42,681 nt of DNA from Candidatus Bathyarchaeota archaeon (GTDB lineage Archaea; Thermoproteota; Bathyarchaeia; Bathyarchaeales; Bathycorpusculaceae): contig JACAEK010000037.1 in assembly GCA_013388895.1 (NCBI GenBank), positions 1-42,681 on the forward strand. The letters run 5' to 3'. The notes under the pieces were generated by a model. It did no database searches, was not told the DNA's origin, and saw only the letters and a list, made by a program, of their open reading frames with translations. The position numbers and the translations under genes are program-made. How positions within the stretch are numbered: the stretch's first letter is position 1; each line of letters begins with the position of its first letter. Shown here one piece after another: positions 1 through 42,681 of the stretch.

Positions 1-14
1 AAAAACAAAAGGCG

Positions 15-37
15 GGTTACAACCAACACACCAGTCC
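15..37 (+). repeat. 23-bp direct repeat, copy 1 (upstream of MFS gene)
   Basis: This copy begins GGTTACAACCAA and ends ACACCAGTCC. It recurs at 1473-1495 in the same orientation with one mismatch (C to T at the 13th base). The two copies bracket the single MFS gene. The function is unknown; it resembles neither a tRNA end nor a promoter element that I recognise. A 22/23 match is not expected by chance in a window of this size. Confidence 0.8.
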
Positions 38-147
38 ATTCGCTAATAGGCTTTGTCGTTGGTTTTTTTGTTTTCTGTAGTGGGTTTGCGTCTTTGGGGC
101 ACCTGAGGATTTCATCCAGTATCATCGAGTTATGGACTTTCACAAGA

Positions 148-157
148 CTTATATTAA
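148..157 (+). promoter_or_regulatory. TATA-like box of the MFS gene
   Basis: An AT-rich element (CTTATATTAA) is centred about 26 bp before position 178. That places transcription start just ahead of the GGTGGG ribosome binding site at 182-187 and the GTG start at 194. The spacing fits a standard archaeal promoter with a leader of about 15 nt. It is inferred from sequence only. Confidence 0.5.
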
Positions 158-193
158 TTCAGAAATGACCTTTGTGTCTAAGGTGGGAGACAA

Positions 194-1411
194 GTGCTGA
201 ATCCAGATGAAAATGCGACTTCTCCAAACAGATTGTTTATTCCCTCTTTGGTGGTGTCAAATTTCGCAATAAACACACTCGGAATTTTGACGGCCCTTTT
301 CCTGCTCGACATGTCCCAGACATTTGGAGTTTCCCGTGGCGTAATGGGACAAACCAACACCGTCTCCTCCGTCGTCAGCATAGTCTTTGCACTGGCCATG
401 GGAATCCTGAGCATTCGCTTCACGCATCGGTCCCTGATTGTAACCGGTATGATCCTCTACAGTTTATCGACCCTCGGATGCTACTTCGCTTGGGATATCA
501 ACTCGATGCTTCTTTTCTATTCATTCAACGGTTTGGCTTTGGCGATCTTCGTACCAATGACGAACACGTTAATTGGAGATTTCATGAAACCTGAAAGGAG
601 GGCATTTGCAATCGGCTGGACTATTGCGGCGGGATCACTTGCCTACTTCATCGGCGCTCCCCTAATGGGCGTATTATCGGGCTTTGGAGGATGGCGGCTC
701 GTACTTCTAGGTTTTATTCTACCCTTCTCCATCGTAGGACTGCTAATGATAGGAGCTTTCGTTCCTTCAGCAAAGCAAAGCTCCGCAGTTGTCGCTGCAG
801 ATGAAACATATATGAAAAGCTTTAGGAACATCATCTCAAACCGATCTGCAGTGGGTTGCTTAGTCGGAACAGTGTTTCGTTATGCGGTGTTTGCGGCGCT
901 CCTTTTCTACGGAACCGCCTTCACGATAGAGCGGTTCGGCCTGTCAATAGACTTCGCCTCCATCGTCATTTTGATCGCGGCACTATTTTACACTCTTGGC
1001 AGCCTTGCTTGTGGATCATTCGTGAAGAGATTGGGAAGAAAATCATCAACGGTTATATCCGTGTTGCTGGCTGGTTTTTTCACAGTTTCATACGCGTATG
1101 CACCGAGCATATGGTTGAGCGTAACTCTGATGTCGATTGCTGGCTGGCTAGACGGTTTAGCTGCCTCAGCATCTACTAGTCTCAGCTTGGAACAGATGCC
1201 CGAGTTACGAGGCACCATGATGTCTCTGTCCTACGCGTTTGTCGGCATTGGCTCTGCTATTGGGGCGGCGATGGGAGGGTTAACACTGATCTTCTATGAC
1301 TATGAAGAACTGGGAATTGTCTTGGGCAGCATGGGAATCATAGCCGCAATAATCTTTCAGTTTCTAACTGTCGATCAAGAAGAAACTCGAAAACGACTTC
1401 AACAGCATTGA
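194..1411 (+). CDS. Major facilitator superfamily permease
   Basis: This is a 405-residue integral membrane protein with about twelve hydrophobic segments and a hydrophilic central linker around residues 190-215. That is the 6+6 layout and usual length of MFS transporters. It would move a small solute or drug across the cytoplasmic membrane by a proton- or solute-coupled mechanism. The cytoplasmic loop between helices 2 and 3 carries a basic pair (around FTHRS) rather than a textbook MFS motif A. The GTG start is preferred because GGTGGG lies 6-11 nt upstream. The gene stands alone between two copies of a 23-bp direct repeat, with a minus-strand gene downstream. The substrate cannot be read from the sequence; the arabinose-efflux/drug-efflux type is likeliest. 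Confidence 0.85.
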   Translation: MLNPDENATSPNRLFIPSLVVSNFAINTLGILTALFLLDMSQTFGVSRGVMGQTNTVSSVVSIVFALAMGILSIRFTHRSLIVTGMILYSLSTLGCYFAWDINSMLLFYSFNGLALAIFVPMTNTLIGDFMKPERRAFAIGWTIAAGSLAYFIGAPLMGVLSGFGGWRLVLLGFILPFSIVGLLMIGAFVPSAKQSSAVVAADETYMKSFRNIISNRSAVGCLVGTVFRYAVFAALLFYGTAFTIERFGLSIDFASIVILIAALFYTLGSLACGSFVKRLGRKSSTVISVLLAGFFTVSYAYAPSIWLSVTLMSIAGWLDGLAASASTSLSLEQMPELRGTMMSLSYAFVGIGSAIGAAMGGLTLIFYDYEELGIVLGSMGIIAAIIFQFLTVDQEETRKRLQQH

Positions 1412-1472
1412 TTCAATCTGCGATACAAAATTCAACACTTGAAGTATCTGTAGATGTCTCTACTATTGCTTA

Positions 1473-1495
1473 GGTTACAACCAATACACCAGTCC
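1473..1495 (+). repeat. 23-bp direct repeat, copy 2 (downstream of MFS gene)
   Basis: This is the second copy of the element at 15-37, with 22 of 23 bases identical and the same orientation. It lies 61 bp after the MFS stop codon. The spacing between copies is about 1.46 kb and spans exactly one gene with its promoter. Confidence 0.8.
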
Positions 1496-1569
1496 GAAGA
1501 AAATATTGAACAAAGTTCAACTTGTTGCAGCAGCAAGTGAAGTAGGTTAATGCTTAGCTTTTTTCGTTC

Positions 1570-2043
1570 CTAAAGCTCTTTCCATCCCATCAATGGAGGT
1601 TCTATGCCCATCTGCCAGAGAAGTGCAATCAGCTCGCCCCTGTGATGAACTTCCTCCTCAAATACGTGGATTAAAACATCTTCTGCTGTGATTTCAATAG
1701 CTTCATTCGCATCGTTCGTTACTGTATATTTCTTCTCAAGTCCGTCAATCGGTAGCGATTTTAAGTATTCTCGCATCCGCATTTCGACATGTTCCATGTA
1801 GGCTCTAACCTCTTGAAAAATCTGATATTCGTCGAATTTTCTGTGGGAATGAACGTTTTCTTTCGTTAAAAAGTCCAGCCAATAATCAATTGCACCCAAG
1901 GTGTGTATGAATATGTTCCTGAGAGAATGGAAGCTTGCCTCGCGATTCTTAACAAATTCATCCCAAGAAAGTTTGGCAAGCGCTTCAAAATATCTATGTC
2001 TCACTTTCTCATTGTATTCCAAAAGCTGCCTAACATCAACCAT
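1570..2043 (-). CDS. DinB-like metal-binding four-helix protein
   Basis: The protein has 157 residues from the chosen ATG and is predicted to be soluble and helical. It resembles the DinB/YfiT superfamily of metal-dependent thiol-transferase-like enzymes. The two family signatures are visible: an early His in the helix containing SFHSLRNIFIH, and a C-terminal HHRGEL segment that supplies the other metal ligands. I chose the internal ATG at 2043 because GGTGAT lies 6 nt upstream and the family fold begins there; an upstream ATG at 2091 would add an unconvincing 16-residue tail. The substrate is unknown. In other organisms such proteins take part in low-molecular-weight thiol chemistry or stress responses. 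Confidence 0.75.
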   Translation of the reverse strand: MVDVRQLLEYNEKVRHRYFEALAKLSWDEFVKNREASFHSLRNIFIHTLGAIDYWLDFLTKENVHSHRKFDEYQIFQEVRAYMEHVEMRMREYLKSLPIDGLEKKYTVTNDANEAIEITAEDVLIHVFEEEVHHRGELIALLWQMGIEPPLMGWKEL

Positions 2044-2145
2044 TAACATCACCATCATACAAGGCATCTTTAAAGAAAATGTCCAACTCAAGTATTAATC
2101 ATTTCTCCTGTATACCAAGCAGGGCAGACTGTTGTTTGCGTCGCC

Positions 2146-4272
2146 TCATGTTATAACAAAAGTCACTACGTATTGGGCGTGGGTTGCCGTGTTTGGGACT
2201 AACACTTCTAAGTATGCGTAAACATAAGAAGTTCCAGCGTATGACCTTTCGATGTGAACCCAAATGTACTCAGTGTCCGACGCAGCAAGGTCGTACCATG
2301 CGCCTGTCTGCTGGCTATACGCGCCGTTCAAGACGACTATTTGAGTCGAGTTGGAGCCGTCATAAATGCTTACAGAACAGTTTGTTAGCCGTGCCAAGTT
2401 TGATTGGTCGTAGGCTTTAAGCCTAACCTTCCAGTTCGCACCGTGATTTTCAGTCAATCGTAAAACATAATTGAAATCTGCCTCGCTTGTCCACGTGTGC
2501 ACGAGAGTAACATCTATCTTCCAACTATCTTGAACTGCGTCGCTGCTTTCTATGCTTCCTTTAAATCTAATCGTAAAAGTTGATGAATTTAGATACGTGG
2601 AAACGGAAACGTTGTTCCATCCATTCACAAGGTCTGTGAACAAGTTCTGCCAAGATGAACCATTCCAAAGGTCCACTCTGATTTTTTCAGGAAATGCGCT
2701 GTCAGCGGAAAATGAGTAACTTCCCGAACCTGAACCATCGTTGTTGTTTGGTCCTACGTCGTCAAAATTGCCATTAAGTTTGAAGTAAGACCTCAAGTTA
2801 GCCTCGGTTCCTGTTAATTCAGTGTTGTAGTCGCTTTGTATTTGCGCAAGAGTTCTCGCAACGTTCCAGTACCTCAAATCGTCTCCGTGCCCATCTACTG
2901 GTTCGTTAGCACCAGGACTGTTAAGAAACCTGTTCTGTGTTGGTGACGGTGTGGTCCCCGTCCATGTTCCGCTGAGGCTGTTCGCGTCTAGCGTAGGCAT
3001 ATTACTCTCGGTGCCAACATACAAGAAAAGATTGTTATTATTCTCATCCCATACAATCGCAACAAAAAACCACGTATCGTTGGAGAAAGAGTATGCACTA
3101 GTCATTGAGCCAGTTGCTCCCCAATCTAAGACAAGATTTGTCCCTGCCCAACGAGTCTCCATGTTTCCGTCTTGCCCCCAAAATCTGCCCTGCACAGACG
3201 AATCCATTTTGACCCAAAAAGAAATTGTGCCAGTCGCAGAACCCCAGTCAGGAGTTCCGTCACCTATTATCATGTATCCGCCAGAAGCATCCAAAGAATA
3301 CGTGTTTGTCTTGTTCACGCAGATAGCCAATTCTTCGTTTGCTTCATTATAGTCTAAAGCCGTCCATTGAACCTCCAAATCAACCTCATAATTGGGCGCC
3401 TCATATTCAATATACATGGCATACCAATAATTAGCGAACGCGCCAGCACTAGGATTCGTAGGCATGGGACTTGCTTCATTAGCATCAGCTGGAGTGTTTT
3501 GGCTCCATCTACCTCTTGCTGACTGGAATTCTCCTGCATCTGCAGAACTGGTCGAATAGTAAACACTGCCTCCCGCGTGAGCCCACCCAATCCACGTTAC
3601 AGTGTTCTTTGGCCAGCTATAATCTGAAACGTCAATCGTATTCCACCCGCTGGATACAGTCACATTGTATGCTTCTGTTCTTTTCACAGCACCACTTGGG
3701 TCAGTTAGTGTGCCTCCTGTGTATAGGGCGATAGCTACCGTTCCTGTTCCACTGTAACGTAAGTGAAGTCTTGTGACTGTCATGTTGTCAATGCTGGGCG
3801 ATGTGCCTCCCATGTATCGATAGTTTGTGTGGATTAATGTGCTTGTGAAGGAGCTTGAAGTAATTCCCCAACTGTCTACTGTTGCATTGATATTTCCCTC
3901 TTCTAAAGTATCATAGTTTGAATCGGGGCCAGTCTGTTGCGCTGAAAAGTTGTCGTGTGTTCCCTTATCAGCAGAAGAGTCTACGTTAGATGTGTTGTTA
4001 TCAACGTAGTCTTGTGTTTCATTCTGAGTTGGTGTGATGATGTTAACGTTGGCGCTTGTATTGTTCATGTAAACCCTGCTGGAAGCAGATGTGCCATTTT
4101 GAAGAATCACAGGCGGCGAATCGAGAGCCGCATAATTCTGCTTTGCCATGGAATAATACGTGGTTCCAGATGCACTTGTTAGGGCATGAACCAGCAAAAC
4201 AAACATAGTCAAAACTAACCAAATCAGACGCCGAATTATCTTAGGATTCAAACTTGTTTTCACTCTACTCAC
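2146..4272 (-). CDS. Large secreted surface protein with LamG domain
   Basis: The 708-residue product has an N-terminal membrane segment at about residues 14-33, then a Thr/Ser/Asn-rich exported region. A beta-rich module covers about 120-300 and a LamG/concanavalin A-like domain about 320-520. The LamG part shows the typical order SFWVKMDS, WFFVAIVWDE and DDLRYWNVARTLAQIQ. C-terminal Ig-like beta segments follow, and many N-glycosylation sequons are present. It is probably a cell-surface or pilus-associated adhesin or carbohydrate binder. Translation starts at GTG 4272, with AGGAGA 7 nt upstream. It is the last gene of a minus-strand trio with the two genes at 4317-5355. I see no catalytic signature and no clear C-terminal membrane anchor. 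Confidence 0.75.
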   Translation of the reverse strand: MSRVKTSLNPKIIRRLIWLVLTMFVLLVHALTSASGTTYYSMAKQNYAALDSPPVILQNGTSASSRVYMNNTSANVNIITPTQNETQDYVDNNTSNVDSSADKGTHDNFSAQQTGPDSNYDTLEEGNINATVDSWGITSSSFTSTLIHTNYRYMGGTSPSIDNMTVTRLHLRYSGTGTVAIALYTGGTLTDPSGAVKRTEAYNVTVSSGWNTIDVSDYSWPKNTVTWIGWAHAGGSVYYSTSSADAGEFQSARGRWSQNTPADANEASPMPTNPSAGAFANYWYAMYIEYEAPNYEVDLEVQWTALDYNEANEELAICVNKTNTYSLDASGGYMIIGDGTPDWGSATGTISFWVKMDSSVQGRFWGQDGNMETRWAGTNLVLDWGATGSMTSAYSFSNDTWFFVAIVWDENNNNLFLYVGTESNMPTLDANSLSGTWTGTTPSPTQNRFLNSPGANEPVDGHGDDLRYWNVARTLAQIQSDYNTELTGTEANLRSYFKLNGNFDDVGPNNNDGSGSGSYSFSADSAFPEKIRVDLWNGSSWQNLFTDLVNGWNNVSVSTYLNSSTFTIRFKGSIESSDAVQDSWKIDVTLVHTWTSEADFNYVLRLTENHGANWKVRLKAYDQSNLARLTNCSVSIYDGSNSTQIVVLNGAYSQQTGAWYDLAASDTEYIWVHIERSYAGTSYVYAYLEVLVPNTATHAQYVVTFVIT

Positions 4273-4278
4273 GAGTAG
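4265..4278. repeat. Perfect 6-bp inverted repeat over the LamG gene start
   Basis: CTACTC and GAGTAG, separated by 2 nt, form a small palindrome that covers the GTG start codon of the LamG gene. As RNA it could only make a tight two-base-loop hairpin; as DNA it could be a dimeric repressor half-site pair. It is short enough to be chance. Confidence 0.35.
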
Positions 4279-4316
4279 TCTCCTCTGACGTAGTGAAAAA
4301 GGGATGGAAGAGGTGA

Positions 4317-4865
4317 TTAGGTGACATCGACAGCTATCACTATAGTCGTCGAGATACCAGTCGTTGCCCCTGCAGTCGCTTTTGTCTCAACTTTTATTGC
4401 CCATTCCTGTCCAGCGCCTATTGCGAAATAGCCTATTTGTGTTGGCTCGGTCCAATCGTCTGTAGCTGTAGTGTATGTCAGGTTTCCCAACTCTGTTCCG
4501 TTCGCTGCGATTAACCTAAAGACTATACTAGTGAAGTTGCTAACGTTTGGGTTACCATCGCCGGGGCTAATTGAAACATGTCTAAGTCTGATCTGCTTTG
4601 CTGCAGTAGCGGTTATGTTGACTGCCTCGTCGTAATACAAAGTCACATTTGGATATGCACTGAGACTCAAGCTGGCAAAAGTATTGTTTGTTCCAAGGCT
4701 CAGAATACCTGAGGAATCTTTACCTGTCGTGAAATAAACTGCGGCTGCTCCTATAGTGGCTGACGATTGCGCAAGCATAGCGTAATATATAGCTGCGCTT
4801 GCCGAAACGATGAGCATAGATATCAAGAGTAAAGCCAGAAAATCCAACGACTTTCTATTCTTCAA
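4317..4865 (-). CDS. Secreted filament-like / TasA-type surface subunit (putative)
   Basis: This 182-residue protein has an N-terminal export segment (about residues 8-30, ending in an Ala/Ser-rich stretch). The rest is small, beta-rich, rich in Thr, Ala and Asn, and carries several N-glycosylation sequons. Size and layout resemble archaeal pilin-like or TasA/camelysin-type biofilm filament subunits, but there is no class III signal-peptide cleavage motif, so a type IV pilin is less likely. The start is TTG 4865: a perfect GGAGGTGA lies 4 nt before it and overlaps the stop of the upstream membrane-protein gene, implying translational coupling. It lies directly before the LamG gene. The filament role is inferred from size, export signal and context only. 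Confidence 0.6.
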   Translation of the reverse strand: MKNRKSLDFLALLLISMLIVSASAAIYYAMLAQSSATIGAAAVYFTTGKDSSGILSLGTNNTFASLSLSAYPNVTLYYDEAVNITATAAKQIRLRHVSISPGDGNPNVSNFTSIVFRLIAANGTELGNLTYTTATDDWTEPTQIGYFAIGAGQEWAIKVETKATAGATTGISTTIVIAVDVT

Positions 4866-4869
4866 TCTT

Positions 4870-5355
4870 TCACCTCCTCTCCAACTTCTCTTTTAGCTTT
4901 TCAGGAACTACGAGAAACGCAATGCCTATCCCAAGAATCATCGCGCTTGACATGAGCGCCGCAGTGAGGACATATGATGTGTCTTTGCAGTATAACGAAA
5001 AGAAGAAGGTAGAAATGAGCACAGTTGGGAAAGTAACGCAGCTGGCGAAGACTTTTGCAGTTCCCCAAGACTTTTTCGAAACCAAAAGGTATACGTTGAT
5101 TCCGATGACATTAGCCAAAGCAAGAGCAAGATAAAGAAAGCTATAGGAAAAGCGCATATATTCTCCGAAGCTCGCGATGAATTCTCTGCTCATGAACATG
5201 TTTACATAGCCGAAAACTGCAGCAGCTTCATAGAGATACGATATCAATCTGTTGAAGTGTTCCATGACACAAGTGAGAAGCGCTAGAGCTATGAAGAGAT
5301 CGATGCCCAAGAATAGAAAAAACTCTGGCAAGAGTTCAATCGCCAAGTTCAGCAC
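4870..5355 (-). CDS. Integral membrane protein of surface cassette, unknown function
   Basis: The 161-residue protein has about four or five hydrophobic helices and a short basic C-terminal tail (EKLKEKLERR). I do not recognise the family. It shows no signal-peptidase Ser/Lys pair and no archaeosortase Cys-Arg-Arg pattern. It is the first gene of the cassette with the secreted 182-residue protein and the LamG protein, and its stop codon is embedded in the next gene's ribosome binding site. It could help export or anchor the surface proteins, which is an inference from position. The GTG start has only a weak GTGA upstream, so the exact N-terminus is uncertain. Confidence 0.6.
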   Translation of the reverse strand: MLNLAIELLPEFFLFLGIDLFIALALLTCVMEHFNRLISYLYEAAAVFGYVNMFMSREFIASFGEYMRFSYSFLYLALALANVIGINVYLLVSKKSWGTAKVFASCVTFPTVLISTFFFSLYCKDTSYVLTAALMSSAMILGIGIAFLVVPEKLKEKLERR

Positions 5356-5492
5356 TCACGTTTCATTGTTCTACCTCAGAATCAGACTGAAAACGAGTAA
5401 AGCGTTATGAAGCTAAAATACACATTTCGGGTACATACCAGTCATTCTTAATGCATAAAGCGTAGAATGTTCAGACTTACATTGATGGGTTC

Positions 5493-5909
5493 ATGTCACT
5501 AAAAATCGGAGAAATTATGATTAAAGATGTTGTAACGTTAGAAGGAAAAGTAACTGCTGAAGAAGTAGCAATTATAATGGACGAGCGTGGAATAGGCTGT
5601 GTGATCGTTGTCCAAGATGAAAACCCCATTGGGATAATCACTGAACGAGACATGCTAAAACGCGTCTTGCTTGAATCAAAGGATCCGAAAACCACAAAGG
5701 CATTTCAGATAATGTCCGCCCCTCTTCTCTTTGGGCACCCAAATATGTCTGTTCAAGAGGCGGTGAAGTTGATGACTGAAAAGAGAATCAAGAAACTTCC
5801 GATAATTGCCGAAGATCAACTAGTCGGTATGCTAACTTTGACTGACCTTGCCCGTTCTGTAGCCTATTTGGAGCACATCTTTTCCAAGATGGAGAATAAC
5901 GCAAAATAG
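5493..5909 (+). CDS. Two-CBS-domain protein
   Basis: The 138-residue protein consists of a tandem pair of CBS domains (about residues 5-65 and 72-130). Conserved turns include IGIITERDMLKRV at the end of the first repeat and VGMLTLTDLARSV at the end of the second. Stand-alone CBS pairs bind adenosine nucleotides and act as energy-state sensors for partner proteins. No enzymatic domain is fused. It is probably cotranscribed with the membrane-anchored cysteine-tail protein that starts 12 nt downstream, a possible partner. It is divergent from the surface cassette, sharing a 137-bp promoter region. Confidence 0.85.
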   Translation: MSLKIGEIMIKDVVTLEGKVTAEEVAIIMDERGIGCVIVVQDENPIGIITERDMLKRVLLESKDPKTTKAFQIMSAPLLFGHPNMSVQEAVKLMTEKRIKKLPIIAEDQLVGMLTLTDLARSVAYLEHIFSKMENNAK

Positions 5910-5921
5910 CGAGGAAACAGT

Positions 5922-6260
5922 GTGCTGCCACTAGACTCCATTTTAATCGCGATTTTTGTTTTCGTAATGGTGCTTGCATACATTTTCATTCTTAGAAAAC
6001 TCAGACCTGAACTTGTTCCCTTAAAGAACATTACAAAGCAAAATCCAAGTAAAACCAACAACAGAAACTCGAGAGAGAAGAAGAAAAACTCGATGAAGGA
6101 AACCCAAACTCGAGGAGATTCTGTTCTAAACTCTGAGCCTTTATGCTTACATGAATTTGGCTATTTAGGAACACTTTCAAAGAATTCAAAAATTCCGGAC
6201 GAGTGCCTTGGATGTCCGCAAATAGTAAAATGTCTAGCGACCGGACGATCCAGCGATTAG
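5922..6260 (+). CDS. Membrane-anchored protein with C-terminal four-cysteine motif
   Basis: The 112-residue protein has one N-terminal transmembrane helix (about residues 5-24), then a basic, Asn/Lys-rich linker of about 45 residues. The C-terminal module holds Cys75, Cys95, Cys98 and Cys104, with the conserved-looking text HEFGYLGTL and IPDECLGC between them. The arrangement C-x19-C-x2-C-x5-C suggests a zinc or Fe-S site on the cytoplasmic side. I recall similar tails on other archaeal hypothetical proteins but know no assigned function. It starts with GTG 12 nt after the CBS gene, which suggests an operon. Confidence 0.65.
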   Translation: MLPLDSILIAIFVFVMVLAYIFILRKLRPELVPLKNITKQNPSKTNNRNSREKKKNSMKETQTRGDSVLNSEPLCLHEFGYLGTLSKNSKIPDECLGCPQIVKCLATGRSSD

Positions 6261-6377
6261 GCTTGTAGAAAAAATCTGCTTGTTATCTGACAGAGTCCAA
6301 GTTAGCCCGTCCAATCGCGAAACTTCATTATAGAATCATTATGTTTGTTCCTATTCAGAATTTTGAGTGACTTATGC

Positions 6378-6755
6378 TTATTGAAACATAAGTGTTAAAG
6401 TGCGTACAAACCGTTGTCCGGTTAGGGCTGCTGTTCCGAAGGCTATTGGAAACCACAGAGGCACACCTAAGAATGTAGGGTTGCTATATTGCCAGACTTG
6501 AAAATGTACAAAAACAGCTTCGATTAGTGAACTCAACACAGCAATAGCTGCGAAAAAGTACAAGTCATACCGTTCATGCCAAACCAACAACATTGTAAGG
6601 CATTCTGCCAATACGACCATGAAGAGAAGCATATTGTCTCTCCAAAGCATCGCAATAGAAACTGTCAGCAAAGCCAAAGCAGTAATTTCTATCAGAAGCT
6701 CTCTAAACATTTGCTTTTGGCTTTCTATGCCTTGATTCTCTGAAGCTTCTGTCAT
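6378..6755 (-). CDS. Small multi-spanning membrane protein, unknown function
   Basis: The protein is about 125 residues, with about four hydrophobic helices. A WQYSNPTFLGVPLWFPIAFG segment near the C-terminus is the most distinctive part; similar Gly-Pro-Trp loops occur in uncharacterised bacterial and archaeal membrane proteins. I chose ATG 6755 over ATG 6776 because a TATA-like CTTAATAAG at about 6786-6795 on this strand puts transcription start near 6764. The gene is divergent from the UbiA gene, and their promoters overlap in about 100 bp, so shared regulation is possible. Confidence 0.6.
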   Translation of the reverse strand: MTEASENQGIESQKQMFRELLIEITALALLTVSIAMLWRDNMLLFMVVLAECLTMLLVWHERYDLYFFAAIAVLSSLIEAVFVHFQVWQYSNPTFLGVPLWFPIAFGTAALTGQRFVRTLTLMFQ

Positions 6756-6805
6756 TTGTATCCGCCCAGCAACCATGATCGTCTTATTAAGGCAAGTTTC
6801 GGCAT

Positions 6806-6815
6806 GTTTATATGG
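6806..6815 (+). promoter_or_regulatory. TATA-like box for the UbiA-radical SAM-prenyl synthase cluster
   Basis: GTTTATATGG is centred near 6810. An archaeal start site about 26 bp downstream (about 6836) falls right before GGAGAT at 6838-6843 and the ATG at 6853. This supports 6853 rather than 6775 as the start of the UbiA gene. Confidence 0.5.
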
Positions 6816-6852
6816 TTTTCTCGAATCATCGTCTTTTGGAGATTTAGAAAGA

Positions 6853-7770
6853 ATGGCAAAACTTGAGAAGCTACGTGCTCTGTTGGTTCTTTCTCGCCCA
6901 GCGTTTCATTCCGTAGGAGTGGTGCCCTTCATTCTTGGCACGGTGTTATCTTGGCGATTAGACGGAACTTTCAATTGGGAAATTTTTGCTTTAGGCACAT
7001 TGGGCGTGGTGTTCATAATGTTGGCAACATACTATGCAGGTGAATACTGGGATTTTAAGGAAGATGCCTTATCTGCTCGTTCTGGTTCCAGTCGCTTTGC
7101 CGGAGGCTCTCAAATTTTGCAGCGTGGGCTTCTGTCTCGCTATGTTGCTTTCTGGGCTTCTATTGTAGGTGTAGTTTTGGCTCTTGCAGTTGGGTTTGTT
7201 CTCCAGTTTGGATATCAAACAGGGCAGTGGACACTCTTTTTTGGTGTTTTAGGCATCTTTGGCGGTTTTTTCTATTCTACACGTCCAGTGCGTTGGGTGA
7301 GCCGAGGCTGGGGCGAAATCTGGATTGCTTTCTGCTACGGTTGGCTCCCAGTGGCAGTTGGCTACTATCTACAAACAGGAACTATAGCGTTGGTGATCCA
7401 TTGGATGGCAATTCCAATAGGCTTCACTATTTTCAACGTCATTTTGCTCAACGAGTTTCCTGATTACGAAGCTGATTTGTCAGCGAAGAAAACCAATTTG
7501 GCAGTGCGTTTGGGTCTGGAGCGCGCTTCTTTGCTTTACAGTTTTGTTAACGTTGGAAGCTTGGTTGCAATGTTTTTCTCGGTGAGTCAAGGTGTGCCTC
7601 TGCAGATACTGTGGTTCTACTTGCCCATAATGTTGCTTTCATTAGTGCTGGTTGCATTAATGATGCGCGGGTACTGGCAGAATCGTGCTATATTGGAGAG
7701 GATGTGCGCTGCTAATCTGATAGTAAATCTGGGCACAACTGCAGCTTTTATCTTCGCCTTTCTGAGTTGA
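6853..7770 (+). CDS. UbiA-family prenyltransferase (MenA-like)
   Basis: The 305-residue membrane enzyme has about eight or nine helices. Both UbiA acidic motifs are present: the first loop reads YWDFKEDALSARSG followed by GGSQIL, and the second reads NEFPDYEADLSAKKTNLAVRLG. These Asp residues bind Mg-diphosphate, and the second motif closely resembles that of MenA-type 1,4-dihydroxy-2-naphthoate prenyltransferases. It would transfer an isoprenoid chain to an acceptor in the membrane. The start is ATG 6853, with GGAGAT about 10 nt upstream. It is followed 4 nt later by a radical SAM gene, and a polyprenyl synthase lies next. The acceptor is not identified; a quinone or another aromatic or tetrapyrrole ring is possible. 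Confidence 0.85.
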   Translation: MAKLEKLRALLVLSRPAFHSVGVVPFILGTVLSWRLDGTFNWEIFALGTLGVVFIMLATYYAGEYWDFKEDALSARSGSSRFAGGSQILQRGLLSRYVAFWASIVGVVLALAVGFVLQFGYQTGQWTLFFGVLGIFGGFFYSTRPVRWVSRGWGEIWIAFCYGWLPVAVGYYLQTGTIALVIHWMAIPIGFTIFNVILLNEFPDYEADLSAKKTNLAVRLGLERASLLYSFVNVGSLVAMFFSVSQGVPLQILWFYLPIMLLSLVLVALMMRGYWQNRAILERMCAANLIVNLGTTAAFIFAFLS

Positions 7771-7774
7771 GCAC

Positions 7775-9022
7775 ATGAATATGCAACTAGAAAAACGTCC
7801 AAGACGCAAAGTTCGTCGCTTTTGGTGGCCGCCAAGCCTAATTCTTAGACAAACATTAAGCGCGTTCTATTTAGGTGCATTGTCGCGTTGGCGAGAATTG
7901 CCATATTGGTTTCTCACATACGGGTTTAAGTGTCTTCCAGGAGCAGGGGGCTCCAAAGGCATGGGATGCATAGGATTTCCGGCACATCCTGTTTGGGAGA
8001 TTACTAGTGCTTGCAACCTGCATTGTATTCATTGTCATGCCTCTGGCGGCGAACCAGCACAAGACGAGCTTACAACTGAAGAGGCTAAGTGCATGCTGAA
8101 TCAGTTGGCTGAAATCAGAGAGTTTCGTATGATGGCTTTCACAGGCGGCGAACCACTCGTGCGCAGCGACTTTTTCGAACTTTTGGCTTATTCGAAGGCT
8201 TTAGGCTTCACAAACACTATGGCTACGAACGCCACTCTGATTGACGACGCTGTGGCTGAGCGACTACGACGTTGCGGCGTGGTGATTGCAGCTGTAAGTC
8301 TCGACGGCTTTGACCCAAAAACTCATGATATAGTACGCGGTTTGTCAGGTTCTTTCGAAGCTGCTTTAGAAGGAATACGGGCTCTGCGACGGGCTGGAAT
8401 TCTTCTACACATTAACATCACAGCTATGGAATACAACATGAATCAAATGGAGCAGCTAATGACACTTGTTGACGAACTAGGAGCAGGAATCCTTCTAATG
8501 TACCAATTAGTGCCTGTCGGACGTGGACGAAGCATCAGCAACGTGGCTCTCGACCTTAGCGCTAATGAGCGGCTGATTCGGTTCATGGCAAGGGCTCAAC
8601 ACATGACTAAAGCTATTATGGAGCCAGTAGCTGGTCCTCAATATTGGCCATTCCTACTGCAACGTTGCAAAATTGCAAGCGGGCCACTTCTTCGTTTAGC
8701 GGAAACTGTTTTTCACGGATGCTCAGCCGGACGCGGCTTTGTTTACATCAAACCTAACGGTGAGGTTTGGCCATGTCCCTTCATTGAAGTAAGCTGTGGA
8801 AATGTGCGTGAGGCGCCGTTTTCAGCGGTCTGGGAGAAGTCGCCCATACTGGAAGACTTGCGAAAACGAGAAGAACGTTTGAAAGGGCGCTGCGGCGAGT
8901 GTCAGTATAGAAGATTATGCGGAGGTTGTCGAGGACGTGCTTGGGCTACCACTGGCGACTATCTTGCAGAAGACCCCTCATGCTTTATTCACTCAACAGA
9001 TAAAGATGAAGAATCCACGTAA
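7775..9022 (+). CDS. Radical SAM enzyme with SPASM domain
   Basis: The 415-residue protein carries the radical SAM cluster motif Cys80-x3-Cys84-x2-Cys87 (CNLHCIHC) and the SAM-binding TGGEPLVRSD. A C-terminal SPASM/Twitch region ends in the CxxCx5CxxC pattern (CGECQYRRLCGGC) plus a last Cys, for auxiliary Fe-S clusters. A basic, aromatic N-terminal extension of about 65 residues precedes the core. Relatives include AhbC/AhbD/NirJ (heme), PqqE and peptide maturases. No precursor peptide gene is visible nearby. It starts 4 nt after the UbiA stop, so it is almost certainly cotranscribed, suggesting it modifies the same molecule. The exact reaction is unknown. Confidence 0.85.
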   Translation: MNMQLEKRPRRKVRRFWWPPSLILRQTLSAFYLGALSRWRELPYWFLTYGFKCLPGAGGSKGMGCIGFPAHPVWEITSACNLHCIHCHASGGEPAQDELTTEEAKCMLNQLAEIREFRMMAFTGGEPLVRSDFFELLAYSKALGFTNTMATNATLIDDAVAERLRRCGVVIAAVSLDGFDPKTHDIVRGLSGSFEAALEGIRALRRAGILLHINITAMEYNMNQMEQLMTLVDELGAGILLMYQLVPVGRGRSISNVALDLSANERLIRFMARAQHMTKAIMEPVAGPQYWPFLLQRCKIASGPLLRLAETVFHGCSAGRGFVYIKPNGEVWPCPFIEVSCGNVREAPFSAVWEKSPILEDLRKREERLKGRCGECQYRRLCGGCRGRAWATTGDYLAEDPSCFIHSTDKDEEST

Positions 9023-9084
9023 TACATTGGCTCACGTTAGATTTATCTATCGCAGCAGTAGTTACCGTATGGTCGCGACGACAA

Positions 9085-9951
9085 ATGAACGGAACTTTAG
9101 ATATCACTTCTCTGAACGCCTTTAAAGTCAAGATTGACAATTACCGCGTCAAAATTGACAACGCTATATTTACTGAACTAAATCAGCGCAAAAGCTCCTC
9201 ATTTTATAAGCCTCTCATGAAAGCATTGAAAGTCGGAAAACGTCTACGACCAATAATGCTCATCCTCTCATTTGAAAGCTTAAGCAAGCGAAAAATGAAT
9301 CCGTTTCCTGCAGCAGTTGCAGTGGAGCTTGCGCACACTGAATCCCTCATACATGACGATGTCATCGACAGAGATTTTCTAAGAAGAGGCACAGCCACTT
9401 TTTGTGCCTCTTATGGCAATGAAATGGCTTTGTTAAGTGCAGATTTCATTCTCTCAATGATTCTTGACATAACAGCAAGATATACAGATCCAAGAATTGC
9501 TCATGCTTTAGCGTTTGCTACTTCTGAAATGTGCGAAGGTGAACTTAAGGAAGTATTGGCTTACAAGAACAAACAAAAGCTGAGCAAGAACGGATATATC
9601 GAGATTATATCAAAAAAGACTGCTTCTCTTTTCGAGGCTTCCACTGCGATTGGCGCCATAATCGCTGGAGCGGAGGAAGACGAAATAGAGGCATTGTCAG
9701 ACTATGGTAGACTCATTGGAATAGCCTATCAGATTCAAGACGACATCAAAGATTTAGGGAAAACCACTGCAATTAACCTGTTGAAATTTTTAGATGCAGA
9801 CTCGGAGAAAATCAAAACCTTACATGCCTTGTCCAACTCATATACCCATGAAGCAAAGAACAAACTTGAGAAATTACGAGTAAGCAAAGCTAAGGACCTA
9901 CTTATTGAATTTGCCGATTTCGTCGCTTCGCCTGCAATTATTCGAATTTGA
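9085..9951 (+). CDS. Short polyprenyl diphosphate synthase
   Basis: The 288-residue protein has both Asp-rich motifs of trans-isoprenyl diphosphate synthases: DDVID at residues 91-95 with RRG following at 100-102, and DDIKD near 220. GKRLRP at residues 51-56 binds isopentenyl diphosphate. The enzyme condenses IPP with allylic diphosphates. It is about 30-60 residues shorter than typical GGPP synthases, mainly at the C-terminus, so it may be a specialised paralogue rather than the archaeal lipid enzyme. It lies 62 nt after the radical SAM gene and could supply the chain used by the UbiA enzyme. The ribosome binding site is weak, so the start is uncertain by a few codons. Confidence 0.85.
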   Translation: MNGTLDITSLNAFKVKIDNYRVKIDNAIFTELNQRKSSSFYKPLMKALKVGKRLRPIMLILSFESLSKRKMNPFPAAVAVELAHTESLIHDDVIDRDFLRRGTATFCASYGNEMALLSADFILSMILDITARYTDPRIAHALAFATSEMCEGELKEVLAYKNKQKLSKNGYIEIISKKTASLFEASTAIGAIIAGAEEDEIEALSDYGRLIGIAYQIQDDIKDLGKTTAINLLKFLDADSEKIKTLHALSNSYTHEAKNKLEKLRVSKAKDLLIEFADFVASPAIIRI

Positions 9952-10098
9952 ACTATTGTTAAGATGCTAATTTGTATTCTGAATCTGACTTTAAAATATA
10001 GAAAATCCATACTGCAAATTCATACACCTTAAATCTCTTCCACGTTAAAAACTGTTTCATGTCAAAAGGCGAAAGTCGTCGAGAAGGTTATTGATCAG

Positions 10099-10254
10099 AT
10101 GAGCAATAGGAAATATTACTGCGTCATTGAGGTGAAGGTTCCATGCGGTCCAGAAGGCTGGCAAATGGTAGTGAACGACAAAATGCGGCATACGCTTGAC
10201 AGGCTTAAAGTTGCCGTGGAAGAGTTAGGCGGCAGAGTCTTCATCAGATATTGA
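10099..10254 (+). CDS. Small 51-residue hypothetical protein
   Basis: The frame encodes 51 residues beginning MSNRKYYCVIEV and ending LGGRVFIRY. It has an alternating hydrophobic pattern typical of a small beta-alpha-beta protein, and two Cys residues (8 and 16). The codon pattern looks protein-like, and the frame stays open from 10033, but there is no start codon before 10099 and the upstream GAGAAGGT is about 12 nt away. It overlaps the 3' end of the convergent macro-domain gene by 30 nt. The family is not recognised. Confidence 0.4.
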   Translation: MSNRKYYCVIEVKVPCGPEGWQMVVNDKMRHTLDRLKVAVEELGGRVFIRY

Positions 10255-10815
10255 AAACCCAAAAACTTCCTTGGCAACTTTCCGATAAATTTCAAAGTCA
10301 TGCGCCGAAAACAAGACAAACACTACTGTTTCAAGCTTGTCCACTTTCTCCAGAAAATCCTTCACAGTTTCTGTGGCTATGCGACTTGCTTCCCTTATTG
10401 GATATCCGTAAGCACCCGTGCTTATCGACGGAAAAGCTATTGTTTTCAACTTTTCAGAAACTGCCAATCTTAACGAGTTTTTGTAGGCTTCTGCCAGAAG
10501 CTCTGGTTCACCACGGTTTCCACCTTGCCAAACTGGTCCAACAGTGTGAATGACATGTCTAGCCTTCAAGTTTCCTCCAGAAGTGATGACAGCTTTTCCA
10601 GTTGGGAGACCATTACGCCATTCTGTCGCCCTTATGTGTTTGCATTCTTCAAGAATTTTTGGTCCGCCTTTGCGGTGTATTGCGCCGTCTACGCCACCGC
10701 CTCCCATGAGCGATGGATTTGCAGCGTTTACTATGGCGTCTGTTTCCATGTCGGTCAGGTCACCTTGAATTAGGCAGATTCTTGTCTTGCCTATAGGAAA
10801 TTCTTTAGTATTCAT
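10225..10815 (-). CDS. Macro-domain ADP-ribose hydrolase
   Basis: The 196-residue protein is a single macro domain of the YmdB/MacroD type. Hallmarks are IQGDLTDMETDAIVNAAN at the N-terminus, the GGGGVDGAIH loop, and STGAYGYPI in the phosphate-binding loop. Such enzymes hydrolyse O-acetyl-ADP-ribose or mono-ADP-ribose on proteins or nucleic acids. The ATG at 10815 has AGGAGGG upstream and overlaps the Tsr3-like stop by 4 nt (ATGA), so the two are translationally coupled. It is the third gene of an operon with the Nnr and Tsr3-like genes. The pairing with NAD(P)HX repair suggests a shared link to NAD-derived metabolites, which is an inference. Confidence 0.9.
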   Translation of the reverse strand: MNTKEFPIGKTRICLIQGDLTDMETDAIVNAANPSLMGGGGVDGAIHRKGGPKILEECKHIRATEWRNGLPTGKAVITSGGNLKARHVIHTVGPVWQGGNRGEPELLAEAYKNSLRLAVSEKLKTIAFPSISTGAYGYPIREASRIATETVKDFLEKVDKLETVVFVLFSAHDFEIYRKVAKEVFGFSISDEDSAA

Positions 10816-11363
10816 TGTTTTCCCTCCTTCTGTTGCCTAGTCTGTAATTTTTCCATGAAAAGTTTCTGCATCTCTATTACTTCTGTGCTGTTTCTTGTTT
10901 TTGAGTAGCCTTCCAGTCTTTCATGGTTTAGGTCAATGAATGTTTGTCCCCACTTGAAAATGGAAAGCAGTTTGTATGCTTCTTCCTTTAAACCAGCGAT
11001 GTACAAAGCAGATGCTAAGGCTTCAACAGTGCTAAGTTTGGTAGGTTTTGCGAAATTAACTGGGTTTCCGGCAACTAGATACGGTAGGCATCTGGCTGTT
11101 CCCCTTACACTCTTAAGCAAAGCGTTTTCAGCGTGCTCCCAACTGAAATCTAATGCGGTTAACCCGAAATTTTCGATGCGTTCCTTATCGGCTGGTGAAA
11201 AGGCAATTTCTGAAAGCGGATTCAGTACAACTGCTCTTTTGGGCAAAAATTTAATCTGATGTACTAATCGCACTAGTCCATGACGTTTTAGCTTTAAAGC
11301 TGTACATTTTTTGGGGTCACATTGTCTAGCATGATAAACAACGATTCTAACCTGTTTTTGCAC
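10812..11363 (-). CDS. Tsr3-type rRNA aminocarboxypropyltransferase (DUF367)
   Basis: The 183-residue protein matches the Tsr3 family, which transfers the 3-amino-3-carboxypropyl group of SAM to a hypermodified position in small-subunit rRNA. Family landmarks are the N-terminal YHARQCDPKKCTALKL, VVLNPLSE, LDFSWEHAE, and RCLPYLVAGNPVNF followed by LSTVEALASALYI. The start is GTG 11363, with GGTG 9 nt upstream. It overlaps the end of the Nnr gene by 17 nt and the macro-domain start by 4 nt, a tightly packed operon. Length is normal for the archaeal family. Confidence 0.9.
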   Translation of the reverse strand: MQKQVRIVVYHARQCDPKKCTALKLKRHGLVRLVHQIKFLPKRAVVLNPLSEIAFSPADKERIENFGLTALDFSWEHAENALLKSVRGTARCLPYLVAGNPVNFAKPTKLSTVEALASALYIAGLKEEAYKLLSIFKWGQTFIDLNHERLEGYSKTRNSTEVIEMQKLFMEKLQTRQQKEGKQ

Positions 11364-12879
11364 TTGCGATGCGCACCTTCCCGTGACTCATTGGGTCATT
11401 TAGGACTTTGGGAATCCAATGCATAAGATCTGAGGAAACCATGTGATAGCCCTTTTCTGCGAATACAAAGTCTCCAGCTGCACCATTGACAAAAGCTCCA
11501 GCAACAGCAGCCTCAAACGGGTCTATACATTGAGCGAGGAAGGCAGCAACAATTCCAGAAAGTATGTCGCCTGTTCCACCCACTGTCATGCCTGGGTTAC
11601 CTGTAAAATTGAGTTTGAATCGTTTTTCGTCTGCAATTATGTCCACTGCTCCCTTCAGAAGGACTGTTGCGCCTAGCTTAGCCGCTGTCTTTTGCACTTC
11701 TGAAGCTTTTTCGTTCAAGTCTTCTGGCGTTTTCTTGCCCGTGAGTATGGCGTATTCTTCAGCGTGAGGCGTCAGCACTAAGGGAGTGTTCAGTTTTCTC
11801 TTGAATTCTGCAAAGGCTTTCAAGCCGTCTGCATCAAGAAGCAACGGTTTTGCTGCGCTTTCAACTGCCTCAATTACGGCTTTGACGGCTTCTTTGGTTT
11901 CTGTGTGCAAGCCAAGACCAGGTCCCAAGGCAACTGCGTTAGCTGCTTCAATGTAGTTTTTCAAAGCTGAGACGTTGCTAATGTTTAGATGTTTTCCTTC
12001 AAGTTTTATGGTGATTAGGTCAGGTGACATGGAAGAGACGGCATAAGCAGTCTTTTCTGGAGCAGCAACATAAGCCAAGTCAACACCTGTTCGAAGCGCA
12101 GCTAAAGCCACAAAAGCTGGCGCACCAGAGAAAGTTTCGCTTCCACCAACGACTAGCAAACGTCCAAAATCTCCTTTATGAGATTCAGAAGGGCGAGGCT
12201 TTGTGACTAATTGAACGTCTCCTGGACCTGCAAGTCTTTCGAATTCTTTTGGTATGCCTATGTCTTTGACGGTTAGCTTGCCGATGTATTCTTGTGCTTT
12301 CTCGATGCCTTGTTTTGTTTTGTGGAAAGTTATTGTCAGATTTGCTCTTACTGCTTCGCCTAAAACTTCTCCCGTGTCTGCATCAATACCCGTAGGCACG
12401 TCAACTGCCACTTTGAAAGCATTCACAGAATTTATTTTTTTCACCAACTGCAAGATTGGCGGTCTCAATTTTCCTTTTGTGCCTGTTCCAAGCAATGCGT
12501 CTAGGACTATGTCTGCTTTTACTTCGGGAATGAGCGTGCTGTCATAAACCTCATGGATTGGAATTGTTTGCCGTAAAGCTTCTAATGGTTTCCAATTCGC
12601 CAAAGCCGCATCATCCATGATGTCTTGGGCTTTTCCAGCGAGAATGACTGTAACCCTAAAACCCATTGTGGACAAGTGTCGAGCTGCAACAAAACCGTCG
12701 CCGCCGTTTCCGCCTAACCCACAAAAAATTGCGATTGACTTGTCTGGTTTGAAGCGTGAAGCTATTTCCACTGCCGTGTTGCCTCCAGCATTCTCCATCA
12801 ACTGAACCCTAGAAACACCAAAATATTCAGCGTTAAACTCTAGAGCACGCATCTCACGGCTTGTAATAACTTCTGACAT
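11347..12879 (-). CDS. nnr: Bifunctional NAD(P)HX epimerase/dehydratase Nnr
   Basis: The 510-residue fusion protein repairs hydrated NADH and NADPH. The N-terminal half (about 1-220) is the NnrE/YjeF epimerase with FCGLGGNGGDGFVAARHL. The C-terminal half (about 230-500) is the ADP-dependent dehydratase NnrD of the ribokinase-like fold, with LLLDADGLKAF and GNPGMTVGGTGDILSGIVAA as the nucleotide and catalytic segments. Both halves look intact. It is the first gene of the minus-strand operon with the Tsr3-like and macro-domain genes. The ribosome binding site before ATG 12879 is weak. Confidence 0.95.
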   Translation of the reverse strand: MSEVITSREMRALEFNAEYFGVSRVQLMENAGGNTAVEIASRFKPDKSIAIFCGLGGNGGDGFVAARHLSTMGFRVTVILAGKAQDIMDDAALANWKPLEALRQTIPIHEVYDSTLIPEVKADIVLDALLGTGTKGKLRPPILQLVKKINSVNAFKVAVDVPTGIDADTGEVLGEAVRANLTITFHKTKQGIEKAQEYIGKLTVKDIGIPKEFERLAGPGDVQLVTKPRPSESHKGDFGRLLVVGGSETFSGAPAFVALAALRTGVDLAYVAAPEKTAYAVSSMSPDLITIKLEGKHLNISNVSALKNYIEAANAVALGPGLGLHTETKEAVKAVIEAVESAAKPLLLDADGLKAFAEFKRKLNTPLVLTPHAEEYAILTGKKTPEDLNEKASEVQKTAAKLGATVLLKGAVDIIADEKRFKLNFTGNPGMTVGGTGDILSGIVAAFLAQCIDPFEAAVAGAFVNGAAGDFVFAEKGYHMVSSDLMHWIPKVLNDPMSHGKVRIASAKTG

Positions 12880-13130
12880 GTTTAGAACCCAATAGTTATT
12901 ACGTTAAACAAAAGATAAGAGTATTCTTCCAGAGTTGAAGTCTCCTTGTTATATGCCCCTATAATTTCAAGTGAACTAGAGCCATCAAGTTTATAGAACC
13001 TTCTTCATTGCGCGGTGTCTTGAATATTGACTCTTTACCCAATATGGCTCTCTGAGCACAATGTCTTACAAGGAATTTATAGAACTTAATGTTTTCTTTG
13101 TTAAGGGAATAGATTTTAGCAGAGAATTGG

Positions 13131-13418
13131 GTGAAATACGATGGAAACAGACGTGAAAAAGAGAATCAAATGAGTAGAACTGCAGCCTTAAGAAGAGAGG
13201 TTGAGCACAAATTTCTAACTCTGCTGAAACATAGTATCCGTTTATCGATTACATATCACAGACAAAAAGGAAAGTCTGATGCGGTCAATATAATCGGCGG
13301 CATAGCTGATGCCCTAAATGGGATAGCATACGATGATGATAGTCAAATAACCCAGATAAACTATCAAGAAACAAAAGGAAGCTTTGATGAGTATACAATA
13401 ATTGTAGAAGAGGTGTAA
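13131..13418 (+). CDS. Degenerate RusA-like Holliday junction resolvase
   Basis: The 95-residue frame contains the RusA family core, NIIGGIADALNGIAYDDDSQI, followed by a C-terminal strand. RusA enzymes cut Holliday junctions using Asp residues in a D-x-D-N motif plus a Lys a few residues on. Here the segment reads SDAVNIIGG, so the second Asp is Val and the Lys position is Gly, which predicts loss of catalysis. The N-terminal third is missing. A frame at 13061-13156 encoding 31 residues (starting MSYKEFIELNVFFVKG) resembles that missing strand but is out of register, so the locus may be a frameshifted pseudogene. Possible starts are GTG 13131 and ATG 13170. Confidence 0.5.
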   Translation: MKYDGNRREKENQMSRTAALRREVEHKFLTLLKHSIRLSITYHRQKGKSDAVNIIGGIADALNGIAYDDDSQITQINYQETKGSFDEYTIIVEEV

Positions 13419-13594
13419 ATGTCCAGTTTTCAGAGTTTAGGGTTAGTATTAGCGCATGTCTAAATGCGCTAAGTCTCCCCCTACATCTCCTAATAGATAT
13501 ATCTAGTGGTGTTGCACGCACGCAAAACCTCTTCTGACGTAGCAAAATATTTTAATGTAAACAAGGCAACAGTAAGGAGTGAGGAGACAATAAA

Positions 13595-13834
13595 ATGCCT
13601 ACAGCATTCGTGTTAGTAAATACCGAAATAGGCTCAGAAGCAGACGTGCTAAAAGACCTTAAGAAAGTTGAAGGCGTAGAAGAGGCTTACGCTGTCTACG
13701 GCGTTTACGACATCGTTGCAAGAGTAAAAGCAGACACAATGGACAAGCTTAAAGAAATCGTAACTTGGCGTGTCAGAAGACTTGACAAGGTCCGGTCAAC
13801 ATTAACCATGATAGTGGTCGAAGAAACAAAATAG
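13595..13834 (+). CDS. Stand-alone Lrp/AsnC ligand-binding (RAM) domain protein
   Basis: The 79-residue protein is a single RAM (ACT-like) domain without the helix-turn-helix of full Lrp regulators. It begins MPTAFVLVNTEIGSEADVL and has the family's GVYDIVARVKADT strand. Such small proteins form oligomers that sense amino acids and may pair with full Lrp proteins. Its own ATG has GAGGAG about 9 nt upstream. A TATA-like ATATTTTAAT at about 13542-13551 gives a normal promoter distance. Length is typical for the archaeal stand-alone family. Confidence 0.9.
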   Translation: MPTAFVLVNTEIGSEADVLKDLKKVEGVEEAYAVYGVYDIVARVKADTMDKLKEIVTWRVRRLDKVRSTLTMIVVEETK

Positions 13835-13928
13835 CACACGCTTCCTCCCTTTTTATTCCATATTAATTAACCACTTCTGTCACCTACATTCCAATCCGTA
13901 ACACATTAAAAAAACGAGTCAGCAATCC

Positions 13929-15266
13929 ATGACCATGAAAACTATGCACATAGGATTAGACGACACAGATTCAACAAGAAAAGGATGCACAACATACGTT
14001 GCCGCCTTACTCATAGAAAAACTCGAAAAACTAGGTGCCCGTTTCACTGATTATCCTAATCTGATACGGCTGAATCCTAACGTGCCATGGAAAACCCGCG
14101 GAAACGGCGCCCTAGCCATAAGAATCCAACACGACGAAAGCGTTGAAGAAAGAATCAAAGAAACTGTCATAAGCACAGTCGAAGAACATTCTGACCTGGA
14201 ATTTAGAGGCACAGACCCAGGCATAATCTTCTTTAAAGAAACTGAAATTCCAGAAGAAGTCAAAATTTTCGCTAAAAACACGATTACTGGAGTTGTTACT
14301 CTCAAAGAAGCATTAAAACTTGTTAAGAAGTTTAAGGCTGAAGCCGTAGGATTCAAGAGTGGACGGGGAATCATCGGCAGTTTAGCGGCTGTCGGCGAAA
14401 CTCTTGTAGAGGATTACACGTTTGAAATCATTGCTTACAGAACTCCAGGAAACTATGGTCTGAAAAGAAAAGTGGATGCTGCTTCAGTTTTTGAAATGGA
14501 TAAGATTACTGAGCCGTACACGTTTAACAATGTTGACATGGAGAAAGGCAGAATCATAATTACGCCACGTGGACCCGACCCTATTCTCTTCGGCGTCAGA
14601 GGCGAAAGTCCCGAAATTGTAAAAAAGGCATTTGAAATTGTAAAACCACTGGAACCCGTGGAAAGGTGGGTTATTTTTCGCACAAATCATGGAACAGACG
14701 CTCATCTGAAGAAAGTTGACAAACTAAACCAAGTAAAACCGTATAACCCAGTAATTGCGGCGGGCATAGTTTCGGCAAATCCAGAGATTATTCCTAGACG
14801 CCACGTAATTTTCTCAATCAAAGATGAAAGTGGCGAGGTGGATTGTGCCGCTTACGAGCCAACAGGCGCTCTGCGCAAAATTGCAAGGAAATTAATCATA
14901 GGCGATCATGTGGAAGTTTATGGCGGCGTTCGCAAAGCTTCTAAGAATAATCCTTTAACAATAAATCTTGAAAAGACACGCTTGCTAAAACTTGCACCAA
15001 AAATCGCATATCAAAACCCTGCTTGTCTAAAGTGTGGTAAACGTTTGAAATCTATGGGGAAAGGTCAAGGTTTCAGATGTGAAAAATGCGGTTCGAGATA
15101 TCTAAATCTTGGAAAAGTTGAAGTTAAGTTAAAACGTGACATTAAGAAGGGGCTTTATATAACTTCTACAAGGTCTCAGCGGCATCTGACTAAGCCGTTT
15201 AGGCGTTATGGGATGGAGAAACATCACGTGCCAGCTAAGCTTATTAGTGAATGGTATTCTCACTAG
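13929..15266 (+). CDS. tiaS: tRNA(Ile2) agmatinyl-cytidine synthetase TiaS
   Basis: The 445-residue enzyme converts cytidine 34 of the tRNA(Ile2) wobble position to agmatidine using ATP and agmatine, letting archaea read AUA codons. The N-terminal catalytic part starts with HIGLDDTDSTRKGCTTY (the kinase-like DDTDS motif). An OB-fold (about 285-365) follows, and a zinc ribbon near the C-terminus has paired CxxC motifs (CLKCGKRL and CEKCGS). Length is normal. The true start could be any of three close ATGs (13929, 13935, 13944). A TATA-like stretch near 13905-13912 and no ribosome binding site suggest a leaderless mRNA starting near 13935. The 3' end overlaps the convergent small gene by 4 nt. 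Confidence 0.93.
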   Translation: MTMKTMHIGLDDTDSTRKGCTTYVAALLIEKLEKLGARFTDYPNLIRLNPNVPWKTRGNGALAIRIQHDESVEERIKETVISTVEEHSDLEFRGTDPGIIFFKETEIPEEVKIFAKNTITGVVTLKEALKLVKKFKAEAVGFKSGRGIIGSLAAVGETLVEDYTFEIIAYRTPGNYGLKRKVDAASVFEMDKITEPYTFNNVDMEKGRIIITPRGPDPILFGVRGESPEIVKKAFEIVKPLEPVERWVIFRTNHGTDAHLKKVDKLNQVKPYNPVIAAGIVSANPEIIPRRHVIFSIKDESGEVDCAAYEPTGALRKIARKLIIGDHVEVYGGVRKASKNNPLTINLEKTRLLKLAPKIAYQNPACLKCGKRLKSMGKGQGFRCEKCGSRYLNLGKVEVKLKRDIKKGLYITSTRSQRHLTKPFRRYGMEKHHVPAKLISEWYSH

Positions 15267-15517
15267 CCTTCTTTTGGTTCGTTTGCTTTGAAGATTTCGC
15301 AAAGCATCTGGTATAATTCTTCGCCACCTTCCACCTTTGAGAACAAGTCTTTTTCGGCTTTGAGAAGCCTTCCCATAGTTTGATATGTTTCTCGCCATTC
15401 TAATTCTCGCCACATCATGCGATAGTGCTTCGTTTCAATCCAAGCTCTGAAAACTAAAACTGCAAACATTGCGATTGTAATTGCAAGATTCAGTATGTAT
15501 ATGTCTAGTAATTCCGT
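15263..15517 (-). CDS. Small single-pass membrane protein with apparent ACG start
   Basis: From ACG 15517 the frame encodes 84 residues: a transmembrane helix (ELLDIYILNLAITIAMFAVL and onward, about residues 2-26), then a charged cytoplasmic helix ending EPKEG. The first ATG, at 15469, would start inside the helix and cut it in half. A perfect GGAGGTGA at 15531-15524 ends 6 nt before ACG, and the codon before that site is a stop (TGA 15526-15524), so no upstream start exists. Either ACG is used, or an ATG was mutated or misread. It is divergent from the FUN14 gene. The family is unknown. Confidence 0.6.
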   Translation of the reverse strand, partial: TELLDIYILNLAITIAMFAVLVFRAWIETKHYRMMWRELEWRETYQTMGRLLKAEKDLFSKVEGGEELYQMLCEIFKANEPKEG

Positions 15518-15615
15518 AGCTCTTCACCTCCTGACTACCGAATATTTCTCTTATTTTAGGGACGAATGCATTTAAATCAAGCTTTTCGTTTGCATATCAA
15601 AATAGAAGGGTTAGA

Positions 15616-15924
15616 ATGAGTGAATTAATCTCGCCGCTTATCTATCAGCTTGGCGTTGGCGGAATAGGCGGCCTCATAGTCGGATTCACCATCAAAAAAA
15701 TCAGCAAGCTCATACTGTTTTTGATAGGCTTATTTCTGATTTTTCTTCTCTATTTGGGCACAAGCGGAGTAATCAGCATAAACTATGACGAGCTTTGGGA
15801 AGCATTAGCTGGTTTGTTCAATTTTGCTGGTCAAGCAGCTTCGTGGCTTATTGGCATAATCTCTCTTCTGCCATTTGTAGGAAGCTTCTTCGTCGGCTTT
15901 CTGTTCGGCTTCAAACTAGGCTAA
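15616..15924 (+). CDS. FUN14-family membrane protein
   Basis: The 102-residue protein has about three or four hydrophobic helices rich in Gly. It opens with GVGGIGGLIVGFTIKKISKL, the Gly-rich first helix and basic turn characteristic of archaeal FUN14-domain proteins. It probably sits in the cytoplasmic membrane; the archaeal function is not known. The last helix (FVGSFFVGFLFGFKLG) is also typical. It is divergent from the small membrane protein on the other strand and upstream of alaS. Confidence 0.75.
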   Translation: MSELISPLIYQLGVGGIGGLIVGFTIKKISKLILFLIGLFLIFLLYLGTSGVISINYDELWEALAGLFNFAGQAASWLIGIISLLPFVGSFFVGFLFGFKLG

Positions 15925-16039
15925 GAGACAAGAGAACTGGGCTTTATGTTTAAGTATAAATAGCAAAATGGTTTAAATGAATGTGACTCATTAAACCCTT
16001 GAAAAATTCACAATCACACCTATTGGAGCGTCTAAAGAG

Positions 16040-18829
16040 TTGAGTTTCCCACCTGAGGAGTACCGCCTTCCATTCTTCAAAGAAGCAGGCTTCGTTAGGA
16101 AGCGTTGTCCTAAATGTGGACAATATTTTTGGACGCAAAACCATAAGCAGGAAACTTGTGGGGAAGCAAGACCTGAAGGCTGTGCTCCCTACACGTTCAT
16201 CGGTAATCCGCCCACACACAAAAAGCATACGTTGCGTGAAATGCGGGAGGCTTTTTTGTCATTTTTCGAGAAACGTGGGCATATGCGCATTAAGCCTTAT
16301 CCTGTTGTGGCGCGGTGGCGAGACGACATTTACCTTACTCATGCAAGCATAATTGATTTTCAACCGTACGTGACTGAGGGAATTGCTCCGCCGCCAGCAA
16401 ACCCCCTAGTAATTGCTCAACCATGTATACGCCTCGTAGACATAGCCAACACTGGCCCAACATTCGGAAAATACTTTACACTCTTTGAGATGGGCGGGCA
16501 TCACGCCTTCAACTATCCAGACAAGGAGGTTTACTGGAAAGACCAAACCACCAGATATCATCACGAATTCGTAACGGAAGATTTAGGCGTAAAATCCGAC
16601 GAAGTAACATATAAAGAGGAAGTTTGGTCTGGTGGCGGAAATGCTGGTCCATGCGTCGAATGTATCATTCGCGGATTAGAAGTTGCCACACTCGTTTTCA
16701 TGCAGTACAAAGTTGTCAACAACGAGCTTGTCAAATTGCCCATACGAACAGTTGACACAGGCTATGGCATAGACCGATACGCATGGCTTTCTCAAGGCGC
16801 GCCCAGCGGTTTCCATGCAATCTATGGCAGTTTGCTTGACAAAATCTTCGAAATGGCTGGAATAGGCAAGATTGACAAGGATTTGCTGGTGAAAGTGGCA
16901 AAAGTTTCGGGCATAGTAAGCTTGGATAAGACAGTAAGCAGGCTGGAAGCTCGAAAGAAAATTGCAGATTTGGTCAACGTAAAAACTGATGTGCTGGACA
17001 AATTTTTGTCGCCTATCGAAAACGTTTTTGCGGTTGCTGACCACACTAAATGTTTAAGCTTTATACTTTCCGAGGGCGTTGTCCCATCCAATATTCAAGA
17101 GGGATATTTGGCTCGACTGCTTTATCGCAGAATCTACCGACTGCTAAGAATGTTGGGCATTCCAGAGAGGCTTTATGATATTGTGGATATGCAGGTAGAC
17201 TTGTGGTCAAAAGATTATCCGCATCTGAAGAAAATGCGAAACGAAATAATGGAGATGCTCAAGGTTGAAGAAGAGAAATTCCAGGAAACAATCAAAAGAG
17301 GTGAGGGACTGGTAAAACGAATCTCCAACGAGTTGAAAGTAAAGAATGTTGAGGAAATTCCGACAGAAATTGTTTCTGAACTTTACGACTCTCATGGACT
17401 TCCGCCCGAAATAGTTGAAGAATTTGCAGAAAAAGAAAGTTTGAAAGTGGATGTTCCTGAAAACTTTTATGCTTTAATTGCTCAGAGGCACATGCAAGCC
17501 GCCAAACCAGTGGAAGAGGAAGTTAAGCCTGAGGAATGGTTGAATTCGGCTGTTTCAGATCTTCCAGCGACAGTTTTGCTATACTACAAGGACCAGTATG
17601 TGAAGGAGTTTGAAGCCAAAGTTCAAAAAGTAATAGATGACGAGTACCTTGTTCTTGATCAAACATATTTCTATCCTGAAGGGGGTGGGCAACCAGCAGA
17701 CACCGGCTACTTTACCTTTAATAAGAAAAAGCTTGAGGTTGTTGACGTACGAAAAGTTGGGAGAGTTGTCGTTCACAAAATTAAAGGTTTAGCAGCGCTT
17801 AAAAAAGGCAGCACTGTTAGATGCGGGATTGATTGGGATAAGCGTTACAGTCTCATGAAGAATCATACTGTGACGCATTTGGTTAATGGTGCTGCACGGC
17901 GTGTGTTGGGCGAGCATGTTTGGCAGTTTGGCACACAAAAAGGCACGGAAAGCTCGAGGTTGGACATTTCGCATTATCGCAGACTGACGCCAGATGAAGT
18001 GCACCAAATAGAGGTTTTGGCAAATCAGGCAATTCTGCAGAACATGCAAGTTGAGACTGCGTGGATGCCGCGAAGTGAAGCAGAAAGCCGCTACGGTTTT
18101 AGGCTTTATCAGGGCGGAGCTGTTCCAGGCAAAGAGATTCGTGTGGTGAAAACAGGCGACTGGGACGTTGAAGCATGTGCTGGTACTCACTTGAAAAGCA
18201 CGGGCGAAATTGGTTTTATCAAGATAATTCATTCTGAGAAGGTTCAAGACGGTGTGGAAAGGCTCGTCTATTCAGTTGGGATTCCAGCTTTGAAGGCTGT
18301 GCAAGAAAGAGAGCAGTTGCTCTGGAAAGTTTCAGAAATTTTGAACGCTCCATTGGATAAGCTGGATAAAACAGCTGAGAAACTTGTTAAAGAATTGAAG
18401 GAAGCAAATGCTGAGAAAAGAAAGCTTGTTAAAGAATTGGCAACGCGGGAAGGTGCGGGTTTAGGAGCAAAGGCGTTTGAGGCTGTGGAAGAGATAAATG
18501 GAATTAAGCTTTTGAAACGTGATTTTCGGGAGGAAATCGACGTGAACCGCATGGTGCAAACAGCCAACGAGATTATCAAAAGAGATGAAGCAACTGTTGC
18601 AATATTCTATGGAACGGATGGAAACAACGCAAGAATAATGGTTATGGCAGGAAAAACAGCCACAGAAAAAGGCGTAAACGCAGGCGACATCGTCAGCGAA
18701 GCCTCAGCAATCATAGGTGGCGGAGGAGGCGGAAAACCCAACTTTGCACAAGGCGGCGGAACAAAAGTCAAAAAATTGTCAGAAGCAGTCAAAAAAGCCG
18801 AAGAAATATTAAGGAAACAATTGCGTTAG
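16040..18829 (+). CDS. alaS: Alanyl-tRNA synthetase, archaeal type
   Basis: The 929-residue class II synthetase charges tRNA-Ala. The archaeal N-terminal zinc-binding extension is visible (CPKCGQYF with the TCGE segment, residues 22-45). The catalytic core follows, then the editing domain with NHTVTHLVNG (HxxxH, near residue 608) and CAGTH (CxxxH, near 713), which bind the zinc needed to clear mischarged Ser and Gly. A C-terminal coiled coil and a Gly-rich DHHA1-like tail (IIGGGGGGKPNFAQGGG) end the protein. The start is TTG 16040, with TGGAG upstream. The stop overlaps the convergent GIY-YIG gene by 4 nt. Length is normal. Confidence 0.96.
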   Translation: MSFPPEEYRLPFFKEAGFVRKRCPKCGQYFWTQNHKQETCGEARPEGCAPYTFIGNPPTHKKHTLREMREAFLSFFEKRGHMRIKPYPVVARWRDDIYLTHASIIDFQPYVTEGIAPPPANPLVIAQPCIRLVDIANTGPTFGKYFTLFEMGGHHAFNYPDKEVYWKDQTTRYHHEFVTEDLGVKSDEVTYKEEVWSGGGNAGPCVECIIRGLEVATLVFMQYKVVNNELVKLPIRTVDTGYGIDRYAWLSQGAPSGFHAIYGSLLDKIFEMAGIGKIDKDLLVKVAKVSGIVSLDKTVSRLEARKKIADLVNVKTDVLDKFLSPIENVFAVADHTKCLSFILSEGVVPSNIQEGYLARLLYRRIYRLLRMLGIPERLYDIVDMQVDLWSKDYPHLKKMRNEIMEMLKVEEEKFQETIKRGEGLVKRISNELKVKNVEEIPTEIVSELYDSHGLPPEIVEEFAEKESLKVDVPENFYALIAQRHMQAAKPVEEEVKPEEWLNSAVSDLPATVLLYYKDQYVKEFEAKVQKVIDDEYLVLDQTYFYPEGGGQPADTGYFTFNKKKLEVVDVRKVGRVVVHKIKGLAALKKGSTVRCGIDWDKRYSLMKNHTVTHLVNGAARRVLGEHVWQFGTQKGTESSRLDISHYRRLTPDEVHQIEVLANQAILQNMQVETAWMPRSEAESRYGFRLYQGGAVPGKEIRVVKTGDWDVEACAGTHLKSTGEIGFIKIIHSEKVQDGVERLVYSVGIPALKAVQEREQLLWKVSEILNAPLDKLDKTAEKLVKELKEANAEKRKLVKELATREGAGLGAKAFEAVEEINGIKLLKRDFREEIDVNRMVQTANEIIKRDEATVAIFYGTDGNNARIMVMAGKTATEKGVNAGDIVSEASAIIGGGGGGKPNFAQGGGTKVKKLSEAVKKAEEILRKQLR

Positions 18830-19080
18830 CATCCTGTCTTTGCAAGTGCGCGTTTCTGATTGTGATTCAGCTTTTTGATGCGTTTTTCTCTTTTCATAGC
18901 TTCTGCCCTTGAACCAAATTCTTCGACGTAAACGATTTTTTGTGGTTTGTGCATTCGTGTGTATCGGGCGGCTTTTCCTTTCATGTGCAACTGCATTCTG
19001 GAATCCAAATTTTTGGTGTAGCCTGTGTAGAAGTTGTTGTCTTGGCATAGAATCATGTAAACATAGTAAGGCATCTGCAA
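18826..19080 (-). CDS. GIY-YIG nuclease-domain protein (UPF0213-like)
   Basis: The 84-residue protein is one GIY-YIG domain: YYVYMILCQDNNFYTGYTKNL holds the two strand motifs, and KAARYTRMHKP and EEFGSRAEAMKREKRIKKL follow with the conserved Arg and Glu. These small stand-alone domains (UPF0213/YhbQ type) are presumed DNA endonucleases. Both TTG 19080 (with GGAG 6 nt upstream) and ATG 19074 are possible starts; I favour TTG for the spacing. It is convergent with alaS, and the stop codons overlap. Confidence 0.85.
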   Translation of the reverse strand: MQMPYYVYMILCQDNNFYTGYTKNLDSRMQLHMKGKAARYTRMHKPQKIVYVEEFGSRAEAMKREKRIKKLNHNQKRALAKTGC

Positions 19081-19176
19081 TCAGTACTCCGCAATGGCAT
19101 TTGTTTATAGTAGATTAGCGAATAAAAATTTATAAGAATAAAGAGTTGATAAGCAGATAAAATCTGGTGATTAGCC

Positions 19177-19368
19177 ATGGTTAAGCTTAACAAGGTTGAT
19201 GAACTTGTTGTTTCCACATTGAAGAATACGGATAAAGGGTTGACGCTTGTGGAAATTTCTGAAAAAGTTGGCGAGTCTGAAAAGAAGGTTTTCAAGTCTC
19301 TGCGAAAATTGTTCGAGAATGAAATGGTTATATGCCAAAATCGCCAATACAAGTTAGCAAAATCATGA
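19177..19368 (+). CDS. Small winged-helix DNA-binding protein
   Basis: The 63-residue protein folds as a minimal winged helix: LTLVEISEKVGESEKKVFKSLRKLFENEMV gives helix 2, recognition helix 3 and the start of the wing, and ICQNRQYKLAK is the wing strand. It probably binds DNA as a dimer and acts as a local transcription factor. GGTGAT lies about 6 nt before the ATG. It is convergent with the alkyltransferase-like gene, only 8 nt apart. The target is unknown. Confidence 0.75.
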   Translation: MVKLNKVDELVVSTLKNTDKGLTLVEISEKVGESEKKVFKSLRKLFENEMVICQNRQYKLAKS

Positions 19369-19376
19369 GAATGAGG

Positions 19377-19850
19377 TTAAATTGTGGCAAGCACTCTTTC
19401 GTATTCCATGACAACGTATTTTTTGCCTTTCTGAACCACTTTGTGACCTTCTTTCTCTAGAAGCTTCTTTTGTGCTTCAGCGCCGCCTGGGTATTTCTCG
19501 TTTATCTCTCCGCCCGTCTTCAATGTTCGCCAATAAGGCGTAATGTTCTTCTCGCCTTTTTGTCTCTGTTCTTCAGCTGCGTTAGCTGCAACCCAAGCAA
19601 AAATGCCCGTTGTCATAGGACAGCCAATCGTTGCTTGATGCTTCTTGGCAAGAGCAGCGCGAATATCGTTAATGGTTACAAGTTTTCCTTCTGGCGCCTT
19701 TCGCATGATTTCGTCAACTTCTATGGGCGCTGGAATCACAACTGTGCCTGTGCCCCATCTTTTACTCATATTGTCAGTAATCTCTTCCACTTTTGGCAAA
19801 CCTTTGTTATCCATCAGTTTTTCAGCCCAACTCTTCTTCTGTTTTGTCAT
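19377..19850 (-). CDS. Alkyltransferase-like DNA-binding protein (MGMT fold, no active-site Cys)
   Basis: The 157-residue protein carries the DNA-binding part of the MGMT/ATL fold. The stretch corresponding to the suicide-cysteine motif PCHRV reads P105-Y-W-R-T, so the alkyl-accepting Cys is Tyr. A Cys lies elsewhere, in IGCPMTT (residue 77). The downstream GGEINEKYPGGAEAQKKLLEKEGH matches the family's C-terminal helix. It probably binds alkylated or otherwise damaged guanine and flags it for repair, as ATL proteins do, rather than repairing it directly. An N-terminal extension of about 35 residues precedes the fold. GAGGG supports the ATG start. The next upstream gene on this strand ends 24 nt away. 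Confidence 0.7.
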   Translation of the reverse strand: MTKQKKSWAEKLMDNKGLPKVEEITDNMSKRWGTGTVVIPAPIEVDEIMRKAPEGKLVTINDIRAALAKKHQATIGCPMTTGIFAWVAANAAEEQRQKGEKNITPYWRTLKTGGEINEKYPGGAEAQKKLLEKEGHKVVQKGKKYVVMEYERVLATI

Positions 19851-19874
19851 AAATTTCCCTCAAGATTAGTTGAT

Positions 19875-20723
19875 TTATACTAGCTGCGACAGTATGCTGG
19901 ATATTCCGCTCGCTGCCAGTACAAGAAGCTCAAAAGTTCTGTAGGCTTCAGTCATGTTTTTGGCACTGTATTCAACTTTAAGCCCGCTAACTCTTTTTGC
20001 TGTGGGCAACATTTCTGCCACATCGGCAAAATGACTTACAAGAAACGTTACGCCCATTTTCACGGGTTTTTGAACCGTGAGAGTCTTAGCCTTTTTCCGC
20101 TTAAACGCATTTACAGCGTTGTTGACACTTTTTCGCAATTCTTTCTCGATGCTTTTCATGCTTTGGCTTTTAGCGGAAACTCTGCTCAGAGAATGTTTCA
20201 GTGCTACAGTCTGCGCCCATGGAGCATATTTCTTCACGTCATCTTTCAGAAGTTGAGCTTCTCCTGCGACGAGTATTATTGGAACGTTGTATTCGCCTGC
20301 AGCATAGGCGTTCAGCAAAAACTCGCTGACTTCTACGCCGTTTACTTCGAGTTTGTTGATGGAACCACCGCTGTAAGTGTGGTCAAACGAGGATTTTGCC
20401 GTACCGAACTTTGCATGATAACCAAGAAACAGAGCAGCTTCACAGTCTTCTATGCCTGCTATCATGCTTAACGGTCTAGGAAAGCCTCTGACGATTTCGA
20501 CGTATTCTGGCAATTCGTCAACGAGGAGGTTAACCATTGTTCCGTGGCTATCAGCAATAACCACGCCTTCGAAACCGTTTTTGTGCAGCTCTTCCGCTAC
20601 AATTAACGAGACTTTTGTAGCTGTTTTCCTCGCCTCTTCATACAAGGTTCCCTTGATGCCTAAGTGCCCAGGTATGACAATGTAAGGCATACCTTCCATA
20701 TCAACAGAGATGAACGCTTTCAT
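19875..20723 (-). CDS. M55-family D-aminopeptidase (DppA-like)
   Basis: The 282-residue protein matches zinc peptidase family M55. The metal and active-site segments are SVDMEGM at the N-terminus, IADSHGTM near 58-65, and LGYHAKFG followed by FDHTYSGG near 100-117. DppA-type enzymes cleave D-Ala-containing peptides and form decameric rings. GGTG upstream of ATG 20723 supports the start. Length is normal. The physiological substrate in an archaeon is unclear; peptide recycling is likely. It may be cotranscribed with the alkyltransferase-like gene. Confidence 0.9.
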   Translation of the reverse strand: MKAFISVDMEGMPYIVIPGHLGIKGTLYEEARKTATKVSLIVAEELHKNGFEGVVIADSHGTMVNLLVDELPEYVEIVRGFPRPLSMIAGIEDCEAALFLGYHAKFGTAKSSFDHTYSGGSINKLEVNGVEVSEFLLNAYAAGEYNVPIILVAGEAQLLKDDVKKYAPWAQTVALKHSLSRVSAKSQSMKSIEKELRKSVNNAVNAFKRKKAKTLTVQKPVKMGVTFLVSHFADVAEMLPTAKRVSGLKVEYSAKNMTEAYRTFELLVLAASGISSILSQLV

Positions 20724-20921
20724 TGAAACACCAAACCAAAAAGGATTCTGAGCAGAACAGATTAAAACATTTCGATGACCAAAAACCCAATCTATATATT
20801 CCGAAGTTTATTCGGAAAATCTTGTTTAACGGAACTTGATTTAGGCTTCTTTTGATGGAGTTTTGGAAGAGAAATTTAACCAATTGATTAACAAGCCTGT
20901 AATGAATAATAGAATCAAGCT

Positions 20922-21372
20922 TTACTGATGTTGAGCTTTTTTCTTCAACTCGTTATAGAGATAATCAAACGAGTCCACTTCGAGTCCTCGCTCTTTCTTG
21001 ATTTTTTTGTTTATAGGCTTTAATTTTTACCATGCAATTATTGCAATACCTCCTGTCAAGTCATCAATAAGATCGATAGTTACGAGTTTTCTTCGCAAAA
21101 GCATGCCCAGTCCTCCCAGAACCGTATATATCTGGCTTATGTCTATAAAACTGCCATATTTTTCCTTGTAATCGCTGAGGTTCTCAATTTCTCTATCTCT
21201 GACTTTCTCATGCTTCCAAAAAATCTCTGCTGCTGGCAAATGAATACAGTCTGACAGTAAGATCTGTTTGTCTAACTTTCATTTGGTGACGTATCGAAAA
21301 ACTGTAGTGTATGACCCCAGCAACAACGCTCGCCGCCGCAATGGTTACAGAAATACTTTGCATATCAACCAT
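20922..21372 (-). pseudogene. Decayed DUF4760-like membrane-anchored protein (frameshift plus stop)
   Basis: Read from ATG 21372 (GGTG 8 nt upstream), the frame starts MVDMQSISVTIAAASVVAGV, an N-terminal membrane helix followed by IRHQMKVRQTDLTVRLYS. It hits TGA at about 21218-21216. The continuation is in another frame: EKVRDREIENLSDYKEKYG, then LGGLGMLLRRKLVTIDLIDDLTGG. A TAA at 21029-21027 follows Trp, after which the same frame continues KLKPINKKIKKERGLEVDSF and DYLYNELKKK to TAA at 20922. Together the parts rebuild one protein of about 150 residues like an archaeal membrane-anchored family I recall as DUF4760-like (name uncertain). Two lesions, one frameshift and one nonsense, mark it as a pseudogene. 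Confidence 0.75.
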
Positions 21373-21658
21373 TCTTAACACCTATCAATTGCCAAACAAT
21401 GTAGTCTGTTTCGGTTTAACTATAACTTTTTCGCAATCATCGGATTCGCATAACGTGAAATTCGCTCCGCCATACTAGAAGACTAACCCTATGTCAACTC
21501 CAATCTCTGACGCATAGCTCATGCTGAAGTTCAATCTATTTATAAGGGGTAGGCTGTCGCAGAGCAGAAGTGCAGTAAAGGTTTAATGCAAGTCTGCGTA
21601 TATGTATCAGCGGTGCCAAAAATGAGGGACCGCGTTCTCATTCCCTAAGAACAAAACC

Positions 21659-21666
21659 TTTAATAT
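21659..21666 (+). promoter_or_regulatory. TATA-like box for leuS, suggesting a leaderless mRNA
   Basis: TTTAATAT preceded by the purine-rich AAAACC lies about 29 bp before the leuS ATG, and no ribosome binding site precedes that ATG. Transcription would then start within a few bases of the start codon. The rest of 21373-21658 holds no gene I can support, only a second TATA-like TTTATAAGG near 21539 and a small AATGAG/CTCATT hairpin at 21621-21642. Confidence 0.45.
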
Positions 21667-21691
21667 CCCTAAAACCAATTCAGAACCTTTT

Positions 21692-24616
21692 ATGGAATTT
21701 TTGAAAAAAATCGAAGAAAAATGGCAAAAACGCTGGGAAGACGCAAAAATCTTCGAAGCAAACCCAGACCCGAAAAAACCTAAATATTTTGTAACAGTGG
21801 CTTATCCTTACCCCAATTCTCCACAGCACATTGGACACGCAAGAACCTATAGTCTGGCTGATGTGCACGCACGTTATATGCGAATGCGCGGCTACAACGT
21901 GCTTTTCCCAATGGCTTTCCATTACACTGGCACGCCAGTCTTAGCCATGTCTAAACGTCTCGCAGATAAAGACAAAGATTTAATTGACGACTTCATTAAC
22001 GTCTACAAAATCCCCAAAGAAAGACTAAACGAATTCACAGATCCGCTTGCCATGGCTAAGTATTTTCACCAGGAAATCAAAGGCGGTATGAAAGAGATTG
22101 GCTATTCCATCGATTGGCGACGCGAATTCACAACAATAGATCCACAATACAACCGCTTCATAGAATGGCAATTCCAAAAACTCTACAAAGCAGGATACAT
22201 AACACGTGGAAGCCATCCAGTAGGCTGGTGTCCTAAAGATGGAAACCCAGTAGGGCAACATGACACTGCGGGTGATGTGGAACCAGAAATAGGCGAGTTT
22301 ACATTGATAAAATTCAGACACAACGGTTACATCTTTCCGGCGGCGACTCTGCGCCCCGAAACAGTCTTTGGTGTGACAAATATATGGCTAAACCCAGAAG
22401 CCAAATATGCAAAAGCAACAGTGAATGGTGAAGCATGGATAATTAGTCAAGAAAGCGTAGAGAAACTAAAACATCTAACCCGAAAGGTCACGGTTCTGGA
22501 AGTTTTTGAAGGAAAAACTTTCATTGGAAAATACGCTGAAAATCCAGCGACAATGGCAAAAATCCTAATTCTGCCAGCAGACTTCGTCGACACAAAAAAC
22601 GCAACAGGTGTCGTGATGTCCGTTCCAGGGCATGCGCCATACGACTATGTTGCCCTAGAAATTGTCAAAAAAGACGCCTCGCTACTGAAAGAATATGGAT
22701 TGTCTTCTGAAGCTGTAAACTCTATCAACGCATTATCCGTCATTGAGGTTGCTGGATATTCAGCAGTTCCAGCAGGCGACGTAGTGAAAAAGATGAACAT
22801 CAAAGACCAGTCAGATTCCAAGCTTGAAGACGCAACAAAAGAAGTTTATAGACATGAATTTCACAATGGCAAAATGCGACAGAACGCTGGCAAATATTTT
22901 GGGCTTTCAGTGGCTGAAGCGAAAGACAAGGTCAAGCAAGACTTAATCAGCGAAGGTAAAGCCACAACAATGTACGAACTGCTCAACAGACCAGTCAGAT
23001 GTCGCTGCGGAACAGAATGCATTGTGAAAATATTTCAAGACCAATGGTTCATTGACTACGGAAATCCAGCGTGGAAAGCGTTGGCTCACAAAAACTTGGA
23101 AAAAATGGAGATAATTCCAGAAGAAATGCGCACAGAATACAACAACATAATTGATTGGCTGCATGAAAAAGCATGTGCACGCAAATCTGGCATGGGCACG
23201 CGACTTCCTTGGGACAAAGACTGGATTATCGAATCGCTGTCTGACTCAACAATTTACATGGCGTACTACACAATAGCCAAACACATCAAAGAACACAAAA
23301 TTCCGCCCGAACAGCTAACAGACGAAACGCTTGACTACGTATTCCTTGGAATTGGAAGCTCTGAAGAAATTGCAGAAAAAACCGGTTTAGATGCAGAAAC
23401 CCTAGAAAAGATGCGAGGCGAATTTCTGCATTTTTATCCATTGGACAGTCGCCACTCTGCACACGAGCTGATTCCTAACCATCTGACATTTATGATATTC
23501 AACCACACTGCCATATTCCCAGAAAGTCTGTGGCCACGTCAAATCGCGACCAACGGTCACGTCTTAATGGAAGGTGCAAAGATGAGCAAATCTTTTGGAA
23601 ACATCATTCCATTGCGAGAGGGCCTGGCAAAATACGGCGCGGACCCAGTAAGGCTGAGTGTTTTGGCAACGGCTGAACTGTTGCAAGATGCGGATTTCAG
23701 TCCTTCAGTAGCAAAATCTATGCGTGACAGAGTGGAACGCCTTTACAAGTTTGCTATGGAAATTTTGAAAATGCGTTATCCAGAAAAGGTGTCTGAAAAA
23801 TCTATGACAGCAATAGACAGGTGGATGCTTAGTCGACTGCAAGAGCACATAAGAAACGCAACTCGGTCTATGGATAGGTTGGCTGTGCGAAAGGCTATAC
23901 ACACCGTTCTGTACGAGTTAGAACAAGATTTTCAATGGTACCAGAAACGAATTGCAAACCAGAAAGCCAACGCAGCTAAAGAAGGCATTACAGCATACGT
24001 GTTCAACCAAATATTAGATGTTCAGTTGCGCATGTTGGCTCCATTTACTCCACATATCTGCGAAGAAATATGGACGCTAATAGGCAGAGAAGGCTTCATT
24101 TCCCTAAACGCTTGGCCCACACATGACGAATCAAAAACGGACATTGAAGCTGAAGAAAGCGAATCCTTGATTATGGACATGGTGGAAGATACACAAAACA
24201 TTATTAGGGCAACAAGCATCGCTCCGAGAAAGATATGTTACTATGTGGCTGCATCTTGGAAAACAAAAGCTTACCTAAAAATTCTGGAGAAGGCGAAAAG
24301 CGGAGAAGTGAAACTGAACGAAATCATGAAGGAATTTGCGGCTGAAGGGGATTTAAAGAAGAGAATGAAGGAAGTTGCCACTTTCGCTTCGAAAATGGTG
24401 AAAGATGTCAGCAAGATGCCGGAAAAACGTAGGGAAAACATGTTGATGATAAAAGCGTTAGATGAAAAAGAAGTGGTCGAAGATGCAAAGAGCTTTTTGA
24501 TGCAGAGATTCAACGCTCAGATAACAGTGTACAATGAAGAGGATGAGGAGCGTTATGATCCGAAAAATAAGGCTGCGGTGTCTGTGCCTTATCGTCCAGC
24601 AATCTACATTGAATAG
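21692..24616 (+). CDS. leuS: Leucyl-tRNA synthetase, archaeal type
   Basis: The 974-residue class I synthetase charges tRNA-Leu. The HIGH motif is at residues 46-49 (PQHIGHARTY), and KMSKS is intact near residue 630 (EGAKMSKSFGN). Between them lies the CP1 editing domain, with TLRPETVFGVTN near residues 220-232. A C-terminal anticodon-binding domain and the archaeal/eukaryotic tail follow. Length and layout are typical of the archaeal form. The ATG at 21692 has no ribosome binding site and probably begins a leaderless transcript. The gene is isolated, with a pseudogene upstream and a convergent unknown gene downstream. Confidence 0.97.
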   Translation: MEFLKKIEEKWQKRWEDAKIFEANPDPKKPKYFVTVAYPYPNSPQHIGHARTYSLADVHARYMRMRGYNVLFPMAFHYTGTPVLAMSKRLADKDKDLIDDFINVYKIPKERLNEFTDPLAMAKYFHQEIKGGMKEIGYSIDWRREFTTIDPQYNRFIEWQFQKLYKAGYITRGSHPVGWCPKDGNPVGQHDTAGDVEPEIGEFTLIKFRHNGYIFPAATLRPETVFGVTNIWLNPEAKYAKATVNGEAWIISQESVEKLKHLTRKVTVLEVFEGKTFIGKYAENPATMAKILILPADFVDTKNATGVVMSVPGHAPYDYVALEIVKKDASLLKEYGLSSEAVNSINALSVIEVAGYSAVPAGDVVKKMNIKDQSDSKLEDATKEVYRHEFHNGKMRQNAGKYFGLSVAEAKDKVKQDLISEGKATTMYELLNRPVRCRCGTECIVKIFQDQWFIDYGNPAWKALAHKNLEKMEIIPEEMRTEYNNIIDWLHEKACARKSGMGTRLPWDKDWIIESLSDSTIYMAYYTIAKHIKEHKIPPEQLTDETLDYVFLGIGSSEEIAEKTGLDAETLEKMRGEFLHFYPLDSRHSAHELIPNHLTFMIFNHTAIFPESLWPRQIATNGHVLMEGAKMSKSFGNIIPLREGLAKYGADPVRLSVLATAELLQDADFSPSVAKSMRDRVERLYKFAMEILKMRYPEKVSEKSMTAIDRWMLSRLQEHIRNATRSMDRLAVRKAIHTVLYELEQDFQWYQKRIANQKANAAKEGITAYVFNQILDVQLRMLAPFTPHICEEIWTLIGREGFISLNAWPTHDESKTDIEAEESESLIMDMVEDTQNIIRATSIAPRKICYYVAASWKTKAYLKILEKAKSGEVKLNEIMKEFAAEGDLKKRMKEVATFASKMVKDVSKMPEKRRENMLMIKALDEKEVVEDAKSFLMQRFNAQITVYNEEDEERYDPKNKAAVSVPYRPAIYIE

Positions 24617-24632
24617 GGCTGTAAAGCGTAGG

Positions 24633-25010
24633 CTATACGAGTCTTGTCATGAGGTTTAATGTGCGGTCGTTGACTCTAATGTGGTAGTTTCTTCTTCCTC
24701 CGCTGGTCGTCGTCACATAATAGTCCTTTTCTTCAGAGAGCTTACTTGCGTGCAGTAGAGCGAGTATTGAGCGGCAGATGTTCACTGTTGTTAAGCGTTC
24801 GTCGCTGATTTTCTTTTCTATCTCTTCCTGTAGCATTCTGGGGTTTATTGTGTAAACTACTTCGGACTTTTCTCCGGTAGTTTTGTAGTGCATCTCCATG
24901 TCTTTCAAAAGGTGATAAACCACGTCGTAATAGGGTGACTTATGATTTCGAATTAACTCTACGTAGTTCACCAGAGGTATGGGTATTTCTTTCCCCTGAA
25001 CCTCGGACAT
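24633..25010 (-). CDS. Hypothetical archaeal protein, possible winged helix
   Basis: The 125-residue soluble protein is of unknown family. It has an alpha-rich centre (YYDVVYHLLKDMEMHYK, then PRMLQEEIEKKIS and VNICRSILALLHASKL) and a C-terminal beta hairpin (DYYVTTTSGGRRNYHIRV), an order consistent with a winged-helix nucleic-acid-binding domain. That fold is my guess. I chose ATG 25010 over the upstream ATG 25040 because GGGGGAG ends 3 nt before it. It is convergent with leuS and divergent from tRNA-Arg. Confidence 0.6.
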   Translation of the reverse strand: MSEVQGKEIPIPLVNYVELIRNHKSPYYDVVYHLLKDMEMHYKTTGEKSEVVYTINPRMLQEEIEKKISDERLTTVNICRSILALLHASKLSEEKDYYVTTTSGGRRNYHIRVNDRTLNLMTRLV

Positions 25011-25185
25011 GCACTCCCCCCAATAATGTATAGGATGCATGGTGTTTAAAAACTTTAAGTATCATTGTTCTACAATTTATGGATGTTATTACAAGTTTCT
25101 GAGCAAGATTGAACGTGGACAGATAAAACTATATTCACCATTTTTATATCAAATCTTAAAAAAGGGTCCGTGGCGCAGCATGGAT

Positions 25186-25201
25186 ACGCAAAAGACCATA
25201 A
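25186..25201 (+). other. D-loop intron (16 nt) of tRNA-Arg(UCU)
   Basis: ATGG just before the 5' site pairs with CCAT inside the intron as a 4-bp helix. It is followed on each strand by a 3-nt bulge (ATA and AAA). Cutting after the second base of each bulge gives exactly the intron that restores the D-arm. The outer helix has only two pairs and the inner side is an open loop, so this is a relaxed bulge-helix-bulge (BHB) site. Confidence 0.85.
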
Positions 25202-25218
25202 AGCGCGTCAGCCTTCTA

Positions 25219-25237
25219 AGACCTTTGCGTTGAAGAA
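25219..25237 (+). other. Anticodon-loop intron (19 nt, position 37/38) of tRNA-Arg(UCU)
   Basis: This is a strict BHB site. The anticodon stem forms the outer helix, CTTC/GAAG the central 4-bp helix, TAA and AAA the two 3-nt bulges, and GAC/GTT the inner helix closing a CTTTGC loop. Cleavage after the second base of each bulge leaves the loop CTTCTAA. Confidence 0.93.
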
Positions 25238-25289
25238 AGCTGAAAGTCCTGGGTTCAAATCCCAGCGGACCCGCCAAAAGCAAACATGG

Positions 25290-26117
25290 CTATGATGTGA
25301 AAAATGGATATATTAATCTAAGTCCAGCGAGGACTGCAATTAGGGAAAGAATTTTTCTTACGAATTTTCCTTTTATGCGTTTGGCAAGCAAACAGCCCAT
25401 TTGGGCTCCGATAACTGTGCCTATTGTTATTGGGAGTGCATACTCGATTAGAATGTTATTCAAAAAGCCATGGGCTGCTACTCCAACACCATTGGTGACA
25501 GCCATGGCGAACTCGGAGCTCGCCACCGCTATGTGGGGAGGGATGCCTAGGAGAATCATTGTTGAGACGTCGGTTATTCCACCTCCTAATCCTGATAAGC
25601 CTGTCATAAGCCCTCCAAAGAAACTGCTGGTTAATGCGAGGCGAGAGCTGCGAAGAGCATATTTGATAGTTTTTCCCTCTGGGTCAGTTCGATTTCTTGT
25701 CCATTTCATGTTCATCTTATTTGCTTCCAGTTTTTCTTCTGAACAGGGGGTTTCTTTATTTTTTATGACTAGCACAGAAATTAGGATTATGAAAATGCCG
25801 CAAATGCCCGCTAAGAAGTTTTGAGGCAGAAGTGTAGTTATGTAGGCGCCTAAAATGACTCCTGGGACATCAAGTACGTCATAGAGTAAACCTAGTTTAT
25901 AGTCGACTCGCTTTTGCCTAATGTAGCCGAGAGTAGAGGAAAACGTTGTACCACAGATGGCTATCAAACTGACTGCAATAGCGTTTTGAGCTGGTAACTT
26001 GAAAAACAGAATTAAAACGGGAACTATGATAAAGCCTCCTCCAAGACCGACCATAGATGAGGGTACTCCAACTATGAAGCCTGTTAGCAAGATTAGAAGA
26101 GCTTCAACGAGATTCAT
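25290..26117 (-). CDS. TauE/SafE-family membrane permease
   Basis: The 275-residue protein has about eight helices and the internal duplication of the sulfite/organosulfonate exporter family. Each half carries the Gly-rich signature: GVPSSMVGLGGGFIIVPVL near the N-terminus and GGLMTGLSGLGGGITDVSTM in the middle, in both cases a GLGGG motif. It is predicted to export sulfite, sulfoacetate or a related anion; the actual substrate cannot be read. Length is normal. It ends 14 nt after the tRNA-Arg gene on the opposite strand. The ribosome binding site is weak. Confidence 0.88.
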   Translation of the reverse strand: MNLVEALLILLTGFIVGVPSSMVGLGGGFIIVPVLILFFKLPAQNAIAVSLIAICGTTFSSTLGYIRQKRVDYKLGLLYDVLDVPGVILGAYITTLLPQNFLAGICGIFIILISVLVIKNKETPCSEEKLEANKMNMKWTRNRTDPEGKTIKYALRSSRLALTSSFFGGLMTGLSGLGGGITDVSTMILLGIPPHIAVASSEFAMAVTNGVGVAAHGFLNNILIEYALPITIGTVIGAQMGCLLAKRIKGKFVRKILSLIAVLAGLRLIYPFFTS

Positions 26118-26123
26118 TGTAAC

Positions 26124-26414
26124 CTACGTGAAAAATAGTCTAGATGATTTAAATGTTTTCTCAACACGCAAGAGTCTACAAGGGTTTTTATTGAGAGCTT
26201 TCGTGAATTTTTTGGCGATTTTCTCTACTGCTTCTTTGTAGAAGTCTCCGAAAGTTCTGTAAAGAAATTTGACCAAATCGTAGAGGATCAACCGTGCAAA
26301 CGATGCCATGAAGCGCTCTATTTTTCTAAGGGCAAGTTGAGCAAGTCTGCTACTGATAACACGCCCTACGTAACCTTTAAGCGCTTGTCTGTGAGTACTT
26401 TCAAGAGAAGCCAC
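26124..26414 (-). CDS. Possible small basic protein downstream of membrane gene
   Basis: The frame from GTG 26414 encodes 96 residues rich in Lys, Arg and Phe, with amphipathic helices (RLAQLALRKIERFMASFARL, then YKEAVEKIAKKFTKAL). It overlaps the end of the upstream membrane-protein gene by 49 nt and has no ribosome binding site. It could be a real small protein, a later-starting one, or a chance open frame. I do not recognise a family. Confidence 0.25.
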   Translation of the reverse strand: MASLESTHRQALKGYVGRVISSRLAQLALRKIERFMASFARLILYDLVKFLYRTFGDFYKEAVEKIAKKFTKALNKNPCRLLRVEKTFKSSRLFFT

Positions 26415-26950
26415 ATGTAACCAATCAATAAGAGCGCGTGAAAGTAAATAGGCACGGAAGATTGGATGGCTATACTACTGTATGAAGAAACAACAAGTAA
26501 CATACTGTATATAATGGAAGGAACAAATGATATCAAAATGATCCATAGCAGTGCTACATGTTTGTTGTACCACCCTAATATTCTCATTTGCATTGGTTGA
26601 GCCCCTACGGCATCCCAATAATGTTGCCACCCAAGCCAGTATCGTTCATATTCATTACTGCTTTCTTTGCTCTTGTATCCAACCAAGCTTGTGATCATTT
26701 TTGCAGCAATTTCTTCTTTCAGATACTTGCTTATTAATGTAGAATTGTACTGGTCCCATATGTATCGAAAGATAAAAGGCGAAACCAGCATCGGCAAAAT
26801 GCAGAGAATATCATACATGCCATAGGTGATTAGATATCCATAAGCAAACGAAAGCGCAAGTAGCAAAATGTGAAAGAGCTGTAGTTGGCGCTCGCCAAAT
26901 CTGACAATTTCTCCTCTTAAAGCGTGATATTCCGCTAAGACAACCTTCAA
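26366..26950 (-). CDS. Four-helix membrane protein, unknown function
   Basis: The 194-residue protein has a short cytoplasmic N-terminus (LAEYHALRGEIVRFGERQLQ), two membrane helices (about 25-60), a soluble middle of about 55 residues rich in Tyr, Trp and charged residues, and two more helices (about 133-185). The EYxALRxEI start followed by a helix pair is one I recall in uncharacterised membrane proteins of accessory regions in bacteria and archaea, without an assigned role. It is flanked by a 535-bp intergenic region upstream. Confidence 0.6.
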   Translation of the reverse strand: MKVVLAEYHALRGEIVRFGERQLQLFHILLLALSFAYGYLITYGMYDILCILPMLVSPFIFRYIWDQYNSTLISKYLKEEIAAKMITSLVGYKSKESSNEYERYWLGWQHYWDAVGAQPMQMRILGWYNKHVALLWIILISFVPSIIYSMLLVVSSYSSIAIQSSVPIYFHALLLIGYMWLLLKVLTDKRLKVT

Positions 26951-27485
26951 TTTGTCCTGAACAGATATCTCAAAGTTTCTGATTGTTTTCTTTCATAGCA
27001 ATCCCAACAGCAATTTAAGATGGTTTTGTATATAGATATATAGCAGAGAATTTGTTTGTTTTGCCGAAATTTCCTTGCACAGCTTATAGTTTCCTTCGTA
27101 TTCAATACGGTTTGTTTTAATGTATGCGAGGTGGCGCGCGCTAATGTTTTTTCACTGTATTAAAGAGTACCGTAAAAAAATACTAACATCGTTGAGGAGA
27201 GCAATCCCTATGTAAGAAAAGAGTTGCTCATGAATAGAAACATCAGCCAACCAGAACTCACAGTTAAGTGGAAAACCAAACTATTTCCAGAATCTATTCA
27301 AAATCAGGCAAAAAAACAAAAACGACCAAGCATACTTGAATCCTAATAGACGGGCCTAGCACTGTTGCACGCACACACGCTTAAGCCTTCCTTGTTCGTT
27401 TTGCGAACGGAAATTTTAAATTAGCAAAGCAATAATAAATGGTAAACACTTTAAGGTTTGACTTATCAGTGTATAAGGGATTGTT
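26951..27485. other. 535-bp intergenic region with only a minor open frame
   Basis: I see no convincing gene here. One short plus-strand frame, 27230-27346, would encode 38 basic residues starting MNRNISQPELTVKW, with GAGGAG more than 25 nt upstream, so translation is doubtful. The right end (27394-27422) holds an inverted repeat next to a TATA-like element and is probably the promoter of the HTH-PRTase gene. Confidence 0.5.
27394..27408. promoter_or_regulatory. Putative operator: inverted repeat beside the HTH-PRTase promoter
   Basis: GTTCG and CGAAC, separated by 5 nt, form an inverted repeat. It lies 2 nt before an AT-rich TATA-like element (AAATTTTAAATT, 27411-27422) and about 80 bp before the start of an HTH-containing regulator. 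An autoregulatory site is plausible but unproven. Confidence 0.35.
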
Positions 27486-28244
27486 ATGAGCACACACGCA
27501 GACGAACTCAAACTTCGCCTAATGACAATAGAACTACTCAGGACAGCAAAATACAAACGCAACATAACCTACCGAGAGCTTGCCTCAAAAACAGGCTTAC
27601 CCGTCACAGTTTTAAGCAGATACGCCAAAGGACATGTTTTGCCAAACACCGCCAGAGCCAAACAGCTTTGGAAAGTATTATCCAAAATTGTCGGTTTAGA
27701 AACAGAACTTCGCAGCAGGATAAAGTTTGACGAAGATGGCTATTTTGACAACACCGATATTATAGGTGACTTTAACATCCTTCAGCAAGCAGCGAATCAT
27801 GCACTTGCGAATTTCGCTGGAAAACGTGTAACAAAAGTATTGACTGCTGCTGTTGACGGCGTTCCCTTGGGAACAATGGTTGCCAATGCGCTCGGAGTAA
27901 ACCTCATAGTGGGGAAAAGAAACAAAGAAGTCGGTGTCAAAGCTTTTCTGGAAGAAACATACATTTTAGGCAAAGATTCAGGCGTAACCATGACGCTTTA
28001 CATCCCCAAAGAAGCCATAAAAAAACGTGACAGCGTCTTAGTTGTTGATGACATGATTAAAACTGGCGAGACCCAAGCTGCTTTGGTCAATTTAATTCGA
28101 AAAGCGAAGGCCGAAATCTCCGGAGTTTTCACGCTCGTAGCTGTCGGAGAAGAATGGAAAAGAAGACTGAAGCTTTCAGGAGAATGCCCAATAGAAGTCA
28201 TAACCTACGTTAAAACTCCTCACGAAGCAGGCTCCCACCTGTAA
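27486..28244 (+). CDS. HTH-phosphoribosyltransferase regulator (GfcR/PyrE-like)
   Basis: The 252-residue protein has an N-terminal helix-turn-helix (about residues 27-75; ITYRELASKTGLPVTVLSRYAKGHVLP) and a C-terminal type I phosphoribosyltransferase domain. The PRPP-binding motif is intact: VLVVDDMIKTGET, near residues 182-194. This architecture matches archaeal orotate-PRTase-like regulators such as haloarchaeal GfcR, which switch sugar or purine genes in response to metabolites. A true PRTase with adenine/xanthine-type substrate is the alternative. An inverted repeat upstream may be its own operator. It is convergent with the HhH gene, 1 nt apart. Confidence 0.85.
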   Translation: MSTHADELKLRLMTIELLRTAKYKRNITYRELASKTGLPVTVLSRYAKGHVLPNTARAKQLWKVLSKIVGLETELRSRIKFDEDGYFDNTDIIGDFNILQQAANHALANFAGKRVTKVLTAAVDGVPLGTMVANALGVNLIVGKRNKEVGVKAFLEETYILGKDSGVTMTLYIPKEAIKKRDSVLVVDDMIKTGETQAALVNLIRKAKAEISGVFTLVAVGEEWKRRLKLSGECPIEVITYVKTPHEAGSHL

Positions 28245-28245
28245 C

Positions 28246-28917
28246 CTAGTGAAAAGCGCTTTTGTCCTTTCTTCGGTAGTCTTTCCCAAGTCTAAGTAAT
28301 GCGGTTTCGAAATTAATGAAGGATTTACCCTTAACTTTGTTTTTAGACCAGAAATTCTTCAATTGTTTTAACGCGTTTTCAGGCGAGTCTGCTCTCGTTA
28401 TTCCGAGTTTTTTGGCTGCCAGAATCACAAGGCTTGTGAGGTTTGGGTCTGCTTTGTTCCAAATGTCGCGAAGTTCTCTGAGGAAAATGCTAACTGTTAC
28501 ATCGCCTATGCCTTTGCCCAGCTTTTTAATTCTCTTTTCTAAATCCCACTTGTCAAAAGCCTTACTATGGAGTAGCGTCAGGCTTCCATCATATTTTTCC
28601 ACAAGATTCTTCATAACTTCTAAGAGTTTGTCTGCAGTTTTGAAATCATAACGTGTATAGTTGCCTTCATCTAATATTTTAACTAAGCCGTCCCAGCCAG
28701 TTTCCAAAATTCGTTTCGGCGTCAAAACGTTATGCTTTTCGAAGCATTTGTATGTTCTAATGACGGACGATTCTTGTATTGGTGCGCCGAAGAGTACAGC
28801 TGCCAAAAACCATTTGAAAATCTCGCTGCCTTTTCCATCTGAAAGGTCTATGCTCAACATCTCAGAGTATTTTTGTCCAAAATTTTCAAGAAAAACTTCT
28901 AACTGCTCTTTTTTCAT
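28246..28917 (-). CDS. HhH-GPD-like DNA glycosylase superfamily protein
   Basis: The 223-residue helical protein has a helix-hairpin-helix (KRIKKLGKGIGDVTVSIFLREL) followed by NKADPNLT, which aligns roughly with the Asp region of the HhH-GPD base-excision enzymes. The N-terminal helices resemble the endonuclease III fold, but there is no C-terminal FeS cysteine cluster and no Lys in the hairpin, so a monofunctional glycosylase or non-catalytic relative is likely. ATG 28917 is preferred over TTG 28929. It is divergent from the mtnA-like operon with a TATA-like TATAAAAATT between them. Confidence 0.6.
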   Translation of the reverse strand: MKKEQLEVFLENFGQKYSEMLSIDLSDGKGSEIFKWFLAAVLFGAPIQESSVIRTYKCFEKHNVLTPKRILETGWDGLVKILDEGNYTRYDFKTADKLLEVMKNLVEKYDGSLTLLHSKAFDKWDLEKRIKKLGKGIGDVTVSIFLRELRDIWNKADPNLTSLVILAAKKLGITRADSPENALKQLKNFWSKNKVKGKSFINFETALLRLGKDYRRKDKSAFH

Positions 28918-28987
28918 GACCTTATCCAACTGTCTAACAATTTTTATACTATCTGCTGCATAAACGGTTTACTGAGGTTCATGCTTA

Positions 28988-30022
28988 ATGAAGACGCGGA
29001 CGATAGAATGGCAAAATGGCACAGTTGTAACAATAGACCAAGCTAAGCTTCCACATGAAAAAGTAGTTCTTGGGTTGAAGAACTGTGAGGAAGTGGCTGA
29101 AGCCATAAAAACCATGAAGATAAGAGGTGCACCCCTTTTAGGAGCAGCGGCAGCCTACGCTTTGGCTTTAACAGCTTACCATTCAAAAGCGAAAAGTCGA
29201 GAAGAATTAATCAGTGAATTAGAAAAAGCGGCTGAAACTGTAAGAGGCACGCGTCCTACGGCTGTAAATCTTTTTTGGGCAATAGATAGAATCTTGGTAA
29301 AAGCCAAAAACTATTCAGGAGACGCTAAGGCTTTGTCTGCCTTTGTTCTCGAGGAAGCCCAGAAAATAGCTGACGAAGACGCTACAGCAAACCGTTCGAT
29401 AGGCAAATATGGCGCTGCCCTTATCAGTGATGGGGACGTTGTTTTGACGCACTGCAACGCTGGAGCTTTAGCTACTGTTGAATATGGCACTGCCTTAGGT
29501 GTGGTAAGAGCCTCTTGGGAACAGGGAAAAAAGATCAGGGTGATTGCCACCGAGACACGTCCAAAATTGCAGGGCGCGAGGTTAACGACTTATGAACTTA
29601 AAAAGGACGGCATACCAGTCACCTTGATTGCTGACAGCGCAGTAGGCTATTTGATGCATAAGCGTCTGATTGACAAAGTTGTTGTCGGAGCTGACAGAAT
29701 AGTTCGCGATGCAGTTATAAACAAAATTGGCACGTTTGCAATAGCAGTTTTAGCAAAGGAACATGGCATACCATTCTATGTTGCTGCTCCCAAATCCACA
29801 TTTGATTTGAAGCGCACATCTGCAAATACAGTTGTTGAAGAGAGAAAATCCGAAGAAATAACACATATCGGTTCGCATCGAATTGCTCCAGAAGACGTAG
29901 ACATCATTAATCCAGCCTTTGACATGACTCCGCTGAAATATGTGTCAGCCATAATTTGCGAAAGTGGGATTTTATATAAGGCGGATTTCAATAAGTTAAA
30001 AGCCAGTTTGGGATTCAAATGA
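28988..30022 (+). CDS. MtnA-like aldose-1-phosphate isomerase
   Basis: The 344-residue protein is close to S-methyl-5-thioribose-1-phosphate isomerase of the eIF2B-like fold. Key segments are KIRGAPLLG, RGTRPTAVNLFWAIDR, THCNAGALAT (catalytic Cys), ETRPKLQGARLTTYEL and VVGADRIVRDAVINKIGT (catalytic Asp). It would isomerise methylthioribose-1-phosphate or the 5'-deoxyribose analogue in methionine/adenosyl salvage. The ribose-1,5-bisphosphate isomerase of the archaeal AMP pathway is a related alternative, but these motifs are MtnA-like. The stop overlaps the endA start by 4 nt, so they are coupled. Confidence 0.9.
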   Translation: MKTRTIEWQNGTVVTIDQAKLPHEKVVLGLKNCEEVAEAIKTMKIRGAPLLGAAAAYALALTAYHSKAKSREELISELEKAAETVRGTRPTAVNLFWAIDRILVKAKNYSGDAKALSAFVLEEAQKIADEDATANRSIGKYGAALISDGDVVLTHCNAGALATVEYGTALGVVRASWEQGKKIRVIATETRPKLQGARLTTYELKKDGIPVTLIADSAVGYLMHKRLIDKVVVGADRIVRDAVINKIGTFAIAVLAKEHGIPFYVAAPKSTFDLKRTSANTVVEERKSEEITHIGSHRIAPEDVDIINPAFDMTPLKYVSAIICESGILYKADFNKLKASLGFK

Positions 30023-30576
30023 GCAAAAAGGAGAAGAAAGAGCCCACCATAAGCAGAACTGTAGTGAAAGGTGTACTAACCGAGGAAGGAGTTCAAATTT
30101 CCAAAAAGCAAAATGTGGAAGAAATCACTTCCAGAGGATATGGTGTAACCGAAAAGAACAAGTTTTTGCTCAAGTTTTATGAAGCATTATACCTTCTCGA
30201 TAAGGGTCTGGTGGAAGTCAACGACAGAAAAGGCGAAAAAGTAAATTTTCAAAGTCTTCTGCAACTCTACGAAAGTGTTGACGAAAATGCTTGGGCGAAG
30301 TATTTGGCATATCGGGATTTGCGCAGCCGAGGATACGTGGTTCGAGAAGGTTTCGGTTCAGGTGTTGACTTCCGAGTGTACGAAAGAGGTGATTACAGTA
30401 GGGATACTGCCAAATATCTGGTTTTGAGTGTCCAAGAAGGCAGGCCTATTCTGCTTGAAGATTTAACTCGCGTTATGACACAATCGCAGAGTCTTAAGAA
30501 GGAACTGATTTTGACTGTTATGAATCGCCGCGGAGAAATAGTTTACTATTCAGTTTCGCAATTAGCTATAAAATAA
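30019..30576 (+). CDS. endA: tRNA-splicing endonuclease EndA family, catalytic His missing
   Basis: The 185-residue protein is a two-domain EndA of normal length. The C-terminal catalytic domain has FRVYERG with the catalytic Tyr121 and the Lys region LKKELIL (160/161). At the usual HxKYLV motif, however, it reads T130-A-K-Y-L-V: the catalytic His is Thr. EndA cuts bulge-helix-bulge introns in tRNA by a Tyr/His/Lys RNase A-like mechanism. The change suggests a structural subunit of a heteromeric enzyme, or altered chemistry; a catalytic partner must then lie outside the window. The start overlaps the mtnA-like stop (ATGA), and hisS follows 15 nt later. Confidence 0.88.
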   Translation: MSKKEKKEPTISRTVVKGVLTEEGVQISKKQNVEEITSRGYGVTEKNKFLLKFYEALYLLDKGLVEVNDRKGEKVNFQSLLQLYESVDENAWAKYLAYRDLRSRGYVVREGFGSGVDFRVYERGDYSRDTAKYLVLSVQEGRPILLEDLTRVMTQSQSLKKELILTVMNRRGEIVYYSVSQLAIK

Positions 30577-30591
30577 TGGAGAACACGGTTC

Positions 30592-31902
30592 ATGTCAACT
30601 TTTAAGTCCGTACGCGGAATGCGGGACTTCATGCCTGACGAAGCGAAAGCAATGAGGTTCATTGAGGCTAAGACCCGAAAAATAGCTGAGCTTTATGGTT
30701 ATGGAGAGATTATAACGCCTGTCGTTGAGTCGTATGAGCTTTTGGCGGCGAAGGCAGGCGAAGAAGTGCGGCTAAGAATGTACGCTTTCAAGGATTTAGG
30801 TGAGCGTATGGTTGCTCTGCGACCCGAGTTCACGCCTTCAGTGGCAAGACTTGTGGCAACTACCCTGCGGAATGAGCCAAGACCTTTCAGGCTTTTTTGT
30901 GTGGGCAGCCTTTACCGATATGATGAGCCTCAGCAAGGACGCTACAGGGAGTTTTGGCAGTCAAACTTCGAGTTGATGGGCTCAAACAAGCCAGAAGCTG
31001 ACGCGGAAATAATAATGCTAACGAACAGTCTGATGGAAGCTGTTGGGCTGAAGAAGTATGCTTTGAAAGTGGGGCATGTTGGAGTTTTAAGAGGCATTTT
31101 TAATCAAGAAAAGCTGAATGAGAAAGCAACGAATCAAGTTATGCAATTGATGGATAAGAAAGAGTATGATGATGCGCTTCAGATGGTTAAAGAAGCTGGA
31201 GCATCTAAGAAATGTTTGGAAACTCTTCAGAAGCTGGTTGGGCTGAAAGGCGACAGAGTTTTTGATATTGCAGAAAAAATGGGGGAAACTGTTGAAGGCT
31301 ACGAGCAGTCTGTGGCTGCTGTGGAAAATTTGATGGCGATTCTGAGACTTGTCTCTGAAAGCGAATGCAAAGTGAACATGCGCTTAGACGCTGGTTTTGC
31401 GAGGGGACTTGAGTATTACACTGGAATCATCCTTGAAATCTACATTCCAGAGCTTGATATTGCAATAGGCGGAGGCGGAAGATACGATAAGCTTATTGAA
31501 TTGTTTGGAGGCGAATCCACACCCGCTGTCGGCATCGCCCACGGCATAGAAAGGATAATGTTGGCAATGCAGAAACAGAACGTTCCGCTTCAAACAGAGG
31601 AAAAGAAAAATGTTATGGTAGTTCCAACCAAAGACGAGTTGAAAGGCGAAGCGTTGAAGATTGCTCAAATGCTCCGTGACGCTAATGTCGCAGTAGAGGT
31701 TGAGGTTATGGGAAGAAAAATAGCTAAGGCTTTAGAAGATGCAAACAGACGCAAAGTAGACTATGCAGTTATTGTGGGCGAAAGAGAATTGAAAGAAGAT
31801 GCAGTTATGCTTCGGGATTTGCTGAAACGAGAACAGAACGTTGTAAAAATTGCCAAGATGGTTGAAAAGATAAAAGGCAGCCCAAAAATAGTTGGAACCT
31901 GA
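30592..31902 (+). CDS. hisS: Histidyl-tRNA synthetase
   Basis: The 436-residue class II synthetase charges tRNA-His. Visible motifs are the N-terminal FKSVRGMRDFMPDEA, motif 2 (LRPEFTPSVARLV), the histidine-binding segment (RGLEYYTGIILEIY), and motif 3 (GGGGRYDKLIELFGG followed by GIAHGIERI). A C-terminal anticodon-binding domain starts near residue 335. Length is normal for archaea. TGGAG lies before the ATG. It sits in a probable operon mtnA-like, endA, hisS, GNAT with short gaps of -4, 15 and 2 nt, linking tRNA maturation and charging. Confidence 0.96.
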   Translation: MSTFKSVRGMRDFMPDEAKAMRFIEAKTRKIAELYGYGEIITPVVESYELLAAKAGEEVRLRMYAFKDLGERMVALRPEFTPSVARLVATTLRNEPRPFRLFCVGSLYRYDEPQQGRYREFWQSNFELMGSNKPEADAEIIMLTNSLMEAVGLKKYALKVGHVGVLRGIFNQEKLNEKATNQVMQLMDKKEYDDALQMVKEAGASKKCLETLQKLVGLKGDRVFDIAEKMGETVEGYEQSVAAVENLMAILRLVSESECKVNMRLDAGFARGLEYYTGIILEIYIPELDIAIGGGGRYDKLIELFGGESTPAVGIAHGIERIMLAMQKQNVPLQTEEKKNVMVVPTKDELKGEALKIAQMLRDANVAVEVEVMGRKIAKALEDANRRKVDYAVIVGERELKEDAVMLRDLLKREQNVVKIAKMVEKIKGSPKIVGT

Positions 31903-31904
31903 TT

Positions 31905-32462
31905 ATGCGCCATGATGTATTAGAGAAGGTAAGGCTTGTTGAGCTAAGAAAAGGCAACGCTTCACTGCCTATTTTGAAGTATAAGTATGAAACGTCAGAG
32001 TATTATGACTTGAGGATTCTCCGCGAATCAAAATCTTGGAAAATCGAGTTAGCGCTCAAACCTCTTGGGAAAATTCTGGAGAAATCCTCTGAATCTAAGC
32101 TTTTTCAAGCGTACATCGAAGAGCCGCGTGTTTTTGCTGCGGAATTAAATGGTGAACAAGTGGGTTGGATTGAATTGGGCTACGAAAAGTGGAATAATAG
32201 AATGCGAGTGTGGGAGTTTCTGGTTAAAGAGGAATTTCGCAGAAAGCATGTTGGGACGTTGATGATGAATCATGCTGTTAAACTTGCCAAGGAAAAAGGA
32301 GCACGAATGCTCGTTCTGGAAACTCAATCATGTGATGTTCCGGCTATCGGGTTTTATTTGAACTTTGGTTTTGAACTTATTGGTTTTGACGCTGCCGCAT
32401 ATTCCAACGAAGACATTACAAAAAAGGAAATTAGGTTAGAATTTGGATTAAAAATTCCGTAG
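31905..32462 (+). CDS. GNAT-family N-acetyltransferase
   Basis: The 185-residue protein has a GNAT domain in its C-terminal two thirds: WEFLVKEEFRRKHVGTLMMNHAVKLAKEKGARML is the acetyl-CoA pyrophosphate-binding strand, loop and helix (Q/RxxGxG/A-like, here RRKHVG), and AIGFYLNFGFELIGFD is the family's last motif. It transfers acetyl from acetyl-CoA to an amine; the substrate may be a protein N-terminus or small molecule. It follows hisS by 2 nt, so it is likely cotranscribed. An N-terminal stretch of about 60 residues is outside the domain. Confidence 0.85.
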   Translation: MRHDVLEKVRLVELRKGNASLPILKYKYETSEYYDLRILRESKSWKIELALKPLGKILEKSSESKLFQAYIEEPRVFAAELNGEQVGWIELGYEKWNNRMRVWEFLVKEEFRRKHVGTLMMNHAVKLAKEKGARMLVLETQSCDVPAIGFYLNFGFELIGFDAAAYSNEDITKKEIRLEFGLKIP

Positions 32463-32467
32463 CAGAA

Positions 32468-32932
32468 CTATTTTTCTCTTCTCAGAAAATCACCAATGTC
32501 TAAAATATTCTTCACAACAACTCTGCCTTTTTCCTCATCCAAATCATGTAGTATTTTGCCGAAGCCTAGACACTCGCCATACTGATTCAGAACCAGCGTG
32601 TAAGCGCCCTTCCTCTTTGAGCCTTCTACCTTCACTATTCCCTTTTTGAAAATGTCTCTTCCACAGATGAAAAGCCACGCTGTCTTAACGTCAACAAACA
32701 TCTTGTTTACGTTTTTCTCAGCAACAATCTTCAATAAAATAAAACTTGGGAAGAACTGTCCATTTTTGGTTTTCCCAAGATAAGTTCCCGCATAGAAAAA
32801 ATCTTCTGTTCCAACTAAACGCTTCAGCTTCTGGTTTAGCAGAAAATACCTGTTTTTATTTTCAACTATCAGACTCGTTTCTAGGCTTAGGTGCGCACCA
32901 AATTCTCTTGCAAACTCGTCTAATGGTTTCAT
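32468..32932 (-). CDS. Nip7-like PUA-domain ribosome assembly protein
   Basis: The 154-residue protein has a pre-PUA N-terminal domain and a C-terminal PUA RNA-binding domain (about residues 75-150). The latter holds VDVKTAWLFICGRDIFKKGIV and then LVLNQYGECLGFGKILH, typical of archaeal homologues of Nip7, which helps 60S/50S subunit assembly. It is probably cotranscribed with the upstream NSUN-type methyltransferase, whose stop is 7 nt away, making an RNA-modification pair. It is convergent with the GNAT gene. Length is normal. Confidence 0.75.
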   Translation of the reverse strand: MKPLDEFAREFGAHLSLETSLIVENKNRYFLLNQKLKRLVGTEDFFYAGTYLGKTKNGQFFPSFILLKIVAEKNVNKMFVDVKTAWLFICGRDIFKKGIVKVEGSKRKGAYTLVLNQYGECLGFGKILHDLDEEKGRVVVKNILDIGDFLRREK

Positions 32933-32939
32933 GAAGTGT

Positions 32940-33815
32940 TCACGCTCTTTTTAGTTTGCAGACAAAAAATCCCTGAGTGTTTCCAGGCCAAATCCTACGG
33001 CAGTCTGCGATTGAACTGTCAAGTTTTTCTCCGAAGACAGTCGTTCTTGCTTTATCACCGTAGCAGTTGATTTTTTCAATTTGGAGATTAAGCTCATTTA
33101 ATGCCCAGTTAATATTAAATTCGTTCTCTTCAGGTTCTAGAGAGCATGTGGAGTAGACTATTTCGCCGTTGTCTTTCAGAACTTTAACTGCTTCAGCCAA
33201 TATTTCTCTTTGGATTTCAGCGTTTCTCTCCACATCCTCAATGGTTCTTCTTTTAAACCATTCTTTGTCTGTGGTGAAATTGCCAGAACATGGAACATCT
33301 AAGAGTATGCAATCAAACTTCATTTTCAGTTGTGAAGCATTTCTTGCGTTCAGAAGATAGGTTACAGTGTTTTTTACACCGCATCTTTCCAGATGATTCG
33401 CTAAGGCTGTTAACCTCTGTTTTTCAATATCTAAAGCGATTATTGCGCCACTATTTCGCATTAAATCTGCAAGCTGAACAGTTTTGCCTCCAGGTGCTGC
33501 ACATGCGTCTAATATTGTCTTGCCTCTTAGTTGCGTGAATAATGTTGCTGGAATCTGCGCTGCTGCCTCTTGAATGGAATAGTATCCTAAGAGATATTCT
33601 GCTGTCGCTCCTATGGAAAATTTGGATTTTATCCAATATCCACGCTCGAGGAAAGGTATTTTCTCAAGCATTATGCCTAACGATTCCAATCTTTCGGCAG
33701 CGCTTGTCTCTTCAATGTTCATGGCGTTTATTCTGATAGCTTGCTTAAGCGCAGTATCTGCATATTTCCAGCCTAGTTTTTCGTAGCGGTTTACAAAAAA
33801 TTCTTTTCCCGACAT
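32940..33815 (-). CDS. NSUN/RsmB-family RNA m5C methyltransferase
   Basis: The 291-residue protein is a SAM-dependent RNA cytosine-C5 methyltransferase. The SAM-binding loop is LDACAAPGGKTVQLADLM, the DVPCSGNF motif (near residue 175) gives the release Cys, and YSTCSLEPEENEF (near 222) gives the nucleophilic Cys. It lacks a PUA domain of its own; the neighbouring Nip7-like protein carries one. Targets may be tRNA or rRNA. ATG 33815 is preferred over TTG 33818. The region between it and the P-type ATPase is about 40 bp. Confidence 0.92.
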   Translation of the reverse strand: MSGKEFFVNRYEKLGWKYADTALKQAIRINAMNIEETSAAERLESLGIMLEKIPFLERGYWIKSKFSIGATAEYLLGYYSIQEAAAQIPATLFTQLRGKTILDACAAPGGKTVQLADLMRNSGAIIALDIEKQRLTALANHLERCGVKNTVTYLLNARNASQLKMKFDCILLDVPCSGNFTTDKEWFKRRTIEDVERNAEIQREILAEAVKVLKDNGEIVYSTCSLEPEENEFNINWALNELNLQIEKINCYGDKARTTVFGEKLDSSIADCRRIWPGNTQGFFVCKLKRA

Positions 33816-33855
33816 CAACCATAGATAAGCAAAATGTCAATTAAAACTTTAATGC

Positions 33856-36591
33856 TTATTTAGCCAGTCTTCTCGCAAACGTTTTCCTGATTTCTTCGGC
33901 AAAAATCACGATAATCGCGAGAGAAGCCAGATACGCCCAGTCCATTAATCCAAGCGCGGTCGTGCTGAAAAGTCCTTGCAGAAGTGGAACATAAACTAGA
34001 ATGGACAGCAATGAAATCTGGCCGGCTATGCCAATCCAAATCCACCTGTTACTTGAGAGACTCGTTTTGAAAATGGACACTCTGCTTGTTCTGCATGCAA
34101 GAACATTGCCAACTTGAGCTATTACTATGCCAGCAAAAGTCATGGTTATACCCTTAACATAGACAATACTGTCTGAAGGCAACGTCATCCCGAGATACCA
34201 GCCTCCTGCAGACCATGCGCTTAAGCAACCATACATAGCTCCAGCGGCTATTATCATGCCCACGTAAAGTGAACGAAGGGAAACTTGCCTGTTGAACAGT
34301 CTTTCTTTGACGCTTCTGGGCGGTTCTTGCATTATGCCAGGTTCTGGGGGTTCTCGACTAAGAGCTAAGGACGGAATCACGTCTATCGCTAAATCAATGG
34401 CTAATATCTGAACCACGAGAAGTGGCAATGGTATTCCTAACACTGCGTAAAGCACGTAGGGAATAAGCTCAGCAAAATTGTGTGAGAAAACGTATATGAT
34501 GAATTTTCTTATGTTTTCATAGACTGCTCGTCCAGACTCCACAGCTTTAACAATCGACGCGAAGCTATCGTCTAACAAGACTATGTCCGAAGCTTCTATG
34601 GCAACATCTGTTCCGGAAGCACCCATGGACACGCCGATGTCAGCTTCCCTTAGGGAAGGAGCGTCATTTGCACCATCTCCCGTGACGGCGACCACTTCGC
34701 CAGACTGCTTGAGGACTTTGACTATTCGCAATTTTTGTTCAGGAGAAACTCGTGCAAAAATCACGTTACCCTTCTTTACCTCATCTACAATCCTTTGGTC
34801 GTTCATTGTTTCTAGGTCGACGCCGCGGATTATGCAGCTTTTGCTAGAATCTACGATGTCCACTTCTTCAGCGATTGCTTGTGCCGTTGGTCCGTAATCG
34901 CCAGTTATTATAACAATCTTTATGCCAGCCTGCTTAGCCTGCTTCACTGCTTCTTTGATTTCTGGGCGAGGGGGGTCCTTCATGGCGGCAAGTCCAACAA
35001 AAATCATGTTTTCCTCGATATTCTTGTCTTCAATCGGCTCGTCTGCAGGTAATTCTTTGTACGCTGTTGCTATTACGCGTAAGCCTTCGCCTGCAAATTC
35101 GCGGATTTTTGCCTCAATTGAGAGCAGATTTCCCCTTGTTAATTTTTCTATCTTGCCGTCAACAATTATTTTGTTGCATATGGAGAGAACGTTTCTAAGA
35201 GCGCCTTTCGTGTAAACAAGTCTTTTGTTCCCAGTTTTGTAGACTGTTGTCATTACTTTTCTTTTGGAGTCAAATGGAAGTATGTGAATTATCGGCTTCT
35301 GTGCAAGCAAAGTCTCTTGATCAAATCCGTATTTTAGGGAGGCAACGAGCAGGGCACCATCAGTGGGGTCTCCGATGACGCTCCATGACTTGTTCTTGTC
35401 TGAAGGAGGTTCAAGTTTTGCACTGTTACACAAGGCAGAGATTTCGAGAAGTCGTTCAAATTTTTCAATGTCCTCCTTTTCTGTTTTTTTGCCCTGAAAG
35501 CTGAATTCACCATCTGGCGAGTAGCCGACGCCAGAGGCATTTAAAGTGTGGTCTTTTATCCAGATTTTTTTAACGGTCATTTCACCCTTTGTTATCGTGC
35601 CAGTCTTATCTGTGCAGATTACGGTCACACTGCCCAAGGTTTGGACAGAAGACAAACGTTTGACAAGCACATTCTCTTTCACCATTTTAAGGACGTTTAT
35701 AGCTAAAGCGCTTGATACTGTGACTTGCAAGCCTTCTGGCACACATGCTACCATGACACCAATCATGAAGAGTATGCTGGCGTAGAGGTTCACGTGGAGC
35801 AATATCAGGCTGACTAAGAAAAAGACGCAACCAACAGTAACAGCCAAAACAAAATCGTATTTTGCAGTATTCGCTATTTCTTTCTGAAGTGGGCTTTCTT
35901 CTTCGCGGATTTCTTGAGTCAAACCTGCAATTTGTCCAAACTTTGTTTCCATGCCAGTGGCACACACAACAGCTTTTCCCCTTCCTCTAGCCACGCTTGT
36001 GCTCATGAAAACCATGTTAGGCGAATCCAAATACGAACCATTAGCCACTTCAGTGGGCTCGTCAGTGCGGGACTGCGGTTCAGACTCACCTGTCAATGGA
36101 ACATTGTTCGTCCACAGCTCAAAGCTTTCGATTAAGCGGGCGTCTGCGGGAACTCGATCGCCTTCTTCGAGAATTATGACATCGCCCGGAACAAGCTCTT
36201 TCACTGGTATTCTTTGTAGCTCGCCATTGCGAATTACCTTAGCGTATTCGGGCATCCATCTTTTCAGAGTCTGCATTGCTCTTTCCGCTCGCCATTCTTG
36301 GAATAGGCTGAAAAAGGCGTTGACCAAAACCACCATGAGAATTGTGATGCTGAGCCCTATATCTCCGCCTCCAAGAACTGAAAGCAGAGCTGCAAAAAGT
36401 AATAGAATGCTGAACAAGTCCCTTAAATGCGTAAGAAACTTGTGGACAATGGAAATACGCTTTTTCTCAACTAGCTCGTTTAAGCCATATTGGAATAGGC
36501 GCTTTCCGGCTTCTTCACTGCTTAAACCGTTAAGCGATGTTTTCAACGCTTCGAAGACTTCTTTGGCTTGCAGAGAAGTAACATTCTTCAA
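33856..36591 (-). CDS. P-type cation-transporting ATPase (P2 / Ca2+-ATPase-like)
   Basis: The 911-residue membrane pump has about ten helices. It shows LTGES near residue 167, VPEGL in the fourth helix, the phosphorylation motif DKTGTIT near 326, and GDGANDAPSLREADIGVSMG near 640. The N-terminal cation-ATPase domain (VTSLQAKEVFEALKTSLNGL) and C-terminal extension fit the P2 class that moves Ca2+ or Na+/H+ using ATP. There is no heavy-metal-binding CxxC or CPC motif, so it is not a copper or zinc pump. Ion selectivity cannot be set from sequence alone. The start is TTG 36591. It stands alone. Confidence 0.93.
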   Translation of the reverse strand: MKNVTSLQAKEVFEALKTSLNGLSSEEAGKRLFQYGLNELVEKKRISIVHKFLTHLRDLFSILLLFAALLSVLGGGDIGLSITILMVVLVNAFFSLFQEWRAERAMQTLKRWMPEYAKVIRNGELQRIPVKELVPGDVIILEEGDRVPADARLIESFELWTNNVPLTGESEPQSRTDEPTEVANGSYLDSPNMVFMSTSVARGRGKAVVCATGMETKFGQIAGLTQEIREEESPLQKEIANTAKYDFVLAVTVGCVFFLVSLILLHVNLYASILFMIGVMVACVPEGLQVTVSSALAINVLKMVKENVLVKRLSSVQTLGSVTVICTDKTGTITKGEMTVKKIWIKDHTLNASGVGYSPDGEFSFQGKKTEKEDIEKFERLLEISALCNSAKLEPPSDKNKSWSVIGDPTDGALLVASLKYGFDQETLLAQKPIIHILPFDSKRKVMTTVYKTGNKRLVYTKGALRNVLSICNKIIVDGKIEKLTRGNLLSIEAKIREFAGEGLRVIATAYKELPADEPIEDKNIEENMIFVGLAAMKDPPRPEIKEAVKQAKQAGIKIVIITGDYGPTAQAIAEEVDIVDSSKSCIIRGVDLETMNDQRIVDEVKKGNVIFARVSPEQKLRIVKVLKQSGEVVAVTGDGANDAPSLREADIGVSMGASGTDVAIEASDIVLLDDSFASIVKAVESGRAVYENIRKFIIYVFSHNFAELIPYVLYAVLGIPLPLLVVQILAIDLAIDVIPSLALSREPPEPGIMQEPPRSVKERLFNRQVSLRSLYVGMIIAAGAMYGCLSAWSAGGWYLGMTLPSDSIVYVKGITMTFAGIVIAQVGNVLACRTSRVSIFKTSLSSNRWIWIGIAGQISLLSILVYVPLLQGLFSTTALGLMDWAYLASLAIIVIFAEEIRKTFARRLAK

Positions 36592-36894
36592 TAAAATCCC
36601 TACCTAAAAACGCTTAGAGCCGCCTAAGAATTAGGGTCCTTTGTGACTGCAACTCTTAATTAGAGGCTCTGCTAAGAAAATATCCAAAAATGGAACGTTT
36701 CTCAGCCGCATCTGTTTTCCGGTATGCATTTGAATCATCGTTGTTTGATTTTGTTTTTATTGGCATGGTTAAATCTCTTTTGCCAAAGTTTTAGCTTAAG
36801 ACAATAATTATAGTCGGATTTAAACCCATCGGAAAACTTTCTGGCTTGACAAGTTTTAAATTAAGACTGTCAACATCATATTGAGTGGTGTCGA
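36592..36894. other. Intergenic region before DUF365 gene
   Basis: I see no supported gene in this roughly 300-bp stretch. A 34-residue frame (36690-36794, starting MERFSAASVFRY) lacks a ribosome binding site. A TATA-like AGTTTTAAATTAAG at about 36850-36863 is the likely promoter of the DUF365 gene. Confidence 0.5.
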
Positions 36895-37344
36895 ATGAAC
36901 GAAAACTACGCCTTCGTCATCATGATTAAGGAAAAATGGTGGCAAGAATTCCTACGCCTTCATAACAAAGGAAAACAAGTACAATCCTACGTGCAGGGTG
37001 GATGGGCACCTCCGAAAAACACTTCCCTAATCATATTTTACGTGACAAAGCCAATAGCCAAGATTTCTGGCCATGCAGAATTTGTCGAGAGAAAAGTTGG
37101 AAAGCCTGAAGAAATGTGGAAAGCGCACGGCGACGAATCTGTTTTAAGCTCTGCAGAGCAATATTTTGATTTCGTAACTGGCAAACAGCACGTTTCTTTT
37201 ATCAGATTCAAGAATCTGCAAGAAGCGGCTAATCCCATACCGCTGAGTAATATTCTACTGCTTTTAGGAGCGAAGAGACTGTCGAGAAAGGGTTTTTATA
37301 TAGGCAAGGAAACAGCAGACAAGCTCATTGAGCTTATGACCTGA
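36895..37344 (+). CDS. DUF365-type archaeal protein
   Basis: The 149-residue soluble protein resembles the archaeal DUF365 family: KWWQEFLRLHNKGKQVQSY, then IIFYVTKPIAKISGHAEFVER, and FKNLQEAANPIPL with a C-terminal GKETADKLIELM helix. The beta-rich fold with an ASCH/PUA-like outline suggests RNA or nucleotide binding, but no function is established that I know of. GGTG lies 7 nt before the ATG. It sits just upstream of the EF-2 gene, 119 nt apart. Confidence 0.65.
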   Translation: MNENYAFVIMIKEKWWQEFLRLHNKGKQVQSYVQGGWAPPKNTSLIIFYVTKPIAKISGHAEFVERKVGKPEEMWKAHGDESVLSSAEQYFDFVTGKQHVSFIRFKNLQEAANPIPLSNILLLLGAKRLSRKGFYIGKETADKLIELMT

Positions 37345-37463
37345 AAATGTTTTCTGAGTTTTTGTCTTCTACAGCGTGAATGTTGGCAAAAAGTTAATAG
37401 GTGACATTTTTCATTTGCATGTAGCTTATTTCCAAAGCTGTACAAATTTAGAAGGATAAAGTA

Positions 37464-39680
37464 ATGGTTCGCTATAGACAAGTCGACGAAATTCAAAAAC
37501 TAATGAATTACCCAGAGATGATACGGAACACAAGCATCATAGCCCACGTAGACCATGGCAAAACCACCCTTTCAGACAGCCTACTCGCCGCGGCGGGCAT
37601 AATAAGCGAACAAAGAGCTGGGCAACAGCTTGTCTTAGACTCTTGGGAGCTTGAACAGAAAAGGCAGATGACAGTCTTCGCCTCAAACATCAGCCTAGCG
37701 CACACTTTCAAAGAAAAAGAATACTTGATTAACCTCATCGACACGCCGGGTCACATTGATTTCAGCGGAGCTGTAACACGTAGCTTACGTGCAGTAGATG
37801 GTGCCCTCGTAGTAGTCGACGCCGTAGAAGGTCCAATGACTCAGACAGAAACAGTTCTTATGCAGGCACTTCGTGAAAGAGTTAAGCCTATTCTCTTCAT
37901 AAACAAGGTTGACCGCCTCATTAAAGAGATAAAGTTGACACCGGACGAGATTCAGCGCAAATTTGCAAAAATCATTCTCAGAATAAACAATCTTATTGAA
38001 AAGTATGCACCAGCTGAACATAAGAAAGACTGGCAAGTTGCAGTTGAAGACGGACGTGTAGCGTTTGGTTCAGCCTTGCACAAGTGGGGTTTAAATCTGC
38101 CTCACATGAAAGCGAAGGGAATAACATTCAAAGACATCATCGACGCTTACACAGGCGAATCAGACGATGTTGGAAGAAAAGTTGACGCCTTAAGCAAGAA
38201 AGCCCCATTATACGAGCCGATTTTGGACATGTTCTGTGAACACTTACCCAACCCGTTAGTTGCTCAGCCTTACAGAGAACCTCAAATCTGGCCTGGAGAT
38301 GTAGAAAGCCCAGTAGGACAATCGATGGCTAAAGTTGACCCAAATGGACCGCTTTTGATGTGCATTTCAACGATTGAGGTTGATCCACACAGCGGTCTAG
38401 TTGCAATCGGGCGCATTTTCAGTGGTACAGTTGAGAAAGGAAAAGTTGTCCAACTCATAAACAGCCACCAAAAAGGCACAATTCAGCAGGTTTACATGAG
38501 TATGGCTGCTGATCGTGTTATAATCGACAAGATTCCAGCTGGAAACATTGCTGCGCTTTCAGGACTTCCCTCAATTCATGTAGGTGAGACAGTTGCCGAA
38601 GAGGACGCTGAAACGCAGTCATTTGAGGGTTTGAAGTATGTTTCAGACCCAGTTGTGACGGTAGCTGTTGAGCCTCAAGACGTTAAGGATTTACCGCTTT
38701 TCGACAAAGTCATGCATAAGCTGACAACGGAAGACCCGAACTTGCATTTTGTGATAAACAAGGAGAGCGGCGAATACTTGCTGAGCGGCATGGGTGAACT
38801 GCACTTGGAAGTCACCGCCTACCGAATGCAAGAGGCAGGTTTGAAAGTAAATATTAGCAAGCCTATTGTGATTTATCGAGAAACCATCAGCCACGACTAT
38901 AAAGGACCAGCAATAATGGGCAAAAGCCCTAACAAACATAACAAGCTGTGGGTGACAATGGAAAAACTGCCCGAAGAAATCATGGAAGCAATAAGGTCTG
39001 GAAAAATAAGTGAAATGCAAACACGCGACGAGCGCCAAAAAACTTTGAAACAGTTCGGCTGGCCAACCGACGATGCACGCAATGTCATTGCCATAGAAGG
39101 CGTGAACATACTTGTCAACAGAATTAAGGGAAGACAGTACGTGGAAGAGATAATGGACCACATTAAGTCTGGCTTCCGCGAAGCAGTTTACACTTCAGTC
39201 TTGGCAAAAGAGCCTGCTTTTGGGTTGAAAGTGAATTTGGAAGATGTGTCGGTTCATGAAGACCCCGTGCATAGAGGACCAGCACAGATTTTGCCGATGA
39301 CTTGGCGTCCTATCTGGTGCGCTTTCTTGCTGAGTGACCCGAAGCTTCTGGAGCCTATCATAAGTTTTGAATGCAAAGTTCCGAATGACTTCGTTAGCAA
39401 CGTTATCGCCATAGTGCAGAAGCGTCGCGGAAAAATCTTGGATATGGTGAACGAAGAGGACATGGTGATTGTTAAAGCAGAAATGCCTGTCGCTGAGTCT
39501 TTCGGGCTTGCAGAAGAATTACGCTCGTCAACGCAGGGTAGAGCTTTTTGGGCGACACAGTTCAGCCGATGGGCGCCTGTTCCAGAATCAATGCAGGTAG
39601 ATGTGATTAAACAGATTCGGGAACGCAGAGGCTTAAGTGCGACGTCGCCGAGAGCAGAAGAATTCTACGAAGCAGCATGA
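37464..39680 (+). CDS. fusA: Translation elongation factor 2 (aEF-2)
   Basis: The 738-residue GTPase drives ribosomal translocation. G motifs are intact: AHVDHGKTT at residues 27-35, DTPGHIDF, and NKVDRL. The diphthamide loop near the C-terminus reads HEDPVHRGPAQILP, with the modified His at residue 603. After this loop the sequence MTWRPIWCAFLL differs from the commoner Ala/Arg-rich text, but the His itself is conserved. AAGGATAAAG supports the ATG. Length is normal for archaea. Confidence 0.97.
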   Translation: MVRYRQVDEIQKLMNYPEMIRNTSIIAHVDHGKTTLSDSLLAAAGIISEQRAGQQLVLDSWELEQKRQMTVFASNISLAHTFKEKEYLINLIDTPGHIDFSGAVTRSLRAVDGALVVVDAVEGPMTQTETVLMQALRERVKPILFINKVDRLIKEIKLTPDEIQRKFAKIILRINNLIEKYAPAEHKKDWQVAVEDGRVAFGSALHKWGLNLPHMKAKGITFKDIIDAYTGESDDVGRKVDALSKKAPLYEPILDMFCEHLPNPLVAQPYREPQIWPGDVESPVGQSMAKVDPNGPLLMCISTIEVDPHSGLVAIGRIFSGTVEKGKVVQLINSHQKGTIQQVYMSMAADRVIIDKIPAGNIAALSGLPSIHVGETVAEEDAETQSFEGLKYVSDPVVTVAVEPQDVKDLPLFDKVMHKLTTEDPNLHFVINKESGEYLLSGMGELHLEVTAYRMQEAGLKVNISKPIVIYRETISHDYKGPAIMGKSPNKHNKLWVTMEKLPEEIMEAIRSGKISEMQTRDERQKTLKQFGWPTDDARNVIAIEGVNILVNRIKGRQYVEEIMDHIKSGFREAVYTSVLAKEPAFGLKVNLEDVSVHEDPVHRGPAQILPMTWRPIWCAFLLSDPKLLEPIISFECKVPNDFVSNVIAIVQKRRGKILDMVNEEDMVIVKAEMPVAESFGLAEELRSSTQGRAFWATQFSRWAPVPESMQVDVIKQIRERRGLSATSPRAEEFYEAA

Positions 39681-39758
39681 GCCGCGCTTTTCTCGCTCTT
39701 CTATTTTTAGCAAACTTTATTGATTCTACCCGATATCATAGCTTATCGATGAATCGTC

Positions 39759-40343
39759 ATGATAGTTGGTATTTGTGGAAGCCCCCGAAACAAGGCGACT
39801 GAACATGTTTTGAAAGAAGCTTTAAGCATGCTGGAGAAAATGGGCTTTAGAACAGCGTTTTTCACGGTTAGAGGTAAAAATATTGGTTTTTGCACGCATT
39901 GCGACCACTGCTTGAAGAATAAAGAATGCGTAATCAAAGACGACATGAATGAAGTCTATGCTTTGCTAAGGGATGCAAAGGGAATAATATTCGCCACACC
40001 AGTCTACAACGGCGGCATCAGCGCTCAAACAAAAGCAGTCATGGACAGATGCAGAGCACTGGTTGCTGCAGACAAAAACTTTTTCAAACATAGAGTTGGC
40101 ATGGCAATCGCTGTTGGAGGCGACCGTGTGGGCGGACAAGAAATGGCACTGCAGCAAATTATCACATTCTACATTCTAAACGGAGCGATTCCTGTCAGCG
40201 GCGGCTTTTTCGGGGCGAATTTGGGCGCATCGTTCTGGTCTAAAGACACTTTGGAAGGCGTGAAAGCTGATGAAGAAGGCTTTAGGAGCTTGAGGAAAAC
40301 GGTTCAAAGGTTTGCCGAGTTCTTGCGGAAATTTGAGGCTTAG
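39759..40343 (+). CDS. Iron-sulfur flavoprotein (ISF-like, NADPH-dependent FMN reductase fold)
   Basis: The 194-residue flavodoxin-like protein begins MIVGICGSPRNKATEHVL (FMN phosphate loop). It has the compact cysteine motif C45-x2-C48-x2-C51-x5-C57 that binds a [4Fe-4S] cluster in archaeal ISF, and ATPVYNGGISAQTKAVMDR in the FMN site. ISF moves electrons from ferredoxin to O2, peroxide or other flavoproteins. It ends 3 nt before an archaeoflavoprotein gene, a strongly suggestive pair. It has its own start after a TATA-like CTTTATTGAT. Confidence 0.88.
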   Translation: MIVGICGSPRNKATEHVLKEALSMLEKMGFRTAFFTVRGKNIGFCTHCDHCLKNKECVIKDDMNEVYALLRDAKGIIFATPVYNGGISAQTKAVMDRCRALVAADKNFFKHRVGMAIAVGGDRVGGQEMALQQIITFYILNGAIPVSGGFFGANLGASFWSKDTLEGVKADEEGFRSLRKTVQRFAEFLRKFEA

Positions 40344-40346
40344 AAC

Positions 40347-40919
40347 ATGGCAATAGAAAAGGCGAAGAGAAGGAAAGTTGCATGGGGCATCACGGGCAGC
40401 GGCGACAAACTATCCGAGATTATTGAGGTTATGAAGAAAATTAAGAGGCTATATGAAGATAAGGCTGCTATTGAGGTCTACCTTTCTAAAGCTGGAGAAC
40501 AAGTCCTAAAATACTATAGATTAGGCAACGATTTGCGGGCTCACTTTGAGAGGGTCTGGGTTGAAATCAACGCTAATTCGCCTTTTTTAGCTGGACAACT
40601 GCAAATGGGCAAATACGAGTTTTTGTTGATTGCACCTGCCACGTCGAATACTGTTGCGAAAATTGCCGTGGGCATAGCTGATAGTTTGCTCTCTAATTCG
40701 GTTGTTATGGCTTTGAAAGCTTTCAAGCCTGTCTACATTTTGCCTTCTGACTTTAGAGAAGGCGTGACTTCCACAAGGCTTCCTAATGGACGCGAGATGA
40801 AGTTGCAAATAAGGAAAGAAGATGTAGCTAATGTTAGGCGGCTGGCAACTATGACGAATGTTTCCATGCTGGAGAAGCCTGGAGATATTAACGCAGTTTT
40901 CGCGAAGCATTTTGGCTAA
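40347..40919 (+). CDS. Archaeoflavoprotein AfpA-like (HFCD family)
   Basis: The 190-residue protein matches the homo-oligomeric flavin-containing Cys decarboxylase fold: KVAWGITGSGDKLSEIIEVM at the N-terminus, then APATSNTVAKIAVGIADSLLSN and the Pro-containing flavin loop. AfpA in Archaeoglobus accepts electrons from ferredoxin and ISF rather than decarboxylating. It follows the ISF-like gene by 3 nt with TGAGG as ribosome binding site, so the two probably work together in electron transfer, perhaps in oxidative stress or cofactor reduction. Confidence 0.88.
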   Translation: MAIEKAKRRKVAWGITGSGDKLSEIIEVMKKIKRLYEDKAAIEVYLSKAGEQVLKYYRLGNDLRAHFERVWVEINANSPFLAGQLQMGKYEFLLIAPATSNTVAKIAVGIADSLLSNSVVMALKAFKPVYILPSDFREGVTSTRLPNGREMKLQIRKEDVANVRRLATMTNVSMLEKPGDINAVFAKHFG

Positions 40920-41045
40920 ATATAAAACTGATGCTTTAAGAGCGTGACCGTTCAGATTTTGTCCTTCTTTCTTGCGTGGGAAAATCTAAAATATAACTCT
41001 TGCTACATAATCAGAATTGGACGAAGCCTGAGGAAGGAGAAAGAG

Positions 41046-41831
41046 ACGAAGAAAGTCTCGTTTTTTGTCGCGCTTATTTATTTTGTGCTATCTGCTACTC
41101 TATTTTTTCCTGTTATAGTTTACGGTCAAGAAGAATGGCTGCCTTATACTCCAAATCCAGACGATGTAGAACTTGTGTATTGGAGCCAGAATGATGTTTC
41201 ATATGTTGAGGTTTCGATAGTCTTTTACGATAGTGGTTTCGAGATTTCCGATTGGGGAACACCAGTTATTATCGGCAACGGCATATCAGTTAATGCTTTC
41301 ATTTGGCGTTGGAATGGAGTGGTTCTTCCAGTTGTGATTGTGTTAAAGCATACATATAATCTGGGAATTCTGCCTGAGGGGGAATATGTTTTCACTTTTC
41401 AATCGTGGTGGTCGTCAATTGAAAGCATCACTTTTGTTGTGACTAGAATACCTGCCACACTTGACATTGAACCAGATGCTCTGAACTTGAAGAGTAAGTG
41501 TAAATGGCTTACTTCATACATTGAATTCCCAGAAGGCTACAATGTAAATGACATTAACGTGTCAACAATAACGCTGAATAATACTGTTACAGCAGAGCTT
41601 GAGCCAGTAGTAGTCGGAGACTACGACAACGATGGCGTTGCAAGTTTGATGCTGAAATTCAATATGACACAGATTATAGCCTACATTTGTGACCATGTTG
41701 ATTTGCGAAGAAGATATGTCACTGTAACCTTGGTCGTAAGAGGTTATCTTAACGATGGAACACCATTCCAAGGAAGCGACACAACTAGAGCAGTAATGTA
41801 TGCGGCTAGATATGGAATGATCCCAGAATAA
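41046..41831 (+). CDS. Secreted protein with signal peptide and apparent ACG start
   Basis: From ACG 41046 the frame gives 261 residues opening with the signal peptide (T)KKVSFFVALIYFVLSATL and onward, ending near Tyr-Gly-Gln, about residue 27. The mature part is beta-rich and acidic, with no recognised family. GGAAGGAG ends 6 nt before ACG. The only in-frame conventional start upstream, GTG 40944, adds 34 residues with no ribosome binding site, and no ATG lies between. The start is therefore ACG, or an ATG changed by mutation or sequencing error, or the weak GTG. It faces the tRNA-Gly gene. Confidence 0.6.
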   Translation, partial: TKKVSFFVALIYFVLSATLFFPVIVYGQEEWLPYTPNPDDVELVYWSQNDVSYVEVSIVFYDSGFEISDWGTPVIIGNGISVNAFIWRWNGVVLPVVIVLKHTYNLGILPEGEYVFTFQSWWSSIESITFVVTRIPATLDIEPDALNLKSKCKWLTSYIEFPEGYNVNDINVSTITLNNTVTAELEPVVVGDYDNDGVASLMLKFNMTQIIAYICDHVDLRRRYVTVTLVVRGYLNDGTPFQGSDTTRAVMYAARYGMIPE

Positions 41832-41903
41832 CCTTTTTCTCTGTTAAATAAAAGGAATTTTTCAATGTTTAACAAACCTACAGTCTTAAGTTAATGTTGT
41901 TTA

Positions 41904-41981
41904 TGGTGCGGTTGCCGGGATTTGAACCCGGGTCGTCAGCGTGGCAGGCTGATGTCCTAGACCAAACTAGACTACAACCGC
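41904..41981 (-). tRNA. tRNA-Gly(GCC)
   Basis: The minus strand folds to a complete cloverleaf: acceptor GCGGTTG/CAACCGC, anticodon stem TCAGC/GCTGA with loop CTGCCAC (anticodon GCC), and T-arm CCGGG-TTCAAAT-CCCGG. Discriminator A and CCA are encoded at the 3' end. There is no intron. Confidence 0.96.
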
Positions 41982-42140
41982 ACGGGACATCAGTAAACAA
42001 TTCCAAATAAAGACCCTAAATTATTAAGTTTTAGGTAATGTTCTTTAGATGAATTTGGTCAGTTACACAAACGGGATTCAATCGAACTTTCTTCCACAAT
42101 GCATAAGAACTAAAATGAACGTGAAGTCAAATGATGCAAA

Positions 42141-42681
42141 GTGAATAGGAAACTCGTATCACTATGTAGTTTGACAGTTCTTCTCACATTTGTGATTAGC
42201 ATAGCTCTTGAGGTTCATGTAGTAAAAGCAAGTGGAACAATATATATACGGTCTGATGGAAGCATAGAACCTTCAGATGCTCCTCTCTCGACTAATGACA
42301 ACGTAACTTACAGCCTGGTTAGTAACGTAACCAGTAATGCTGATGGCATTGTAATTGAAAGAGATAATATTCGACTCCACGGAGTGAGCTATATATTACA
42401 GGGAACAGGGGCCCAAAATTATTATATAGGAATAGATTTGGCAGGAAGGAAAAATGTGGCAATTGAAAAAATAGAAATCAAAGCCTTCTCGATTGGCATT
42501 AGACTCGACTCTTGTTCAAACAACATTATTTCTGGAAACATCGTAACAAAACATAATTACGATGGCATCAGACTGCTTCGAGGCTCCAATAATAATGTTG
42601 TTTTCAGAAACATCCTTACCGACAACAATCCCAACATAAGACTTGATTTCTCCTCAAACTACAACACTATCTATGGAAACC
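42141..42681 (+). CDS. Secreted beta-helix (NosD-like) surface protein, partial
   Basis: The frame runs off the right edge (180 codons seen). It starts with GTG 42141 and a signal peptide (NRKLVSLCSLTVLLTFVISI and onward), then a mature start GTIYIRSDGSIEPSDAPLS. Repeated segments NNIISGNIVT, GSNNNVVFRNIL and NYNTIYGN are the turns of a right-handed parallel beta-helix. NosD/CASH-type proteins of archaea bind or process polysaccharides on the cell surface. The C-terminal half, and any anchor, lies outside the window. Confidence 0.85.
   Translation, partial: MNRKLVSLCSLTVLLTFVISIALEVHVVKASGTIYIRSDGSIEPSDAPLSTNDNVTYSLVSNVTSNADGIVIERDNIRLHGVSYILQGTGAQNYYIGIDLAGRKNVAIEKIEIKAFSIGIRLDSCSNNIISGNIVTKHNYDGIRLLRGSNNNVVFRNILTDNNPNIRLDFSSNYNTIYGN

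Follow-up and report, generated by a model that had tools for sequence, protein, structure and literature searches.

A D-loop intron beside the canonical 37/38 intron in a bathyarchaeal tRNA-Arg(UCU) gene and its occurrence in related archaea

The window analysed here, a whole stretch of 42,681 nucleotides that forms contig C17 of a 1.58 Mb Candidatus Bathyarchaeota archaeal MAG, carries on its forward strand a tRNA-Arg(UCU) gene with encoded CCA (25164–25276) that is interrupted both at the canonical 37/38 position and within the D-loop. We consider it very likely that this is a functional single-copy gene from which both introns are cut by an (alpha-beta)2-type tRNA-splicing endonuclease (EndA) with subsequent exon ligation, and that the D-loop intron is inherited in the family. 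Lineage lookup placed the host, a bathyarchaeote, inside Thermoproteati/Thermoproteota, and the nearest named relatives of the EndA beta protein encoded in the window were Candidatus Bathyarchaeota MAGs (76–67% identity). As bathyarchaeotes belong to Thermoproteota, the expectation of an earlier note on this DNA that D-loop introns are mainly found in this phylum was borne out.

Gene structure and the mature tRNA

In Rfam the locus matched the tRNA family (RF00005, 49.3 bits), with the D-loop and the anticodon loop each holding a long insertion. The D-loop intron (25186–25201, forward strand; ACGCAAAAGACCATAA) is 16 nt long and lies at tRNA position 20a/21, and the 37/38 intron (25219–25237, forward strand; AGACCTTTGCGTTGAAGAA) is a 19-nt canonical intron with a strict bulge-helix-bulge (BHB) motif. 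Without these two segments the gene forms a complete cloverleaf with perfect stems and the encoded CCA, its 5' part reading GGGTCCG TG GCGC AGCATGGATA GCGC G TCAGC CTTCTAA GCTGA and continuing as AAGTC CTGGG TTCAAAT CCCAG CGGACCC G CCA. ARAGORN called tRNA-Arg(tct) only once the 16-nt D-loop insert was taken out, as in the sequence lacking both inserts; with both present it gave no call, or a wrong Leu(aag) if introns were allowed, and the gene was missed when the program was run on the window. Tools that do not handle noncanonical introns will miss or misname this gene in the same way. The coordinates of the gene and of the D-loop intron proposed in the earlier note, and its claim that two removals restore a cloverleaf ending in CCA, were confirmed by this analysis, the cloverleaf being obtained only with 25186–25201 removed.

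The LeuRS gene (21692–24616, forward strand, from inspection of the ORF) adjoins the tRNA gene, and the AlaRS gene (16040–18829) serves as a marker of the syntenic locus. The genome yielded 45 tRNA matches, in which no second UCU tRNA gene was seen, leaving 25164–25276 as the sole one found.

Splice motifs and the splicing endonuclease

The anticodon-loop intron proved to be a strict BHB, as previously described from the sequence, with an outer helix of 5 bp, a 4-bp central helix (CTTC/GAAG), an inner helix of 3 bp (GAC/GTT) and the bulges TA^A and AA^A. In the D-loop, the exon strand ATGG (25180–25183, forward strand; tRNA positions 17, 17a, 18 and 19), which shows compensatory changes in relatives, forms a 4-bp central helix with the intron strand CCAT (25196–25199, forward strand), whose pairing likewise recurs in relatives. 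The accompanying 3-nt bulges are AUA on the 5' side (25184–25186, forward strand) and AAA on the 3' side (25200–25202, forward strand; supported by the fold and by relatives), each with its predicted cut after the second base (AU^A and AA^A). When the intron was shuffled, a fully Watson-Crick 4-bp match at this register arose with a probability of about 0.0025. The sequence of this gene alone allows an excision of either 25186–25201 or 25187–25202 (an A stands on each side). Only the former is consistent with the bulges of two relatives, ATG in G022 and ATT in G061; since these 5' bulges end in G or T, the register was set with the 5' boundary at 25186. The earlier claim that a cut after the second bulge base defines the exact intron therefore holds for the boundaries through these two relatives, but not from the gene's own letters.

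Application of the strict hBHBh' definition to the D-loop intron gave a negative result, as there was no real inner helix and the strict outer helix (GC/GC) comprised just 2 bp. This strict outer register accounted for approximately 7% of the ensemble, and in the favoured fold the D-stem was retained, a 3x3 internal loop taking the place of the 3' bulge expected in a strict motif. Lacking an inner helix and having a strict outer helix of only 2 bp, the D-loop intron was assigned to the relaxed motifs of the hBH/BHL kind, which is a recognised subtype of archaeal BHB-type tRNA intron. The BHB-type features present at the site are the restoration of a normal tRNA, the 4-bp helix, the two 3-nt bulges and cut sites after the second base.

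Two EndA genes were found in the genome, one on contig C56 (alpha) and one on C17 (beta). The latter, 4.7 kb from the tRNA-Arg(UCU) gene, encodes a beta-like (structural) subunit of 185 aa (30019–30576, forward strand; Pfam PF01974, 78.8 bits; TIGR00324 over cut-off; alignment to 1a79) and was read as structural because Thr stands at the position of the catalytic His (DTAKYLVL versus EHSVYLVK in the alignment to 1a79). The alpha protein still has Tyr, His and Lys residues in its catalytic region; in an ungapped alignment, its Lys39 lies opposite A. pernix K44 of the Crenarchaea-specific loop. This loop lysine confers broad EndA specificity, and efficient removal of relaxed hBH/BHL motifs is limited to (alpha-beta)2 and epsilon2 EndAs (reviewed in PMC6379350). 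From their sequences, the alpha and beta genes look like those of a relaxed-specificity (alpha-beta)2 EndA with the corresponding predicted activity. The presence of a relaxed motif together with an alpha subunit bearing Lys39 and a beta subunit is in agreement with the earlier proposal that this intron needs an endonuclease of relaxed specificity.

According to the proposed mechanism, the tRNA-Arg(UCU) gene would be transcribed with both introns, and an (alpha-beta)2-type EndA would cut the strict 37/38 BHB as well as the relaxed 20a/21 motif, the latter made up of the 4-bp helix between exon bases 17–19 and the 3' end of the intron and of the two 3-nt bulges. The exons would then be ligated to give a normal tRNA, with cleavage, ligation and splicing order predicted here from gene and motif structure.

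The D-loop intron in relatives and its history

When the order and the class were searched by pattern, which covered only part of the genomes, same-site tRNA-Arg(UCU) insertions were recovered in 25 genomes of the class, and a covariance-model search run on the genomes that the pattern had missed added ten more with a GGAC D-loop variant and insertions of 15–28 nt. In these 35 genomes the insertions were 13–28 nt long, with unrelated interiors and intact flanking exons; the 28 gene copies from the pattern searches had same-site insertions of 12–22 nt. Two genomes of the same phylum but outside the class, G322 (12 nt) and G466, also carried a same-site insertion. The comparison of tRNA-Arg(UCU) genes suggested in the earlier note thus showed an intron common to approximately 21 genera of the same family as well as to other families, and cleanly absent elsewhere, as g2, g11, g13, g18, g21, g25 and g33 of this family had an exact, uninterrupted D-loop. 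The D-loop and 37/38 introns occurred in relatives together, singly or not at all.

The covariation of the central helix matched the register that had been read from the single sequence, ATGG/CCAT with 3-nt bulges cut after the second base. At the predicted register 105 of 112 cells were paired across the 28 copies, compared with 28–54% in slid registers, and with one copy per genus 20 of 26 helices were fully paired versus 11.6 when shuffled (P 5e-5, uncorrected for shared ancestry). The helix occurred as ATGG/CCAT, TTGG/CCAA and CTGG/CCAG, and its outer pair varied in a compensatory manner between A-U, U-A, C-G and U-G. One mismatch was present in G012, G031, G034, G035, G006, G023 and the genomes of families f2 and f14, the latter two having a different helix (CTGG/ACGG or ACAG). 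Genome G031 possessed two tRNA-Arg(UCU) copies (L088; G031:C51:782-828), both with D-loop introns of differing interiors, in a MAG with 8% estimated contamination.

These comparisons bear on two further readings of the gene, both of which were rejected on comparative grounds. Rfam tolerates the 16-nt insert, which might then remain in the D-loop of an unusual yet functional tRNA, but this is very improbable given that the insertion varies from 12 to 28 nt with unrelated interiors around an exonic D-loop preserved exactly as in intronless relatives, that the helix covaries in the splice register, and that an EndA of suitable type is encoded in the genome. That the gene is decaying into a pseudogene or results from misassembly, as might be suspected because the genome is a MAG and because G031 has two copies, is more improbable still: the gene is the sole UCU tRNA gene found in this genome, has perfect stems and CCA, and its two-intron architecture recurs in dozens of independent assemblies, including the MAGs L.E.AR.18 (L078) and Kmv01 (L079).

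The history of the D-loop intron was analysed on a 28-genome AlaRS tree that was midpoint rooted and had several open forks, and intron presence and absence took 3 state changes compared with 9.0 when shuffled. EF2 (37464–39680) was dropped as a tree marker in favour of AlaRS because the EF2 copies of relatives fell into two groups, approximately 75–94% and approximately 50% identical; several intron-bearing genomes had only the distant (~50%) form. In many of these genomes tRNA-Arg(UCU) and AlaRS share a contig and are a few kb apart at most, and the locus is therefore very probably orthologous. Three changes suggest an old intron with few precise losses, and the simplest reading places these losses in the g2/g13/g33/g18/g11 clade, in G021 and in the G063/G096 pair. 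Alternatively, D-loop introns may have been gained repeatedly at a hot-spot site, an explanation that we consider less probable but to which we give appreciable weight, as the f2 and f14 helices differ, the site also holds an insertion in two genomes from outside the class, and genus g27 carries a different and longer one. The strong clustering of presence within the family on the AlaRS tree and the shared position near AlaRS argue against it, and owing to the midpoint root and open forks of this tree repeated gain may apply outside the family. Within the bathyarchaeal family, we favour inheritance of a D-loop intron whose interior would change rapidly around a conserved helix, with precise loss in some sublineages.

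Members of genus g27 (L188, L189 and L190, from G027, G057 and G043) had a longer D-loop insertion of approximately 44–49 nt in tRNA-Arg(UCU); this insertion folds into a hairpin and has the direct repeat ACGGAT on either side. No 4-bp central helix was found in the G027 insertion in any register compatible with the mature D-loop, the best being a 2-bp CG/CG, and a pattern search limited to GTCC gave no matches, a result that is uninformative for long insertions of the ATCC type. The g27 insertion may have been acquired separately and by a different route. A more speculative interpretation, to which we assign a low likelihood, is that an ancestral bathyarchaeal D-loop intron was kept over deep time for a function, for instance in directing how the precursor is modified before splicing or in protecting the D-arm against integrases, and was replaced in g27 by the longer hairpin insertion with 6-bp repeat flanks.

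Relation to known archaeal introns

Positions 20/21, 29/30, 30/31 and 45/46 are listed among the noncanonical intron positions of archaeal tRNAs (Yoshihisa 2014, PMC4090602), so that the D-loop intron is of a known kind. It shares with the listed 20/21 introns the D-loop position, the BHB-type helix and bulges and a coexisting 37/38 intron, but differs in its Bathyarchaeia host, in the lack of an inner helix and in belonging to an orthologous series that extends over many genera and a long time. Thermoproteales multi-intron tRNA genes (Sugahara 2007/2008, cited in PMC4090602 and PMC8450103) also combine two introns per tRNA, one of them noncanonical, with removal by an (alpha-beta)2 EndA, which is predicted here from the genes; in contrast to the Thermoproteales, only four noncanonical introns were identified here in about 40 tRNA genes, with no mass proliferation by transposition. 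Caldiarchaeum subterraneum is likewise a deep TACK lineage with noncanonical introns, including reported D-arm introns (PMC3293823), but its named multiple introns sit in other tRNAs, and heterogeneity between strains and splitting ascribed to a mobile element were described there. The open papers searched contained no published description of noncanonical introns in Bathyarchaeota.

Three more noncanonical introns were found in the same genome. In elongator tRNA-Met (L027, 1501–1604) the intron is 29 nt long and lies at 45/46, with a CTGG/CCAG central helix and the 3-nt bulges AG^A and AG^G. tRNA-Lys(CUU) (L035, G000:C45:54748-54851) is interrupted by a 29-nt intron at 30/31, where Nanoarchaeum and Staphylothermus have a split tRNA-Lys(CUU) gene (PMC4090602). 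tRNA-Arg(CCG) (L042, G000:C28:12094-12213), judged by eye, apparently carries, besides an intron at 37/38, a second one of approximately 24 nt at 29/30.

In summary, this analysis extends well-supported D-loop tRNA introns to Bathyarchaeia. The introns form an unusually clean series, at the same site of the same syntenic locus in dozens of species and with precise losses, which lends itself to tests of the gain, retention and loss of archaeal tRNA introns and of the drift of their splice motifs with EndA specificity.
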